64,000 bases of DNA, taken from NCBI RefSeq assembly GCF_008065135.1, contig NZ_CP042914.1, positions 6,491,404 through 6,555,403 of the forward strand, written 5' to 3'. The DNA is from Roseimaritima ulvae. Its GTDB lineage: Bacteria; Planctomycetota; Planctomycetia; Pirellulales; Pirellulaceae. Made by a program: the position numbers and the translations under genes. Within the stretch, counting starts at the first letter, position 1. Every line of letters begins with the position of its first letter. This document shows, piece by piece, positions 1 to 64,000 of this stretch. The notes beneath the pieces were generated by a model. It was given only the letters and a program-made list of their open reading frames with translations. It made no database searches and was not told where the DNA came from.

Positions 1-7
1 GCGGCCC

Positions 8-95
8 TTTCAGATTTCAGATTTCAGATTTCAGATTTCAGATTTCAGATTTCAGATTGCAAACTTCAAACTTCAAACTTCAAACTTCAAACTTC
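8..95. repeat. Two adjoining heptanucleotide tandem repeats
   Basis: Seven perfect copies of TTTCAGA (8-56) are followed by five perfect copies of AAACTTC (61-95). The tract ends two bases before the ATG of the first gene, so no Shine-Dalgarno sequence is visible. A related degenerate heptamer tract lies at 60015-60063. Short tandem repeats of this kind can change length by slippage; whether this one does is unknown. Confidence 0.95.
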
Positions 96-97
96 CC

Positions 98-1042
98 ATG
101 CTGTCCCGCGTTGCCGAAAGTATTTACTGGATGAGTCGTCAGGTGGAACGGGCGGAGAACCTGGCTCGGTTCCTGGAGATCACGCACGAATTCACGCTCG
201 ACCAGCCCCAGAACATGGTCAATTCCTGGGACGCCTTGCTGCGGATCACCGGCGACGAAGCGTTGTTCAAGGAGCGTTACGACGAGGCCAACGCGGACAG
301 CGTGAGTCGTTTTTTGGCGTTCGACGAAGACTACCCGAATTCGATGTTGTCCTCGCTGCGACTGGCTCGCCAAAACGCTCGTAGCGTCCGCGAATCACTG
401 TCCTCCGAAGTGTTCGAGCAGGTCAATGAGTTTTACCACTTGGTCAATCACGCGGCGGCTCAACCGGCCTTGTCCTCGCCGACGAATTTTCTAAACGAAG
501 TTCGCTTGCTGGCGATCCAGTGGACCGGCGTGCTGGACAGCACGATGCCCCAGGACGACGGCTGGCACTTTTTTAACGTCGGGCGGATGACCGAACGGGC
601 CGACAAAACGTCACGGATCCTGGACGTCAAATATTTTAATCTGCTGCCCAACGTGACCGACGTGGGCACGGCCGTCGACGACCTGCAGTGGGCTTCGCTG
701 CTGAAAGCGATCAGCGGCATCGAAGCCTACCGGCGAAAATACCGCGTCCTGCACATCCCCAATGTCGTGCGGTTCTTCCTGTTTGATGAAACCTTTCCGC
801 GGAGCGTGATCTACTGCGCCAAATCCGCCTTTTGGTCGATCCGTCGCATCCATGAATCGGCCGATCTGCCGCCCGGTGAGGCCTACGAGCGGGCGGAACA
901 ACTCTGCCGACGCCTGTCTCTGACGTCGGCCGAAGAAGTGATCGCGGGCAACATGCACGAAGCCATCGATCGCTTGCAGACAGAGTTGAATCAGTTGGGC
1001 GACGCCATTTTCCGAGACTTCTTCCACCACGAGCTTGTTTAA
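98..1042 (+). CDS. Alpha-E domain protein (DUF403)
   Basis: A 314-residue, probably all-helical protein. The N-terminal motif LSRVAESIYWMSRQVERAEN is the hallmark of the alpha-E (DUF403) family, and the length matches stand-alone members. Alpha-E proteins travel with permuted ATP-grasp and transglutaminase genes in predicted peptide-synthesis operons, and their biochemical role is unproven. It is the first gene of a four-gene operon; the next start lies four bases beyond its stop. The start is chosen because family members begin with this motif, although the reading frame stays open upstream through the heptamer repeats. A second alpha-E domain is fused to the ATP-grasp protein two genes downstream, so the two could pair. 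Confidence 0.9.
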   Translation: MLSRVAESIYWMSRQVERAENLARFLEITHEFTLDQPQNMVNSWDALLRITGDEALFKERYDEANADSVSRFLAFDEDYPNSMLSSLRLARQNARSVRESLSSEVFEQVNEFYHLVNHAAAQPALSSPTNFLNEVRLLAIQWTGVLDSTMPQDDGWHFFNVGRMTERADKTSRILDVKYFNLLPNVTDVGTAVDDLQWASLLKAISGIEAYRRKYRVLHIPNVVRFFLFDETFPRSVIYCAKSAFWSIRRIHESADLPPGEAYERAEQLCRRLSLTSAEEVIAGNMHEAIDRLQTELNQLGDAIFRDFFHHELV

Positions 1043-1046
1043 CACC

Positions 1047-4000
1047 ATGCCGATCCGCGTCGCTCTTCATCACCAGACCGAATACCGCTACGACCGCCGG
1101 GTGAACCTGGGCCCTCAACTGGTTCGTTTGCGTCCGGCATACCACGCCCGCACGCCGATCCCGGCTTACAGCCTGAAAGTTTCGCCGGGGGACCATTTTG
1201 TCAACTGGCAACAGGACCCGTTTGGCAATCCCAATGCGCGGTACGTGTTCCATAAACCCACCGACCATCTGCGGATCACGGTGGACCTGATCGCGGAAAT
1301 GACGGTCATCAATCCGTTTGACTTCTTCGTGGAAGAATCCGCCGAGGAGTTTCCGTTTTCTTACGACGACGAAACCCGTGTCCAGTTGGCGCCATACCTG
1401 CGCCCCCACGCCCAGGGCCCCGGGTTTGAGAAATGGTTGGCCACGCTGCCCACCAAACCGATGCGGACGATCGACTTTCTGGTCGACGTCAACAGCCGCC
1501 TGCAGCAGCGCATCGATTACCTGGTGCGGATGGAACCGGGCGTGCAAACGCCCGAAGAAACGCTTACCAAATGCAGCGGTTCCTGCCGCGACTCGGCTTG
1601 GCTGTTCGTGGAAACCCTGCGGCACATGGGGCTGGCGGCACGCTTCGTCTCCGGTTACTTGATCCAATTGACCGCCGACGAAAAACCCGTCGATGGACCG
1701 GCCGGGCCGAGCGAAGATTTCTGTGACCTGCACGCCTGGACCGAGGTCTACCTGCCCGGCGCAGGTTGGATCGGACTGGACGCCACCAGCGGCCTGTTTG
1801 CCGGGGAAGGGCACATCCCGCTGGCCTGCACACCTTCTTACACCGGAGCGGCGCCGATCACCGGGGCGCACGAACCCTGCGAAGTCGAGTTCCATCACAC
1901 GATGTCGGTGGAGCGGGTGCACGAAGATCCCCGCGTCACCAAGCCCTACACCGAATCACAATGGGCGGAAATCCTCAAAGTCGGCCAGGCCGTCGACCAG
2001 CGTCTGCAGGCGGGCGACGTGCGGTTGACGATGGGCGGCGAACCGACGTTTGTGTCGATGGACGACCAGGCGGCACCGGAATGGAACGGCGATGCAGTGG
2101 GTGCCGACAAACGCGTCAAAAGCAACCAGCTGCTGCTGCGGCTCCGCGATCGCTTTGCCCCCGGCGGGTTGCTGCATTACGGACAAGGTAAATGGTATCC
2201 CGGTGAATCGCTGCCCCGCTGGGCGCTGACCTGCATGTGGCGACGCGACGGCCAACCGGTTTGGGAAGATCCCCAGTGGATCGCCGACGAAGGCCGCGAC
2301 TATGGCTTTCAACACGAAGACGCCCAACGTTTTGTCAGCCACTTGGCCCGCGAGCTGAACATCAGCGCCAAGATGACCTTTCCGGTCTACGAAGACACCT
2401 TTCACTACCTATGGCGCGAGCAGCGACTGCCGATGGACGTGTCGGTCGACGATCCCAAACTGGAAGACCCCAACGAACGCTCGATGATGATCCGAGCGTT
2501 TCAAAACGGACTCTCGTCGCCGGTCGGGTTTGTGCTGCCGCTGCGGCGAGCATGGTGGCAAGCTCAACCGGGCTGGATCGGTGGCCGCTGGCCGACTCGA
2601 GCCGGCAAGGTTTATCTGCTGCCGGGCGATTCGCCGATCGGCCTGCGTCTGCCGCTGGACACGCTGCCCACTTCCAGCGCCGAGAACAGTTTCCAATTCA
2701 CCACGCCACTGGACCCCGCCTTCCCCCGTTCGCCGCTGCCCCCGCGCGATGGCAACCGCGGCACCGAACGCGTGGTGTCTCGCGGCTCCTCGCCGGAAAA
2801 CGATCCGGCCGGGCAAGCTGGACCGGCCGGTCAGCCGGTCAACGAACAAGCCTTGCAGGTCGAAGATGACGACGATCTGCCCACCAGTGAGGACGTCGTG
2901 CGGACGGCCCTATGCGTGGAATGCCGCCACGGTCGGCTGTACGTGTTTATGCCTCCGGCGCAACGCCTGGAAGATTACCTGGACCTGGTCGCCTCGATCG
3001 AACAAACCTGCAAAGCATTGGAACTGCCGGTTCTGCTGGAAGGCTATCTGCCGCCGCCCGACCCGCGGCTGGAACTGTTCAAGGTCACACCGGACCCCGG
3101 GGTGATCGAGGTCAACAGCCAACCGACGGCTTCTTGGCCGGAGTTGGTCGAGTTGACCGAGACGCTGTACGAAGAGGCGCGGCACATCCGTTTGGGCACG
3201 AATAAATTCGACCTGGACGGCTACCACACCGGCACCGGCGGCGGCAATCATGTCGTCTTGGGCGGAGTCACGCCGATGGACAGCCCCTTCCTGCGGCGCC
3301 CCGACCTGCTGGCCAGCCTGACCTCGTATTGGAACAACCACCCCTCGCTGTCGTACCTGTTCAGCGGTCGCTTTGTCGGTCCCACCAGCCAGGCACCGCG
3401 ACTGGACGAAGGCCGTGCGGATTCGATTTACGAACTGGAAATCGCCCGCGCCCAATTGCCCGACGGCGACGGCCCGGTGCCCACCTGGATGGTTGACCGC
3501 CTGTTTCGTGACATCCTGGTGGACACCACGGGCAACACGCACCGTTCGGAAATCTGCATCGACAAGCTGTTTTCGCCGGACAGCCCCACCGGCCGCTTGG
3601 GGCTGGTCGAACTGCGAGGCTTTGAGATGCCGCCGCATGCCCGCATGAGTCTGACGCAGCAGTTATTGGTGCGGGCTTTGATCGCTTCGTTTTGGGAACA
3701 ACCGTATCGGGGGCCGCTGGTCCACTGGGGCAGCGCGCTGCACGATCGCTTTCTGCTGCCACACTTTGTTTGGACCGACCTCTGCGAGGTGCTGGCGGAA
3801 CTGCAGCAACAGAATCTATCGCTGCAGCCGGAATGGTTTGGCACGCATTTCGAATTCCGCTTTCCCCGCATCGGCGAGGTCAGCTACCAGGACGTCACGC
3901 TGGAGTTGCGAACGGCGATCGAACCCTGGTATGTGATGGGCGAAGAACCGGGCGGAGGCGGCACGGTGCGGTACGTGGACTCCTCGCTGGAACGGCTGCA

Positions 4001-4415
4001 AGTGATGGTGCAAGGTTTTGACAACACACGCTACGCCATCGTCTGCAACGGCTTGTCCGTCCCCATGCGGCCCACCGGCACAGCGGGCCAGTACGTGGCC
4101 GGCGTGCGGTACCGGGCCTGGCAGCCACCGCGCTGCTTGCACCCCACCATCGGCATCGACGCCCCCCTGCGGTTTGACATCGTCGACCGCCGCAGCGGCC
4201 GCTCGATCGGGGGATGCACCTACCACGTAAGTAACGAAGCGGGAGTGGCGTCGGATGTGCGACCGGTGAATGCTAACGAAGCCGAATCGCGACGGGCGGC
4301 AAGGTTCGAGACAAGGCAGCTGGCTAGTGGTAAACTATCGATCCCCCAGCCGTTGCCCACGACCGGCACCCATCCCTACCCGATTACGTTAGACATGCGA
4401 CGCAGATACATATGA
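1047..4415 (+). CDS. Transglutaminase-like protease fused to DUF2126 amidoligase
   Basis: A 1122-residue two-part protein. Residues ~1-90 form the beta domain usual for bacterial transglutaminase-like proteins. The papain-like core follows with a clear Cys-His-Asp triad: Cys180 (GSCRDSAW), His229 (DLHAWTEVYL) and Asp245 (GLDATSG). From ~310 the DUF2126 region begins (GGEPTFVS, GQGKWYPGE, GTGGGNHVVLGG), a family predicted to be a glutamine-synthetase-like COOH-NH2 ligase. A Pro/Gly/acidic linker at ~550-625 interrupts this region. The fusion suggests one protein that both cleaves and makes amide or isopeptide bonds; the substrate is unknown. ATG 1047 is preferred over the TTG at 1035 because it follows the upstream stop directly. 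Its stop overlaps the next start (ATGA). Confidence 0.9.
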   Translation: MPIRVALHHQTEYRYDRRVNLGPQLVRLRPAYHARTPIPAYSLKVSPGDHFVNWQQDPFGNPNARYVFHKPTDHLRITVDLIAEMTVINPFDFFVEESAEEFPFSYDDETRVQLAPYLRPHAQGPGFEKWLATLPTKPMRTIDFLVDVNSRLQQRIDYLVRMEPGVQTPEETLTKCSGSCRDSAWLFVETLRHMGLAARFVSGYLIQLTADEKPVDGPAGPSEDFCDLHAWTEVYLPGAGWIGLDATSGLFAGEGHIPLACTPSYTGAAPITGAHEPCEVEFHHTMSVERVHEDPRVTKPYTESQWAEILKVGQAVDQRLQAGDVRLTMGGEPTFVSMDDQAAPEWNGDAVGADKRVKSNQLLLRLRDRFAPGGLLHYGQGKWYPGESLPRWALTCMWRRDGQPVWEDPQWIADEGRDYGFQHEDAQRFVSHLARELNISAKMTFPVYEDTFHYLWREQRLPMDVSVDDPKLEDPNERSMMIRAFQNGLSSPVGFVLPLRRAWWQAQPGWIGGRWPTRAGKVYLLPGDSPIGLRLPLDTLPTSSAENSFQFTTPLDPAFPRSPLPPRDGNRGTERVVSRGSSPENDPAGQAGPAGQPVNEQALQVEDDDDLPTSEDVVRTALCVECRHGRLYVFMPPAQRLEDYLDLVASIEQTCKALELPVLLEGYLPPPDPRLELFKVTPDPGVIEVNSQPTASWPELVELTETLYEEARHIRLGTNKFDLDGYHTGTGGGNHVVLGGVTPMDSPFLRRPDLLASLTSYWNNHPSLSYLFSGRFVGPTSQAPRLDEGRADSIYELEIARAQLPDGDGPVPTWMVDRLFRDILVDTTGNTHRSEICIDKLFSPDSPTGRLGLVELRGFEMPPHARMSLTQQLLVRALIASFWEQPYRGPLVHWGSALHDRFLLPHFVWTDLCEVLAELQQQNLSLQPEWFGTHFEFRFPRIGEVSYQDVTLELRTAIEPWYVMGEEPGGGGTVRYVDSSLERLQVMVQGFDNTRYAIVCNGLSVPMRPTGTAGQYVAGVRYRAWQPPRCLHPTIGIDAPLRFDIVDRRSGRSIGGCTYHVSNEAGVASDVRPVNANEAESRRAARFETRQLASGKLSIPQPLPTTGTHPYPITLDMRRRYI

Positions 4416-7033
4416 ATGGTGCCACCGCGGTGAATTCTCCTTTCGGCGGATACCGCTGCGAGTCTGGCGTCTTCGACGAATGCCATGACGAACATGGCCA
4501 AGTGCGTCCAGCTTGGCAACAATTTGCGCAACGCATCGATCGCGGTGGCAGTGAGCAGTTAACGCAATACACCGAAATCGTCAACGCTTCGGTCCACGAG
4601 AGCGCCGTGGCCTTCGGCTTTCACGGCGCGGCCAAAGAGCAGCCGCGGCCGTGGCAACTATCGACGGTCCCGCTGCTGCTGCAACAAGCCGAATGGCAGC
4701 AGTTGGCAGAGGGCTTAAGCGAACGCACGCTGGTGTTGGAAGCGGTGCTGGACGATTTGTTAGGCCCCCAACGTTTGGTCAAAGAACGTGTGGTTCCACC
4801 GGAGTTGGTGTGGGCCAACCCGCTGTTCAATCGGGCTTACAGCGAACTGCCCAAGCTGGGCGGCCTGCGTCTGCACCTGACGGCTACCGATCTGGCACGC
4901 AATTCCGACGGAGCCTGGTGGGTGGTTGGCGACCGCACTCGAGCGCCCAGCGGCCTGGGCTACCTGCTGCAAAACCGGATCGTCACCAGCCGCGTGTTGT
5001 CGAAGTCGATGCGGCAAAACAATGTGCAACGCTTGGCCCGGTTTTTCGATCACCTCCGTGACCGCTTTGCGGAGTTGGCTCCGCGGCGCCGCGACAATCC
5101 GCGGATCGCGATTCTCACGCCCGGCCAGTCGGATTACCGCTACTTCGAAGACGCTTATCTGGCCCGCTACCTGGGCATCGAATTGGTCCAAGGCCTGGAC
5201 CTGGCCATGCGCCGCCAACGCTTACACTTAAAAACCCTGCAGGGCCTGTTGCCGATCGAAACGGTGTGGCGGCATGTGTCCGACGCCAAGTGCGATCCGC
5301 TGGAACTCAATCCCGACTCGCGGAGCGGCGTGACGGGACTGCTGGAAGCGGTCCGGGCCGGCGAGGTGGCGGTGCTGAATTCAATCGGCAGCGTTCTGGC
5401 CCAGATGCCCGCCCTGATGCCCTTTCTTCCCGCAGCGGCAAAGTTCCTCAAGGGCATCGATTTGAAGCTGCCGACGATCGCCACCTACTGGTGCGGCGGC
5501 GAAAAAGAGCTGAACTATGTGCTGAAGAATCTGGACAGTCTGTTGATTCGTTCGGCCTTTCACGGCGGTGGGGAACTGCCCATCGATTCGCGAACCCTAT
5601 CGGCGGCCGATCGCGACCAGTTGGTCGCTCGGCTGCGCGCCTATCCGACGCATTTTGTCGCCCAGCGGCATCCCCAGCGAAGCACCACGCCGGTGTTCCG
5701 CGAAGGCAAGTTGCAACCCTGGTCGATGGCTCTGCGAGCCTTCCATCTGCAAACCGATCAAGGCGTCGAAGTCTTACCGGGCGGAATGGTGCGAGTCGAT
5801 CCGCAACCCGGCGTGCTGGATCATTCCCATGTCAGCGGCAAACTGGGACAGGACTGCTGGATCGTTTCTGAGTCACCGGTCGATTCCACTTACTCTCGCC
5901 TGCCGGCGCCGCACCAACGGCTGGAGCTGAGTCGCAGCGGTGCGGAACTGACCAGCCGCGTGGCCGAGAACCTGTTTTGGCTGGGACGTTATGTGGAACG
6001 TTCCGAATCCACCTCGCGGCTGCTGCGCACCTCATTGCAGCGGATCGCCGGCGAAAGTGATCCGGCGCAATTGCCCGAGGTCCCGCGGTTGTTCGCCGCT
6101 CTGGCCGCCATCGGACATCTCGAACCGGACTACTCGATCGATGGCTTGTTCAACGCCATGCCGACGCCCGACCAGGGTCTGCCGGCATCGCTGTTTGATC
6201 GCGAACAGCCCTTCGGATTGCACTCCAGCATCGCCGCGATGACCGAAAAAGCGTCCGCGGCGCGGGACCGTATCTCGCTGGACGCCTATCGCGTGATCGA
6301 TCAGGTCAGCACCTATGTGCTGGACCCCTCGCTGCTGCGGCAGCAAGCCGAAAATGGTCGGCACGACGAGTCCCGCGGTGAATTCTCCTTAACCATCGAA
6401 TTGCTCAATCGCATCGTCACCGGCTTGCTGGCGTTCTCCGGGTTGGCCAACGAAAGCATCACCCGCACGCATGGCTGGCGTTTCCTGCAGCTCGGACGCC
6501 GCATCGAACGAGCTTATCAAACGGCCGAACTACTGGCCGCCACGCTGGTGCATCCGATCGAATTTGAACGCCCGCTGATCGAATCGGTTTTGGATATCAC
6601 CGACAGTTTGATGACCTACCGCTCGCGTTACCTGTCGCTGATGCAAGCCGGCCCGGTGTTTGACCTGCTGGTCACCGACGACACCAACCCGCGTTCGCTG
6701 CTGTATCAGTTAAGTGATATTTGCGAATTGATTCAGGCCCTGCCCGATCCGACCAAGTCCGTCCGCTTGGGAACCGACGAAGCGATGGCCCTGGACTTGC
6801 ATCATCTGGTGCGCTCGTCGGACCCTTACACGCTGGCGGAATGTCATCCTAAAAGCGGCCGCGTGCATTTGTTAACATTGCTGGAAAAGCTGATCGAGAA
6901 GCTACCGGAATTGTCCAATGCGATCACCGCGCGTTACTTGATCCATACCGCCGAAGCGACCACGTTGACCGGCCGGGTGGCCCACAGCCCGGTGGCCATG
7001 AACGAACAAGACGGCCAAGAGAAATTGCCATAA
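4412..7033 (+). CDS. Circularly permuted ATP-grasp / alpha-E fusion
   Basis: An 873-residue fusion. Residues ~20-480 match the circularly permuted type 2 ATP-grasp family (DUF404/DUF407), with the landmarks AFGFHG near 68, WVVGDRTRAPSGLGYLLQNR near 170-189, and a GGEKELNYVLKN segment. From about residue 513 a complete alpha-E domain starts with SRVAENLFWLGRYVERSEST, paralogous to the first gene of the operon. ATP-grasp ligases activate a carboxylate as acyl phosphate and join it to an amine, so this is the likely ATP-dependent ligase of the cluster. In many bacteria the two domains are separate adjacent genes; here they are fused, and a free alpha-E copy is kept as well. The start overlaps the upstream stop by four bases, which implies translational coupling. 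Confidence 0.9.
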   Translation: MNGATAVNSPFGGYRCESGVFDECHDEHGQVRPAWQQFAQRIDRGGSEQLTQYTEIVNASVHESAVAFGFHGAAKEQPRPWQLSTVPLLLQQAEWQQLAEGLSERTLVLEAVLDDLLGPQRLVKERVVPPELVWANPLFNRAYSELPKLGGLRLHLTATDLARNSDGAWWVVGDRTRAPSGLGYLLQNRIVTSRVLSKSMRQNNVQRLARFFDHLRDRFAELAPRRRDNPRIAILTPGQSDYRYFEDAYLARYLGIELVQGLDLAMRRQRLHLKTLQGLLPIETVWRHVSDAKCDPLELNPDSRSGVTGLLEAVRAGEVAVLNSIGSVLAQMPALMPFLPAAAKFLKGIDLKLPTIATYWCGGEKELNYVLKNLDSLLIRSAFHGGGELPIDSRTLSAADRDQLVARLRAYPTHFVAQRHPQRSTTPVFREGKLQPWSMALRAFHLQTDQGVEVLPGGMVRVDPQPGVLDHSHVSGKLGQDCWIVSESPVDSTYSRLPAPHQRLELSRSGAELTSRVAENLFWLGRYVERSESTSRLLRTSLQRIAGESDPAQLPEVPRLFAALAAIGHLEPDYSIDGLFNAMPTPDQGLPASLFDREQPFGLHSSIAAMTEKASAARDRISLDAYRVIDQVSTYVLDPSLLRQQAENGRHDESRGEFSLTIELLNRIVTGLLAFSGLANESITRTHGWRFLQLGRRIERAYQTAELLAATLVHPIEFERPLIESVLDITDSLMTYRSRYLSLMQAGPVFDLLVTDDTNPRSLLYQLSDICELIQALPDPTKSVRLGTDEAMALDLHHLVRSSDPYTLAECHPKSGRVHLLTLLEKLIEKLPELSNAITARYLIHTAEATTLTGRVAHSPVAMNEQDGQEKLP

Positions 7034-7038
7034 TCGCG

Positions 7039-7947
7039 ATGAATGCCATGATCGCTCCCGCGCCTTCGGCTCGCTACCGTATCGCTCATACCACGCTGTA
7101 CCGTTACAGCACGCCGGTGGCGATTTGCCATAACCAGTTGCGGATGTTGCCGCGAGCTTGGAACGGTGTGCAGATTCACAGCAGCGAAGTGGATATCTCC
7201 CCCACCCCCACCTGGCGTGCCGCCCATACCGACTACTACCAAAACAAAGTGCTGACGTTCGCCATCGAATCGCTGCACACCGAGCTGAAGGTGAGCGTTG
7301 TCAGCGACGTGACGGTCAACGCCTCGCCCGACCTGTCCGCCCATCCCACCGAATGGAAGACCGTGCAACAAGCTCAGGCTTGCCCGGTCGACGACGTGAC
7401 CCTGGCGGCCAGCGAGTACCGCTATGAATCCCCGATGGTGATCGTCAGTGCCCCGTTGGCCGATTACGCCCGGCCCTCGTTTGACAAATTCCCACGCTTC
7501 ATGGATGCCCTTACGGATTTGACCAAACGCATCCACGCGGATTTTCGATACGACACCCGTGCCACCAACGTGACCACCAAAGCGGACGAAGCCTTTCAGT
7601 TGCGAGCCGGCGTCTGTCAGGATTTCGCGCATGTGCAAATCGGCTGCCTGCGTTCGCTGGGTTTTGCCGCTCGCTACGTCAGCGGTTACCTGCGGACGAT
7701 CCCCAAAGAGGGTGAAGAGAAACTGGTCGGCGCTGACGAATCCCACGCTTGGCTGAGCGTCTACGGGGGACCGGAACTGGGCTGGGTCGATTGCGATCCC
7801 ACCAACGCCTGCCTGGTCTACACCGACCACATCCCGATTTGTATCGGCCGCGACTACCGCGACGTCAGCCCCATGCGCGGCGTCGCCATCGGCGGCGGCC
7901 GCACCAGCCTGAGCGTCAGCGTGGACGTCAGCACCGTCGAGAGCTGA
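7039..7947 (+). CDS. Transglutaminase-like cysteine protease
   Basis: A 302-residue stand-alone transglutaminase-like protein. It has an N-terminal bacterial transglutaminase beta domain (RYRIAHTTLYRYSTPV, from ~12) and a catalytic core with Cys193 (GVCQDFAH), His236 (DESHAWLSVY) and Asp253 (DCDPTN). No signal peptide is visible, so it is probably cytoplasmic. It begins five bases after the ATP-grasp/alpha-E gene, making it the fourth member of the operon. In related clusters such proteins are predicted to be peptidases acting on the peptide products of the ligases. It differs from the transglutaminase domain of the second gene, so the operon has two triads that may act on different bonds. 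Confidence 0.9.
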   Translation: MNAMIAPAPSARYRIAHTTLYRYSTPVAICHNQLRMLPRAWNGVQIHSSEVDISPTPTWRAAHTDYYQNKVLTFAIESLHTELKVSVVSDVTVNASPDLSAHPTEWKTVQQAQACPVDDVTLAASEYRYESPMVIVSAPLADYARPSFDKFPRFMDALTDLTKRIHADFRYDTRATNVTTKADEAFQLRAGVCQDFAHVQIGCLRSLGFAARYVSGYLRTIPKEGEEKLVGADESHAWLSVYGGPELGWVDCDPTNACLVYTDHIPICIGRDYRDVSPMRGVAIGGGRTSLSVSVDVSTVES

Positions 7948-7992
7948 CGCGACTCGGTCAGCGGAGTTTGCGACTCAGGATTTGACGGCCCA

Positions 7993-8060
7993 CTGTCCCT
8001 CTATTCCGCTGGCCTCCTGTTCCTCTGTCCCCCATTCCTCTGTCCCTCGTTCCTCTGTCG
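7993..8060. repeat. Degenerate TTCCTCTGTCCC repeat tract
   Basis: About five imperfect copies of a CCTCTGTCCC-type motif occupy the 3' flank of the transglutaminase operon. The rest of the 240-base gap before the next gene shows no recognisable promoter or RNA. Confidence 0.6.
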
Positions 8061-8193
8061 GACTACCTGAAGTGGCAAACCGGGATGCCTGCAGGCCGCC
8101 TGCCAATGGGTTACACTAGCCCCCACCCCTAGGGCCGCTTGCTCTTTTGAGGCGGCATCGAATTCGCGCTCCCCGGCAAGCTAGTTTGTGGTC

Positions 8194-10659
8194 ATGAATT
8201 CCGACGCCCAATCGATTTACCTCATCGATTGTCCTCATTGCGATCAGGCTATGCGTGTGGATGTGGAGGCGATTGGTCGAGCCGGTCTGTGTCCGGCTTG
8301 TCAGCAGCGGGTGCCGGTGGTTTCGGTGCGTGCCGGAGTGGCGGCGGACAGTGGCTTGGAGCGGATTGCATCGCTGTCCTCCTCGCGTACGGATTCGGGT
8401 TCAGCTGGCTCCTGGACGTCACCTGGTTCACGCACTTCTTCCTCGGCCGCCGGCAGCCAGCCCCAACGTCCGTCCGCGGCGGCCACGCTGGGCCGCTTTG
8501 CGTTGCAAAAAAAGCTGGGGCAAGGTGGGTTCGGCGAAGTCTGGCTGGCCGAAGACACCCAGCTGAAGCGGTTGGTGGCGTTGAAACTGCCGCGGTTTGC
8601 CGCCCAAGACGAAAAGCGCCGCCGCCGATTTCTCGCCGAATCGAAAACCGCGGCGGTCCTGCGTCATCCCAATATCGTGCCCGTGCTGGACGCCGGCAAG
8701 CTCGACGACACGCTGTTTATTGCATCAGAGTTCGTGCGTGGGGTGCCATTGAATGAAATTCACAAAGATCGCCCGGCTTCGGTGCAGTGGACGGTACAGA
8801 CGCTGATCAAATTGGCGCGGGCCACCCATTTCGCTCACCAGCACCAGATCATCCATCGAGATTTAAAGCCCGACAACGTGTTGATCGATCAGCAGGGCCA
8901 GCCTCAGGTGTTGGACTTTGGTTTGGCCAAACGGCTGGACGATACCGAGGCCCGTACGATGGACGGCACGGTGATGGGAACGCCGCAGTACATGTCGCCC
9001 GAACAGGCTCGTGGCGAGATCGCGCGGATCGGACCGGCCAGCGACCAATTCAGTTTGGGGGTGATCCTGTATCGTTTACTGGTTGGGCAAGCTCCCCACG
9101 GCGGTCCACCGTTGGTGGTGCTGAAACAACTGATCGCCGATCCTACACCTTCGCTGGCTGCCACGTCCCCATCATTCCCCGCGGACCTGGTGGCGATATG
9201 TGATCAGGCGCGAGCGGCGGAAATCGAGCACCGCTATCCGGATTGCGAAGCGTTGGCGGACGACTTGCAACGGTTTTTAGACGGCCAGCCCGTCCGCGCT
9301 CGCCCGCCCGCCTGGTACTCGCGAGCCTTTCAGTGGATGACCAACCATCCCCGCGAGTCCTCGCTGACGGTCGTCTGCGTGCTCAGCGCCTTGATGTTGT
9401 TCGCCGTCAGCCTGGTCGGCTGGCGCCGCGCCCAGCGGGCCGCCGATCAGGCGGGGATCACGGAAGGGCAATTGCAAGAGGAAACCGCGCGGTTGATTGG
9501 TCTGGAACAGGCCCTGGCGATGAAGGTGGACGAAGCCGCCCAGCTCCGCGACCGCACGGCCGCCGCACAACAACGCGCCGTGGCAGCGCGGCAACAGCTG
9601 GAAACCGAAACCGATCGTCTTGATGCGCAAACCCAGCAAGCCGAACAGTCACTGGCCAAACTGCAGCAGACCACCCAGCAATTGCTGGCTCAACAACAGC
9701 AGCAACAGACCGTCGAATCCACGCTCGAAGAAGCCACTCAAACGCTTGAGGAAACCACCTCAACGGTCAAACAAATTCGCTCCGAGTACGTTGACAAATC
9801 TCGCTACCGCACCGATTTTTCGCCTGCAGAACTGGCATTGACCAAAGACGTTGAGGATGGCGTGCTGTGTAAAGTCGGGGACGAAGCGTTTGTGCTGAAA
9901 CCCTCCACCCCGCTGACCATCTCCCCCGTATCGGTGAACGCCAATCCGCGAGGCGTCAAACAAATCCGTATCGATTCCCAAGACCAAGTTATCGGTGGCT
10001 GGGGCTCCGGCAGCACAGACCGTATGGGAATCGCGAAACTGGCAGCCGGCAACCAGTGGCAGTCTCTGGTCCCGATCCGCTACGGCCAAGGGATGTCAGA
10101 ATTGAAGAAACAGTCCCCCCAGCAATTTCGAGCGTTGCTGGTTCAGGGCTACTTACCCAGCTTTACCGGCGAATTTGCCATCGATTCCCAGGACCGGGTT
10201 TACGTTTACACCCGTTATGGAAGGAATTTCCCGCCCATCCGCTTTGACCCGCTTCTCCAGCGTTTCGACGTGTTGCCACAAATTGATGACCTGCATGAAA
10301 TCCATTTTCGTGCAGACGATGCGGCGGGTATTTACTTCGTTAGGGGTAGTTCCAACTATTATGTCGAACGGCGAGATTTGGAAGACGATCTCGATAAGCC
10401 TGGAACCGTTGCGTTGGTGCTCAAGTCGCAGAAAGGAGTTGTCCGAGAGGCGACCCCACTGGCCGAGGACCAATGGCTGATTAGGCTACACGGCTTCCAA
10501 TGGCTCTTGCTTGACCTGCCCGCCCGAACCTACCAACCCATCGAGCTGCAGGCCCGATTTCGTCGCGTGAAGAGCTACCTGCATTGGACGGTGACTCCCG
10601 AAGGAAATTTGGTTTCCGTCTCGTCTCAATCCATCACCTTTTTCCAATACGACGATTGA
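8194..10659 (+). CDS. Membrane-anchored Ser/Thr protein kinase
   Basis: An 821-residue receptor-like kinase. A short zinc ribbon (CPHC near 13, CPAC near 33) comes first, then a Ser-rich linker and a complete Hanks-type kinase domain from ~102. It has the glycine loop GQGGFGEV (109-116), invariant Lys131, HRDLKPDN (221-228), DFG (241-243) and SPEQ in the activation segment, so it should be active. One membrane helix lies near 393-412, followed by a Gln-rich coiled coil to ~535. The C-terminal domain of ~290 residues is predicted extracytoplasmic, possibly beta-rich, and I do not recognise it. GTG 8188 in frame is an alternative start. The next kinase begins two bases after the stop, so the two are probably co-transcribed. 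Confidence 0.88.
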   Translation: MNSDAQSIYLIDCPHCDQAMRVDVEAIGRAGLCPACQQRVPVVSVRAGVAADSGLERIASLSSSRTDSGSAGSWTSPGSRTSSSAAGSQPQRPSAAATLGRFALQKKLGQGGFGEVWLAEDTQLKRLVALKLPRFAAQDEKRRRRFLAESKTAAVLRHPNIVPVLDAGKLDDTLFIASEFVRGVPLNEIHKDRPASVQWTVQTLIKLARATHFAHQHQIIHRDLKPDNVLIDQQGQPQVLDFGLAKRLDDTEARTMDGTVMGTPQYMSPEQARGEIARIGPASDQFSLGVILYRLLVGQAPHGGPPLVVLKQLIADPTPSLAATSPSFPADLVAICDQARAAEIEHRYPDCEALADDLQRFLDGQPVRARPPAWYSRAFQWMTNHPRESSLTVVCVLSALMLFAVSLVGWRRAQRAADQAGITEGQLQEETARLIGLEQALAMKVDEAAQLRDRTAAAQQRAVAARQQLETETDRLDAQTQQAEQSLAKLQQTTQQLLAQQQQQQTVESTLEEATQTLEETTSTVKQIRSEYVDKSRYRTDFSPAELALTKDVEDGVLCKVGDEAFVLKPSTPLTISPVSVNANPRGVKQIRIDSQDQVIGGWGSGSTDRMGIAKLAAGNQWQSLVPIRYGQGMSELKKQSPQQFRALLVQGYLPSFTGEFAIDSQDRVYVYTRYGRNFPPIRFDPLLQRFDVLPQIDDLHEIHFRADDAAGIYFVRGSSNYYVERRDLEDDLDKPGTVALVLKSQKGVVREATPLAEDQWLIRLHGFQWLLLDLPARTYQPIELQARFRRVKSYLHWTVTPEGNLVSVSSQSITFFQYDD

Positions 10660-10661
10660 CC

Positions 10662-13600
10662 GTGGTCGCCTCGCACAACAGTTTATTGCCACTGGGCGAC
10701 CGTTTTGAAGTTCTGCAAGCGGTCAGCCAAACGCGGTTTTCTGCCGTCTATCAGTGCCGCGACCGTGAACTGGACCGGCTGGTAGCGGTCAAGGTTTCCC
10801 CATTGGACGGGGTGCCGGAAGCGGAACGCAAACGGCTGCTTCGCGAACTGCACGTCAGCTGCAAGCTCCGCCATCCCGCCATCGCTTCGGCCTTTGATGG
10901 GCTCCGCAGCGATACCGAGGTCGTGCTGATTATGCCCTGGCTGGGCGGCGGCACTTTGGCGACCAGCGAAGCGGTCCCGCATGACCTGCCGTCCATCGAA
11001 GCCATCGTGCGGTCGATCGAAAAACTCTGCCAAGCGGTCGACTATCTTCACGACCGGGGAATCGTGCACGGCGACATCAAACCGGAAAATGTTTTACTGG
11101 ATGAACAAGGGCAACCTCATCTGGTGGATTTCGGCAGCTGTCAAGCGAAGAAAGGCAAGACAACCGGTGGTGCGGTGGTCGGCACCGCAGCCTACTTGGC
11201 CCCCGAAATTGCCAGCGGTGAAGCCCGCGTCTCGGTGCCCAGCGATCTGTACGCCTTGGGGGCGACATTGTTCGCCGCCCTGTGCGGCCGAGCCCCCTTT
11301 GAAGGAGACGATGCGGCGGTCCTGCAAGCGGTCCGCAGCACAGACTTTCCTAGACTCCGCCGTTTCAATTCCGCCGTGCCGCGACCGCTGCAAGCGATCG
11401 TTCTGAAAGCCTGTGCGGCGGCTCCCGAGCAGCGGTACGCCACGGCTACGGATTTGGCAGCGGACTTGACCGCTTGGCGGCAGCACCGCCCCTTGGTCGC
11501 CCAGCCGCCGCGATTGCATCGTCACCTGGCACTGTGGTGCCGACGCCATCGCCTGGCCGCCGGGCTGCTGACCTCGCTGACGATCATTTTGGCAATCGGT
11601 ACCCTGTCCAGCTTCGCCGGCTGGAGCCGAGCCAGCGAGACCCGTCAGCGTTTAGAAACCTCTCAACAGGATTTGACCGAACGCGGCCGGCAAGCCCGAG
11701 AGCGTGAAGCCGAATTACAAAGCACCCTGGATGCGATCGAAGCCGAACAACAACGGTTGCAAAAGTCACTAGACGAGGAAGCGGAATTCAGTGCCGACGC
11801 ACTGCAGACCCAGCAGCGCAGCGCCGAACAAGCCGCCCTGGCCCAGCAACGACTGAAGGAAGCCGAAACGGCTGCCGAGTCTCTGCTGGCTTCACAGCGG
11901 CAAACCGAGGCCAAGCAGAAAGAACTGGAAACCGCCGAGCAGCAATCTCAAAGGATGCGGGCATTTACCGAATTCAAGCAGCGACGGCTGGCCTTCAACG
12001 CCAAGGTCCGCGACGCCTTTCAAGCGATCAGCGAAGGACGTTCGGTAACCGCCGACTGGCTGGAGCGACGCCAAGTCGACTTGGATCTAGAAGGCACCAT
12101 CCCCGCCATCATCCGTTTCCTGAACGACGCCCAAAGAACCGCCGAACCTGAGCACGTTAGCGCTCCGCTGCGTTCACCACAATATGACATCCTGCAGTTC
12201 GATCCTGCGAATCAGGATTCCCTGCTGTTCATGACCGCTCGCGGCCTGAACCGGATGAACCTGTTTGCCACTGCAGGGACATCTCCCTTCTCCCGAGAAC
12301 CGAGCGACGCGGTAAATCAGCTGGCTAGCCAGTTTGCTGACGGCCAGTTAACCACGCTCCGCGTCTACTCCAGTGCCACGCTGGTCGTTCGCCAGAATCC
12401 ACAAGACGGGGACATCGAAGCGATTTATGTGTCGAACGCGGACATCCGCAAATTCAAAAAACTGTGGTCCTGCCGCGCCGCTCGACAGCAGGCGGACTCT
12501 GGCGGACTCTCAGCCTCCGTGCAGCCTGAAAAACTGACTCCGTATCTGTTGCAGGTTGACACCAATCCCCAGCAACATCTGTTGCTGTTGTCCGCGGCGT
12601 CTGACGATCCCCAACAAGCTTCCCGCACCTTCCTGCATTCGCTCGACCTGCGAGCGCTGCTGAACGGCAGCGGACCCATCCGAGCGAAAACGTATGACTT
12701 GGGCATGCAAACCATCGCCGATTGGCCCACTTCGCTGCAGCTATCCCAACACTTTTCGCTGGGCATCGGCGAGGGTCTGGGACTTGTCGATGGCAGCGTT
12801 GGAATCGATTGGATGGCAATACGTGATGCTAGGTGGCTGCGTTTCCCTGACCAGAAATGGCATACCGTCGGCAGCAGCACCGGCTCGGCTGCGCAGGCCC
12901 GCAACGAAACTTTGCTGGACACTCCCCGGAGCAACAGCAGCTTTGCACGTTGGGCAAAGCTGCTGTTCGCTCGTGGCGACGGGCAGGTGATCGCCTTGGG
13001 GAGAGGTAGGCAATACCAATTCGAGTTGCATGTATTGGATTGCGTTACGAACGAGACCATGGTTTGCGTTATTCCGGGCGTCGCGAAATTCGTTCCCCCA
13101 AGTATCGTCAGCCCCCAACAAGATCGCTGGATACTGCGTAATAAGAGAGAACTGGTGATGCTAATAATTGCGGATCACGATCCTGCTCGTTATCGTTCCG
13201 TCAGTTCCTTTGAAGGGTATCTGCCACGGCTGACACAACAGGTATACCAGACGGTGGACGCGGTTCGGCGAGGCGTGCGGTTTAAGACCAATGGCAGTCA
13301 ATTTGCCGTCGACAACTTTTCGCCCGACCAAAACCAGCCCTGGACCTTCGACGTCATTTGCCGCCTCGACGCGCCGCAAGCCGGAGACAAGAGCTACCGT
13401 ATCTTGGTCAAGAGCGACGTATTGGGAATCCAGGTCGCTCCCGGTGGGCGCATTGAATCATTCCGGCACAAGAAACGGGAAGATGGCTCGCCGGTCTGGT
13501 TGAGCGTTGGCACGGCAAAAAACACCACCGAACGCTGGCTGCGGGTGACCGCCTGCTGGGATGGCGAGGACACCGTCTACCAGTACATCGACGGTCGTTT

Positions 13601-13895
13601 GATTGGAACTCGCAAGATCGATGAAGACCTGGCCAACCATTTCGAACAGCACAAGCTGCTGATCGGGCTGAAAGACTTGCCCGCCACCATCGACTCCGTC
13701 CGCGTGCGTCGCGGGATCTGCCACACCCAATCGTTTGAAGCCGACCCGAATCAGCCGCTGCAGTTAACCGACGACACGGTGTTGCTGTACGAGTTTAATG
13801 AAGAACAAGGCCAAACGGCCCAAAACGCGGTGGCCGAGGGGCCGCCCGCCAAAGCTCGGCGGCCGCAGTGGGTCGCCATTCCCACCGAACCTTGA
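10662..13895 (+). CDS. Ser/Thr kinase-like receptor with LamG-type C-terminus
   Basis: A 1077-residue protein with an N-terminal kinase domain (13-275), a membrane helix (~299-320), a long coiled coil (~325-430), a large domain I do not recognise, and a concanavalin A/LamG-like sandwich near the C-terminus (~868-1060). Lys44, Glu62, HGDIKPEN (136-143) and DFG (156-158) are present, so catalysis is possible. However, Gly replaces Arg in the HRD motif, and the glycine loop is degenerate (VSQTRFSA with no Gly). The start is GTG 10662, because the open frame upstream of it lies inside the preceding kinase gene and the kinase fold begins here. The layout suggests an extracytoplasmic sensor that may bind glycans or peptides. 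Confidence 0.82.
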   Translation: MVASHNSLLPLGDRFEVLQAVSQTRFSAVYQCRDRELDRLVAVKVSPLDGVPEAERKRLLRELHVSCKLRHPAIASAFDGLRSDTEVVLIMPWLGGGTLATSEAVPHDLPSIEAIVRSIEKLCQAVDYLHDRGIVHGDIKPENVLLDEQGQPHLVDFGSCQAKKGKTTGGAVVGTAAYLAPEIASGEARVSVPSDLYALGATLFAALCGRAPFEGDDAAVLQAVRSTDFPRLRRFNSAVPRPLQAIVLKACAAAPEQRYATATDLAADLTAWRQHRPLVAQPPRLHRHLALWCRRHRLAAGLLTSLTIILAIGTLSSFAGWSRASETRQRLETSQQDLTERGRQAREREAELQSTLDAIEAEQQRLQKSLDEEAEFSADALQTQQRSAEQAALAQQRLKEAETAAESLLASQRQTEAKQKELETAEQQSQRMRAFTEFKQRRLAFNAKVRDAFQAISEGRSVTADWLERRQVDLDLEGTIPAIIRFLNDAQRTAEPEHVSAPLRSPQYDILQFDPANQDSLLFMTARGLNRMNLFATAGTSPFSREPSDAVNQLASQFADGQLTTLRVYSSATLVVRQNPQDGDIEAIYVSNADIRKFKKLWSCRAARQQADSGGLSASVQPEKLTPYLLQVDTNPQQHLLLLSAASDDPQQASRTFLHSLDLRALLNGSGPIRAKTYDLGMQTIADWPTSLQLSQHFSLGIGEGLGLVDGSVGIDWMAIRDARWLRFPDQKWHTVGSSTGSAAQARNETLLDTPRSNSSFARWAKLLFARGDGQVIALGRGRQYQFELHVLDCVTNETMVCVIPGVAKFVPPSIVSPQQDRWILRNKRELVMLIIADHDPARYRSVSSFEGYLPRLTQQVYQTVDAVRRGVRFKTNGSQFAVDNFSPDQNQPWTFDVICRLDAPQAGDKSYRILVKSDVLGIQVAPGGRIESFRHKKREDGSPVWLSVGTAKNTTERWLRVTACWDGEDTVYQYIDGRLIGTRKIDEDLANHFEQHKLLIGLKDLPATIDSVRVRRGICHTQSFEADPNQPLQLTDDTVLLYEFNEEQGQTAQNAVAEGPPAKARRPQWVAIPTEP

Positions 13896-13903
13896 ACAAC
13901 GGT

Positions 13904-13995
13904 CGTAGCTACCGTCGCCAGACGGTGGGACCAATACTATCCCAAGACTGGAAGCACTAGGCTACGTTTCCCACGCTCTGGCGAGCGTAGCTACG
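13904..13995. repeat. Imperfect 27-bp inverted repeat (CGTAGCTAC family)
   Basis: The arms at 13904-13930 and 13969-13995 are reverse complements apart from four mismatches, with a 38-base loop. They lie between two convergent genes (a kinase and a pseudokinase). Related CGTAGCTAC or CTCGCCAGAGCG sequences occur near 31742, 40037 and 61032. The pair could act as a bidirectional terminator, but it has no U-tract. Confidence 0.8.
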
Positions 13996-14001
13996 AGGCT
14001 G

Positions 14002-15627
14002 TCAGTCCGCCAGCTTTCTTAATTCTTCCAGACGCTGTTCGGCTTTCATCACCAGTGGCTGGACACCGTCGTTTTCTTCGTATAACTCCAAGATGCTGTT
14101 CCAGATTTCTTTGGCGTCGAACACCTGCCCCTTGCGCATCAGTTCATCGGCTTCTTCCAGATGCTGACGGATGACCCGTTCGGCTTCGCCGCTGCGAATC
14201 CCCGTGGCTTCGATCTGGGCGACTTGCCGGCGAGCCAAATTGACAAACGTGCGGTGTTCTTCATCGCCGTCAAACAGGGTCACGATGCCGCGATATTTGT
14301 CGATCGCCGTCGAGGGGTCGCCAAACTGTTCGTAGCGCTGCGCTTCGGCGTACAGCCGTTCGGCTTCGCTGCGCAGTTTTAAGCCCCGGCGGATTCGCAC
14401 CGATAACGCGTGTTCGGCTTCGGCCATTTCCACCTGATCGATTTGGTCGCGTGCCCAATCGGCGTGGGGGCCATCGGGAAAGCGACGGAGGATGGGATAA
14501 AGGCATTGGTTCTTGGCTTGCACCATGTTGACCCGACCGCCGGCCTCGAGCAGTTTTTCCGCGCGGGCTCGCAGTTCGTCTTCGCCCGGCGGCCACAGCA
14601 CCCAACCGATCACGCCCATCAACATCAGCACCACCAAGGCCAAAAACCAGGCCCGTTCCCAAAATGGTTGCTTGGGTTCGGGCGTCGGTTCCAGATCCTG
14701 AGCGGCTTTGCCCAGCAGTTCGCGAGCTTCTTTGCTGTCGGCCTGCACCTGCAGCGGGCTGAACCCGGACGACACATGTTCGGCCACGCCCACCCCTTCG
14801 GCCGCCTTGCGACGGACTTCGCGCAGGGCCAGCGTCACCGCCTCGGCACTGTGGTGCCGCTGCAGCGGATCTTTTTGCAATAACTGTTCCACCACCGCGC
14901 TCAGGAACGTGGGGCATTCATAGACTTCGGTCGCCACGTTGGGCGGAACCTGTTCGACCACGTTCACGGCCATTTCTTCGGGCGTGGTACCGCTGATCGG
15001 ATGCCGGCCGGTGAGGGCGAAAAACATCAATCCGCCGAGCGCGTACAGATCGCTTTTGACCGAGATCGCTTGCGGGTCCTGGATGACTTCCGGCGCCCGG
15101 TAGGCAAAATCTTCGATCGTGGGCGGGCGCTGCGTGCGGAACATCGTGGTGGCGCGATCGCTGCGAAAGTCGACGATCACCGGCGACAAACCGGCCATGC
15201 GAATCTTGTCTGGCTCCAAGGCACCGTGCACGACGTTCTGGTGATGCGCATAGGTCAAGGCTTCGGCCAGCGGTTCGGCCAGATCCAACACGGCCTGCCA
15301 GGGGTAGGGCCCGCGAGCTTGCACCTGTTCGGCCAACGATTCCCCCTCGATCAATTCGTACGCCAGATAGGCGTCGTTGCCCTCAAAGCCTCCGCCGTAA
15401 CAACGCGCAATGGCGGGCTGGCGTAATTTCTTCAGCGTTTCCCATTCGGCCATGAACTCCCGCTTGGCTTCGGGCGTGCCTCCAAAAGGGATGGAGAACA
15501 GCTTGACGGCGAAACTTTTTCGCAGCTCCACATGGACCGCGCGCCAGTATCCGGTTCCGTGTTGGGCACCGGAGGAGGGCCCAAGCGGAGATTCCAAAGC
15601 CAGAGGGCCAAGGCGAGAACGAGGCAT
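14002..15627 (-). CDS. Membrane pseudokinase with coiled-coil C-terminus
   Basis: A 541-residue protein with a kinase fold at ~15-275, a membrane helix at ~327-348 and a helical, charged C-terminal region (~350-541) that looks like tetratricopeptide or coiled coil. Kinase landmarks are recognisable, including VKLF with Lys42, Glu61, YRAPE and SDLYALGG. The catalytic loop, however, reads HGALEPDK where active kinases have HRDLKPEN, so the catalytic Asp, the Lys two positions later and the Asn are all lost. DFG reads DFR, and the glycine loop is poor. This should be a pseudokinase, used as a scaffold or allosteric partner. It is transcribed opposite to the two kinases, and 105 bases separate its start from the ABC permease stop. 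Confidence 0.85.
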   Translation of the reverse strand: MPRSRLGPLALESPLGPSSGAQHGTGYWRAVHVELRKSFAVKLFSIPFGGTPEAKREFMAEWETLKKLRQPAIARCYGGGFEGNDAYLAYELIEGESLAEQVQARGPYPWQAVLDLAEPLAEALTYAHHQNVVHGALEPDKIRMAGLSPVIVDFRSDRATTMFRTQRPPTIEDFAYRAPEVIQDPQAISVKSDLYALGGLMFFALTGRHPISGTTPEEMAVNVVEQVPPNVATEVYECPTFLSAVVEQLLQKDPLQRHHSAEAVTLALREVRRKAAEGVGVAEHVSSGFSPLQVQADSKEARELLGKAAQDLEPTPEPKQPFWERAWFLALVVLMLMGVIGWVLWPPGEDELRARAEKLLEAGGRVNMVQAKNQCLYPILRRFPDGPHADWARDQIDQVEMAEAEHALSVRIRRGLKLRSEAERLYAEAQRYEQFGDPSTAIDKYRGIVTLFDGDEEHRTFVNLARRQVAQIEATGIRSGEAERVIRQHLEEADELMRKGQVFDAKEIWNSILELYEENDGVQPLVMKAEQRLEELRKLAD

Positions 15628-15732
15628 AACGGAGCCGCAGACGTGAACGAAGCGAAAACAACCAACAGGCAGGTCTATTGTGATCCGTTTTAGCCGGCGA
15701 TGCGAGCAGTCCCCCCCGAGAAGCCGCCCGCC

Positions 15733-18033
15733 CTAGTAGTCCTGACGCGTAATCATCACGCTGCCGAGCAACAGCATCACGGCCGTAAAGCCCAGACAGG
15801 TCAACACCGGCCGTCGGACGTCCAGGCGTTTCCGCGTCAGTTCGGCAAACACGCCTTGCCCCATTTCCTGCGACGAACCACCACTGAGGGCCGCACGAGT
15901 GGTTTCCGAACGCAACTCGCCGGTTTGCGGAATCACGTTTCGCAGCGGCTGGACGACATATTCATTGGTCATCCGCCAATAGGACAAACCGGGCCGTAAC
16001 CGCAATTCGGGTTGTTGATCGCTTGGCGACAAGATCACCAACGAATCATGCGCGTAGACGGCCATCAGGCTGCCGTCGTCAGCAAACTCCAGCGTCTCGA
16101 GCGAGGCCCCCGACAATTCCGCGGGCAAGTCGCCAAAGCTGGGGTCCTGCGTCACGTCCAACATGGCTGCCGTGCCGTCGGTAAAGCGAACTGCAAACGC
16201 ACTGCCGGCGGGGTTTCCGGAGATGGCCGCGACCGATTTGCCCTCCGGAACCTCTACCTCGTCACGACTTTCCAACGTCGCCAAATCGAACAGTCGCAGC
16301 GGTTCTTCATCGCGGACGATGGCCACCATGTTTCTGCAGACGCCCAACTGGGCTTCCCGGGCCGCTTCGCCTTCGACAACGGTATCCACAACGTGTTCCC
16401 ATTGATCGCTCTGAGCCTGCCGCTGCAACCGCAACAGGCTGCCGGCCGAGTAGACGACAAGATCATCGTTGGGCAGTACCTGCACCTGAGACGGGGACTG
16501 CATGAAAAAATCGTCAGGCAGCACCGATTCAAATCCGTTGATGCTGGAATCCAGCAGGTTCACCAGCCCTGACAACAACCCGCCATCGGGCACCTTGGCC
16601 GCCTCCGCGCCGCGGAGGCTTGGCCCACTGGCGAAGTACACGCCGGCCGTCCCGCAGGCCAACAACCCATGGTCGCTGGTCGAAAGCAGGCGGGTTGTGC
16701 CCCGCGGCAACTTGATGCCCCGGTGCGTCTTGAATTGATCGGCGGAATCGATAATCGCCAGCACGCTGTCGCCGCGAAGCCCCATCGGAGCCAAGCGTTT
16801 ACGCGTTGTTGCAAATTGCCCGTCCCCCAACGGCACCGGCCCTAGCACCACATCGCCGCGGTAATCCTGCAGCGAAATTTCTTGCCACTGTTCCTGCGAA
16901 TCATCCCAGTGCTGCAGCCGCCCGCCACGTGTGGACGAGAAGACGACAGGATCGTCGGCCGGTCCGGACACACTGATCTGCCGGATCCGAGCGGGGTCGG
17001 AAACCAGATCGTCTAACATCCCACTGGCAAATCCGATGATGCCGCAGCCCGCCCAAAACCCAATTGCCACCAACGCCGCCACGATCGAGGACTTCCATCG
17101 CAGGGCGGCCAAACAGGACACGCTGTAGTAGACCATAAACAGCAGCATGTAGACCGGGATGCAATAAAACAGCCCGGGCAGCCACAGCTCAAACCGCAGG
17201 CCCAGGATCAACCACACACCAATCAACAAAGGCCCCACGCACATCAACATGAATGCGCAGCCGCCAAAGAATTTGGAAAGGTACAGCAGCGGGCGGGAAA
17301 TCGGTTTGCTGAGCAACAGATGCAGCGAACCGGGCTGCAGCATTTCCGGCAAGATCGGGGCGGTGACCAAAATGCCCATCACAATCCCGACGAACCCCAG
17401 CATCCCATTCAACACCATCGGCAGGATCATCGTGGTCAGATATTGCTTGAATACAAACCGCGACAAGGGCCATTCGGCCGGCGTGGCAAAACTGGCGTAG
17501 GTCAACGAGAGTGTTTTCTCGGGTCGCGGTTGGATCGAGCCCCGCAAACCGGCTTCCAACCGCAACCGGGCCCGGCGGCGTTGCAGTGTTTCGCTGAGGC
17601 TGGCGGTCGCTTGTTCGTCCAGCTCACGGAGTTCTTTCAAGCGGGTGGTCGACTTCCAGGCTTCGGCGTCGTACCAGGATTCATCCGTCTCTAGCAGCGC
17701 GTTAAATGCTTCGGCATAGTCCTCTTCGCGAAGCCGCGATTCGTCGTCGTCGCTGGGTTGCAAGATGCGTTGCTGAAACGCCTCGGGCAACGCGGCCGCA
17801 ATCCGCGACGAAGGTTTGTCGCTGGGATGTTGCAGATCGATCATCAATCGCTGGCTCAACCGATCGACGTTGACGATTTCCAAAGGCGAAATCCGCGCCA
17901 CCACGTTTTCGCGGTACCCCACCGGCGCCAGGGCGATCAAAAACAAGCCCACACATAACAGCGCAATCCACAACACGCGCGAAGCGGAAGCGGCGCGAAA
18001 GGAATCCGCGATGATGGCTACATACGGGCCCAT
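15733..18033 (-). CDS. ABC-2 type permease with large inserted soluble domain
   Basis: A 766-residue permease. One helix lies at ~20-42, then a soluble loop, a cluster of about five membrane helices at ~195-345, a soluble block of nearly 400 residues (~350-735), and a final helix (~740-762). ABC-2 export permeases normally have six helices in ~250-400 residues and no such insertion. The block has short repeated beta-like segments (VVFSSTRGGRLQHWDD, LFDLATLES, EFADDGSLMAVYAHDSL) reminiscent of a WD40/quinoprotein propeller, which is inference. Its start overlaps the ATPase stop as TAATG, so the two are translationally coupled. The transported substrate is unknown. Confidence 0.82.
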   Translation of the reverse strand: MGPYVAIIADSFRAASASRVLWIALLCVGLFLIALAPVGYRENVVARISPLEIVNVDRLSQRLMIDLQHPSDKPSSRIAAALPEAFQQRILQPSDDDESRLREEDYAEAFNALLETDESWYDAEAWKSTTRLKELRELDEQATASLSETLQRRRARLRLEAGLRGSIQPRPEKTLSLTYASFATPAEWPLSRFVFKQYLTTMILPMVLNGMLGFVGIVMGILVTAPILPEMLQPGSLHLLLSKPISRPLLYLSKFFGGCAFMLMCVGPLLIGVWLILGLRFELWLPGLFYCIPVYMLLFMVYYSVSCLAALRWKSSIVAALVAIGFWAGCGIIGFASGMLDDLVSDPARIRQISVSGPADDPVVFSSTRGGRLQHWDDSQEQWQEISLQDYRGDVVLGPVPLGDGQFATTRKRLAPMGLRGDSVLAIIDSADQFKTHRGIKLPRGTTRLLSTSDHGLLACGTAGVYFASGPSLRGAEAAKVPDGGLLSGLVNLLDSSINGFESVLPDDFFMQSPSQVQVLPNDDLVVYSAGSLLRLQRQAQSDQWEHVVDTVVEGEAAREAQLGVCRNMVAIVRDEEPLRLFDLATLESRDEVEVPEGKSVAAISGNPAGSAFAVRFTDGTAAMLDVTQDPSFGDLPAELSGASLETLEFADDGSLMAVYAHDSLVILSPSDQQPELRLRPGLSYWRMTNEYVVQPLRNVIPQTGELRSETTRAALSGGSSQEMGQGVFAELTRKRLDVRRPVLTCLGFTAVMLLLGSVMITRQDY

Positions 18034-19052
18034 TACCGAAGTTCCTCCGCGGCGTTGCCGACCATTTCAAAAAAGGCGTCTTCCAAGGACAGAGTTTGCA
18101 ATTGCAGACTACGGATCGACAGCCCGGCCGCCCGCAAAGCGTCCACACTGGCATCGATCTGTGCGTCCTCGCTACACAGCACCACCAACCGGCACGCGGT
18201 GGCCGCGGCGGCCACATCCTGCGGCTCGGCGTGGGCATGTTCGGCCAAATCGGCGGGCAGCGCGGCCAGCGCGGTTTGCGGGTCCGCCAACACTTGCATC
18301 TGAAAACGCTGCTGCCCGCTGTGTGCCGTCAATTCCTCGATCGAACCGAGCCCACGGAGCGTCCCGCCGGCCAACACAGCCACACGATCACAGACCGCTT
18401 CCACTTCTTGCAGGATGTGACTGTTCAGAAAAATGGTCTTACCTTCGCTCCGCAACTGCTGTAACAACTCCCGCATCTCCGATCGCCCCACCGGATCCAA
18501 TCCGTCGGTGGGTTCATCCAGAATCAACAAGTCAGGGTCATGCATCAGAGCTTGAGCCAGTCCCAGACGTTGGTACATGCCCTTGCTGAAGCGACGCACG
18601 GTCTCACGGTCGCGGCCCTGCAAGCCGACCTTCGCGAGCAACTGATCGGTGCGGCGGCGAATCTGCTCCGAGGACATCCGGCTCAGACGACCATACAAAT
18701 GCAGCGCCGAACGTGCGGTGTGGTGCTTTTCGACGCGCAGATTTTCCGGCAGGTAACCGATCCGGGCGCGAGAGCGAGAAGTGCCCACGGGGTGCCCAAA
18801 GATCGTCGCGCTGCCGCTCGATTTGCGGATGATTCCCAGCAGGGTTTTGATCAGGGTGGTTTTGCCGGCGCCGTTAGGGCCCAACAAACCAAACACTTCC
18901 CCGGCGTGCACTTCTAACGAGACACCTTGCAGCGCGGGCAATCGCCGGGAACCAAACCATCCCGAGCGATAGGTCTTCCGCAGGTCTTCGACTCGCACGA
19001 TTGCGGACTGGTCTGCCGAGGTGAAATCGTCTGCCGGGGTGGATGCGAGCAT
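18033..19052 (-). CDS. ABC transporter ATP-binding protein
   Basis: A 339-residue ATPase of the ABC-2 exporter type. The Walker A motif is GPNGAGKT, the signature is RFSKGMYQRLGLAQAL, and the Walker B motif is LLILDEPTDGLDP, followed by the H-loop NSHILQE. The C-terminal ~100 residues form the extension typical of the drug/gliding/Nos exporters. It pairs with the overlapping downstream permease, and the small membrane protein gene ends ten bases before its start. ATG 19052 is taken as the start; TTG 19061 is a possible alternative three codons upstream. Confidence 0.92.
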   Translation of the reverse strand: MLASTPADDFTSADQSAIVRVEDLRKTYRSGWFGSRRLPALQGVSLEVHAGEVFGLLGPNGAGKTTLIKTLLGIIRKSSGSATIFGHPVGTSRSRARIGYLPENLRVEKHHTARSALHLYGRLSRMSSEQIRRRTDQLLAKVGLQGRDRETVRRFSKGMYQRLGLAQALMHDPDLLILDEPTDGLDPVGRSEMRELLQQLRSEGKTIFLNSHILQEVEAVCDRVAVLAGGTLRGLGSIEELTAHSGQQRFQMQVLADPQTALAALPADLAEHAHAEPQDVAAAATACRLVVLCSEDAQIDASVDALRAAGLSIRSLQLQTLSLEDAFFEMVGNAAEELR

Positions 19053-19062
19053 ACGTTTCAAT

Positions 19063-19509
19063 CTACAGCATTAATTTGCGCAGCAACAGCACCGTCAACC
19101 AACCGATGGAAACCAACACCATGGCGGCCAGCAACCAGCGGTGACCAGGGTGTCGCCAGTACGGTCGCAACGGTTCGCGACGATACACGCTTTCGTATCG
19201 ATCCCGCTGTTCCAAGGTGAGAAACACCCCGTCCTCGACCAATTCGTTCAGGCTGTACTGCACGCTGTATTCGATCACCCCGAACACGGGAACTTCACGG
19301 TTCCATTCATCGATAGCCGTAGCGTTGAAGTACCACAACTGACGACCAAAGGCGTCTTCGGTTTCCGGCTGAAAGTCGATGCAGCGAAAATAATCAATCA
19401 GCGAACGTTCGGGGCAATAGTGGGCGCGGGCCAGGGCGCGGACCGCGTCCGCACTAACCTGCTGCATCGTACGCTTATCAAACTGCCGAGTATCAGTTTC
19501 CGGCCGCAT
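19063..19509 (-). CDS. Hypothetical protein with C-terminal membrane anchor
   Basis: A 148-residue protein I do not recognise. The first ~120 residues are soluble and charged, followed by one hydrophobic helix (~125-145, LLAAMVLVSIGWLTVLLL) at the extreme C-terminus, so the body should face the cytoplasm. An AAGGGG Shine-Dalgarno sequence precedes the ATG. It is the first gene of a three-gene operon with an ABC ATPase and permease, so it is plausibly an accessory or regulatory subunit of that exporter. Confidence 0.7.
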   Translation of the reverse strand: MRPETDTRQFDKRTMQQVSADAVRALARAHYCPERSLIDYFRCIDFQPETEDAFGRQLWYFNATAIDEWNREVPVFGVIEYSVQYSLNELVEDGVFLTLEQRDRYESVYRREPLRPYWRHPGHRWLLAAMVLVSIGWLTVLLLRKLML

Positions 19510-19860
19510 CGAATTCCCCTTTTACCGTTACCCTTTTTGCCTGTTACCGTTTCCTCATGCTCCGCCCCCACATCAGCATCAGCCCGCCAACTGTCACCGG
19601 GAAGCCCTGCGCCGCGTCCAATGGCGTACCGGCGGCCCCAACCAAACCACTACGGGAACACCGCCCCCCGCAGGGTGCCTATGATGATACCAATTCTATC
19701 GCTCGTAGCGGCGAAGCGTCACGACCAATTATGGATAAAATGGTGCGGCCGCTCGAGGGGCCCCGACCGCCGCCACGCCGGACCCTTCACGGGCTCCGCG
19801 GGCCCGCTATGCTTGAACGTGTAAGTCCTTACGAACCATGCATTTATAACCTAGACAACA
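19510..19860. other. Divergent intergenic region, 351 bp
   Basis: Lies between the ABC operon and the two-component system, which are transcribed away from each other, so it should hold both promoters. I cannot assign -35/-10 boxes with confidence. The stretch 19735-19800 is very GC-rich (GCGGCCGCTCGAGGGGCCCC). No RNA gene is recognised. Confidence 0.5.
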
Positions 19861-20823
19861 ATGTTCGAACGACGCTCGCTGAAAGTTCCGATCACGTTGG
19901 GCGTGTCGATGATCGTGCTGGTCGTGGTACTCACGATCGGCTGGATCCTGGTGACCATCTTTGGCGCCAGCAAGGAAGCCATCCCGGCCGGCGTGTACTG
20001 GACGCTGCTGCCGGTCGGCAGCGTGCTGCTGATCTGCATCCTGGGAGGGGTCATCACCTACCTCACCCTGTCCGTCAAAGCGGTTAATCTCAGCCGCCGC
20101 CAGTCCAACTTTCTGGACAGCGTTACGCACGAGCTGAAGAGCCCCATCGCGTCGTTAAAGCTGTACCTGCAAACGCTGACTTTGCGGGAAGTCGACGCGG
20201 AGCAACGCGAGGCCTTCCACCGCTCGATGCTGGAAGATGTCGAACGGCTGGACCAATTAATCAACCATCTGCTCGATACGGGGCGAGCCGAAAAGGGAGC
20301 ATTGGCGACCGAAGATGAAAAGTTGGAGCTGGAGGAATTACTGAAAGACTGCGCGGAGGTCGTCTGCCTGCGGTACCGCGTGCCTCCGGAAACCGTGCAG
20401 GTGGTGGTGCCGCAGACGACCTTGTGGACCAAACCCGTGCAATTGGAAATCATGTTTCGCAACTTGATCGACAATGCGGTCAAATACGGCGGCTCTCCGC
20501 CTCAGGTGCAAATCCAAGCTGTGCCTGCGGGCCCCGAACACGTTACGGTCCGCGTGATCGACAATGGCGCCGGAATCCCACCGGAACAGCAACGCAAGAT
20601 ATTTGGCCGCTTTGTGCGTTTGGGCAATGAACTGGAACGCTCGCGTCCGGGTACGGGACTGGGCCTGTACCTGGTGCGAAACATATCGCGGGCCCTCGGT
20701 GGATCGGTGCAGGTACGCAACCGCGGGCAGGGCCAGGGCACCGAATTCGCCGTCACGCTCAAGGGCGTGATTTCGCAAGAGCCTGCCGTTGAAACATCGT
20801 CCGACTCCGTGAGAGGTACCTAA
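19861..20823 (+). CDS. Sensor histidine kinase
   Basis: A 320-residue HisKA/HATPase kinase. Two membrane helices (~12-34 and ~47-70) are separated by only about a dozen residues, so it has no real periplasmic sensor and may sense the membrane or a partner protein. His90 lies in the H-box FLDSVTHELKSPIASL. The N-box (FRNLIDNAVKYGG), G1 (DNGAGIPPE) and G2 (GTGLGLYLVRN) are intact, so the kinase should be active. The response regulator gene starts two bases after the stop. No clear Shine-Dalgarno sequence precedes the ATG. The stimulus is unknown. Confidence 0.9.
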   Translation: MFERRSLKVPITLGVSMIVLVVVLTIGWILVTIFGASKEAIPAGVYWTLLPVGSVLLICILGGVITYLTLSVKAVNLSRRQSNFLDSVTHELKSPIASLKLYLQTLTLREVDAEQREAFHRSMLEDVERLDQLINHLLDTGRAEKGALATEDEKLELEELLKDCAEVVCLRYRVPPETVQVVVPQTTLWTKPVQLEIMFRNLIDNAVKYGGSPPQVQIQAVPAGPEHVTVRVIDNGAGIPPEQQRKIFGRFVRLGNELERSRPGTGLGLYLVRNISRALGGSVQVRNRGQGQGTEFAVTLKGVISQEPAVETSSDSVRGT

Positions 20824-20825
20824 AT

Positions 20826-21557
20826 ATGCGGCAACACATCCTGGTTGTCGAAGATGAAAAACATCTTGGCGTGGGCATTAAATACAATCTCGAAGCCGAA
20901 GGGTTTCGAGTCACTTTGGTCGAGGACGGCCCCACGGCATTGCGCGTCCTGGGCGGCTCCGGCGATGCGGTCGACCTGATCGTGTTGGACTTAATGCTGC
21001 CCGGTATGAGCGGCTATGCGGTTTGTGAAACGATCCGTGAAGGCGGCTCGGACATTCCCATTCTGATGCTGTCGGCCCGCACACTGGCCGAAGATCGCTC
21101 GCGGGGCTTCGATGTGGGCGCCAACCAATACCTCGCCAAACCCTTTGAATTGGTGGAGCTGTTAAGTCGCATCAAGAATCTGCTGAGCAACTCTCGGGTG
21201 GGCGAACCCAAGAGCGACCCCACGCCCCAGCCCGCCGTGCGGCGCACCGAGTTCGGCGAAATGACCGTCGACTTCGACACCCACGAAGTCACCAAGGCCG
21301 GCGAACCGTTTCGGATGACGCCCAAAGAATTGCGGCTGCTGCACTACTTCGTCGAACATCCCAACCGCGTGATCAGTCGCCAAGAATTGTTGCGAGAGGT
21401 GTGGGAGCTGACCGGCAACGTGCAAACCCGAGCGGTCGATCAATTCATCGCCCGGCTGCGGAAAGCCATCGAATGCAACCCCGCCGAACCGGTGCACCTG
21501 CTAACCATCCGCGACGCCGGCTACCGGTTCTTACCCGAAGCCCCCAAGCAGACGTAG
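20826..21557 (+). CDS. OmpR-type response regulator
   Basis: A 243-residue regulator with a receiver domain (phospho-acceptor Asp55 in VLDLMLPG, acidic pocket EDE at 9-11, conserved Lys in LAKPFEL) and a winged-helix DNA-binding domain (~135-240, with MTPKELRLLHYFVEHPNRVISRQELL split between the usual elements). It is encoded directly after the histidine kinase and is surely its partner. The TAG stop lies inside a degenerate copy of the GTAGCATGGG repeat family. Confidence 0.93.
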   Translation: MRQHILVVEDEKHLGVGIKYNLEAEGFRVTLVEDGPTALRVLGGSGDAVDLIVLDLMLPGMSGYAVCETIREGGSDIPILMLSARTLAEDRSRGFDVGANQYLAKPFELVELLSRIKNLLSNSRVGEPKSDPTPQPAVRRTEFGEMTVDFDTHEVTKAGEPFRMTPKELRLLHYFVEHPNRVISRQELLREVWELTGNVQTRAVDQFIARLRKAIECNPAEPVHLLTIRDAGYRFLPEAPKQT

Positions 21558-21657
21558 CGTGGGTGGGCGGCCCGTGTAGGCAACGTAGCATGGGTCCCCG
21601 GCCCGTGTATCAAAGAAAACGCACCGCGAACTCCCACGGGCCGGGGGCCCATGCTAC
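21554..21657. repeat. GTAGCATGGG-family repeats between convergent genes
   Basis: A degenerate forward copy (21554-21577), a good forward copy (21585-21608, GTAGCATGGG...CCCGTGT) and an inverted copy (21635-21657) lie between the response regulator and uppS. The last two can form a hairpin of about 22 pairs with a 26-base loop. Position between convergent stops fits a bidirectional terminator or REP-like element. Confidence 0.9.
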
Positions 21658-21661
21658 TTAC

Positions 21662-22417
21662 CTAATTCAAGCCACCAAAGCGGCGGTCTCGCTGAGCGTA
21701 TTCGGTTAACGCTTGGCGAAATTCAGCTTGACTGAATTCCGGCCAACAGCGTTCGGTTACCCAGATTTCGGCATAGCTGATCTGCCACAACAGGTAGTTG
21801 CTGATCCGCATATCGCCTCCGGTGCGGATCAACAGATCGGGTTCGGGCAGGCCGCTGGTATCGAGCGCGTCGGCGACCGTTTGTTCGCTAATGGCTTCGA
21901 CATCCAGTTGCCCGCTGGCGACCCGGCTGGCCAGTTTGCGGATCGCGCGGGTGATTTCGTCGCGACCGCCGTAGTCGATCGCCAAGACCAGTTGTGTACC
22001 TGGGTTGTCCTGGCTCATCGCCAGCGTCTTGTCCATTTCCGCCAGCACGTTGGCGGGCAGACGATCGCGACGGCCGATGACTTTCAGGCGGATCCCCTGT
22101 TCCATGATCAACCGCCGTTCCTCGATCAGATACTGCTCCAACAGATGCATCAGGAAATCAAGTTCGGCGGGCGGTCGTTTCCAATTCTCGCTGGACAGGC
22201 AGTACAGCGTAACGGCCTCGATATCCAGCTGCGTGCAGGTTTCGCTAACCATCCGCACCGTGCGGACGCCGTGCCGGTGGCCTTCGATCCGCGGGCGGCC
22301 CTGGCGTTCGGCCCAGCGTCCGTTGCCGTCCATGATGATGGCCACGTGCCGGGGCAGCGATGCGGTTGGTAAGCCCCACTGCGCGGCCAGGGAAGTTAAA
22401 GAAGTTGTGTCCGCCAT
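21662..22417 (-). CDS. uppS: Isoprenyl transferase (undecaprenyl diphosphate synthase)
   Basis: A 251-residue cis-prenyltransferase that condenses isopentenyl diphosphate units onto farnesyl diphosphate to make the lipid carrier for cell-envelope glycans. It has catalytic Asp30 in IIMDGNGRWA, GHRHG, SSENW, and the C-terminal IRTGGDMRISNYLLWQ and YAE motifs, all canonical. Length is normal. ATG 22417 is chosen; GTG one codon upstream is possible. The stop lies four bases from an inverted GTAGCATGGG repeat. It is co-directional with purA, 143 bases downstream of it. Confidence 0.96.
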   Translation of the reverse strand: MADTTSLTSLAAQWGLPTASLPRHVAIIMDGNGRWAERQGRPRIEGHRHGVRTVRMVSETCTQLDIEAVTLYCLSSENWKRPPAELDFLMHLLEQYLIEERRLIMEQGIRLKVIGRRDRLPANVLAEMDKTLAMSQDNPGTQLVLAIDYGGRDEITRAIRKLASRVASGQLDVEAISEQTVADALDTSGLPEPDLLIRTGGDMRISNYLLWQISYAEIWVTERCWPEFSQAEFRQALTEYAQRDRRFGGLN

Positions 22418-22490
22418 CACTGGTCTCCCGACCTCACTTCAGCTGAATTATAGGGTAGCCGATCTCGCCACGCGGAGGACAATCGAAAGG

Positions 22491-22564
22491 AGCATGGGCC
22501 CCTGGCCCGTGCAGTTTAGTTGGTCGTCGCTCTTCATCGCACACGGGCCGGGGGCCCGTGCTAC
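22491..22564. repeat. GTAGCATGGG-family inverted pair at purA 3' end
   Basis: A forward copy (22491-22512) and an inverted copy (22541-22564) face each other between purA and uppS. The inverted copy extends into purA, and its GTAG supplies the purA TAG stop codon. The pair can fold into a hairpin of about 20 pairs. Confidence 0.9.
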
Positions 22565-23883
22565 TTGGCGGCGGCGATTTGGGCCGGGGTTCGGTCGACA
22601 AAAATCGTTTGGGCGCGATCCGGGCCGACCGACAGGATCCCCACCGGGACGCCGACAAGGGTTTCGATGCGGCGGACGTAGTCCATCGCTCCGGCAGGGA
22701 AGTCGCTGACCTGCCGAGCGTCATCGACCGGCTGCATCCAGCCCGGGACGGTTTCGTAGATCGGTTTGCAACGCCGCAGTTTTTCCGCGTGGCAGGGCAG
22801 TTGTTCGATCCGTTGGCCGTCCAATTCATAAGCCACACAGATTTTGATTTCTTCCAGATGGCTCAGCACATCCATCATCATCAACGCCAGTCGCGTGGCA
22901 CCGCTTAGCCGAGCGGTGTATCGCAAGGCCACCGCGTCGATCCAACCACAGCGTCGCGGACGGCCGGTGGTGGTACCAAACTCATTGCCCAGTTTGCGGA
23001 TTTTGTCGCCGACCGCGTCTTCCAATTCGGTGGGGAAGGGGCCGCCGCCGACGCGTGTGCTGTAGGCTTTGCAGACGCCGATGACTTCGCCAATCCAGCG
23101 GGGCGGCACGCCGGCTCCGGCACAGATGCCGACGCCGCTGCTGTTGCTGCTGGTGACAAAGGGATAGGTGCCGTGATCGATGTCCAGCAGAGCTCCTTGG
23201 GCGCCTTCGAACAGGATGCGACGATCCTGTTCGGCGGCTTCCAACAGCGGGTAGGTGGTATCGCCGATCATCGGTCGCAACCGTTCCGCCCAGGCAGCGG
23301 CCAACTCGACCACTCGCTCCGGTGCCACCTGCTGCAATTCTTCGTCGGTACCGCCCAGAGCGCGCAAGGTCTTCAGCTTTTGCTCGGCCACCTCGGCGAT
23401 ACGTTCGTCGCGTTCGGATTCGATCAGATCCACGGCGCGGATGGCGTGGGTGCGACCGACTTTATCGCGATAACAGGGGCCGATTCCGCGATTGGTGGTG
23501 CCGATCGATTCTTTGCTGACATGTTGTTGGTTGATCAGCCGATCCTCGGCGATGTGCCAGGGCATCACCAAATGAGCTCGTTCGCTGATCCGCAGGTTGT
23601 CGGCCACGGCCACGCCGCGTTTGGCCAAACCGTCGACCTCGTCCAGCAGGGTGGCTGGATTGATCACGACGCCGGGCGTGATCAGGTTGTTGACTTTGGG
23701 GTGTAAAATTCCACTGGGGATGTGGTGCAATTTATAGACTTCGTCCCCCGCCACGACCGTATGTCCAGCGTTGGCGCCCCCTTGATAGCGCACCACCCAT
23801 TCAAACTCGTTTGCCAATAAATCAACGAGTTTGCCTTTGGCTTCGTCGCCCCACTGCAAACCAATCACACATGTTCCGGGCAC
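22561..23883 (-). CDS. purA: Adenylosuccinate synthase
   Basis: A 440-residue enzyme that makes adenylosuccinate from IMP, aspartate and GTP, the first committed step to AMP. The N-terminal GTP loop reads QWGDEAKGK, where most family members have GDEGKGK, and is otherwise intact. [26 protein letters not shown] and [10 protein letters not shown] are standard motifs. GTG 23883 is chosen as the start because a GGAGG lies about seven bases upstream; the TTG at 23889 would abut that site. The stop codon lies in a dispersed repeat. Confidence 0.97.
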
Positions 23884-24193
23884 CAGCAACCCTCCGGTCG
23901 GTCAATATTCTGTAAAAACACAAGCAAAGAGAGTAGAAGACGGCCCCTCACTAGGCAAGCCGGTCTGATTTGGGGTCTCGGCCAAGCCCCCAGCTCTGGC
24001 ACCGGCAAAACCGCTAAAACCGTCCGGTTCACCAACTTCGTCCCGCTCGGCGGGCGTCCGGCGGCGGCCCATGGGCAAAGTAAAAGCTAGGGTTTTGCAC
24101 CCCCGCCTGTGGCGCCGGTCCAGCCGGCGGGAGTACGGACTCGCTGTGCCGTGGTGGCAGACTTCTCGATTACTTTCTTCCCGCGATTTTGTT
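23884..24193. other. Divergent intergenic region, 310 bp
   Basis: The region between purA and the M48 protease, which are transcribed away from each other. No RNA gene, operator or repeat stands out. The frame of the protease stays open back to 24071, so a longer protease N-terminus cannot be excluded. Confidence 0.4.
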
Positions 24194-26035
24194 ATGTGCC
24201 GAAAGCTGTGGTCATCGTTTTCCCTGTTCAGTATGGGGCTCTCGTGCCAGCTCTTGACCATTCTGCTGACCGGCATCGCTACCGGGTATTTCTATTCGAT
24301 CTACCACTGGTATTTCGTCTACTCCGAAAATTACACGATGGTCGCCCTGATGGCAGCCATCGGATTTGTCCAGGGTGCCGCTTTGACGGCCCTCATTATT
24401 TATGGCAGCACGCTGTACTACCTGTACCGCCTCTCGCTCGGCGGCGAGGCGATGGCCCAATCGTTGGGCGGCGTCCCCTTTGACGTCGATTCGGCCCCCG
24501 CAACGCTGGCTCGATTGCCGCAAATCAATCAGCAGGTGGCCGCGATGTTTGGAATCCCGGCCCCCCAACTGTACTGGCTGCCGCAAGAAGAGGGCATCAA
24601 TGCGTTTGCCGCCGGCAAAAACCCGCAGGCGGCCGTCATCGGCGTGACCCGCGGCATGCGACGCTTGGGCGAAAACCAATTGCGCGGCGTATTGGCTCAT
24701 GAAATGGCCCACATCTGCAACGGGGACATGCAACACAACATGCGGTTGTTGGCCATCGTGCAGGGGCTGAAATCGATTCAGCTGACGTCTTGCAAGCTGA
24801 TCCAATGGGGGATGTACCTGTTCAGCAAACCCAGCGGCATCCGGTTCGCCATGATGCAGCTGCAGTGGGGCGTGATCTGCATGCTGCTGGGCTTGGTCTG
24901 CTTCCCGATGGGCGTGGTGGGCTCGTTGGTGGGGTCCTTGCTGTTGGCGGTGACCAACCGCCGTCGAGAGATGCGTGCCGACCAGGTCGCGGCGACCATC
25001 CTGAATGATTCCACGGCGGTAGCCGACGCCTTAAAATTCATTCTTGGCGCTCAACAGGGCGGCCGCATGTCGCGGCCTCAGGCGCGAGCCTGGGGACATG
25101 TGATGTTCGTCCAAGCCAACGGTCGCACCGGAGGTCTGCTGGGAACGCACCCCACGCTACAACGTCGGATTCGCACGCTAGACCCGCAGTGGGATGGGGT
25201 GCCAGTGTTCGAAGCCATCTCCGATCCCGGCTTCGAGGACGAAGCGAACGCGGATCCTGGTGCGGCGAACCCTGCGGCCCCACCATATTCGTTCGACGAA
25301 GACGGGCCGCTGCGAACGATTTCCCAAGACGTCATCGCTTTGTTCCAAGATTCCACGGCGGCCGTGGTCACGTTGCCGGCCTTGCTGCTGTTTGACGATC
25401 GAGACCGCCTGCTGGCTCAGCGCTTGCAAGGCGGACAACTGGCCAGCCCAATCCGCTCGTTGTGGGCGGTCCTGGAAGGCTTGCAGGCCGATCAACGGGT
25501 TGCCCTGCTGGATGTGTGCCGCCACACCCTCTCGCAGCCGCCGCCCAAGACGGCCAGCGAAATCCTCTCGGTGGTCGACGAACTGGCCGATATGGTGGGC
25601 GAAACAGCTTGGGACCTACAAGCCTGGCGCTCGCTGCTGCACGGTGCCACGCAACCGCCGGCCAAAATGCCACGAGCCAAGGTCGGCAAACTGGACGATA
25701 TCTACCGGGACTTGGTCGAACTGATGTCGATCATGTCGGTGGCCGCCGAACGTGATGGGCTGGCCGATTTCCGCTTCCACCGCGCCTGGGGACGGCTGGG
25801 ACTGCCTCAAGCCGGCGTGTTACCCGCCGAGGTGCTGGCTTGGCCGGACCTGGAAGAAACGCTCCGCAAAGCCGCTCGCACGCCGGCCCCGTTGCGACAA
25901 CAAATCGCCGATGCCTGCGTGGCCGCACTGACCGCCGACGGCAGTTTGGACGCTACCCAAGCCGCCATGTCGCGAGTGGTCTGTGCACGCCTGGGACAAC
26001 CCGATCGGGGTTTGATGCCCGGCCGCGTGCTGTAG
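24194..26035 (+). CDS. M48-family membrane zinc metalloprotease with C-terminal extension
   Basis: A 613-residue protein. Two N-terminal membrane helices (~15-32 and ~48-75) precede an HtpX/Ste24-like protease domain with the zinc motif HEMAH (169-173) and the third ligand Glu259 in RREMRAD. Two more hydrophobic segments lie at ~222-255. The last ~280 residues form a helical cytoplasmic extension with no motif I recognise. HtpX-type enzymes are usually ~290 residues, so this is about twice as long. ATG 24194 is chosen because the upstream extension is Arg-rich and unlike a signal sequence; ATG 24233 is another option. It probably acts in membrane-protein quality control. Confidence 0.82.
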   Translation: MCRKLWSSFSLFSMGLSCQLLTILLTGIATGYFYSIYHWYFVYSENYTMVALMAAIGFVQGAALTALIIYGSTLYYLYRLSLGGEAMAQSLGGVPFDVDSAPATLARLPQINQQVAAMFGIPAPQLYWLPQEEGINAFAAGKNPQAAVIGVTRGMRRLGENQLRGVLAHEMAHICNGDMQHNMRLLAIVQGLKSIQLTSCKLIQWGMYLFSKPSGIRFAMMQLQWGVICMLLGLVCFPMGVVGSLVGSLLLAVTNRRREMRADQVAATILNDSTAVADALKFILGAQQGGRMSRPQARAWGHVMFVQANGRTGGLLGTHPTLQRRIRTLDPQWDGVPVFEAISDPGFEDEANADPGAANPAAPPYSFDEDGPLRTISQDVIALFQDSTAAVVTLPALLLFDDRDRLLAQRLQGGQLASPIRSLWAVLEGLQADQRVALLDVCRHTLSQPPPKTASEILSVVDELADMVGETAWDLQAWRSLLHGATQPPAKMPRAKVGKLDDIYRDLVELMSIMSVAAERDGLADFRFHRAWGRLGLPQAGVLPAEVLAWPDLEETLRKAARTPAPLRQQIADACVAALTADGSLDATQAAMSRVVCARLGQPDRGLMPGRVL

Positions 26036-26081
26036 AGGGTAGTGCAGGATTAAACGGTGAGTAGGGAAATCAAGGGCGTGG

Positions 26082-26208
26082 CAGGGAAGGGACCTAAGGG
26101 ACAAAAGCGACCTAAGGGACGGCGCAAGCGATGCGCGGCATCTCGTTTTAATTTCAGTCCCTTTCGTCCCTTTCAGTCCTTTTGGTCCCTTGGGTCCCTT
26201 CTTCCTTG
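26082..26208. repeat. Inverted arrays of GTCCCTT-type heptamers
   Basis: The segment 26082-26120 carries several AAGGGAC units, and 26156-26208 carries at least five GTCCCTT/GTCCTTT units on the opposite strand. Together they can form a long imperfect hairpin around a ~35-base loop. It follows the M48 gene and precedes the NatA-like ABC gene by ~100 bases. Confidence 0.8.
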
Positions 26209-26305
26209 GCCCATGTGAGCCGCTTGATTGCACGCTAAGATATCGCGGCTGGTCGACCGCGGCGTGTGGGCCGTTCGCTTCTCGTCTCTTCCCCCCCATT
26301 GTTCG

Positions 26306-27076
26306 ATGCTGGAAACATGCGACCTGGAAAAAAAATTCCAGTTGGAGCACGGTGAATTAAAAGCCGTGGATGGGCTTTCGTTTTCCGTCTCGCCCGGCGA
26401 GGTCTACGGTTTGATGGGACCCAACGGCGCCGGCAAAACGACCACGCTGCGGATGATCCTGGGGTTGCTCGAGCCCGATGGAGGCTACGCCCAGGTGGAC
26501 GGTTTTCGCACCGACCAGGATGCCGACGCGGTCAAATCGCGACTGGGTTTTGTCTCGGCCAGCGACGGGGTTTATCCCTGGCTGAGCGTCCGCGAAATGC
26601 TGTTATATTTTGCCGATTTGTACGCCGTCGAACCCGATGTGGCGGAGCAGCGGCTGGCGATGCTGGCGGAGCTGCTGGGCATCGATACCTTGCTGGACCG
26701 CCGCGCCGGAGCGCTCAGCACCGGCCAACGCCAACGCGTCACACTGGTCCGCGGCCTGATCCACGACCCGCCCGTGATGCTGCTGGATGAACCGACGCGG
26801 GGCCTGGACGTGGTGGGCAGCCAAACCATCTTCGAATACATCGACCACCTGCGTTCGGTGGGCAAAGCCGTGGTGGTCTGTACCCATCGTCTGGACGAAG
26901 CCGAGCGATTGTGTGATCGGTTTGGGTTGTTGCATTTCGGCCGCTTGCGCTACGAGGGTTCGCTGGAACAAGTCCGGCAGCAAAGCGGCAAGCAGACGCT
27001 GGTGGAAATGTTTGTCGACCTGCTGGCGGAAAACCCCACCGGCTCATCCGCCGCCTCCACCCCAGGCACCCACTGA
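26306..27076 (+). CDS. NatA-like ABC transporter ATP-binding protein
   Basis: A 256-residue ATPase with Walker A GPNGAGKT, signature LSTGQRQRVTLVRGL and Walker B VMLLDEPTRGLD, followed by the H-loop CTHRLDE. It resembles NatA, the ATPase of sodium-type ABC-2 exporters. ATG 26306 is chosen because the domain starts there; the frame is open upstream to 26228. The gene ends one base before the permease start, forming a two-gene operon. Confidence 0.9.
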   Translation: MLETCDLEKKFQLEHGELKAVDGLSFSVSPGEVYGLMGPNGAGKTTTLRMILGLLEPDGGYAQVDGFRTDQDADAVKSRLGFVSASDGVYPWLSVREMLLYFADLYAVEPDVAEQRLAMLAELLGIDTLLDRRAGALSTGQRQRVTLVRGLIHDPPVMLLDEPTRGLDVVGSQTIFEYIDHLRSVGKAVVVCTHRLDEAERLCDRFGLLHFGRLRYEGSLEQVRQQSGKQTLVEMFVDLLAENPTGSSAASTPGTH

Positions 27077-27077
27077 C

Positions 27078-29165
27078 ATGTCATCATCTTCCAGACGTTT
27101 GCTGCGACTGTGCCACAAGGAATTGCGTGAGACGCTGCGTGATCGACGAACGATCGTCACGCTGGTGCTGATGCCGCTGTTGATCTATCCCTTGTTAAGC
27201 ATGACGCTGAACCGCTTCTTGGTCACGGCCAAGGCGGAAAACACCACCACCTTTCGCATCCAAGCCGACACCAAATCGCAGGCCGAATTCCTGCAAGCGC
27301 TGCTGAACGACCCCCACAGTTCGCCTCCGCAACCGATCCGCGATGCCGCGGGCGACTTACCGTTGGCGGAATTCCAGTTCTTTGTCGCCACCGATGATCG
27401 CACGGCCCGCGAAGCCCTGGCCGATGGGGACGTGCACGTAGTCGTGGAAGTCATCGAATCGCTGCCGCGGGAGATCGTGTTCACGGCACTGCAGAACAGC
27501 CAGGCCAGCCAACAAGCCCGGCGGATTCTGATCGAACGTACTCAGTGGTACAACGCCGCGGTCGCTCGTGAACGATTAGCTCAGCTGCGTGGTGGTCAAG
27601 CGGCCGAACCGGCGTTGGTGGTGCGGACGACCGAGATCGAAGGGCAGGGCGGGACACCGCTGCTGGGCACGGTGGTGCCGCTGATGCTGGTGTTGATGAC
27701 GATCACCGGCGCCGTTTATCCGGCCATCGATTTGACGGCCGGCGAGCGCGAGCGTGGCACGATCGAAGCCGTGATCGCTTCACCGGTACCGCGTGGTTCG
27801 ATCCTGTTCGCCAAATACACCGCCGTGGTCACGGTCGCTATGTTAACCGCGATGGTGAACCTGTTTGCCATGTTTGTGACGCTCTGGGCGGGCGGCCTGC
27901 TGCAGTTACTGCTCGGTAAAGATGCCCCCTTTCCGTTTTTAGAAATCCTGCAGATTCTGGCCCTGCTGGTGCTGTTCAGCAGTTTCTTTTCCGCCGTGCT
28001 GTTGGCCCTGACCAGCTTTGCCCGCAGTTTTAAAGAGGCTCAAGCCTACCTGATCCCGTTGATGTTGCTGTCGTTGGCACCGGGCATGCTGTCGCTGCTG
28101 CCGGGGATCGAATTAAGCGGCGTGCTGGCGGTGGTGCCACTGGTGAATATTATTTTGTTGACCCGCGACGTGTTGGCCGGCAGTGTGGCAGCGCTACCGG
28201 CTTCGGCCGCGATCGTATCGACGATGGTTTACGCCGCCGCCGCGTTGGGCGTCGCGGCGCGGTTGTTTGGTTCCGACGCGGTGTTGCGGAGCAGCGAGTT
28301 GTCGATCGGTTCGATGTTCTCCCGTCCGCTCAAACCACGAGACACGCCGACCGTCAGCGAAGCGATGATGACGATGGCGCTGCTGTTCCCGATCTACTTC
28401 GTGGCTTCCAATGCGCTCGGACACTGGGCGCCGGAAACGATGAGCGGCCGCTTGATCGTCAATGCAGTGGCCCTAATCGTGTTGTTCGGTGGCATTCCGA
28501 TCCTGGTCTCGCGAATCAGCCGCGACCGGTTTCGCAGCACGTTTCGTCTGCTGCCGGCCTCACTGGGCTCGCTGGCCGGCGCCTTTTGCATCGGCCTGGG
28601 ATTGTGGGCCTTTGCCTTTGAAGCGATCTTGTTGGCCGAACTGTTGGGCGTGCGAGCGATGGACACCAGCAATCTGGCTTTGGCACAAGACGCCAAAACT
28701 CAGATGCAACAACTGTCCCCGCTGCTGCTGCTGAGCACGTTCGCGTTGACGCCCGGCGTGATCGAAGAGCTGTGTTATCGCGGCTATTTGTTTTCGGCAC
28801 TCGAGCGTCGTTTGCAACCCTGGCGAACGATTCTGTTGTGTGCCATCCTGTTTGGCTTGTTCCACGTGCTGACCGGCAGCGTGCTGAGGATCGAACGTTT
28901 TATTCCTTCCACGATGGTGGGCGTGGTGCTGGGCTGGGTGTCGTGGCGTGCCGGTTCGATTTTCCCCGCCATGGTCCTACACTTTACCCATGATGCCTTG
29001 CTGATGCTGGTGATTCGCTACGAGCCCTGGCTGCAGCAACAGGGCTGGGACGTCAGCAACGAACAACACCTGCCGGCGATGGTGTTGGGGCTGGCCGCAC
29101 TGGCGATCCTCGTCGGTGCGTTGGCGGTCTGGGGCACCACACGAGCGCCCCAAAACCAGACCTAG
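27078..29165 (+). CDS. NatB-like ABC-2 permease fused to CPBP intramembrane protease
   Basis: A 695-residue fusion. Residues ~1-400 form an ABC-2 permease: an N-terminal helix (LMPLLIYPLL), an extracytoplasmic domain, then several helices with the family motif DLTAGERERGTIE. From ~430 there are further helices, ending in a CPBP (CAAX/Abi) protease domain with EELCYRG and FGLFHVL motifs and a final LHFTHDALL. All expected catalytic Glu and His residues are present. It pairs with the NatA-like ATPase directly upstream. NatB-CPBP fusions are known in planctomycetes and related bacteria, and the protease may process a transported or membrane peptide. Confidence 0.88.
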   Translation: MSSSSRRLLRLCHKELRETLRDRRTIVTLVLMPLLIYPLLSMTLNRFLVTAKAENTTTFRIQADTKSQAEFLQALLNDPHSSPPQPIRDAAGDLPLAEFQFFVATDDRTAREALADGDVHVVVEVIESLPREIVFTALQNSQASQQARRILIERTQWYNAAVARERLAQLRGGQAAEPALVVRTTEIEGQGGTPLLGTVVPLMLVLMTITGAVYPAIDLTAGERERGTIEAVIASPVPRGSILFAKYTAVVTVAMLTAMVNLFAMFVTLWAGGLLQLLLGKDAPFPFLEILQILALLVLFSSFFSAVLLALTSFARSFKEAQAYLIPLMLLSLAPGMLSLLPGIELSGVLAVVPLVNIILLTRDVLAGSVAALPASAAIVSTMVYAAAALGVAARLFGSDAVLRSSELSIGSMFSRPLKPRDTPTVSEAMMTMALLFPIYFVASNALGHWAPETMSGRLIVNAVALIVLFGGIPILVSRISRDRFRSTFRLLPASLGSLAGAFCIGLGLWAFAFEAILLAELLGVRAMDTSNLALAQDAKTQMQQLSPLLLLSTFALTPGVIEELCYRGYLFSALERRLQPWRTILLCAILFGLFHVLTGSVLRIERFIPSTMVGVVLGWVSWRAGSIFPAMVLHFTHDALLMLVIRYEPWLQQQGWDVSNEQHLPAMVLGLAALAILVGALAVWGTTRAPQNQT

Positions 29166-29178
29166 CCATGCCCGCTCC

Positions 29179-29237
29179 GTAGCATGGGTCCCCGGCCCGT
29201 GTGTTTCCCCACCCCGCCGTAGCATGGGTCCCCGGCC
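29179..29237. repeat. Two GTAGCATGGG-family repeats, the second split by the IS element
   Basis: A full forward copy occupies 29179-29202. A second copy starts at 29219 and is cut at 29237 by the left end of the IS element; its remainder continues at 30679. The last 11 bases before the IS (GGTCCCCGGCC) are the left target-site duplication. Confidence 0.9.
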
Positions 29238-30678
29238 CAGGGCTGTAAGGGTATCCCTGAACATCGATTTTCGTGTATTTTCGTGTTTTTCGCTACACGG
29301 AGGTTCGCGATGTCACCCAAGGTTTTTGATCGTTTCGTTGACAAGGCACCATTTGCTGTCATGACCAGGATCCTCGCACAAGATTTTATCGGGAGCGATC
29401 TGAATCGAATCTTTGATGACAATCGTGAGCTGCAGTACGACTACATTGCGACGTTTCAGGCAGTGGCAGCGACCGTCGCCGATGTAGCCCTCAATTTCAG
29501 CGAAAACTTTAACCAAGCGTATAAAGAACACAAAGAGGAACTTGGGGTAAGCCGGCAGTCCTTTTATGCCAAGACCAGAGGCATCGAGCCAGCGGTCAGC
29601 GAAGCCATGGTGGCACATTCCGCAGAGCGGGCGGCCAAAATGCATGATGCCTTGGGATTTGAACCCTGGGAGGTGCTGCCCGGTTATCGGTGCCTAAGCA
29701 TTGATGGGAATGTGCTGGCGAAGTCTGACAAACGATTGAAAGAGCTCAGGGAAGTCAAAGGCGCTCCCATGCCCGGCAAGATCGTCGCGAGATTTGATTT
29801 GCAACGACAGATCTTTGATCGCACATACGTACTGCTTGACGGCCACTCGCAGGAGTCGAAGTGTTGCGACCGGATCGTCGATGATCTTGTTGCCAAGGAT
29901 GTGATCATCGCCGATCGCCATTACTGCGTTGTTTCGTTTATGGTCAAGATCGCAGCAGCCAGTGGCTTCTTTGTGATTCGCCAACACGGGCGTTTGAAAG
30001 GCGTTTTATTGGGGAAACGTAAACGTATTGGTCGTATCAGCACCGGAGTAGTCTATGAACAAAAGATGAAACTCACTGCTGCGGATGACGCCATGGTGGT
30101 TCGTCGAATGACTGTCGAACTTGACCAACCGACCCGCGACGGTGACCAAGTGATTCACGTACTAACCAACCTCCCCAATGACGTCCTGGCTACGGATGTA
30201 GCTGAACTGTATCGCCATCGCTGGGAAGTAGAAACCGCGTTTAACGTGCTGCAGATGACACTCACTTGTGAGCACTCAGGGATCGGTCACCCTTGCGCAG
30301 CGACATTTCTATTCTGCTCGTCCGTCCTTGCGTTCAATTTGCGGCAAACGATCTTTGCCACTTTGTTTTCAACTCACGACGAAGAAGATGTTGAAGAAGT
30401 AAGCCACTTTCATCTTTCGAAGAACGTTTCCGATAAAACCGAAGGCATGCTCATTGCGATTACCGAAGACGAATGGACCGAACTAATTCCATCAACAATC
30501 AAAGGAGTTGTCACGTTGCTAACAAGGATCGCAAGCAAAATCGCCCTAGCTGACTTTCGCAAATCCAGACGTGCCCCAAAGAAGAAAAAGCCGCACCGAT
30601 CAAGGAACGTTGCTTCATCGCACGTTTCTACGGCTAAACTACTTGGCTTGACATAATCAATGTACCCTTACAGCCCTG
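29238..30678 (+). mobile_element. IS4-type insertion sequence, complete
   Basis: The element is 1441 bp with perfect 16-bp terminal inverted repeats CAGGGCTGTAAGGGTA (29238-29253 and, inverted, 30663-30678). An 11-bp direct duplication GGTCCCCGGCC (29227-29237 and 30679-30689) flanks it, within the 10-13 bp range usual for the IS4 family. It carries one full-length transposase gene, so it looks intact. The target was a copy of the dispersed GTAGCATGGG repeat. Confidence 0.93.
29310..30656 (+). CDS. IS4-family DDE transposase
   Basis: A 448-residue transposase. The DDE residues are readable as Asp in CLSIDGNVLA, Asp in VIIADRHYC and Glu in YRHRWEVETAFNVLQ, the last matching the Y-R-E signature of the IS4 family. 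The C-terminus is Lys/Arg-rich (RAPKKKKPHRSR). ATG 29310 is chosen, with GTG 29283 a longer alternative. The gene is less GC-rich than its neighbours, as expected for an incoming element. No frameshift or premature stop is present. Confidence 0.93.
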   Translation: MSPKVFDRFVDKAPFAVMTRILAQDFIGSDLNRIFDDNRELQYDYIATFQAVAATVADVALNFSENFNQAYKEHKEELGVSRQSFYAKTRGIEPAVSEAMVAHSAERAAKMHDALGFEPWEVLPGYRCLSIDGNVLAKSDKRLKELREVKGAPMPGKIVARFDLQRQIFDRTYVLLDGHSQESKCCDRIVDDLVAKDVIIADRHYCVVSFMVKIAAASGFFVIRQHGRLKGVLLGKRKRIGRISTGVVYEQKMKLTAADDAMVVRRMTVELDQPTRDGDQVIHVLTNLPNDVLATDVAELYRHRWEVETAFNVLQMTLTCEHSGIGHPCAATFLFCSSVLAFNLRQTIFATLFSTHDEEDVEEVSHFHLSKNVSDKTEGMLIAITEDEWTELIPSTIKGVVTLLTRIASKIALADFRKSRRAPKKKKPHRSRNVASSHVSTAKLLGLT

Positions 30679-30843
30679 GGTCCCCGGCCCGTGTGTTTCC
30701 CCACCCCGTAGCATGGGTCCCTGGCCCGTGTATTTCCCCATCCCGTAGCATGGGTCCCCGGCCCGTGTGTTTTTGTTGATCGTCCAATCTGCTCTCACAC
30801 GGGCCAGGGGCCCATGCTACTTTGGCACACGGGCCCATGCTAC
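30679..30843. repeat. Cluster of GTAGCATGGG-family repeats upstream of truB
   Basis: The cluster holds the right remnant of the IS-split copy (30679-30694), two forward copies (30708-30731, 30745-30768), one inverted copy (30796-30820) and one short inverted copy (30826-30843). The inverted copy 30796-30820 can pair with 30745-30768. The short copy ends 14 bases before the truB start, so truB's 5' leader is largely repeat DNA. Confidence 0.9.
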
Positions 30844-30857
30844 TTTTAGGAAACACG

Positions 30858-31745
30858 ATGTTTGGAATCATCAACTGCAACAAGCCGATCGGGATCACAT
30901 CGCGGGTGGTCGTTAACGCGGCGAACCGGCGAGTGCGACCGGCCAAAGTCGGCCACGCGGGAACGCTGGACCCGCTGGCCAGCGGCGTATTGTTGCTACC
31001 GGTTGGCCCCGCCGTGCGGCTGACCAGTTACCTGCAAGAGTTGCCGAAGCAGTATCGCGCCACATTTCAGTTGGGCGTCGAAACTTCTTCTGGCGACCTG
31101 GAAGAAACGCCCATTCCGCTAGCCAACGCGCCGGTGCCCACGGCAGAGCAAATCGCGGACGCGGCGCAGGCGCTGACCGGCCGGATTCAACAGGTCCCGC
31201 CGGCGCACTCGGCAATTAAAGTCGACGGTAAACGGGCTTATCGGTTGGCACGGGCGGGCAAGGCGGTGGAGATGAAACCGCGAACCGTGGACATCTATGC
31301 GCTCGAAATTATCAAATACGACTACCCCAATCTACAGGTGCACATCCACTGTGGCTCGGGAACCTACGTCCGCAGCATCGGCGTCGACCTGGCACGGGCA
31401 TGCGGCACGGTAGCCGTGATGACGTCGCTCGAACGCACCGCGATCGGCGACTTCACCGTCGAAGACGCGCATTCGATCGAGCAGCTGCGGGAACAGGACA
31501 TCGAGCCGATGCTGCAGTCACCGCTGCGTGGGCTGCCCGAGATGCCTCAGGTGGAATTAGACGAAGCGACGTTAAAGCGGATCGAACAGGGCCAGATCGT
31601 CGACTTACATGACGAATCGTTACAAACTCCGCAAGCTGCCGAAACGGAACTGGCCGCCATCGACGCGGAACAGAACCTGCGAGCGCTGCTGATTGCCCGT
31701 GGCGGAGGCTGGCGCGCCCACCGCAGCTTCCACACAGCGTCGTAG
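30858..31745 (+). CDS. truB: tRNA pseudouridine-55 synthase
   Basis: A 295-residue TruB enzyme that converts U55 of the tRNA T-loop to pseudouridine. It has the catalytic motif AGTLDPLASGVL with Asp38, NKPIG at the start, and the conserved PPAHSAIKVDGKRAYRLAR and SGTYVRSIGVDL segments. It is as compact as bacterial TruB with a short C-terminal extension. ATG 30858 begins the family motif, and AGGAAA lies ~10 bases upstream. The stop TAG lies inside a CGTAGCTAC repeat. Confidence 0.95.
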   Translation: MFGIINCNKPIGITSRVVVNAANRRVRPAKVGHAGTLDPLASGVLLLPVGPAVRLTSYLQELPKQYRATFQLGVETSSGDLEETPIPLANAPVPTAEQIADAAQALTGRIQQVPPAHSAIKVDGKRAYRLARAGKAVEMKPRTVDIYALEIIKYDYPNLQVHIHCGSGTYVRSIGVDLARACGTVAVMTSLERTAIGDFTVEDAHSIEQLREQDIEPMLQSPLRGLPEMPQVELDEATLKRIEQGQIVDLHDESLQTPQAAETELAAIDAEQNLRALLIARGGGWRAHRSFHTAS

Positions 31746-31767
31746 CTACCTTCGTAGCCTCTCACTT

Positions 31768-31874
31768 GTTCCCAGGCTCCGCCTGGGAACACACTGTCCC
31801 GCAGGCTCCGCCTGCCAGCGATCTAGCGTCGAGGCAGAGCCTCGAAGGCATTGCGTCCCCAGGCAGAGCCTGGG
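31768..31874. repeat. Four short AGGC hairpins in opposed orientation
   Basis: Hairpins lie at 31768-31790 (10-bp arms, TCC loop), 31801-31815 (GCAGGC, TCC loop), 31830-31844 (CGAGGC, AGA loop) and 31858-31874 (CCCAGGC, AGA loop). The last two are the reverse-strand form of the same element. They separate truB from ftsK. Confidence 0.85.
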
Positions 31875-31994
31875 TACGAGGGGCTGGGGTCTGCGTCCGG
31901 TTATGCGGATTAGGGTCCCCGCAGTAAACCGTGGGAGACAAGTCGGTCGATAGGGATAGAAAACTGCCGATTTTGCACTCCCTTTCGAGTACCG

Positions 31995-34643
31995 ATGTCA
32001 GACACTCCACGACACATGGGACGCGACCTGACAGCGATCGGTCTGTCCGCGCTGGCGTTGTTTCTGGCTGTGGCTTTGCTGACCCACGATCCGGCGGACT
32101 TGGTCGACACCCCGGTCTGGCCGCTCAGCCTGATCTACTCGCCCACCAACAGCGTGCACCCCACCAACCAAACGATCCACAACGCCTGTGGCTACTGGGG
32201 CGCGCTGGTGTCGTCGGCGATGCTGCAGGCCACCGGGATCGGAGCCAGCATCCTGGTGCTGTGTCTGGGCGCGCTTGCCGGTAATCTGTTGATCCGCGGC
32301 GGCATGAATGCGCCTGCCATGCGATCGCTGGGCGCCACGATCGTGCTGGTCGCGATTGTCACGGCGGCCACGCTTGCGCCCTGGCGTCCTGACGGCATGC
32401 CGATAATCGGTCCGGGCGGTTATTTGGGTGCCATGACCAGCACCTGGTTGGGCGAACATTTTGCCGTCTTTGGAACCTGGATCCTGACGCTGACTCTGCT
32501 GGCCTTCGGCACGCTGCTGACCACCGACTACGTGTTGCTGCAAGCCGGCCGAGCCGCCTTGGCGAGCGGTGCGGCGGCGTCGGCCGGCAGCATTCGCCGT
32601 GTCCGCGGCGTGTTGCCCAGCCGGCATCGCGAACCCTTTACCGATGGTGCCGAACAGGCCGGCGAAGTAGAGATCAACGACGAAGCATCCACGACCGCCG
32701 TCGAGCCGGAACCGGGCGAACCGGCGATCAAAATTCGCGGCCGACAACTGGATGACCTGGCCACCGCCAGCGATGCCGATGCGGATGCCGAGTCGATCCC
32801 CGAACCGGCCGAGCCCCCGGCGGCAAACGAATCCTTCGAAGACGAACTGGAACACGAGGAAGAACCCAGCGAAGAAACGCCTGAGGTTCGAACTGTGACC
32901 GTGGCAGGTGAAGAAACCATGGTCCGGCAGGATCCACCGCATCCCGAACCCAAAGTCAAAGTTCGTACGCCCAAACGCGCCCCCGACGAACGCCAGCAGG
33001 TGTTCGACAACGTCAGCGAATCGCTGCCCGAAGGCGTCGATGAGTACTTCCTGCCCAGCCTGGAACTGCTGACCGAATCGGACGACATCTGTTACGACGA
33101 CCAGCTGCGCGAAGTCCGCCGTAAAGCCCAGATCCTGGAAGAAACGTTCAAGAGTTTCGGCTTCGACGTGCGGGTTGTGGAAATCGAAACCGGGCCGGTG
33201 ATCGCGCAGTACGAAATCGCTCTGGAAGCCGGCTTGCGGCTGAGCAAGATCACCGGCCTGGCCGACGACGTGGCGATCGCGCTGCGCGTGCCCAGCGTCC
33301 GCATCGTGGCTCCGATCCCCGGCAAGAACACCGTCGGCGTGGAAGTCCCCAACGAAACGCGGCAGGTTGTGCGACTGCGCGAAGTGATCGAAGAAGCCGG
33401 CCAATCGACCAAGAAGATGAACATCCCGATTTTCTTGGGCAAGGACGTTTCCGGCAACGCCATGACGGTCGACCTGGCCAAAATGCCTCACCTGCTGATC
33501 GCCGGTCGAACGGGTACCGGTAAGTCGGTGTGTTTGAACGCCATCATCGCTTCGATCCTGATGACCTGCCGACCGGATGAAGTTCGGATGCTGATGATCG
33601 ACCCCAAGATGGTGGAATTGAGTGGCTATGGGCGGTTGCCGCACTTGATGCATCCGGTGATCACCGACATGAAGAAGGCCGAAGCGATTTTGGCTTGGGC
33701 GGTCGACAAGATGGAGGAACGCTATTCGTTGTTGGCCAAAGCCGGCGTGCGGCATATCAACAGCTACAACGATTTGGGGCGTGACGAAATCGCCCGGCGG
33801 CTGGAGATCGACGACGCCGAGCAGATGGACGACGTGCCCGATCATCTGCCCTTCATCGTGATCGTGGCTGATGAAATGGCGGACTTGATGATGACCGCCG
33901 GCAAAGACGTCGAGCAACACATTATTCGCTTGGCGCAAAAATCGCGTGCGGTCGGGATTCACCTGATCCTGGCCACGCAGAAACCGACCGTCGACGTGAT
34001 CACCGGCTTGATCAAAAGTAACCTGCCGGCACGTTTGTCGTTCCAGGTGGCCAGCAAGACGGACAGCCGCGTGGTGTTGGATGAAAACGGAGCCGACAAA
34101 CTACTGGGCAACGGCGACATGTTGTTCCTGTGGCCCGGCACCAGCACGCTGATCCGCGGCCAGGGCACGTTTTTGTCGGACGAAGAGATCGACACGGTGT
34201 GTGCTCATTGCAGCAACGGCGGCGAACAGAACTTTGTCGGCGAACTGATGACCTTAAAGGTCGACGACGAGGGCAGCAGCGAACCCGTCTCGGCGGATTC
34301 CATCCGCGCCCGCGACGATCTGTACGAAAGCGCCGTCGACGTGGTAATCCGCGAAGGCCGCGGCAGTTGCTCGCTGCTGCAACGCAACCTCGGCATCGGC
34401 TATGGCCGAGCGGCACGGCTGATCGACTTCATGGCCGAAGACGGTATCGTCGGCCACTACAACGGCTCCAAAGCCCGCGATGTGATCATGACGGTCGCCG
34501 AATGGGAAGCCATGCAAGGCATCGAACCGTCCGGCAACGCCGCCGACGATGACGACCTGCCCGAGGAAGAAGACGAAGAAGAAGAAAGCATCGACGAGCA
34601 AGAAGCCGAAGAAGAGTACGAAGAGGAATGGGAAGACGTGTAG
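31995..34643 (+). CDS. ftsK: DNA translocase FtsK/SpoIIIE
   Basis: An 882-residue septal DNA pump for chromosome segregation. The N-terminus has four membrane helices (~15-185), followed by an acidic linker (~230-340), the motor, and a C-terminal winged-helix gamma domain (EGRGSCSLLQRNLGIGYGRA split around ~800-820) that reads directing DNA motifs. Walker A is GRTGTGKS (504-511), and Walker B is IVIVADEMADLM. The tail is extremely acidic (about 35 residues, mainly Glu and Asp), which is unusual for the family. Length is in the normal range. The TAG stop runs directly into the downstream repeat block. Confidence 0.95.
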   Translation: MSDTPRHMGRDLTAIGLSALALFLAVALLTHDPADLVDTPVWPLSLIYSPTNSVHPTNQTIHNACGYWGALVSSAMLQATGIGASILVLCLGALAGNLLIRGGMNAPAMRSLGATIVLVAIVTAATLAPWRPDGMPIIGPGGYLGAMTSTWLGEHFAVFGTWILTLTLLAFGTLLTTDYVLLQAGRAALASGAAASAGSIRRVRGVLPSRHREPFTDGAEQAGEVEINDEASTTAVEPEPGEPAIKIRGRQLDDLATASDADADAESIPEPAEPPAANESFEDELEHEEEPSEETPEVRTVTVAGEETMVRQDPPHPEPKVKVRTPKRAPDERQQVFDNVSESLPEGVDEYFLPSLELLTESDDICYDDQLREVRRKAQILEETFKSFGFDVRVVEIETGPVIAQYEIALEAGLRLSKITGLADDVAIALRVPSVRIVAPIPGKNTVGVEVPNETRQVVRLREVIEEAGQSTKKMNIPIFLGKDVSGNAMTVDLAKMPHLLIAGRTGTGKSVCLNAIIASILMTCRPDEVRMLMIDPKMVELSGYGRLPHLMHPVITDMKKAEAILAWAVDKMEERYSLLAKAGVRHINSYNDLGRDEIARRLEIDDAEQMDDVPDHLPFIVIVADEMADLMMTAGKDVEQHIIRLAQKSRAVGIHLILATQKPTVDVITGLIKSNLPARLSFQVASKTDSRVVLDENGADKLLGNGDMLFLWPGTSTLIRGQGTFLSDEEIDTVCAHCSNGGEQNFVGELMTLKVDDEGSSEPVSADSIRARDDLYESAVDVVIREGRGSCSLLQRNLGIGYGRAARLIDFMAEDGIVGHYNGSKARDVIMTVAEWEAMQGIEPSGNAADDDDLPEEEDEEEESIDEQEAEEEYEEEWEDV

Positions 34644-35484
34644 CGGCCCGCGCCCGGTGCCTGCGAGCAATCGTTTAACCCGTAGCCGTAGGAGCCTCGG
34701 CGTGTTTTTTCATCCCACAGGATATGACAGGCTCCGCAGGCGCAGGCGTCGTCCGCCGAGACGTTGTAGTCGAAGCGAACAGGTGGAGATGCATCGGTTG
34801 GTGGACGAAACATCCGTGGCGGCCCGCGCCGGCGCCTCCGGCTACGGGTTAAACGAGGCAACCGCAGGAGCCTCCAAACGTTCCGCCCGCACCCTCACGC
34901 ATGACAGGCTCCGCAGGCGCAGGCGTCGTCCGCCGAGACGTTGTAGTCGAAGCGAACAGGTGGAGATGCATCGGTTGGTGGACGAGACATCCATGGCGGC
35001 CCGCGCCGGCGCCTCCGGCTACGGGTTAAACGAGGCAACCGCAGGAGCCTCCAAACGTTCCGCCCGCACCCTCACGCATGATAGGCTCCGCAGGCGCAGG
35101 CGTCGTCCGCCGAGACGTTGTAGTCGAAGCGAACAGGTGGAGATGCATCGGTTGGTGGACGAAACATCCGTGGCGGCCCGCGCCGGCGCCTCCGGCTACG
35201 GGTTAAACGAGGCAACCGCAGGAGCCTCCAAACGTTCCGCCCGCACCCTCACGCATGACAGGCTCCGCAGGCGCAGGCGTCGTAGTCGAAGCGAACAGGT
35301 GAAGATGCATCGGTTGGTGCGTGTCAGCATCATGGGCGGCACCTCTTAGCTGCGGAGCAGCGGTCGCATACAGCCTGGGGTGCCAACCCCAGGATGGGGC
35401 TTAGCTTTCAGTCCCGAAGGGAACCGGGTCCATGGGCTGGCGCCCATGGCTACATCCCGCCGCCGCTTCGCGGCTGAGAGCGGA
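34644..35484. repeat. 841-bp repeat block with 177-bp tandem repeat
   Basis: A 177-bp unit starts at 34726, 34903 and 35080 in three near-identical copies, then at 35257 as a partial copy carrying an internal ~15-base deletion. The leader at 34670-34700 contains an inverted piece of the same unit (TTTAACCCGTAGCCGTAGGA). After the array come hairpins CCTGGGGT/ACCCCAGG (35374-35393) and CCATGGGC/GCCCATGG (35430-35449). The unit is 59 codons long, so one frame is open throughout, but its Arg-rich translation does not look like a protein. Confidence 0.9.
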
Positions 35485-36912
35485 CTAATATGCGACTGCC
35501 TCGGCCGCATCCCCGGCTTCTCCAGCCTCCGCCTCATCCTCTGTATCCTCCGGCTCCGCCATTTCTTGCTGGTTGACTTTGCCGACGGTGTCTCGCAGCC
35601 GTTTCAGATGGTCCACCTGCTGTTCCACGAAGGTTAGTTGCTGTTGGGCGTCCAGCCGCTTGGTTTCCGCTTCGGCGATGTCGCGTTGCTGCTGGCGGAG
35701 CGAGGTGGGGTTGGTGTCATCGAGCGGCTCGCGGGCCACCTGCAGGCGTTTTTCGGCAGCCTCGAGGGTCTGCTTGGCATGCTGCAGTTTTAGTTTGGTT
35801 TGTACCGCCAGTTGCTCCAGCTGCAATTCCAACAGTTTCTGTTGCTGACGTCTGGCCGTTATTTCAGCCACTAAACGCGGCTTCGCTTCTGCAACTATGT
35901 CGGGGCGGTACAACCGTGGAAGCCGCCGCAACTCATCTTGCTTGGCGTTGATTTCTTGAATGCAGCGGGCCAGCTCACCGGCTACCCGGTTGGCCTCTTG
36001 CCCCATGGCCAGCAACGTCTGGAGAGGCGGTGCTGGAACGGGCCTGTCCGTCGGCGGGCTTGTCACAGGACCAGCCGTCCGACTGTCCGGCGCCTCCTGC
36101 AATCCCCGCCGGGCAGTTGAGTCAGGGTAAGGCACCGGTGTTGCGTAATAATGGATATCATCTGCCTGAACGGACTCTGGTATGTATCTTGCTGGCGGGG
36201 CGTTGATGCCTTGCGGCGCATTGCCGGATCTCGTGTACGGCATCCCAGGAATCCGCGAGAGCGCGTTCGTCGGTTCCGTGTCCCAACGCAGCGGATCGGG
36301 CTCGCCGAGCAACTCGTTGATCCGCCTAGCTACGATCTGGTCCTTGGCAGCTTCGCGGTTTTTCCAGTCCATTTGCAGCTGCATCAACCGCTGCTGTGCT
36401 TCTGAAAGCTGCAGTTTCTGTTGCTGGTGACGATCATCAAACTGCTTCGCTACCGCCTCTTCCAACTCCGCACGTTTGGCGTCATAGCCGTCGCTTTGCG
36501 GGTCGAGCTGCCGTAGTTCGTCGGCCAGCTGGCGTGCCGGATCAAACGGGTTCGTAGCAAAACCGGCTTGGGCTCCCGCTGCCGGCGCAGGTCGCCGCTG
36601 ATCGTGCGAGGGGCGAAAGTTTGGGGTAGGAGCAAACGCGTCGCTGGCTGACCCAAAATCTGACTGAGGAAAAGCGTGTTGTCGATCGGTAGGCTGCGGG
36701 AAAGCAGGCGGAATGGTCGCGGCCGGTTGGTTCCGCACTCCTGGGTCTTGCGTAAGGGCAAAGCCTCGGCCTTGAGTAGGACGCTGTTGTTGAGCCTGCA
36801 ACTGGTCGTATCCGACAACGGCGGCAAACACGCTCAGCGGAACCAGCGGCACGGCCAACCACCAACTTCGCCAACGGCGAATAGCGGCAAGTTGAGAATC
36901 AGTTGCGTTCAT
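35485..36912 (-). CDS. Membrane-anchored coiled-coil protein of ECF/kinase operon
   Basis: A 475-residue protein I do not recognise by family. One N-terminal membrane helix (~13-32) is followed by a Gln/Pro-rich low-complexity region, a coiled coil (~135-175), a Pro-rich linker, a long second coiled coil (~310-430) and an acidic tail. It should expose its body outside the cytoplasmic membrane. ATG 36912 is chosen because it overlaps the kinase stop by 14 bases and has GGAG nearby; the open frame extends further upstream inside the kinase gene. It is the third gene of a sigma factor/kinase operon, so it may be the output or sensor partner. Confidence 0.75.
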   Translation of the reverse strand: MNATDSQLAAIRRWRSWWLAVPLVPLSVFAAVVGYDQLQAQQQRPTQGRGFALTQDPGVRNQPAATIPPAFPQPTDRQHAFPQSDFGSASDAFAPTPNFRPSHDQRRPAPAAGAQAGFATNPFDPARQLADELRQLDPQSDGYDAKRAELEEAVAKQFDDRHQQQKLQLSEAQQRLMQLQMDWKNREAAKDQIVARRINELLGEPDPLRWDTEPTNALSRIPGMPYTRSGNAPQGINAPPARYIPESVQADDIHYYATPVPYPDSTARRGLQEAPDSRTAGPVTSPPTDRPVPAPPLQTLLAMGQEANRVAGELARCIQEINAKQDELRRLPRLYRPDIVAEAKPRLVAEITARRQQQKLLELQLEQLAVQTKLKLQHAKQTLEAAEKRLQVAREPLDDTNPTSLRQQQRDIAEAETKRLDAQQQLTFVEQQVDHLKRLRDTVGKVNQQEMAEPEDTEDEAEAGEAGDAAEAVAY

Positions 36913-38404
36913 CGAAATACTCCGGGGTTGATAGAGAATCCAGCGTGGCTTCCAGTGCTCGCATGGTTTGTTGCCAGCGTTCCGCTTCCCAACTGGCATC
37001 GAACCCAGCGTCGGCGCCGGGCGGATCGGAACGGGGCGTTGTCGCTTCAGACGGTGAGCTGTCGAGGACGGACTCGGACGCGGCCTGCGCGGTACCGGGC
37101 GGCGGAGGCACCGAAAGCGCGTTGTGGGTGCCTGGCCTGTACTGCCAAACCGCAACGCTCACCACCGTGGCCAGGATCGTTGCGGCCGCGGCCACGCGGC
37201 GTCCAATTCTGACACGGCCTGATGATTCGCCGCCGCGCAGCCGCTGAGGCAAAGGCATCTGCCCCGGCTGACGAACATGTTGCAACGCCGCACGCATCAA
37301 CTCGGCCGCTTCTTCCGCGCTGGCAATCCGCTGCAACACATCGACTTGCATCAGAGCCTGGACCAAGCGGCTGAACCAAGGCGGCATGCGTTCGTTAATC
37401 TCGTGAACCGGACGTGGCGGCGCATCGCAGATTTTTCGCAGCACCGCCAAGGGGCTTTCGGCGCGAAACGGCGGCCGCCCGGTTGCCAGGGCAAACAACA
37501 AACTGCCCAGACTGAACAGATCACTACGGGCATCGACCGCGTCACCGCTCGCCTGCTCGGGGCTCATAAACTGCGGCGTGCCGGCGATCATGCCGCTGAC
37601 CGTCAGCGTGGCGTCGTCCAGCGCACGGGCCAAACCGAAATCGCTGATCAACACCCGTCCGTTACCGGCTTCGACCAGCATGTTGGCCGGTTTGACGTCG
37701 CGATGGATCACGCCTTGGCGGTGAGCGGCCGCCAGGCCTTCGGCGATTTGCACGCCCACTCGCAACACGTCCTCCAACTCCATCGCACCGTCGGTGTCGA
37801 TGCGTTGTTGCAGGTTGCCGCCGGCGACAAAGGGCATCACCAAATAGGGCAGGGCGGCTTCGGTTTCGATGCCGTAGATGGGGATCACATGCGGATGCAC
37901 GATCGCCGCGGCCGCTTGAGCTTCACGCATGAAGCGCTGCCGAGCCGCCCCGACGCCGGCCAAATGCGGCGCCAGGACTTTGATCGCAACGGGTCGGTTG
38001 AGTTCGCGGTCGACGCCCCGCAGCACGACGCCCATCCCACCCTGTCCAATGATTTCGACGATTGGATAATTTCCCAACAGCCCCAATTCGTGAGTTGATT
38101 CAGACGGTTGCAGCAGCGGTTGGATCCACCGCAGCGATGCGTCCAAGGATGCGTCGGCGGGCTGGGACGGCAGCAGGGGCTCGCCGGCAACGGCCAGCGT
38201 CGAATCGCGGAGCATGGAACGGGTTTCGGTCCACCACAGTTCGCTGCCGGCCAGCTCATGCAAGGCGTCGCGGCAATGCTCGCAACCGGCCAGATGGGCT
38301 TCCGCTAGAGCGGCTTGTTCGGGCGGCAGACAATCGTCCAGCAAACGCTGCAGTTGGCCGCGAGAGCAAGGCGATTCGGGTGTGGGACGTGGTTTGGCGA
38401 TCAT
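36899..38404 (-). CDS. Ser/Thr kinase with anti-sigma-type zinc finger
   Basis: A 501-residue protein. The N-terminus (~15-55) carries a zinc-binding anti-sigma-like motif, His37-x3-Cys41-x2-Cys44. A complete kinase domain follows: GQGGMG (120-125), Lys142, HRDVKPAN (234-241) and DFG (255-257), so it should be active. One membrane helix lies at ~403-421, with a short Pro/Ser-rich extracytoplasmic tail. Its start overlaps the sigma factor stop as ATGA. The layout suggests that the zinc finger holds the upstream ECF sigma factor and that kinase activity controls its release, as inferred for planctomycete ECF/kinase pairs. Confidence 0.9.
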   Translation of the reverse strand: MIAKPRPTPESPCSRGQLQRLLDDCLPPEQAALAEAHLAGCEHCRDALHELAGSELWWTETRSMLRDSTLAVAGEPLLPSQPADASLDASLRWIQPLLQPSESTHELGLLGNYPIVEIIGQGGMGVVLRGVDRELNRPVAIKVLAPHLAGVGAARQRFMREAQAAAAIVHPHVIPIYGIETEAALPYLVMPFVAGGNLQQRIDTDGAMELEDVLRVGVQIAEGLAAAHRQGVIHRDVKPANMLVEAGNGRVLISDFGLARALDDATLTVSGMIAGTPQFMSPEQASGDAVDARSDLFSLGSLLFALATGRPPFRAESPLAVLRKICDAPPRPVHEINERMPPWFSRLVQALMQVDVLQRIASAEEAAELMRAALQHVRQPGQMPLPQRLRGGESSGRVRIGRRVAAAATILATVVSVAVWQYRPGTHNALSVPPPPGTAQAASESVLDSSPSEATTPRSDPPGADAGFDASWEAERWQQTMRALEATLDSLSTPEYFDERN

Positions 38405-39015
38405 TCTTCCCACCTCGTGGCGACCAGTTCTCGAATGCGGCGGAGGATCCGGCAGCGGGCGACATACACGGCGCTGTCGGTTAGCTTCAACTCTTGGGCC
38501 ACTTGGGCGACGCTGTGGCCTTCCACCGTGGTCCGCCAAAACGCCATCCAGTTGGCTTCGCCCGTACGGCGGCGGACTTCGCCCGAGGCCCAGCGGAACA
38601 GTTGCTCGCGACGGCCGCGTTCAAATTCTTCGATCAGCTGAGTTTCCGCGTCCATGGACGAATCGGCCAACTGTTCCAGCGGCAAGCCGTCATGGGTGTC
38701 CGGGGAGTGAACACGCTCGGCGGCCAAGCGACGAAAGCGATCGATGGTGGCATTGCGAGCGATTTTGGATAACCAGCCGCGAAACGAACCGGCGGCGTTT
38801 GGATCGAAGCGATCGATGGCGCGGGAAACCGTCAGAAAAACTTCCTGCACGATTTCGCGAGCGTCCGCGTCCTGGCAGCCACGGCGTTGAGCCAACCGAT
38901 AGACCAGCGGCTCATAAACCACCGCAAATTCGCTCCACGCCGCGTTGTCACGCGGATCGCGCAGCCGCAGCAGCAAACTAGCACGTGTCGCCGGATCGGA
39001 CCCCAATGCTGCCAT
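38401..39015 (-). CDS. ECF-type RNA polymerase sigma factor
   Basis: A 204-residue sigma-70 family factor with only regions 2 and 4. Region 2 includes DAREIVQEVFLTVSRAI and FRGWLSKIARNATIDRFRR; region 4 has the helix-turn-helix EGHSVAQVAQELKLTDSAVY. It is the first gene of a three-gene operon with the zinc-finger kinase and the coiled-coil protein. Planctomycetes have many such ECF/kinase units. Its promoter target is unknown. Confidence 0.93.
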   Translation of the reverse strand: MAALGSDPATRASLLLRLRDPRDNAAWSEFAVVYEPLVYRLAQRRGCQDADAREIVQEVFLTVSRAIDRFDPNAAGSFRGWLSKIARNATIDRFRRLAAERVHSPDTHDGLPLEQLADSSMDAETQLIEEFERGRREQLFRWASGEVRRRTGEANWMAFWRTTVEGHSVAQVAQELKLTDSAVYVARCRILRRIRELVATRWEE

Positions 39016-39130
39016 GGTTTGATTTGGATGTTGGTTTGTTGTGCCTACGGTCGCCGGAAGCGAATTTCCCGGCTAACAATAAACCACACGCAGCCCGAAG
39101 CCAAACCTTGCGCCAAAAGCGATTTTTTTA

Positions 39131-39237
39131 GTAGCATGGGCCCCCGGCCCGTGTTGGCTCTTCGTAGCATGGGCCCCCGACCCGTGTTGGCTCGGCGAGG
39201 AACTTCCCTTTCTACACGGGCCAGGGGCCCATGCTAC
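39131..39237. repeat. Three GTAGCATGGG-family repeats
   Basis: Two forward copies (39131-39154 and 39164-39187) and one inverted copy (39214-39237) lie between the sigma factor operon's 5' side and a small membrane protein gene. The inverted copy can pair with either forward copy, giving two alternative hairpins. Confidence 0.9.
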
Positions 39238-39245
39238 TTTTCTTA

Positions 39246-39365
39246 CTACTGACTCGACCGTTTGGCCAGGAACACGACGACGGCGACAATGGCTACCGTC
39301 ACGACGACGGGCAGCGCGATAAGCAACCCGATGATGATCAGCTCTGGTAATCCTGGCATACCCAT
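39246..39365 (-). CDS. Small single-span membrane protein (39 aa)
   Basis: A 39-residue open frame. It starts MGMPGLPELIIIG and continues as one hydrophobic helix of about 27 residues, ending in a short basic tail (AKRSSQ). The amino end (PGLPELIII) recalls TatA-like starts, but there is no amphipathic helix after the membrane segment, so it is not a normal TatA. The stop lies eight bases from an inverted GTAGCATGGG repeat, matching the position of repeats at other gene ends here, which supports its being a real gene. No strong Shine-Dalgarno sequence is visible. Function is unknown. Confidence 0.5.
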   Translation of the reverse strand: MGMPGLPELIIIGLLIALPVVVTVAIVAVVVFLAKRSSQ

Positions 39366-39449
39366 GTGGAAACTCGATTAGGCGGTGGAAAGCTTACGGC
39401 TATAATAGACGAACCGATTGGTTGATTCGCATTCTACGGGCTGAGCTTG

Positions 39450-39992
39450 ATGACCGCCGCAAAAAAATATTTGCCGCATTACACGGTTTCGGACTACCAG
39501 CAATGGGAAGGTGACTGGGAACTGTGGCAGGGTATCGCGGTTTCGATGAGTCCTGGGCCATTCGGACGGCACCAAGCGGCGGCAAAACGGCTGTTAATCC
39601 TGCTGGACAATGAACTCCGGCGTTCCAACTGCCAAGCCGAAGTGATCCACGAAATGGACTGGATCGTGAGCGATGACACCGTGGTCCGGCCGGATGTCGT
39701 GGTGTTGTGCGACGGAGTACCGGATCGCTATATCGAAACCACGCCCGCGGTGGTCGCCGAAGTCCTCTCCGATTCGACTCGCGGGCGTGACACCACTTAC
39801 AAACGCGACCTGTATGACGAACTGGGCGTCGAAGTCTATGTGCTGATCGATCCCGATGTGCAGACGCTGGAAATCTACCGCAGAGATACCAGCGGGAATT
39901 GGCAAGGCGAGTCGGTTACCGATAGCGTCATGTTTTCGGTATGCAGTGGTTGTGAACTGCGCCTGACCCGCACCGCGTTGTTCGCCCCCTAG
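39450..39992 (+). CDS. Uma2 family protein (DUF820, putative endonuclease)
   Basis: A 180-residue PD-(D/E)XK-like protein. It has the family start (YTVSDYQQWEG, then WELWQG), a VRPDVVVLCD segment with the catalytic-type Asp, and VVAEVLSDSTRGRD. Uma2 proteins are plentiful in cyanobacteria and planctomycetes, and their function is unproven. ATG 39450 is chosen over the TTG codon just before it. The stop TAG is the first TAG of a 14-bp tandem repeat. It is a lone gene between opposing neighbours. Confidence 0.85.
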   Translation: MTAAKKYLPHYTVSDYQQWEGDWELWQGIAVSMSPGPFGRHQAAAKRLLILLDNELRRSNCQAEVIHEMDWIVSDDTVVRPDVVVLCDGVPDRYIETTPAVVAEVLSDSTRGRDTTYKRDLYDELGVEVYVLIDPDVQTLEIYRRDTSGNWQGESVTDSVMFSVCSGCELRLTRTALFAP

Positions 39993-40106
39993 CCCATCTC
40001 CCGTAGCCCATCTCCCGTAGCCCATCTCCCATAGCTATGCTCGCCAGAGCGTGGGGACCGCGCACCAATCCACCGTCTGGCACGTAGCCTAGGCTTCCAG
40101 CCTGGG
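39990..40106. repeat. 14-bp tandem repeat and dispersed CGTAGCCTAGG repeat
   Basis: Three copies of TAGCCCATCTCCCG lie at 39990-40031 (third copy one base different); the first TAG is the stop codon of the Uma2 gene. A CTCGCCAGAGCG element follows (near 40040). A CGTAGCCTAGGCTTCCAGCC element at 40083-40106 recurs as an identical copy at 59951-59974, upstream of tex. Confidence 0.85.
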
Positions 40107-40148
40107 AATCTAGCTGGCAATTGTCAGCCTGGAAAGGCTGTCGTACTT

Positions 40149-41108
40149 CTACCGCACGTGCTCGCTGACCCAACTGGACGCCAGCAGCCAGACCAGCAGG
40201 CCTTTCTGCGCATGCATGCGATTGCCCGCTTGGCGAATGATTTGGCTCTGCGGGCCGTCGATCACTTCTTGTGTGATTTCTTCGCCGCGAACGGCCGGCA
40301 AGCAGTGCAGTACGCAGGCGTCCTTGTGGGCCTGCGACATCAATTTTTGGTCGACGCGATAAGGAGCAAAGATCTTGCGGCGCTGCTCCGCCTCGGCTTC
40401 TTGTCCCATGCTGATCCACACGTCGGTATAGATCACATCGGCTTCGGCGATCACATCCGAGGGATGCTCGACGCGGGACAGCTGAGCATCGGGATAGGCT
40501 TTGCGAACCCGTTCCAGCCAAATGTCATCGATGGCATACCCATCCGGGCAAGCCAGGGTGAAGGGCATGCCCAGGATCGCGCAGTGCAGCGCTAGCGAGC
40601 GGGCCACGTTGTTGCCGTCGCCGACGAACATCACGTGGCGTCCGGTCAGGTTGGCAAAGTCGAACTCGCCGTCGCCGCTGAAGACTTCGCCGATCGTGAG
40701 GATGTCGGCCAAGGCTTGGCAGGGGTGGCTCAGGTCGGTCAGCCCGTTGATTACCGGCACGGCTTCAAAACGAGCCAGCTCTTCGACTCGCGCGTGTGAC
40801 TTGGCGCGACAGATCACGGCATCCAAAAACTGTCCCAGCACGCGGGTAAAGTCCGCCGGTGATTCGCGTTTGCCCCAGCCCACGTCTTCGCCCAAGAACA
40901 GGCTGCCCCCGCCCAACTGGTTCATCCCCGCTTCGAAACTGACACGGGTCCGCAAGCTGGGTTTTTCAAACAGCAGGCCGACGGTTTGGCCCGCAAGAAT
41001 CGGCGGCCGATGGCCGTCACGAAGCAATCGTTTGAGGTGCACCGCCGTCGCCAGAATGGTGCGAACTTCCGTCGGTGTTAAATCGAAGAGGGTAAGCAGA
41101 TGTCGCAT
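40149..41108 (-). CDS. argF: Ornithine carbamoyltransferase
   Basis: A 319-residue enzyme that joins carbamoyl phosphate to ornithine to give citrulline. The carbamoyl phosphate loop reads SLRTR, and [19 protein letters not shown] and [10 protein letters not shown] (ornithine site) are all intact. ATG 41108 is chosen because it begins the conserved N-terminus ([11 protein letters not shown]). It is the last gene of an argB / argD-like / argF operon, 42 bases after the argD-like stop. Confidence 0.96.
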
Positions 41109-41150
41109 GGGTCGATTCTGGAGCAAGTTATAGAAAGGAAAGAAGACGCG

Positions 41151-42281
41151 TTAGCCGATGGCGGGTTCGCGTTCGATGGTTTGAAAGACAAGTTTCAGCG
41201 ATTCCACCGACCGCTGCAGTTGTTCGTCGGAGATCGTCAACGGAGGTTGCAGTCGCAAGGTATGGGTGCCGGCCGTGCCCACTCGCACGTTGTGCGAGCG
41301 CAACTGGGCTTGGACCTCGGCGGCCTCCACATCCAATTCCATCGCCACCAACAAGCCGCGACCGCGGACCTCCCGCACGAATTCGAAATCCTCTTGCAAC
41401 CCAGCCAGCTGCTGCAGCCAGAGGTCGCCGCGGCGTTGAGCATCCTGCAGCAAGGACTGATCGTCAATCGCCTGCAGCGTAGCCAGGGCCGCGGCCGCGA
41501 CCAGAGGGCTGACGGGATCGGTTTGCAGTCCGGGATGGTTTTCCAGCGAAGCGGCCAGCGACTGCCCCAGCAACACCGCGCCTAAGGGAAGCCCGACGGC
41601 CAGGCCCGCCGCCAACACCAAGGCATCGGGAACGACTTCGTCGGCGGCGGCATAATGGAACCGGCCGCTGACGCCGATGGGCAGCTGAGTTTCATCGAAA
41701 ATTAACAACAACTGATGTTCATCGGCCAGTTGCCGCAGCGTCGCGAGAAACTCGGCCGGCAGCGACTGCAAGCCATCGTGGGTTTGCAGTGGCTGGACCA
41801 AGATGGCCGCCGTTTGATCGTCGATCGCTTCAGCCACGGCCGCCGCATCGCCGGCCGGGCAATGCACAAAGCCGGCCATCAGCGGCCCCAGATCCTGCTG
41901 CTGCTGAGGGTCCCCCGCCGCCGCTCGAGCCGCCAGAGATTGCCCGTGGTAATCGCCCACGAAGGTGATCACCTTGTACTTCGGTCCGCCGTGAATCCGA
42001 GCCGCGGCGATCGCCCACTCGGTGGCCAAGTCGCCGCAGACGGTCAGAGCGGCCGTGGTGCCAAAGCAAGCCGCCGCGAGTCGTTCCCGCAGCGCCGCGT
42101 CCAACTTGGCCGAGACGTCCTCGACCAACAGCAACTCCGCCGCTTGTTGACCGATGGTTTGAGCGACTTGCACCGCGGCATTACCGAGGATCGCTTGCCC
42201 GCCAGCGGGGAACAGATCGATCGCCTCGCCAGCCGGTTCGTCGTCAACCGGTTCGTCGTCATCAAGAGTCGAAGAATTCAT
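41151..42281 (-). CDS. Class III aminotransferase-like protein lacking the PLP lysine (ArgD paralogue)
   Basis: A 376-residue class III (ornithine/acetylornithine) aminotransferase-fold protein. It keeps ITFVGDYHGQS and Asp196 of the LIFDETQ motif that contacts the PLP ring nitrogen. The cofactor-binding region reads PDALVLAAGLAVGLPLGA, so the Schiff-base lysine (AKG in ArgD) is Ala225. The SGAEANE motif has become GDLATEW, and EPIQGEGG has become QPLQTHDG. The N-terminal substrate segment is shortened and acidic. It should therefore be catalytically inactive as an aminotransferase. It sits between argB and argF, the place of argD in many arginine operons, and may be a structural or regulatory paralogue. 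A true argD must lie elsewhere. Confidence 0.85.
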   Translation of the reverse strand: MNSSTLDDDEPVDDEPAGEAIDLFPAGGQAILGNAAVQVAQTIGQQAAELLLVEDVSAKLDAALRERLAAACFGTTAALTVCGDLATEWAIAAARIHGGPKYKVITFVGDYHGQSLAARAAAGDPQQQQDLGPLMAGFVHCPAGDAAAVAEAIDDQTAAILVQPLQTHDGLQSLPAEFLATLRQLADEHQLLLIFDETQLPIGVSGRFHYAAADEVVPDALVLAAGLAVGLPLGAVLLGQSLAASLENHPGLQTDPVSPLVAAAALATLQAIDDQSLLQDAQRRGDLWLQQLAGLQEDFEFVREVRGRGLLVAMELDVEAAEVQAQLRSHNVRVGTAGTHTLRLQPPLTISDEQLQRSVESLKLVFQTIEREPAIG

Positions 42282-42306
42282 AGCAGCCCAACAGTAAGCG
42301 GATCAT

Positions 42307-42402
42307 GGTCGTCTTTCGCTCCGCGAAAGCATCGCAACAAAATAGTTCTCTCAGAGCAAACAAATGATTTAAAACGTTGCTTTCGCGGAGCGAAAGACGA
42401 CC
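42307..42402. repeat. Perfect 25-bp inverted repeat, CTTTCGCTCCGCGAAAG type
   Basis: The arms at 42307-42331 and 42378-42402 are perfect reverse complements around a 46-base AT-richer loop. Each arm is itself partly self-complementary (CTTTCGC and GCGAAAG). A third partial copy (GGAGCGAAAGACGAT) follows at 42405-42420, ending just before the argB stop. The element lies inside the arginine operon, between argB and the argD-like gene. Confidence 0.92.
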
Positions 42403-42425
42403 AACGGAGCGAAAGACGATCTTGA

Positions 42426-43295
42426 TTAGGGCACGATTTGCGTTCCCACGCCGCTGGTGGTGTAAATCTCCAGCAGCAGGGAATGTCTCAAACAACCGTC
42501 GACGATGTGGACCTTGCCGACGCCTCGATTCAAGGTCGCCAGACAAGCTTCGACCTTGGGAATCATACCGCCTTCGATGACGCCCTGCTGAATCAGCTCG
42601 CGGGCTTCGTCGGCGGTCAGCGAATTAATAATGCTATCCGGATCGTCTTTGTCGCGTCGCACGCCATTGACGTCGCTCAAAAAGATCAGTTTTTCGGCTC
42701 CCAAGGCTTCGGCCACGGCCATCGCTGCGGTGTCGGCGTTGACGTTCAAGTGTTCGCCATCGCTTTCATCCACACACATCGACGGGATCACAGGCACTTG
42801 ATCGGTGTACGACAGGCCTTCGATGACTTGGCGTTCCACGCGAGTGACTTCGCCCACATAGCCCAGGTCGCCGCCGTGACCGTCCAGCTGCAGGCGGCGG
42901 CCGAACAGCACATTGGTGGTGTGCACCGACAGGTTCATGCCGCGGCCGCCGAGGTATTCGATCTGTTGGGTCAGGTACTCGTTCAGCTCACCCGCCAGCA
43001 CGGTGCGAACGATATCCCGCGTGGGCTGGTCGGTGACGCGACGACCATGCACAAACTGCGGTTCGATGCCCGCTTTCTTCAGAGCTCGGGTGATCGCCTT
43101 GCCGCCGCCGTGCACGATCACTGGCCGCATGCCCACGGTTTCCATAAAGATCACGTCGACCAGGATGTGCTGCAGCGCGGCTTCATCGTCCAGCAGGCTG
43201 CCGCCCAGTTTGATCACGGTGGTTTTTCCACGAAATCGACGAATCCAGCCCATCGCTTCGATTAAGGTATTGGCTTTCGCAATGGCTTCTTGCAC
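42426..43295 (-). CDS. argB: Acetylglutamate kinase
   Basis: A 289-residue enzyme that phosphorylates N-acetylglutamate, the second step of arginine synthesis. It has VIKLGGS near the start, the VHGGGKAIT loop, and LSDVNGV and GMIPKVEA motifs of the nucleotide and substrate sites. The start is GTG 43295, with a GGAG sequence ~12 bases upstream; the N-terminal helix it gives is the one seen in arginine-sensitive hexameric enzymes, so feedback control is plausible. It is the first gene of the argB / argD-like / argF operon and diverges from proC. Confidence 0.95.
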
Positions 43296-43424
43296 GCCGC
43301 AGGTGCTCCAAACTGTGGGGACTGTTCGAAATCGGAAAAACCGATCAATCTAGGAGGAAACGAGGCGTATTGTCAACATTCCATCGTGATTCCCACACTC
43401 CTGTCGTCGACGAGACACGAAAGC

Positions 43425-44243
43425 ATGAACCGGATCGAAGGTAAACTTGTCCTGCTGGGCGGTGGAAAGATGGGGCGGGCCCTGATCAAGGGGGTTTTAT
43501 CCGCCGGTGTCACGACCGAATCGCAGCTTACCGTAGTCGAACCCCACGCCGGGGCTCAACAGTGGTGGCGTGACGAATTGCCGGGCGTGAGCGTCACGGG
43601 CGATGGCCAAGCAGCCATCGAGGCGGCTCAGATCGTACTGGTCGCGGTCAAACCCAACGTCGTTCAACAGGTTGCCGGCTCGTTTTCGGGCTCCTGGGGC
43701 GAGCGTTTGGTGATTTCCATCGCCGCCGGCGTCACGCTCGAACGCCTCCAAAACCTGTTCGACAGCCGCTGCGTCGTACGCGTCATGCCCAACACGCCCT
43801 GCTTGGTCGGCGCGGGAGCTTCGGCGTATGCCTGTGGCGAAGCCGTTTCGTCGGAGCAGGCGGCGACGGTGGCGGCGATCTTCTCCGCCGTGGGCGTGGT
43901 CGATCAGGTCGACGAACAACTGCTCGACGCCGTCACGGGGCTGAGCGGATCGGGGCCGGCGTACGTGTTTGTGATTATCGAAGCGTTGGCCGATGGCGGC
44001 GTGGCGGCCGGACTGCCGCGGCCGCTGGCCATGCAATTGGCCACCCAGACGGTCTTGGGCGCCGCTCAATTGCTGCAGGAAACCGGCGAACACCCCGCCG
44101 CCCTCAAGGATGCCGTGGCCAGCCCGGGGGGGACAACCATTGCCGGTTTGTCGGTGTTGGAACAAAATGGCCTACGGTCGGCTATGATCGAAGCGGTCAA
44201 GGCGGCCACCGAACGCAGCCGGGCCCTCGGTTCTCACGCCTAA
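43425..44243 (+). CDS. proC: Pyrroline-5-carboxylate reductase
   Basis: A 272-residue NADPH-dependent reductase completing proline synthesis. The Rossmann motif is LLGGGKMGRALIKG, with VAVKPNVV, RVMPNTPCLVG and the P5CR signature VASPGGTTIAGL near the C-terminus. ATG 43425 is chosen, because the 45-residue extension open upstream would run into the divergent argB start. It leads a probable proC / 80-aa protein / hisE / hisG run. Confidence 0.95.
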   Translation: MNRIEGKLVLLGGGKMGRALIKGVLSAGVTTESQLTVVEPHAGAQQWWRDELPGVSVTGDGQAAIEAAQIVLVAVKPNVVQQVAGSFSGSWGERLVISIAAGVTLERLQNLFDSRCVVRVMPNTPCLVGAGASAYACGEAVSSEQAATVAAIFSAVGVVDQVDEQLLDAVTGLSGSGPAYVFVIIEALADGGVAAGLPRPLAMQLATQTVLGAAQLLQETGEHPAALKDAVASPGGTTIAGLSVLEQNGLRSAMIEAVKAATERSRALGSHA

Positions 44244-44295
44244 CCCGGACCACTCACACTTTTTTGCTCGGTTACGATCGAGGGAGTCAACATCC

Positions 44296-44538
44296 ATGGA
44301 ATCGCCGCTCTGCTTGGTAGACGACAAGCATCTGCCGCTATACCGCATCCTTTGGGTATCCGACACGCCCCATTTCTGTGGAGAAGAGGACTGCATGTGC
44401 GAGGGACGCTACGAAGTCCGACTGGAAGCCGATGAGTCCTTGTGGGCCAATCGCGATGAACGCGACATGTTGATCGCGGCTCTCAATCGCTGGTGCGGCG
44501 ACGTGGAATCCGGTGGTCTGGAAGGCGGCGAACTGTAA
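44296..44538 (+). CDS. Hypothetical 80-residue protein with Cys cluster
   Basis: An 80-residue soluble protein I do not recognise. It has a C-x5-C-x-C cluster (residues 28-36: CGEEDCMCEG), a further Cys in RWCGD near 67, and an acidic composition. It lies four bases before hisE and 52 bases after proC. The codon use matches its neighbours, and the tight spacing to hisE supports a real gene. The Cys spacing could bind a metal, but there is no family match I can name. Confidence 0.65.
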   Translation: MESPLCLVDDKHLPLYRILWVSDTPHFCGEEDCMCEGRYEVRLEADESLWANRDERDMLIAALNRWCGDVESGGLEGGEL

Positions 44539-44541
44539 CCC

Positions 44542-44934
44542 ATGGCCGAATCTGGATCTGAATCAAAATTTAAAAACACTCCCAATCCCGACGGCGTGCT
44601 GGCGCTGCGGCGGCTGATGGACACACTCCAACAACGCGCCGCCGACCGCCCGCCCAAATCCTACACCACCAAACTGCTCGACGGCGGCATCGAAAAAATC
44701 GGTGCCAAAATTCGCGAAGAAGCCGAAGAGTTGATCGAAGCGGCCGCGGAAGGCGAGGCTGCCGGCCGCGAACATTTTGTCTACGAAGCGGCCGACCTGC
44801 TGTACCACACGATGGTGATGCTGGCTTGGCGTGGCGTCGACATCGACGAAATCGCCAACGAACTACAACGACGCGAAGGCACCTCCGGGTTGGTCGAAAA
44901 GGCCAGCCGTGCCAAGAAAGAATCCACCGAATGA
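44542..44934 (+). CDS. hisE: Phosphoribosyl-ATP diphosphatase
   Basis: A 130-residue MazG-like enzyme for the second step of histidine synthesis, converting phosphoribosyl-ATP to phosphoribosyl-AMP. The core motif SYTTKLLDGGIEKIGAKIREE and EEAEELIEAA metal-binding residues are typical, as is LLYHTMVMLAWRGVD. It is a stand-alone HisE, not fused to HisI. The stop overlaps the hisG start as ATGA, which couples the first two steps of the pathway. Confidence 0.93.
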   Translation: MAESGSESKFKNTPNPDGVLALRRLMDTLQQRAADRPPKSYTTKLLDGGIEKIGAKIREEAEELIEAAAEGEAAGREHFVYEAADLLYHTMVMLAWRGVDIDEIANELQRREGTSGLVEKASRAKKESTE

Positions 44935-45827
44935 CCACTGCCAACGAATCGACTTCATCCAATCCCGCCTCGAATCGCGAAAACCTCCGCATCGGCCTGC
45001 CCAGCAAAGGCCGCCTGAGCGACCTGGCCGGCGATCTGCTCCGCCAAGCCGGCTTGCGGTTCCGACGGCAAAACCGCGGCCTGTTTGCTCGCGTCAGCGG
45101 CCTGCCAATCGACTTGACCTTCCTCCGCACCGATGACATTCCCACGCTGTGTGCCGAAGGCGCCATCGACATGGGCATCACCGGCAGCGACTTGGTGGCG
45201 GAAACCGAAGCGGCCGCGTCGGTCCGCATGCCGCTGGGCGTAGGACGCTGCCGCCTAGCCGTCTGCGTGCCGGAAGACTCCTCCTTCAAAACCGCGGCAG
45301 ACCTGGACGGCACCCGCATCGCCAGCAGCTTCCCCACGCTGACCAAACGCTACCTGGAAAAATTTGGCGCCTCGGCACACCTGGTCTCGCTGTCGGGAAG
45401 CGTCGAAGTGATGATCCAGTTGGGCGTGGCCGATGCGATCGTCGACCTGGTCGAAACCGGCAGCACGCTGGCCGCCAACCGCCTGCGAATCCTGGACGAA
45501 ATCGGCTCCTACGAAACGGTACTGATCCAAAACGAAAACTGCCGCGATGCTGAAACGGCCGACCGCGTGGTGCGGCGACTGGAAGGCGTCACCATCGCCC
45601 GCGACTACTCGCTGCTGGAATACAACGTGCCGCGAGAAAAACTGACCGCCGCCGAAGCCATCACGCCGGGCTTCAATTCACCGACCATCGGCACCCTGGA
45701 AGACGAAAGCTGGTGCTCGGTGCGAGCGATGGTCAAACGCCACAGCGTGATCGACGCCATGGAGCAACTGGAACAGCTGGGCGCCTCGGCCATCCTGGAA
45801 ACCTCGATCGCCAACTGCCGGTTGTAA
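44931..45827 (+). CDS. hisG: ATP phosphoribosyltransferase, long form
   Basis: A 298-residue enzyme that joins ATP and PRPP, the committed step of histidine synthesis. It has GLPSKGRLSD, DMGITGSDLVAE, and the PRPP loop region DLVETGSTLAANRL. The length and the C-terminal ~75 residues (from about VRRLEG) show the long form with its own regulatory domain, so no HisZ partner is needed and histidine feedback is expected. It is translationally coupled to hisE. Confidence 0.94.
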   Translation: MTTANESTSSNPASNRENLRIGLPSKGRLSDLAGDLLRQAGLRFRRQNRGLFARVSGLPIDLTFLRTDDIPTLCAEGAIDMGITGSDLVAETEAAASVRMPLGVGRCRLAVCVPEDSSFKTAADLDGTRIASSFPTLTKRYLEKFGASAHLVSLSGSVEVMIQLGVADAIVDLVETGSTLAANRLRILDEIGSYETVLIQNENCRDAETADRVVRRLEGVTIARDYSLLEYNVPREKLTAAEAITPGFNSPTIGTLEDESWCSVRAMVKRHSVIDAMEQLEQLGASAILETSIANCRL

Positions 45828-45882
45828 GCGGACGTGCTTCGTGTCTTTCGTGGTCAAAATCGAACGTCCACGTTTCGATGGT

Positions 45883-46314
45883 TCATGTCCCCATCCCGCT
45901 CTTGCTGTTTGGCCGTAGGCGATAATGCGGCTTCCTGTCGCCAAGAGCGAATCGGGTAACGTCTACCGAGTCCACAACCAGACAGATCGAATTCACCACT
46001 AGCAGCGTCACAAGCCAGCCGTAAAGCCATGGCATCGATTCTGCGGATGGCAAGCGGAAAAATAACCACGGGAGCATCGCGAACCAAGTAATGTGGCCCA
46101 GGCCGAGTAGGCGCACGAATCCCAGTCGTTTGTAGATCACCGCCATGATGAGTAGCGCGACAAGTATGGCGAGGATGACAACCTGCCCCTCGATAACGCC
46201 GAGAAAGGCGATGGCAGCAAGGTTGGTGACGACGACCAACATCGCCCAAACGCGAAGATGCCACGGAAACCTAAGAAGCACAACGCCGGCGATTTCAAAC
46301 AGTGATCGAAGCAC
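45883..46314 (-). CDS. Hypothetical membrane protein
   Basis: A 143-residue protein with about three to four hydrophobic segments (WAMLVVVTNLAAIAFLGVI, VVILAILVALLIMAVIY, WFAMLPWLFFRL, WLVTLLVVNSICLVVDS) and a hydrophilic C-terminal tail. I do not recognise a family. The start is GTG. Its base composition is less GC-rich than the operons on either side, and it lies next to the methionine aminopeptidase gene in the same direction, so the two may have arrived together. Confidence 0.6.
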   Translation of the reverse strand: MLRSLFEIAGVVLLRFPWHLRVWAMLVVVTNLAAIAFLGVIEGQVVILAILVALLIMAVIYKRLGFVRLLGLGHITWFAMLPWLFFRLPSAESMPWLYGWLVTLLVVNSICLVVDSVDVTRFALGDRKPHYRLRPNSKSGMGT

Positions 46315-46359
46315 AGTCGGTAAGCATCCCGAAATTGCAGAATGTCACGGCCCTAATCG

Positions 46360-47118
46360 CTAGCCGATTGCTGCGGAGCGAGTCGCAACAATCGGCGCGT
46401 GCTTGGTAACGATGATCGTATGCTCATACTGAGCCGAGCGATTGTATGGGTGCCCCACCAGGGTCCAACCATCGTTCGTTTCTGTAACGAACGTGCTCTC
46501 GGTAGATAAAAATGGCTCAATTGCAATGACTTGGCCAAGTCCCAGTCGACGCGAATCTTGGCGATCAAAGAAGCACACGATGCCCTCAGGGTCCTCGTGA
46601 AGCTTTCTGCCGATACCATGCCCGGCCAGGTTTTTGATAACCTTAAAGTTATGAGCCTTTGCAGTCCGCTGAATAGCTTTGCCGATGCCGTTGACAGGAG
46701 CTCCTGCAGAGGCCGCAGCCATAGCTTTTTCTAGCGCCAAGTTAGTTGCTTGGCATAGCCGAGTGTGCCTTGCCGACGCGGGAGGAACGACTACGGTGCC
46801 ACCTGTATCCGCATAATACCCACCCTTTTCAGCGGAGACATCCACATTCACGATGTCTCCGGCTTGGATGACGCGAGCTCCGGGGATACCGTGAGCCGCC
46901 TCCTCGTTGACGCTTATACACGTCGCCCCCGGAAATCCATAAGTCACTCGGGGAGCAGAATTCGCCTCGTATCTGTCCAGCAATGCACCACCGAGTTCAT
47001 CTAGCTCTGCGGTTGTCATCCCAGGCTCAATGGACTGCAGCATTTCATCTCGAACGCTGGCCACAACACGACCCGTTTCCAAGATGCCGTCAACGTCCTG
47101 CTGGCTTTCAACTGTCAT
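46360..47118 (-). CDS. map: Type I methionine aminopeptidase
   Basis: A 252-residue enzyme that removes the initiator methionine. The five metal ligands are present: the Asp pair in NVDVSAEKGGYYADTGG, His in GHGIGRKLHEDP, Glu in IAIEPFLS and Glu in YEHTIIV. Length is normal for a bare type Ia enzyme. It is not beside secY or adk as in many genomes, its DNA is less GC-rich than the window, and repeat arrays flank it. It is therefore likely an extra, horizontally acquired copy. Confidence 0.92.
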   Translation of the reverse strand: MTVESQQDVDGILETGRVVASVRDEMLQSIEPGMTTAELDELGGALLDRYEANSAPRVTYGFPGATCISVNEEAAHGIPGARVIQAGDIVNVDVSAEKGGYYADTGGTVVVPPASARHTRLCQATNLALEKAMAAASAGAPVNGIGKAIQRTAKAHNFKVIKNLAGHGIGRKLHEDPEGIVCFFDRQDSRRLGLGQVIAIEPFLSTESTFVTETNDGWTLVGHPYNRSAQYEHTIIVTKHAPIVATRSAAIG

Positions 47119-47247
47119 TCAACTTCTCTATTTCTGCTCAGCGGCGAAACGGTTGGAACAAGGTAGGTAAAGCAGTCTAGCGGGAGCCTGCGACTTTATC
47201 CAAGCCCGATTGCCCCCTCGAAGGTTAACGTCCCCATTTAGCCACCC

Positions 47248-47635
47248 TAGCGGAACGGCGCAAGCCGTCCGGTGTCGCAATACCGGAGGGCTTGCGCCCT
47301 GCCGCTAAAATTCGATGCGGTACCGTCCTAGCGGAACGGCGCAAGCCGTCCGGTGTCGTTATACCGGAGGGCTTGCGCCCTGCCGCTTCAATTCGATGCG
47401 GTACCGTCCTAGCGGAACGGCGCAAGCCGTCCGGTGCCGTAATACCGGAGGGCTTGCGCCCTGCCGCTACTATTCGATGCGGTACCGTCCTAGCGGAACG
47501 GCGCAAGCCGTTCGGTGCCGTAATGCAAAACCGGAGGGCTTGCGCCCTGCCGCTAAAATTCAATGCGGTACCGTCTTAGCGGAACGGCGCAAGCCGTCCG
47601 GTGCCGCAATACCGGAGGGCTTGCGCCCTGCCGCT
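47248..47635. repeat. Five tandem 81-bp hairpin repeats
   Basis: Units begin at 47248, 47329, 47410, 47491 and 47577; the fourth is 86 bp because of a five-base loop insertion. Each unit contains an imperfect palindrome with 25-base arms, 22 of 25 pairing, around a loop of about eight bases. The loop is the most variable part, while the stems are almost unchanged. Total spacer between map and the large cytochrome gene is 563 bases, nearly all of it repeat. Confidence 0.93.
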
Positions 47636-47681
47636 ACGATTCGATTCGGGAACTTATGTGAGGACGCTCCCTAACGTACGT

Positions 47682-50600
47682 TTAGTGAAGCGACTGTAGG
47701 TAGGCGATCAGATCGGCCAGCTGCTCGGGCGTTAAATTGTCGGTAATGCCCTCGGGCATCATCGAATCCTCTCGCTTAATCCGCTCTTCGATGTCGTCCT
47801 GCAACAGTTCTAACGACAACCCGTTGTTCTGGCGAATCGTCACCGTCTCGGCGCTTTCCAACACCACAAAGCCTGTGTGTACGCTGCCATCAACCATCAA
47901 AAAACCCCAGGTATCAAAACCCTGCGCGATCTTCTTGCTGGGCTCCACAATCGATTCGATCAATTCTGCTTTCTTGTAGCGTTTGCCGATGTCCACCAGA
48001 TGCGGGCCCTTGGGCTGCTGGCCGTTGGCGAAACTGTGGCAGTTGATGCACGACTGAGCTTTGAACAGCGGCTTGCCGGCCGCGGCATTACCCTCGGCCT
48101 TCATGGCTCGAGCCACAACTTCGCTGACAGCCAGGTTGGCGATCTGATCGGGGTTATTGGGATCGACCTGTGGCACCTCGATGGCTTTCTCGGCCGCCTG
48201 CATGTCGGCGGCGCTGTTGTTGGCATCGTCGCCCAGTTTGACCAGATGTCGTTTCAGTTGTTCGTCGATATGCGTTGCCAGTGTCTTATCCGCTTCGGTC
48301 AGCGCCACGGCGATGGCTTCAGCGATACGTTCCGATTCGCTCCACGTCTGCCGATCGTAGTAAGGCCCCGTGGTATCGGGGCGAGTGCCCCACCAACCTT
48401 TTTCGAAGGGGCCTTCTTGATGGTACAAGCGAATCAGCGTGGTCCAGATCTCGCGACGCAGTTCTTTGTCGCGGACCGTGCCCAGTTTGGCGAACAAGCC
48501 ATCAACGGCACTGGGTTCATGCATCCCCTTGAGCGACCACAACGCACCGTCTTGATGGGGTCCGCCCAAGGCGTCCAAGCACGTCGAAACGGCTCGCATT
48601 TCCACCAACGCTTTGACGGCCAAATGCGGTAACACGCGTTCGGGATGCGGCTGTCGCCAATCGTCGCCTTCGCTGGTCGTGGCGTTTTTTTCAAACGGCG
48701 TCAGCCGCAGTAGCGCCGTAGCCGCAGCATCACGTTGAGAGGCAGCATCTGTGCGGTCCTTGGCGGTCGGCCGAGCAAAAATGCGTCCCAGAGCGATTAC
48801 TGCCGCGGCCTGCACGCGCGGGTCGCCATCGTCGACGGCTGCGATGATGCGTTTCACCGGGGCGGACGCCAACAACGCGGCACTATCGGTGGCGGCTCGA
48901 ATCGCAAATGCTCGCACTTCGGCCACGTCCAGCAGAGCGTGCAGGGCGGACACCGCGGTGGGCCTGGTGATCTGGCCGAGCGTAAATACGGCTGCGGCAC
49001 GGCCGTACCGGGGCGCCGCCGCGTCGCGGGCCAGAGCGTCCAGCTGCGACACAAATCCTTCGCCGCCCGCTGCGACGCGTCGCAGGATTTCACGTTGCAC
49101 GGTCCACCGCCAAGCGGCACTGGGATGCTGCAAAGCCGCCAACAGGGCCTCATCGTCGAGATCGTCCACAGCGGGAACCGGATGCGGAATGAAATCCTGC
49201 GGGATGACTTGAGCGACGAAGCCAACGTCCGGATTGCTGAAACTGAAGCCGCCGTTTTTCCAACTGCTGACGTACATCCGGCCGCTGGCATCAACGTCGA
49301 TATCGGTGGGCCGAGGCAGCGTCAGAAAAGTGCCTTGCTGGGGATCGTAGGTGACGCCATTGGTAGGCAGGTTGTGGCTATACACCACGCTGCGTCCCCA
49401 GTCGCAGGTCAGCAACAGATCATTAAAACCCTCCGGCCAACGCGCGTCCTGAAAGTACATCGTGCCACAGCCCGAACCGCCACCGTAATCGGCCAGCGGC
49501 GGCATGGTCTCGACGGTAAAGTTCTTGTACAGCGAGGGGTAACCATAGTTTGCCGATTGCAGAATATGCGAGACACGAATGTCCCAGCCGCCGCCGTCGT
49601 TGGTATTGTCGCGGGTGAAGATATTCATGAAGGGGTCGATCGACACATCCAGGATATTGCGCAGGCCCCAAGCAAAGATTTCCATGCCCGTGCCATCGGG
49701 GCGGATGCGGACGATCCCGCCGCCACGTCGAGACAGTGTCGTGCCGTCTTTGGCGACCGCTTTCGTAAATCCAAAATCGCCCACGGCGATGTAGATCCAA
49801 CCGTCGATGCCCATGCGGATGCCGTTGGTGGTATGGTCCGCACCGCGACGATTGACTTCGTCGGTACTGATGCCTTCGATCAACAACTCACTTTCATCCG
49901 ACGTGCCGTCGCCATCGGTGTCGCGGAACACGGTCAAATACGGTGGGTGCAAAACCCACAGCGAACCGTCGTCGTAGACCAGACCGCGGGGATGGTCCAT
50001 GGTGGCAAACACATTGACCTTGTCGGCTTGGCCGTCGCCATCGGTGTCGACACATCGCAGCACCCGGCCGGCCCCTTTGGCTTTGCCCAACGAGCCCTGT
50101 TCATCGACCCCCACAAACACGTCGCCGTTGGCCGCGGTGGTTAAACACACCGGATAGTTGACCTCCGGCGGTTGGCCAAACATCGTGACCTGGAAACCGG
50201 GCGGCGATTTAACGTCGGCGACCGACGGAGCGGCGGCGGCATCTTGGGGAATCGACAATTCGGACAGTTCGGGCAACTGATCCGAGGACGCTTCCAGTTC
50301 CCACATCGACCCCCACATGCCTTTTTGCGAACCCAGGAAGGTGACGCGCAGGTAGCGGACGTCCGCGGCATCGATGTCGTGTTGCCGAATGCCCCCCTGC
50401 TGCTCGTTCTGCGAAGCGTCGACCAGCGTCTTCCACTGCTGCTTGTCCGCCGAGCCTTCGACGGTGTAGCGATAAGTGATGCCCTTACGTTTTTCCCAGT
50501 GCAGCCGCAAGGCCCGCAGATGTTTGGGTTCTTCCAAATCCACGACGACCCATTCGTTTCGCTGGGCACCGTTGGCACACCAGCGCGTGTTCAGCAAGCC

Positions 50601-51557
50601 GTCGGTCAAGTACTTGGCGTCGCGGTTCGCTTGCTCGCTCTTGGCGGTCACCGGTTTTTTGTAAGCCAGGTTGCCTTCGCCGCAGCAGTTTTGTGGCAGC
50701 AGGTTACTTCCACCCGACGGTTGCACCGGAGCGGCTACCAACGCTTCGATCGCCGTGTTGGTAGCGTCGTCGGCGGCGGTGAAATGTTCGGCCGGATCGC
50801 GGCCGACGGCCCACAACAAGCCCCGCGTGACCATGTCCAAATATTTGGGCTGAGCCATGGTTTCGTTGTAGTGGCCGATCGTGGTTCCGAACACACGGGT
50901 GCCCTGGTAGTCATTGGTCCACACACAAACCTGGGGCGTCCCGTCCGACTTCCGCTTGGCTTGTCCTAAAGGCGTGGCCGAATCAAACACTTTTACCGTG
51001 TGATACAGCTCGCCCTTGCCGGCCACAAAGTCATCGCCCAAGCCGACCATGATGGGATGCTGAGGCTGCAGATTTTCCACCGTGAAGCCATAGTGGGGAC
51101 CGTGGCCGGGGGACTGCAGGCCGACGAAATCGAACCAGCGATCGTCGCCAGTACGGTAGCAGTGCATGGCACAGTGAATCAGGATCGCGGGGGTGCCTTC
51201 GCGATGCGGTTTAAGAATCCGATCGACGAAGGATGGATCTTTGACGCCGGCAAAGCATTCGTTGTGGACGACGATGTCGAAGCCGTCCGCCCAGTTGGGA
51301 TCGTTGTACAGCGGGATCGCGGTATCGGTGGTGCTGCCGCCCTGGTGCACGACGGTCCACTGCACGTTGGCTCGCGCGCTGATGCCGCGGGTCAGGATTC
51401 GCTTCTGCCGTTCGTAATCGTGGCAGCAACCACCGGTGACCAGCAGAGCCTGGATCGGTCGCTCCGACGCGGAGGCATCTTGAGCCGCGACATCGGTGGA
51501 GGATTGAGGGGCAAGAACCAGTGCGCACAGCAATAGTGCGGCCGTCACATTTCGCAT
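47682..51557 (-). CDS. ThuA / discoidin / PVC-type haem-binding multidomain protein
   Basis: A 1291-residue exported protein. A signal peptide (~1-25) is followed by a ThuA-like domain (~35-265), a discoidin F5/8-type C domain (~290-430), a PVC-type dehydrogenase-like beta propeller (~455-815), HEAT-like repeats (~815-1030), and a C-terminal cytochrome c domain with CINCH and a distal Met in SMMPEG. The last two belong to the PVC haem-binding families known in Pirellula and Verrucomicrobium. It is probably involved in oxidation or breakdown of complex carbohydrates in the periplasm, with electrons leaving through the haem; the substrate is unknown. ATG 51557 gives the signal peptide. Confidence 0.9.
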   Translation of the reverse strand: MRNVTAALLLCALVLAPQSSTDVAAQDASASERPIQALLVTGGCCHDYERQKRILTRGISARANVQWTVVHQGGSTTDTAIPLYNDPNWADGFDIVVHNECFAGVKDPSFVDRILKPHREGTPAILIHCAMHCYRTGDDRWFDFVGLQSPGHGPHYGFTVENLQPQHPIMVGLGDDFVAGKGELYHTVKVFDSATPLGQAKRKSDGTPQVCVWTNDYQGTRVFGTTIGHYNETMAQPKYLDMVTRGLLWAVGRDPAEHFTAADDATNTAIEALVAAPVQPSGGSNLLPQNCCGEGNLAYKKPVTAKSEQANRDAKYLTDGLLNTRWCANGAQRNEWVVVDLEEPKHLRALRLHWEKRKGITYRYTVEGSADKQQWKTLVDASQNEQQGGIRQHDIDAADVRYLRVTFLGSQKGMWGSMWELEASSDQLPELSELSIPQDAAAAPSVADVKSPPGFQVTMFGQPPEVNYPVCLTTAANGDVFVGVDEQGSLGKAKGAGRVLRCVDTDGDGQADKVNVFATMDHPRGLVYDDGSLWVLHPPYLTVFRDTDGDGTSDESELLIEGISTDEVNRRGADHTTNGIRMGIDGWIYIAVGDFGFTKAVAKDGTTLSRRGGGIVRIRPDGTGMEIFAWGLRNILDVSIDPFMNIFTRDNTNDGGGWDIRVSHILQSANYGYPSLYKNFTVETMPPLADYGGGSGCGTMYFQDARWPEGFNDLLLTCDWGRSVVYSHNLPTNGVTYDPQQGTFLTLPRPTDIDVDASGRMYVSSWKNGGFSFSNPDVGFVAQVIPQDFIPHPVPAVDDLDDEALLAALQHPSAAWRWTVQREILRRVAAGGEGFVSQLDALARDAAAPRYGRAAAVFTLGQITRPTAVSALHALLDVAEVRAFAIRAATDSAALLASAPVKRIIAAVDDGDPRVQAAAVIALGRIFARPTAKDRTDAASQRDAAATALLRLTPFEKNATTSEGDDWRQPHPERVLPHLAVKALVEMRAVSTCLDALGGPHQDGALWSLKGMHEPSAVDGLFAKLGTVRDKELRREIWTTLIRLYHQEGPFEKGWWGTRPDTTGPYYDRQTWSESERIAEAIAVALTEADKTLATHIDEQLKRHLVKLGDDANNSAADMQAAEKAIEVPQVDPNNPDQIANLAVSEVVARAMKAEGNAAAGKPLFKAQSCINCHSFANGQQPKGPHLVDIGKRYKKAELIESIVEPSKKIAQGFDTWGFLMVDGSVHTGFVVLESAETVTIRQNNGLSLELLQDDIEERIKREDSMMPEGITDNLTPEQLADLIAYLQSLH

Positions 51558-51805
51558 TAGAGCATGCTCGTGGGGGAAAGCAGGGCAGGATGGGCGAAGC
51601 TCCCAGATTATCCTGAATCCTCCTTAGTTCAACCGCCCCGATCATCCTGGCTCCGTACACACCGGCAATCTCCCCTCCCTTACGTTTGACTCGGCACCAC
51701 AAAGTGTGCAATGATGGCCCCTACACCCCCACTACAGCCTATCGGGGCCGATGGCAGAGGGGAGTGCTTCGCTATTCTATTCTTTATCTCTTGGGAGGCA
51801 GACAG

Positions 51806-52753
51806 ATGATGAACCATGCGAGAAAAGTCCCTGGCGGATTTACGCTGGTCGAGTTGCTGGTGGTGATTGCAATTATTGGTGTCCTGGTCGGATTATTGCT
51901 GCCCGCGGTGCAGGCGGCGCGGGAAGCGGCGCGACGGATGTCGTGTAGTAATAACGTCAAGCAGATCAGTTTGGCGATGCACAATTACCACGATACGTAT
52001 GGCTCGTTTTGCCCGGGCAACACGGCCTGGAACGGTCGCCAGACCGCCTCGACGCGGATTGCGGGCACGCCGGAAAACAACGGCGCCTGGTACAACGGGA
52101 TGTATGGCTGGCCGGCGCTGATCCTGCACTTTTCCGAGGGCTCGGCGCTCTACGAATCGATCGACTTCAATCAGTTGCCCGGTACCGAAGAACGCGGCGA
52201 CACGTGGTTCAACGAGTTTGGTCCGGAACCCAACGCGCCGGCCATCAACATGACCGCAGCCGCTAACATGCCGGAGATGTTTCGCTGCCCCAGCACGCCC
52301 ACGTTGGGCCCGGACAACGGATTTAAGGACTACAGTGGCAACGCTGGCAATGCCCCCAGCAGTTGCTGTCCCGAACGAGCCAACCGCAGCAACGGTTTGT
52401 TCCATAAGAACAGCGATGTGCGGATGCGTGACATCACCGATGGCACCTCCAACACGTTTATGATTTTGGAGCAATCGAATTACGTTCCCGGCATTTCCCG
52501 GGCGACCAACCCCTTCATCTGGGTCAACCATCAGTCCCAGGGGCTGTCGATGTCGAACCAGGGTTCGCGTTCTTTCCAACCCAATATCGCGATTGGCAAT
52601 GTCACCGGCCGCTATGCGCGCAGTATGCATCCCGGTGGTTTGATGGTATCGATGGCCGACGGCAGCGTGCGGTTTGTCGCCGAAACGGTCTCGCAAGCGG
52701 TCTGGCGCGGCACGTTCACCCGCAACGGCGACGAAGTGATCACGCTGGAGTAG
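51806..52753 (+). CDS. DUF1559 type II pseudopilin-like protein
   Basis: A 315-residue protein with a prepilin leader and helix (GFTLVELLVVIAIIGVLVGL) that is cleaved and methylated at the Phe in the pilin family, followed by the DUF1559 domain. The C-terminal H-X9-DG motif is present (HPGGLMVSMADGS). Planctomycete genomes carry dozens of these, and their role is unknown, although type II secretion or surface display is assumed. A GGGAGG Shine-Dalgarno sequence lies ~9 bases before ATG 51806; ATG 51809 is an equal alternative. A small lipoprotein gene follows. Confidence 0.93.
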   Translation: MMNHARKVPGGFTLVELLVVIAIIGVLVGLLLPAVQAAREAARRMSCSNNVKQISLAMHNYHDTYGSFCPGNTAWNGRQTASTRIAGTPENNGAWYNGMYGWPALILHFSEGSALYESIDFNQLPGTEERGDTWFNEFGPEPNAPAINMTAAANMPEMFRCPSTPTLGPDNGFKDYSGNAGNAPSSCCPERANRSNGLFHKNSDVRMRDITDGTSNTFMILEQSNYVPGISRATNPFIWVNHQSQGLSMSNQGSRSFQPNIAIGNVTGRYARSMHPGGLMVSMADGSVRFVAETVSQAVWRGTFTRNGDEVITLE

Positions 52754-52775
52754 CCTCCACGCCACAGCTTCGGAT

Positions 52776-52810
52776 GCGACTCTCGCCCGCCGAGAGTCGC
52801 GTTTTGTATT
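52776..52810 (+). terminator. Rho-independent terminator-like hairpin
   Basis: A perfect 10-bp stem (GCGACTCTCG/CGAGAGTCGC, 52776-52800) with a five-base loop is followed by GTTTTGTATT. It lies between the pseudopilin gene and the lipoprotein gene, so it may set their relative expression instead of fully separating them. Confidence 0.75.
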
Positions 52811-52838
52811 CTTCTTATCTCTCCGCAAGAGACTCATC

Positions 52839-53243
52839 ATGGTTCGCTTTATCTCCGCTGCGCTGCTGCTCGCTGGGCTCCCCCTACTGGTCGGCTGTGG
52901 CAACGATTCAGGATTGTACGAAGTCGAGGGCACGGTGACGCACAACGGTCAACCAGTCCCCAAACTATTGGTTGTGTTCCGTCCCGACGATTTGACAACC
53001 GGTGCCGAAAGCATGGGGGAGACCGATGAGCAGGGCAACTTCGTTATGAAAGTCGGCCGGACGGAGGGCGTTTTCCCAGGCCCGCATACCGTGTACGTCG
53101 ATGACCCGGCGGCCCTGCAAGGCGGCTCCAGCAGTGACGATCCGGGCTACCAGGAAGTCGTCAAGAAATACAGCGCCGACGCGTCGGATTATCGCATAAC
53201 GATCGACGGCGATACGTATGACCTGGAATTGAAGCTGGACTGA
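52839..53243 (+). CDS. Small lipoprotein with carboxypeptidase-regulatory-like fold
   Basis: A 134-residue protein with a lipoprotein signal (lipobox LVGC at 17-20, so Cys20 is acylated). The mature part begins YEVEGTVTHNGQPVP, typical of the carboxypeptidase-regulatory-like beta sandwich found in many planctomycete small lipoproteins, and ends DTYDLELKLD. Genes like this are commonly found directly after DUF1559 pseudopilins, as here. Function is unknown. Confidence 0.85.
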   Translation: MVRFISAALLLAGLPLLVGCGNDSGLYEVEGTVTHNGQPVPKLLVVFRPDDLTTGAESMGETDEQGNFVMKVGRTEGVFPGPHTVYVDDPAALQGGSSSDDPGYQEVVKKYSADASDYRITIDGDTYDLELKLD

Positions 53244-53365
53244 TGCCTTGGTGTTGTCGCCTAGCCGATCTCACCAGACATTGGCCGGACCGAACATTAG
53301 TATCCAGTTGTCGCTCCAACCGGGGCGAGCCCGGTGGAAGCGGGAGAGCAAGACTGCCTCTCCGT

Positions 53366-54862
53366 TTAGCGTCCTGACTTGCTGGTCAGCTGTTTTAGCT
53401 GAGCCGCCAAGTCGGCGGTCCAGGTGCTGGCTTCGACGCGCCATTGCCAATTGCCTTTGGCTTTTCCCGGCAGGTTCATCCGCGCCTCGTTGCCCAGTCC
53501 CAGCAGGTCCTGCATGGGAACGATCGCCGTATCCGACTTGGATTCCCAAACCGCGGCGATCAGTTGCCAATGGACCGGCTGGTCGCCGCCCAGGTAGTGC
53601 GTCATCGGATCCACGCCGGTGGCAGGCGGCTTGCGTTTGCGATACCAGCCCATGATGGTTTCGTTATCGTGCGTGCCGGTGTAAGCCACCGAGTGCTGGG
53701 GATACTGATGCGGTCGGTGAAAGTCGTCGTCCAGCGAATCGAAGCCGAACTGCAGGACCCGCATGCCGGGAAACCCCAGTTGCTCGCGTAATTGATGCAC
53801 TTCTTCGGTGATCATGCCCAGGTCTTCGGCGATAATCGGCAACTCGCCCAGTGCCCGCCGAGCCGCGTCAAAGGGTTTGGCGCCCGGCCCGGGTTGCCAA
53901 CGCCCTTCGACCGCCGTTCGCGCTTCGGCGGGGATCTCCCAATAAGACTCGAAGCCGCGGAAGTGGTCGACGCGGAGCAGATCGAACTGCTCAAGGGCGA
54001 CGCGAAACCGCGCCGTCCACCAGGCGTAGTCGGTGGCTTCCAGCACATCCCAGCGGTACAGCGGGTTGCCCCAGCGTTGGCCGGTTTTGCTGAAATAGTC
54101 CGGCGGCACGCCGGCGACCAGCGTGGGCCGGCCGTGTTCGTCCAGACTGAATAGGTCTTGATGCGCCCACACGTCGGCGCTCTGATGCGCGACAAAAATG
54201 GGCATGTCCCCGTACATTCGGATCTGCCGCTCATTGGCATAACGTTTCAGCCGGGTCCACTGCTGATCGAACACGAACTGCAGAAACTTGGCCCGCTCGA
54301 TTCGCTCCGCCAAGCGATCGTCCCAAGCCGCTAGTCCCTCGGGCGAACGTTGCACCAATTCGTTGGGCCAGCGAGTCCAATCGGCCGTACCAAACTCATT
54401 CAGACAAGCTTCGTAGCGGGCATAATCGTCCAGCCAGTCTGCCTGTTGGCGACAGAATTGCTGGTAGGCCGGTCGCAGAGGCGAATCACCGGCTTGGCAA
54501 AAACTTGCATAAGCCTGCTGCAACAGCGGTTCTTTGAGTGCCGCGGCAGCTTCGTAATCGGCGTTGGACGGATCGTCAGCGTCAAGCTTTAGAGCAGCCA
54601 CGTCGGCCGCCGCCAACAAGCCATCGTCGACCAATTGTGACAGGCTGATCAGCAGCGGGTTACCGGCGAAGGCGGAGATGCAGCTGTACGGCGAGTTGCC
54701 CTGGGCGGGCGGGCCGAGCGGAAGGATTTGCCATATCCGCTGGCCGGCGGCCTGCAGAAATTCGACAAACGCATACGCGCTGGCCCCCAAGTCGCCGATC
54801 CCATGAGGACCCGGCAAGCTCGTAACTGGCAGCAATATGCCGGATGATCGTGGGAAGTGCAT
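53366..54862 (-). CDS. malQ: 4-alpha-glucanotransferase
   Basis: A 498-residue GH77 amylomaltase that transfers maltodextrin chains between acceptors. It has LLRVDHFRGFESYWEIP with the nucleophile Asp region, AEDLGMITEEV and the GTHDNETIMGWY motif, with the N-terminal GILLPVTSLPGPHGIGDLG. Length is normal. It starts nine bases after glgP, so the two form a glycogen/maltodextrin degradation operon. Confidence 0.95.
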   Translation of the reverse strand: MHFPRSSGILLPVTSLPGPHGIGDLGASAYAFVEFLQAAGQRIWQILPLGPPAQGNSPYSCISAFAGNPLLISLSQLVDDGLLAAADVAALKLDADDPSNADYEAAAALKEPLLQQAYASFCQAGDSPLRPAYQQFCRQQADWLDDYARYEACLNEFGTADWTRWPNELVQRSPEGLAAWDDRLAERIERAKFLQFVFDQQWTRLKRYANERQIRMYGDMPIFVAHQSADVWAHQDLFSLDEHGRPTLVAGVPPDYFSKTGQRWGNPLYRWDVLEATDYAWWTARFRVALEQFDLLRVDHFRGFESYWEIPAEARTAVEGRWQPGPGAKPFDAARRALGELPIIAEDLGMITEEVHQLREQLGFPGMRVLQFGFDSLDDDFHRPHQYPQHSVAYTGTHDNETIMGWYRKRKPPATGVDPMTHYLGGDQPVHWQLIAAVWESKSDTAIVPMQDLLGLGNEARMNLPGKAKGNWQWRVEASTWTADLAAQLKQLTSKSGR

Positions 54863-54871
54863 AAGATGCGC

Positions 54872-57352
54872 CTATGAATCCAGTGGTTCCACACCCCAAA
54901 TCTCTTGGGCGTACTGTTTGATCGTGCGGTCACTGGAGAACCAACCGCTGTTGGCGGCGTTCAAGATACTCATCCGATTCCACTTGTCCTGGTCGGCATA
55001 GGTATCGGCGGCCACCTGTTGAGCGTCGATGTAACTGCGGAAATCCGCGATCGTCAGCCACTGGTCCTGCGGATTACGCAAGCCGCTGGTCAACAGGTCG
55101 AAGATACCGGGCTCGGTCTTGTTAAAATGCCCGCCTTCGAGCAATTCCATGACCTGCCGGATCTCGGCGTCGGCGGCAATGATGGCGTTGGGATTGTAGT
55201 TCTGCTTGGTCTTCACCACGCCGGCGGCATCCAGGCCGAACAGGAAGAAGTTTTCGGCACCGGCCTTTTCGCGAATCTCGATATTGGCTCCGTCCAAGGT
55301 GCCGATCGTCAACGCGCCGTTCATCATGAACTTCATGTTGCCCGTCCCAGATGCTTCCTTGCCCGCGGTGGAAATCTGCTCCGACAATTCGGTTCCCGGA
55401 CAGATAACTTCCATCGCCGAGACGCGGTAGTTGGGGAAGAACACCAGCTTCAGCAGGTCTTGGGTCTTGGGTTCGGAGTTGACCACCGCGGCGACGTTAT
55501 TGATCAATTTGACGATCAACTTGGCCACGTGGTATCCAGGAGCCGCTTTGCCACCGATCAACACGCAACGCGGAACCATGCCCTCGGTGTCGCCGCGGCG
55601 GATGCGGTTGTACAAGTGGATCACGTGCAGCACATTCAGCAGTTGGCGTTTGTACTCGTGGATCCGCTTGACCTGCACATCGAACATCGCCGCTTCCGGG
55701 AATTCAATGGCGGTGTGTTTCTTGACGTATTCTACCAATCGACGCTTGTTGGTCAGCTTGACCTCGCCCCAACGTTTGCGGAACTCCGCGTCATCGGCAT
55801 ACGGTACCAGGGCGGTCATCCGTTCCAGATCCGATTCCCAGCCCTTGCCGATCGTCTCGTTCAACAGATCACGCAACGGCGGATTGCAGTGCGACAGCCA
55901 GCGACGTTGGGTCACACCGTTGGTCTTGTTGTTGAACTTCTTAGGCCAGATTTTGTAGAAGTCGGCAAACAAACCGGACTTCAACAATTCGGTATGTAGG
56001 TGAGCCACACCGTTGACCGAAAAACTGCCCACGATGCTCAGGTAAGCCATCCGGATGTGCGGCTCGCTGCCCTCTTCGATCAGCGATAGCCGTTTGCGCA
56101 GCTCCACATCACCGGGATACAACTCGTCCACCTGAGCCAGGAAACGCTCATTGATTTCGTAGATGATTTCCAACAACCGCGGCAGCAAACGATTGAATAG
56201 GCTGACCGACCAACGTTCAAGCGCCTCGGGCAACAGAGTGTGGTTGGTATACGCCATGCACTCTGAGGTGATCTTCCAAGCCGTATCCCAATCCAGTTTA
56301 TGCTCGTCCAGCAACAACCGCATCAATTCCGGCACGGCCGACGCGGGGTGGGTATCGTTCAACTGGAAGCAATTCTGCTTACCAAAATCGGTGAAGTCTT
56401 CACCGTGTTTTTTGACCCACTGCGCCAACACATCTTGCAGGCTGGCCGAAACCAAAAAGTACTGTTGCTTCAACCGCAGCTCTTTGCCGTTTTCGCTGGC
56501 GTCGTTGGGATACAACACCATCGAAATCTGCTCCGCCGTATTCTTCGCGGCGACCGCTTCGGGATAACTGCCCGCATTAAACTCTTCCAGATCAAAGATG
56601 TCCGTGGTGTTGGCTTTCCATAATCGCAACGTATTGATGGTCTGGTTCTTGTAACCCGGAATCGGCATGTCGAAAGGTACCGCCAACAGATCGTTGGTGG
56701 CCACCCAGCGAACTCGCATCGCCCCGTCCTGATCCATCACACGCTGCGTGTGTCCGTACATTTTGATCGTGCGAGTCGATTCGCGTCGCTCGATCTCCCA
56801 GGGGTTGCCATCGCGCAGCCAGTGGTCGGGGTCTTCCACCTGACGACCATTTTCAATGTGCTGGTGGAACATGCCAAATTCGTAGCGGATGCCGTATCCG
56901 GTCACCGGCAACTGCAAATTGGCACAGCTGTCCAAGAAACAAGCCGCCAAGCGTCCCAGGCCCCCGTTGCCCAGCCCCGCGTCCAGTTCCTCTTCCGCGA
57001 TCGCTTCCAGATGGCAACCGTACTGCTGCAAAGCCTCACGGACTGGTTGCTCCAATTCAAGATTCTGTACGGCGTTGTTCAGCGAACGACCGAGCAGGAA
57101 CTCCAGTGACAGATAGTGCACCCGACGACTGTCTGAGGCCGCAAAGCGATCCTGGGTCTTCTGCCACTGGTCGCTGATCCGATCGCGAACCGCATAGGCC
57201 AGCGCGCGATAATAATAAGTTGGATCACCGTTGGGACGGTGATGCCCCAAGGTGTAGTACAGGTGGCGCCGAAGCTCATGAGGAAGCGGTCCCAGGATGG
57301 ACTCCGAGCTCGCGTCGGTGACTTGAGATTTCTGATCCAGCGTTTTCGTCAT
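54872..57352 (-). CDS. glgP: Glycogen/maltodextrin phosphorylase
   Basis: An 826-residue GT35 phosphorylase releasing glucose-1-phosphate from alpha-1,4 glucans. The PLP lysine sits in the motif EASGTGNMKFMMNGALTIG, and LGNGGLGRLAACFLDS and PDVALQLNDTHP-like NDTHPASAVPE are present. Length is normal for bacterial enzymes. It is the first gene of the operon with malQ. The 421-base upstream region carries no recognisable regulatory site. Confidence 0.96.
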   Translation of the reverse strand: MTKTLDQKSQVTDASSESILGPLPHELRRHLYYTLGHHRPNGDPTYYYRALAYAVRDRISDQWQKTQDRFAASDSRRVHYLSLEFLLGRSLNNAVQNLELEQPVREALQQYGCHLEAIAEEELDAGLGNGGLGRLAACFLDSCANLQLPVTGYGIRYEFGMFHQHIENGRQVEDPDHWLRDGNPWEIERRESTRTIKMYGHTQRVMDQDGAMRVRWVATNDLLAVPFDMPIPGYKNQTINTLRLWKANTTDIFDLEEFNAGSYPEAVAAKNTAEQISMVLYPNDASENGKELRLKQQYFLVSASLQDVLAQWVKKHGEDFTDFGKQNCFQLNDTHPASAVPELMRLLLDEHKLDWDTAWKITSECMAYTNHTLLPEALERWSVSLFNRLLPRLLEIIYEINERFLAQVDELYPGDVELRKRLSLIEEGSEPHIRMAYLSIVGSFSVNGVAHLHTELLKSGLFADFYKIWPKKFNNKTNGVTQRRWLSHCNPPLRDLLNETIGKGWESDLERMTALVPYADDAEFRKRWGEVKLTNKRRLVEYVKKHTAIEFPEAAMFDVQVKRIHEYKRQLLNVLHVIHLYNRIRRGDTEGMVPRCVLIGGKAAPGYHVAKLIVKLINNVAAVVNSEPKTQDLLKLVFFPNYRVSAMEVICPGTELSEQISTAGKEASGTGNMKFMMNGALTIGTLDGANIEIREKAGAENFFLFGLDAAGVVKTKQNYNPNAIIAADAEIRQVMELLEGGHFNKTEPGIFDLLTSGLRNPQDQWLTIADFRSYIDAQQVAADTYADQDKWNRMSILNAANSGWFSSDRTIKQYAQEIWGVEPLDS

Positions 57353-57773
57353 GATTGGTCTTCGGGGTACTCTTTGCTAGCAAAGTGAACGTTTGATGGG
57401 CAACGTATGCAGCCCTTTTCGGCAGCGAGGCCTCATCACAATTAGCCAAACGATGGCGGCATTGTTCCGAACTCGACATATTTTGTCGATATCCAGCTGA
57501 GGTTGGCGCCGAGAGCCGCCTGTAGAGCCGTGTGGGGGAAACATACCACCCCAAAACCGGCTATCCGCGGGCGGAAGGTTGGTCATCGGCCTGCTTAAAC
57601 CTAGCACGGAGCAAAGGATTGAGGGGAAATTCCTGTCACAGCGCCCAATATTTCGCGCTTTGAATCTCGGCTGATAGAGGACTTAGTGCACGAAATATTT
57701 GGGGAGGGGGGACCGGAGGACCGGAGGACTGACACACGGGCCGGGGGCCCATGCTACTTCTTCTCTTGCGCGT
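57353..57773. other. Intergenic region, 421 bp, upstream of glgP
   Basis: Must hold the glgP promoter, but I cannot mark its boxes. It contains a short tandem ACCGGAGG tract (about 57710-57730) and one inverted GTAGCATGGG-family repeat at 57733-57757, the latter 17 bases past the tex stop. No RNA gene is recognised. Confidence 0.5.
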
Positions 57774-59933
57774 TTAGAACTTGCGGGTTACCGAGATGCG
57801 TTTTCGCGGCAGATCGATTTCTAGGACTTTGACTTTCACAATGTCGCCGACGGCGACCACTTGATTGGGGTCGCTGACGAAATGGTCGGCCAATTGCGAG
57901 ATGTGGATCAAGCCGTCCTGATGGACGCCGATATCGATGAAGGCGCCAAAATGCGTCACGTTGGTGATCACGCCTTCCAGTACCATGCCGGACTTGAGGT
58001 CTTCCATGGTGTTGACCGTGTCGTCGAAGCGGACGGCGCGGAACTCGCTGCGGGGGTCGCGTCCCGGTTTGCCCAGTTCGTCGATGATGTCGACGATGGT
58101 CGGCAGTCCAAAGCGGTCGTCGACAAAAGCTTCGGGTTTCAGCTTTTGGCTCAGCGTGGCGTTCCCAACCAAGGTCTTGGGATCGGTCTGCAGCTGTTTG
58201 GCCATGCGTCCCACAACGTCGTAGCTTTCTGGGTGCACGGCGGAATTATCCAGCGGTTCATCGCCACCGCGAATCCGCAAAAACCCGGCCGCTTGCTGGA
58301 CCGCCTTTTTGCCCAGCTTGGGCACTTTGCTCAGCTGCGAACGGTTGGTGAAGCGGCCGTGAGTGTTGCGAAACTCGACGATGTTCTCGGCGATCTTGGG
58401 CCCGATGCCGGCCACGTGTGACAGCAGCGGTACGCTGGCCGTGTTCAAGTCGACGCCCACTTGGTTGACGCACGATTCGACCGTTTGTTGCAAGCAGCGA
58501 CGAAGTTGTTTTTGATTGACGTCGTGCTGGTACTGTCCGACGCCGATCGACTTGGGATCGGTTTTGACCAGTTCCGCCAAGGGGTCCTGCAAGCGGCGGG
58601 CGATACTGATGGCGCCTCGCACGGTGATGTCCAAGTCGGGAAATTCTTTGGAAGCGATTTCGCTGGCCGAATAGATTGACGCTCCCGACTCACTGACCAT
58701 CACCTTGGTGACCGGCAGTTTGTGCTGGCGAATCAAGTCGCCCACGAAGGCGTCGGTTTCGCGGGAGGCGGTGCCGTTGCCGATGGCGACCAATTCAACG
58801 CCATGTTTTTCGATCCACTGCAACAGCGTGCGGCCCGCGGCGGCGGTGTCGTTTTTCGGCGGCGTGGGGTAGATCGTGGTGTTAGCGACAAACCGCCCGG
58901 TGCCGTCGATCACGGCCAATTTACAACCGGTACGGAAACCGGGATCGATGCCGATCGTGACTCGCGGCCCGGCGGGCGCGGCCATCAACAGCTCGCGCAG
59001 GTTCTTGCCAAACACCTCGATCGCTTCTTCGTCGGCGCGTTCCTTCAGCGTCTGCAGGACGGTCGACTGGGTCGCCGGCATCAGCAACCGGCTGTAACAA
59101 TCTTCGACCGTGTCCAACAGTTCGCGATGAAATTCAAAGTTGCGATTGTGAACCAGTTTGGGTTTCAGTTCGCCGAGCATTTCATCGTCGGGCAGTTCCA
59201 GGCCCACACGCAACACGCCTTCCGCCTCGCCTCGCAACATCGCCAGCAAGCGGTGGGAAGGCATGCGTTTGACCGATTCGTGGCGGTCGATGTACTGCTC
59301 GAACTTATCGGCTTCGTCCTTCTTGCCACGTTTGACCTGAGACGTGATCTGGCCTTGCGTAAACGCTTTCTGCGTCATCCAGGTTCGCGTGCCGGCATTT
59401 TCCGACCACTGTTCGGCGACGATGTCCAACGCCCCTTGCAGCGCCGCGTCGCGATCGGGGACTTCTTTCTCGGCGCTGACAAAGGCCTGCAGCGCATCTT
59501 GCTTGGATTGTTTCAGCGGTTGTTGCTGCAACAGGGTATCGGCCAGTGGTTGCAGGCCGCGCTGGCGGGCGAGGGTGGCTCGCGTACGTCGTTTGGGTTT
59601 GAAGGGCAGGTAGATTAATTCCAGCGTCGGTAGATCGCCGCAGGCTTCGATCTTGGCTCGCAGCGAGTCCGTCAGCTGTCCCTGTTCGCCGATCGTCTTC
59701 AGCACGGTGGCTTTACGCGCCGCCAGCGTGTGAGCTTTTTCCAACGCATTTTCGATTGCGCGCAGAGCGATCTCGTCGAGCCCCGAAGTGGCTTCTTTGC
59801 GATAGCGAGCGATAAAGGGAATCGTGTTGCCGGCATTGAGCAACTCGATTGCCGCCCGCACATGCCGCGGCGGCAGATTGAGTTCGGCGGCAATCGCCGC
59901 GGCCAGTGTGGCAAGATCCTGCTGCGTTTCCAT
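57774..59933 (-). CDS. tex: RNA-binding transcription accessory protein Tex
   Basis: A 719-residue Tex protein. It has the N-terminal helical domain (~1-320), the YqgF-like RNase H fold with IGIDPGFRTGCKLAVID (~325-460), a helix-hairpin-helix pair (VAGIGPKIAENIVEFRN and SKVPKLGKKAVQQAAGFLRI) and a C-terminal S1 RNA-binding domain (GMVLEGVITNVTHFGAFIDI). ATG 59933 has GAGG five bases upstream and begins the family N-terminus, so it is preferred over the upstream open frame. Tex affects gene expression broadly, and its exact mechanism is unresolved. Confidence 0.95.
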   Translation of the reverse strand: METQQDLATLAAAIAAELNLPPRHVRAAIELLNAGNTIPFIARYRKEATSGLDEIALRAIENALEKAHTLAARKATVLKTIGEQGQLTDSLRAKIEACGDLPTLELIYLPFKPKRRTRATLARQRGLQPLADTLLQQQPLKQSKQDALQAFVSAEKEVPDRDAALQGALDIVAEQWSENAGTRTWMTQKAFTQGQITSQVKRGKKDEADKFEQYIDRHESVKRMPSHRLLAMLRGEAEGVLRVGLELPDDEMLGELKPKLVHNRNFEFHRELLDTVEDCYSRLLMPATQSTVLQTLKERADEEAIEVFGKNLRELLMAAPAGPRVTIGIDPGFRTGCKLAVIDGTGRFVANTTIYPTPPKNDTAAAGRTLLQWIEKHGVELVAIGNGTASRETDAFVGDLIRQHKLPVTKVMVSESGASIYSASEIASKEFPDLDITVRGAISIARRLQDPLAELVKTDPKSIGVGQYQHDVNQKQLRRCLQQTVESCVNQVGVDLNTASVPLLSHVAGIGPKIAENIVEFRNTHGRFTNRSQLSKVPKLGKKAVQQAAGFLRIRGGDEPLDNSAVHPESYDVVGRMAKQLQTDPKTLVGNATLSQKLKPEAFVDDRFGLPTIVDIIDELGKPGRDPRSEFRAVRFDDTVNTMEDLKSGMVLEGVITNVTHFGAFIDIGVHQDGLIHISQLADHFVSDPNQVVAVGDIVKVKVLEIDLPRKRISVTRKF

Positions 59934-60014
59934 TCTATCCTCGCAATCTCCGTAGCCTAGGCTTCCAGCCTGGGGCCAGTGATCGACCAAACCAAGAGAA
60001 AACGTAAGCTTAAA

Positions 60015-60063
60015 ATTTCAAATCTCGGACGGATCTGAAATCTCAAATCTGAAATCTCAAATT
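60015..60063. repeat. Degenerate ATTTCAGA-type heptamer tract
   Basis: Repeated AAATCTG/AAATCTC heptamers on the plus strand, about five or six copies, resemble the TTTCAGA tract at the left edge of the window (reverse complement TCTGAAA). It lies eight bases past the stop of the hydrolase gene and ~80 bases upstream of tex. A CGTAGCCTAGG dispersed repeat sits at 59951-59974, also upstream of tex. Confidence 0.85.
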
Positions 60064-60070
60064 GCCCCCG

Positions 60071-60949
60071 CTATTTCCCGGGCTGGATGTCCGAGTTGCG
60101 GGTTGCCAAAGCAAACTCTACCAGCGGCGTGGGATCCTTCAAGCTGTGCGGATGATGCCCTAAGCCTGGGCGGCGGATGGCGGTGATCGGTCCGCCCAAC
60201 TTTTGGTAACGAGCGACCAGCAAATCGCCGTTTTCCGCTGGCGGCACGACGTCGTCGGCAAGGTTGATCAGAGCGATGATCGGTACATTGGCGGCAGCCA
60301 GGGGAGCCAGTCGATCGAGCGGCCCATCGGCAAACTCGGCGGCCTCCGCTTCGCTCAAACCATACGCCTCGAGACACCGCTGCCAGTCTCTCTCCGACCC
60401 CTTGCCGGTGCCCTTGCCACCGGGCCAGGACCGCATGTCCATCACGGCGTTATCCGCATAGATGCCGGCAACGCGATCGGGGTGTTCGCTCGCCCATCGC
60501 ATAATGATCAGCCCACCACGGCTCATGCCTTCCAAAAAGGGTTTGCTGTGCAAGCCCAGCCGCTGGGTCAGATCATAAAACCGGTCCCAGCGTTCGATCG
60601 CCGCGTCGGCGCCAAACAAGTTCCCCACATCGCAGTAACAAACGTACCAGCCCAGTTCCAACATGCGGCGATCGAACTGCGGCTGGTGTCCCCAGAACCG
60701 CGAACGCCACACCCAAGGATGTCCTTCAGCGGGCTGCTTGGGCGTAACGATCTTGCAAGCCACCCCGTCCAAGCTGAAATCGTATTGCGGGAATCCCTGG
60801 AACTGCGACTGCTTCGCCTTCAGCGAGGCGGCTTCAAGCGCAGCCGGGACATCGATCCGCGGGATGTCTTGAGTCTGACCGACCGACGGATCGACGACGC
60901 TGCCCAGCAGCAACATGGCGAGTGACAAACAGCAAGCGTGCAACTTCAT
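60071..60949 (-). CDS. Secreted alpha/beta hydrolase
   Basis: A 292-residue exported hydrolase. A signal peptide (~1-24, MKLHACCLSLAMLLLG) precedes an alpha/beta fold with the nucleophile Ser143 in GMSRGG, a probable acid in NLADDVVP and His in GLGHHPHSL. The triad layout matches prolyl-oligopeptidase-like or esterase families, and planctomycetes carry many of these. The exact substrate cannot be told. ATG 60949 is chosen because it gives the signal peptide; the frame is open upstream to 60979. Confidence 0.85.
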   Translation of the reverse strand: MKLHACCLSLAMLLLGSVVDPSVGQTQDIPRIDVPAALEAASLKAKQSQFQGFPQYDFSLDGVACKIVTPKQPAEGHPWVWRSRFWGHQPQFDRRMLELGWYVCYCDVGNLFGADAAIERWDRFYDLTQRLGLHSKPFLEGMSRGGLIIMRWASEHPDRVAGIYADNAVMDMRSWPGGKGTGKGSERDWQRCLEAYGLSEAEAAEFADGPLDRLAPLAAANVPIIALINLADDVVPPAENGDLLVARYQKLGGPITAIRRPGLGHHPHSLKDPTPLVEFALATRNSDIQPGK

Positions 60950-61048
60950 AACAAGATCCAAAACCAAGGGGAGAAGCATCAGCGGGGCAGGGGGGGGGCG
61001 AAGCCGATACAGTTTAAGCTGCCAGCCAGGAGCGTAGCTACCGTCGCC

Positions 61049-61199
61049 CGTAGCTTGACTCTCCGAGTTTAGTCAGTAGGCCGGAACAAGCCGTGCGCCG
61101 TTCCGGCAGGGGGGTGCCGTTTGATTTCCGATGCCGGAACAGCGCACGGCTTGTTCCGGCCTACATTACTGGATACTCGACTCGGAGAGTCAAGCTACG
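61049..61199. repeat. Nested inverted repeats
   Basis: An outer perfect 20-bp pair (61049-61068 with 61180-61199, CGTAGCTTGACTCTCCGAGT) encloses a perfect 22-bp pair (61077-61098 with 61142-61163, TAGGCCGGAACAAGCCGTGC at its start). The inner loop holds a further GTTCCGGCA/TGCCGGAAC match. A CGTAGCTAC copy lies just left (61033-61041). Together this can fold into one large cruciform or RNA hairpin. It lies between the secreted hydrolase and the anti-sigma fusion. Confidence 0.92.
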
Positions 61200-61223
61200 C
61201 GGGAAAGCCGGCACTGCGTTGCT

Positions 61224-62300
61224 TTAGCGCTGGCGGGTGTCGAGGAAGGGCGATTGCCAGCTGGGGGCGAGAGTTGCGTCATCCGCGTTCACGCCCGCTT
61301 CCACTCGGCCATGATGATTCAAAAAGGGATGGTCGCGTGTTTGCAAAGTCGCGTCGATTGGCAAGAACCGCACATGGCCGTCTTCGAACAACAGGTTGAC
61401 ACCGCGTGCATCGTGACTGGATGCGACCGACGCCGGATCGTCGCCGCGAGCGGCGAGGCGGTTGACCGGGACGTCACCCAGAATCGCAAACGTCGAGCGG
61501 GCTTCATAACGCGGCGAACGATACTCCGTGCCGTCCATCACCCCCAATGTGTAACCGTAACTGCCGCCGCTAACGCGTTGCAGTTCCGCCAGCCGATTGG
61601 GCGGTGCGGTATGCAGGTCGACCACCGTGGGGATCTGCCGCGGCGCCGAAGCCGGACGATCCAATGACGGACACCACAGCGACTGCAACGAATCAAGCAA
61701 TCCGGCGTCGCCCAATCGCACCGAATACACCCCCGCAAACGCTTCCGGACCTTCCGCCGACAGCGAAGGCAGACGCTGCTGCGGGTCGCTGAGCGCAAAG
61801 CTGGTCACGGCCACACCGACGCGACGCAGGTTGTCCTGGCAAGCTGCCTTGCGAGCTTCATAGCGGCTGTGCAGGATGCTGGGCAGGGCGATCCCGATCA
61901 GCACCGTCGCCGCAATTCCGCTGGCCAATACATCGCTCCAACGAAACCGACCGCCGGGAGCCGCCAACACGGCCGCTTGCATCGCCGGTCGAACGGATTC
62001 AGCTACATCTGAATCTGAATCCGAACCAGAATCACCTGAACCAGAATCATCCGAATCCGCGGCGTCGCCCGCGGGGGGGTGGCCAGGGTCGTGAGCATCG
62101 ATCCGCTGCAGCGTCCGGCTGATCAGATCCGCGGGCGGCTCGAAGCGCGGCGGCGGGGCTTCGTCCAGGGGCTCAAGCGTCTGGCGAAGATGTTCCAGTT
62201 CGCTGCGCAACTCGGCGCTCTCTCGCAGTGCCGCCTCGACCTGCTCCATCTCGTGCGGTTCGAGCGCGCCAAGTAGGTATCCGAGCAGGTCTGGTTGCAT
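61224..62300 (-). CDS. Anti-sigma-like / pseudopilin (H-X9-DG) fusion protein
   Basis: A 358-residue protein. Residues 1-75 resemble the N-terminal part of RskA-type anti-sigma factors (LGYLLGALEPHEMEQVEAAL). An acidic Ser/Asp-rich linker (~80-100) leads to one membrane helix (~128-147). The outer part matches the DUF1559 pseudopilin body and ends with an H-X9-DG motif (HDARGVNLLFEDGHVRFL). It starts 201 bases after the ECF sigma factor stop, so it is plausibly its anti-sigma factor, with the pseudopilin-like domain as sensor. I know of no standard name for this combination. Confidence 0.78.
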   Translation of the reverse strand: MQPDLLGYLLGALEPHEMEQVEAALRESAELRSELEHLRQTLEPLDEAPPPRFEPPADLISRTLQRIDAHDPGHPPAGDAADSDDSGSGDSGSDSDSDVAESVRPAMQAAVLAAPGGRFRWSDVLASGIAATVLIGIALPSILHSRYEARKAACQDNLRRVGVAVTSFALSDPQQRLPSLSAEGPEAFAGVYSVRLGDAGLLDSLQSLWCPSLDRPASAPRQIPTVVDLHTAPPNRLAELQRVSGGSYGYTLGVMDGTEYRSPRYEARSTFAILGDVPVNRLAARGDDPASVASSHDARGVNLLFEDGHVRFLPIDATLQTRDHPFLNHHGRVEAGVNADDATLAPSWQSPFLDTRQR

Positions 62301-62454
62301 AGGACAGAGCGGGATCGTGGAGAAGCGAGATTAGTTTCCAATCGTTATTTAATACGGACCGGATGACGGATCGGTTCGCTGTCCGCAGGAGTCTGGCCGC
62401 CCCGCCTTAGAAGACGCCTGACTAAATAGCGTTAAATCGCCATACGGTCGCACT

Positions 62455-62477
62455 TCACCCTCCCTCGGGGAGGGTGA
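62455..62477. terminator. Perfect 10-bp hairpin downstream of ECF sigma factor
   Basis: TCACCCTCCC pairs perfectly with GGGAGGGTGA around a TCG loop. It lies between the sigma factor and the anti-sigma fusion. The minus strand lacks a clear U-tract after the stem, so it may be a partial MITE end instead of a terminator; similar CACCCTCC sequence occurs at 63432-63452. Confidence 0.6.
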
Positions 62478-62501
62478 CATGCTACGAAGTTCAGCGTCTC
62501 C

Positions 62502-63125
62502 TTACACAAAGGGGTTTTGAGCCGCCGAGGAATGGGTTTCTTCCCAGACCTGTCCGAGTCGCTGGACGCAAGCGTGCAGGCGGCTTTTGACGGTTCCCAC
62601 GGGCACGCCCAGAGCGTCCGCGGCTTCGCGATATTTCAGACCCTGGTAATACACCAGCTCGATCACCTGCCGCATCGGCTCGGAGAGGCCGCTGACGGTG
62701 CGGTGGACCCACTCGGCGTTTTCGCGCATCGAGGCCTGAACCAGGGGATCGGGGGCTTCGCCGACCAATTTATCGGACCAATGGCCTTCATCGTCGTTGA
62801 CCGCGCTGGTGCGATCCAGACTGGCCATATTGTGGCGGCGATTGCGTCGGCGGGTGTCGATCGCCTGGTTGGTGGCGATGGCGTACAGCCAGGGGCGGAA
62901 CCGTCGCTTGCTATCAAACTGATCGCATTTCAGATGCAATTGCAAAAAGGTGCCCTGAAAAGCATCTTCGGCCATTTCAGCGTTGGCCAGATACCGCCGC
63001 AAATAGCTGTAAATTTCTACTTCGTATCGCCGCATCAGCAGCTCAAACAGGGACCGATCTCCGGTCGTTTGGTACTGCGCCAACAGCTCCTCATCGGTCG
63101 CCGTCGAAGGATTACAGGTTGCCAT
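62502..63125 (-). CDS. ECF-type RNA polymerase sigma factor
   Basis: A 207-residue sigma-70 family factor. Region 2 includes EMAEDAFQGTFLQLHLK and FRPWLYAIATNQAIDTRRR; region 4 includes GLSEPMRQVIELVYYQGLKY and the helix-turn-helix AADALGVPVGTVKSRLHACV. It starts the pair with the downstream anti-sigma fusion. The sigma family is the common planctomycete ECF type. Its signal is unknown. Confidence 0.93.
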   Translation of the reverse strand: MATCNPSTATDEELLAQYQTTGDRSLFELLMRRYEVEIYSYLRRYLANAEMAEDAFQGTFLQLHLKCDQFDSKRRFRPWLYAIATNQAIDTRRRNRRHNMASLDRTSAVNDDEGHWSDKLVGEAPDPLVQASMRENAEWVHRTVSGLSEPMRQVIELVYYQGLKYREAADALGVPVGTVKSRLHACVQRLGQVWEETHSSAAQNPFV

Positions 63126-63465
63126 TCAGAGGCCTCGTCGATTCCGAGCGGAATAAATGAATCAATAACTTTAAAGAAAAGGGTGCGGGAGCCAAAAATC
63201 GCCACGGGGATAAAAAATAAATCACAGCGACTGGCCCGCTAGCGGCATTATCATCGATTACCGGCGGCAGGTCAAAGGAGACGCCTGACTTAGCAGTCAT
63301 TTCACCTCCCCCTGGGACGTGAAATGTATTATTGACGGTTTCATTCTCCCCCTGGAAGAGTCGAGCGTCAGTGAGGAGAGGGCGACCGCGCCGCTGCAAA
63401 AATCATAAGAACCTCCCCTCGCTAAGGCTCGACCCTCCTTAAAAAGGAGGGTGAAACAAGGGGTC
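63126..63465. repeat. Intergenic block with MITE-like CTCCCCCTGG and CACCCTCC elements
   Basis: The 340-base gap contains a CATTTCAC/GTGAAATG hairpin around CTCCCCCTGG (about 63298-63327), a second CTCCCCCTGGAAGAGTCGAG piece near 63345, and a perfect ACCCTCCTT/AAGGAGGGT hairpin (63432-63452). These look like fragments of a dispersed miniature element. The promoter of the ECF gene should lie in the left part; no boxes are clear. Confidence 0.7.
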
Positions 63466-63951
63466 TCAAAGGTTGCCCACGCAAAGCGGTCGATCGGCCA
63501 GATCCCCCACCCGATCGGCCCATTCAGCCACGCTCCTGGACAATTGTTCCGCGGGCACCGTGGCCCGACCCCAGCGGACCGCTCCGCTTTCGATCGCGGC
63601 CAACAATTTCGCAACCCGCTCACTCACGGCACGCAGCAGCGCCGCCTCCATCGACTCTGGCAGCGGTTCCAGCACGCCTTCCATCCGCGCCCCCTCGCCA
63701 GCTCGTTTTCGCCACTGCAGATGCCCGTCGATGGCCAGGATTTGCTGATCCTCGTGGAACATCCGCCGCAATCGGCCTTGGGGGTCAAAATGCAGCACGG
63801 GTTGCTCGCCGAAATAAATGCTGGCGGCTCCGGTGGGCCGAAACCCGATCACACACAGCTCCGGATCGCCTTCCCAGCTCAATTCGCCCCGCTCGGTCAT
63901 CGCGGTCGCTTCGGCCAATAGATCTTCGCGACGGTGTGGAGAACGAGCCAT
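63466..63951 (-). CDS. Conserved hypothetical protein
   Basis: A 161-residue soluble protein I do not recognise. It has a mixed N-terminal part (CVIGFRPTGAASIYFGEQPVLHFDP in two short beta-like stretches, with RRMFHEDQQILAID) and a helical C-terminal half. No signal peptide or metal motif is apparent. Codon use matches its neighbours. Downstream of the stop is a perfect CACCCTCC-type hairpin. Confidence 0.65.
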   Translation of the reverse strand: MARSPHRREDLLAEATAMTERGELSWEGDPELCVIGFRPTGAASIYFGEQPVLHFDPQGRLRRMFHEDQQILAIDGHLQWRKRAGEGARMEGVLEPLPESMEAALLRAVSERVAKLLAAIESGAVRWGRATVPAEQLSRSVAEWADRVGDLADRPLCVGNL

Positions 63952-64000
63952 AGTGGGAGTTTGGCGAGAGTTTGCGGCTTTTTCGGATTAGCTGAAGTTT

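Follow-up and report, generated by a model that had tools for sequence, protein, structure and literature searches.

Serine palmitoyltransferase is a mixed dimer of LCB1 and LCB2, in which a lysine-less protein of a PLP-enzyme fold is kept beside an active relative, and the ColD-type dehydratases are lysine-less PLP enzymes of the same fold type as acetylornithine aminotransferase (ArgD). The arginine succinyltransferase (AST) operon serves arginine breakdown and can be expected to include a gene for a succinylornithine transaminase. PMC3590144 describes the succinylornithine transaminase of E. coli, AstC, as interchangeable in function with ArgD, and PMC10783636 describes an ornithine-dependent binding of Synechocystis ArgD to Gun4, a protein of chlorophyll synthesis, which provides a precedent for ArgD as a binding partner. 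The window analyzed here (64,000 nucleotides of the Roseimaritima ulvae genome, family Pirellulaceae, whose own coordinates are used below) carries between argB and argF a gene whose product shares with canonical ArgD (TIGR00707; structures 2e54 and 4jev) its full-length fold, its slot in the gene order and its descent, but differs from it in the loss of the Schiff-base lysine, in a rebuilt PLP site, in an N-terminal arm that was not seen and in reaching half the cut-off of the ArgD model. This dead ArgD, referred to as pseudo-ArgD, probably has a new function that is not catalytic, and its death is apparently due to another aminotransferase taking over the reaction.

The gene and its two neighbors are encoded on the same strand, as follows:

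40149..41126, minus strand: argF, ornithine carbamoyltransferase, downstream of pseudo-ArgD; NF001986 and TIGR00658 over cut-off
41151..42281, minus strand: pseudo-ArgD, intact class III aminotransferase fold of 376 residues, PLP lysine absent
42426..43295, minus strand: argB, acetylglutamate kinase, upstream of pseudo-ArgD; TIGR00761 over cut-off

The pseudo-ArgD frame begins with ATG, and the plus-strand reading of the same interval contains stops. Residues 19-364 match Pfam Aminotran_3 (PF00202) with E=1.2e-53, which assigns the protein to the class III fold, and its best NCBIfam matches are acetylornithine transaminase models, all well below their cut-offs (206.9 of 410.05 bits for TIGR00707, the argD model). 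The AlphaFold2 model, computed from the 25-row alignment A2, is confident (pLDDT 89.3, pTM 0.88) except for the poorly modeled residues 1-17, and the solved structure nearest to it is the acetylornithine aminotransferase 2e54 (Z 47.4, 2.8 A, 366 residues). The intact ArgD-like frame between argB and argF reported in the first-pass annotation of this DNA is therefore borne out by the ORF, the PF00202 match and the models of the neighboring genes. The spacer between argB and pseudo-ArgD contains a 29-nt inverted repeat (42306-42334 and 42375-42403, 97% complementary), whose RNA folds far better than shuffled sequences (z -6.5) and whose core is present in 10 copies in the genome, 2 of them at this spot; no inverted repeat was found in the corresponding spacers of three genus relatives. 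It is possibly a small dispersed element affecting read-through. Promoter and terminator scans yielded no more sites than shuffled sequences, and Rfam gave no match within 39000-45000. Divergently from argB, the plus strand of 43290-45827 carries ORFs resembling, by eye, ProC (43290-44243), HisE (44542-44934) and HisG (44826-45827).

Positions of the PLP site were numbered as in the S. typhimurium enzyme through an alignment with solved enzymes, and were compared between the 20 pseudo-ArgDs of alignment A2 and five canonical ArgDs. Two further loci, L051 (a run of N) and L061 (a frameshift), were excluded from alignments A1 and A2. The site in the window is composed of the following codons:

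41607..41609, minus strand: codon 225 (GCG, Ala), Schiff-base lysine position (K255-equivalent); lysine gone in 20/20
41694..41696, minus strand: codon 196 (Asp), D226-equivalent; Asp retained in 20/20
41793..41795, minus strand: codon 163 (Gln), pocket Glu (E198-equivalent); Glu gone in 20/20
41940..41942, minus strand: codon 114 (Gln), substrate-binding Arg (R144-equivalent); Arg retained in 12/20, the window protein not among them
41949..41951, minus strand: codon 111 (Tyr), ring-stacking Phe (F141-equivalent); Asp or Glu in 18/20, Tyr in 2/20
42030..42032, minus strand: codon 84 (Asp), phosphate-site Thr/Ala (position 109); Asp or Glu in 18/20, Ala in 2/20

In canonical enzymes, the D226-equivalent Asp pairs with the PLP ring nitrogen and the T284-equivalent Thr, which the window protein retains, reaches the phosphate of the neighboring subunit; the roles of AstC Arg141 and Lys252 are given as in PMC3590144. 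In the alignment with solved enzymes, Ala225 takes the place of the Schiff-base lysine of both the T. maritima and the S. typhimurium acetylornithine aminotransferase, and L051 and L061 also lack the lysine in a wider alignment, so that the loss of the lysine claimed in the first-pass annotation extends to 22 of 22 proteins. That two other conserved motifs are altered was also confirmed, SG(A/T)EAN, FHGR and EPIQGEGG all being changed. A shifted lysine elsewhere in the active site, which would have spoken against the claim, is not suggested for the window protein and its three genus relatives, whose residues 205-245 contain no lysine; some lysine is present in this stretch in 8 of the other 16 aligned pseudo-ArgDs, in none of them at or next to the lysine position. 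Where the R144-equivalent is not Arg, the pseudo-ArgDs of A2 carry Gln, Asp, Val or Gly, and the solved mutant 4jf1 shows the same change as Gln114 of the window. Over the whole protein, 30 of the positions invariant in the five canonical ArgDs are retained in at least 16 of the 20 pseudo-ArgDs and 80 in at most 2, and 24 positions are newly conserved, i.e. shared by at least 15 of the 20 (Asp and Glu pooled) and absent from the five canonical proteins.

The N termini were compared as well. The canonical arm, roughly 40 residues long and closing with RYPVNLVRGEGS or something near it, was found in all 17 canonical ArgDs examined; none was seen in those 18 pseudo-ArgDs whose start could be placed, for which up to 110 residues of each extension were viewed. 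Six of these 18 (L046, L047, L048, L052, L053 and L064) carry extensions of 81-341 residues that are strongly acidic, with Asp and Glu making up about 40-50%. The gene starts in this comparison are mechanical guesses, and four of the 22 loci (L051, L060, L061 and L062) gave no usable one.

The distribution of pseudo-ArgD was analyzed in a sample of 119 Pirellulaceae genomes. In place of Ala225, the three other members of the genus have Gln, Ser or Glu, and the relatives fetched from other genera keep Lys in 26 of 26 cases. In 20 chosen neighborhoods, 18 from the weaker matches of the family search and two from the window genus, the order argB - ArgD-like gene - argF was found throughout, argF being cut by the contig end in L052. 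Together with the window and L215 they amount to 22 genomes, which belong to eight genera (g1, g12, g14, g37, g38, g45, g46 and g55), and aligning these orthologues at residue 225, as the first-pass annotation had proposed, revealed mostly Ala, but also Gln, Ser, Glu and Gly, and never Lys. A search for ArgB in 28 genomes gave 23 matches, of which 20 neighborhoods were fetched (G017, G067 and G093 were left out). In 12 of these 20, argB is directly beside argF without any ArgD-like gene, so that the protein is dispensable in these relatives; the rest comprise six canonical ArgDs, one pseudo-ArgD and one neighborhood ending at a contig edge. In the draft genome G115 the pseudo-ArgD gene (L061:5400-6050) is apparently split by a frameshift, the genus relatives L060 and L062 being open. 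A scan of a wider collection with the single window protein gave no match, and with alignment A1 it gave 80 loci, many of them from Rhodobacteraceae and other distant relatives.

The first-pass annotation had also predicted a second argD elsewhere in the genome. None of the proteins of the window genome reaches the cut-off of the argD model, so that a canonical argD was rejected; nor does ArgD exceed the cut-off in any of the 22 pseudo-ArgD genomes, as opposed to 64 of the 119 genomes of the family. ArgJ and ArgC exceeded their cut-offs in all 18 genomes tested, whether or not these had ArgD, which indicates that the acetylated arginine pathway is otherwise present. Six proteins of the window genome (G000, a single contig of 8,212,515 bases) exceed the PF00202 cut-off, i.e. 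BioA, HemL, a protein with a HemL-like domain, L003, pseudo-ArgD and L006. L001 and L002, which are BioA and HemL by model, and L005, the large protein with the HemL-like domain, are unlikely substitutes, and L003 was rejected since its aminotransferase part occurs in only 5 of the 119 genomes. L003:265-2772 encodes an 835-residue protein in which a class III aminotransferase is fused to a second domain resembling, by eye, a shikimate-dehydrogenase-type reductase. The proposed substitute is L006, an orphan class III aminotransferase (G000:C1:2491320-2492717; also L216:7321-8721). In G000, its gene adjoins that of an M20-family hydrolase (L216:5641-6894) and is far from AstA.

Proteins of the L006 type are present in 58 of the 119 genomes (E under 1e-60), and their occurrence is largely complementary to that of canonical ArgD: 14 genomes have both, 50 only ArgD, 44 only the L006 type and 11 neither (Fisher p=1.5e-10, a value to be taken as a guide only because the genomes are related). 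With one genome per genus (68), the same classes hold 6, 36, 19 and 7 (p=1.5e-6), and among the 68 genomes at least 95% complete they hold 12, 27, 29 and 0, so that every one of the 29 such genomes without canonical ArgD has an L006-type protein. Among the eleven genomes with neither enzyme, ten are at most 91% complete and the other, G054, is 94% complete. A class III protein of G054 scores 376.7 bits, slightly below the argD cut-off. The L006 type accompanies pseudo-ArgD in 21 of 22 genomes, the exception being 82% complete, and it also occurs without any pseudo-ArgD, e.g. in g36, g11 and g59. The strongest point in its favor, in a survey that covers class III aminotransferases, is an elimination: G036, G086 and G111 have three such proteins each (E under 1e-10), namely BioA, HemL and an L006-type protein, the L006-type match of G036 spanning one TAG and the frame of this protein itself having 470 codons. 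These sequence comparisons suggest that the acetylornithine step is most likely performed by the L006-type aminotransferase, and the predicted second argD would thus exist in function but not in kind.

The surroundings of the L006-type genes point to arginine breakdown. In 6 of 12 inspected neighborhoods they lie beside AstA, the arginine/ornithine succinyltransferase, which was checked against its model in L223 and L225; AstD and AstB come next in L224 and L225, as in an AST operon. Although this placement beside AstA, AstD and AstB is that of AstC, L006 belongs to another class III subfamily, scoring 96.2 of the 609.95 bits required by the astC model TIGR03246. AstA is present in 42 of the 119 genomes and adjacent to the L006-type gene in 33 of the 58 genomes that have one. 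All 14 genomes with both ArgD and the L006 type have AstA, adjacent in 13; of the 44 L006-type genomes without ArgD, 20 have it adjacent, 6 (including G000) at another place and 18 not at all. L006-type proteins without AstA are therefore confined to ArgD-less genomes (18/44 versus 0/14; Fisher p=0.0027), which indicates that the L006 type persists after loss of the AST pathway only in genomes that lack ArgD. Such persistence is what would be expected if it now makes acetylornithine.

Pseudo-ArgD may have arisen once or twice. In a tree of ArgB plus ArgF (41 rows), its genera fall into two groups, Roseimaritima and a larger clade to which the empty-slot genus g36 also belongs, both within an open fork together with g7 and g66, genera with both enzymes; uniting the pseudo-ArgD genera and g36 in one clade is compatible with the data by the AU test (p=0.268). 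The ArgD tree (20 pseudo and 17 canonical rows) separates the two kinds cleanly (100/100), a grouping that long branches could also cause. Beyond these observations, we infer which enzyme performs the step, in what order the changes came and what pseudo-ArgD does today. In part of the Pirellulaceae, acetylornithine transamination would have been handed from ArgD to the L006-type aminotransferase, which several relatives carry in the AST operon, and ArgD, still encoded between argB and argF, would thereby have been freed. Some lineages would then have deleted it, and in eight genera it would have lost its PLP contacts and been retained by selection as a non-catalytic protein, whose remodeled pocket may bind a basic metabolite of the pathway, such as ornithine or arginine, and which may serve ArgB, ArgF or both as a regulatory or scaffolding subunit. 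Taken as a whole, this is the explanation towards which we lean, if only somewhat.

According to dN/dS values calculated by NG86, the two unsaturated pairs of pseudo-ArgDs (dS under 0.7) gave 0.083 (L058/L059) and 0.141 (L053/L052), and eight further pairs with dS above 1.1 gave 0.115-0.405 (0.284 for the window versus L064); one pair of canonical ArgDs gave 0.033. ArgB and ArgF were below pseudo-ArgD in each of the ten pairs that yielded a value, and pseudo-ArgD is therefore constrained, yet evolves several times faster than its neighbors. This rate, the absence of about 55 N-terminal residues in G028, the frameshift in draft G115 and the gene deletion in 12 of 20 other neighborhoods would agree with a slowly decaying, functionless relic, whose frame is kept only because stops and frameshifts would be polar on the downstream argF. 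Nevertheless, the low dN/dS of the unsaturated pairs and the 24 newly conserved positions across eight genera argue against a relic, as does the predicted confident full fold, and we consider it rather unlikely. Loss of the catalytic residue across orthologues combined with purifying selection is what characterizes a pseudoenzyme, and the site comparison, the dN/dS values and the newly conserved positions thus support the pseudoenzyme proposed in the first-pass annotation.

Other functions for a retained protein were also considered. By analogy with Synechocystis, pseudo-ArgD could serve a partner outside arginine synthesis, to which the acidic tails found in 6 of 18 proteins might bind; the Synechocystis protein, as PMC10783636 describes it, is an ornithine-responsive binding partner and still an enzyme of arginine metabolism, whereas activity would not be expected in pseudo-ArgD, and the slot between argB and argF, kept in 22 of 22 genomes, points to the arginine pathway, which makes an outside partner improbable. 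A mixed dimer with the L006-type aminotransferase, in analogy to LCB1/LCB2, would join two class III folds that co-occur in all but one incomplete pseudo-ArgD genome. The catalytic partner of an LCB1-type obligate pseudo-subunit is always found with the dead one, but here the active enzyme is encoded elsewhere, often without pseudo-ArgD (g36, g11, g59), and accompanies canonical ArgD in 14 genomes, so that we give such a dimer little credence. It seems very improbable that pseudo-ArgD is still a PLP enzyme with a lysine-independent chemistry. Lysine-less PLP enzymes of this fold type do exist and all 20 aligned proteins keep the Asp of the ring nitrogen, but acidic residues occupy the phosphate site and the ring-stacking position in 18 of them, none has the pocket Glu, and the canonical N-terminal arm was not seen.

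Our best guess, which agrees with the first-pass annotation, is that pseudo-ArgD probably regulates or scaffolds arginine synthesis as a subunit without catalytic activity. Binding of a basic ligand is suggested because the phosphate and ring sites are acidic in 18 of 20 proteins, the Asp is kept in 20 of 20 and the carboxylate-binding Arg in 12 of 20, and a pocket of this composition would be better matched to a basic amino acid than to PLP. The window protein appears to fit such a pocket less well than most of its relatives, having Tyr and Gln in place of the acidic residue and Arg, and the retained Thr. In its most specific form, which we put forward tentatively and hold to be doubtful, an aminotransferase of arginine breakdown took over the step and the displaced ArgD became a metabolite sensor, with an acidic pocket for ornithine or arginine and in some cases hyper-acidic tails, that gates ArgB and/or ArgF.

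The titles and opening parts of the abstracts found in the literature, most subscription papers lying outside the scope, contained no report of a planctomycete pseudo-ArgD or of its substitute, and the words "pseudoenzyme" and "catalytic lysine" were not found in the main text of PMC9309667. If the proposed takeover is true, living genera of the Pirellulaceae would preserve a record of how an enzyme becomes redundant and is then either deleted or given a new non-catalytic role, with its stages still on view as ArgD alone, both enzymes, the substitute with a dead ArgD, and the substitute alone. It would also predict which enzyme fills the gap in arginine synthesis in a large group of planctomycetes, and the genes likely to be called argD in those that carry pseudo-ArgD would not encode aminotransferases, which would affect metabolic models of these bacteria.
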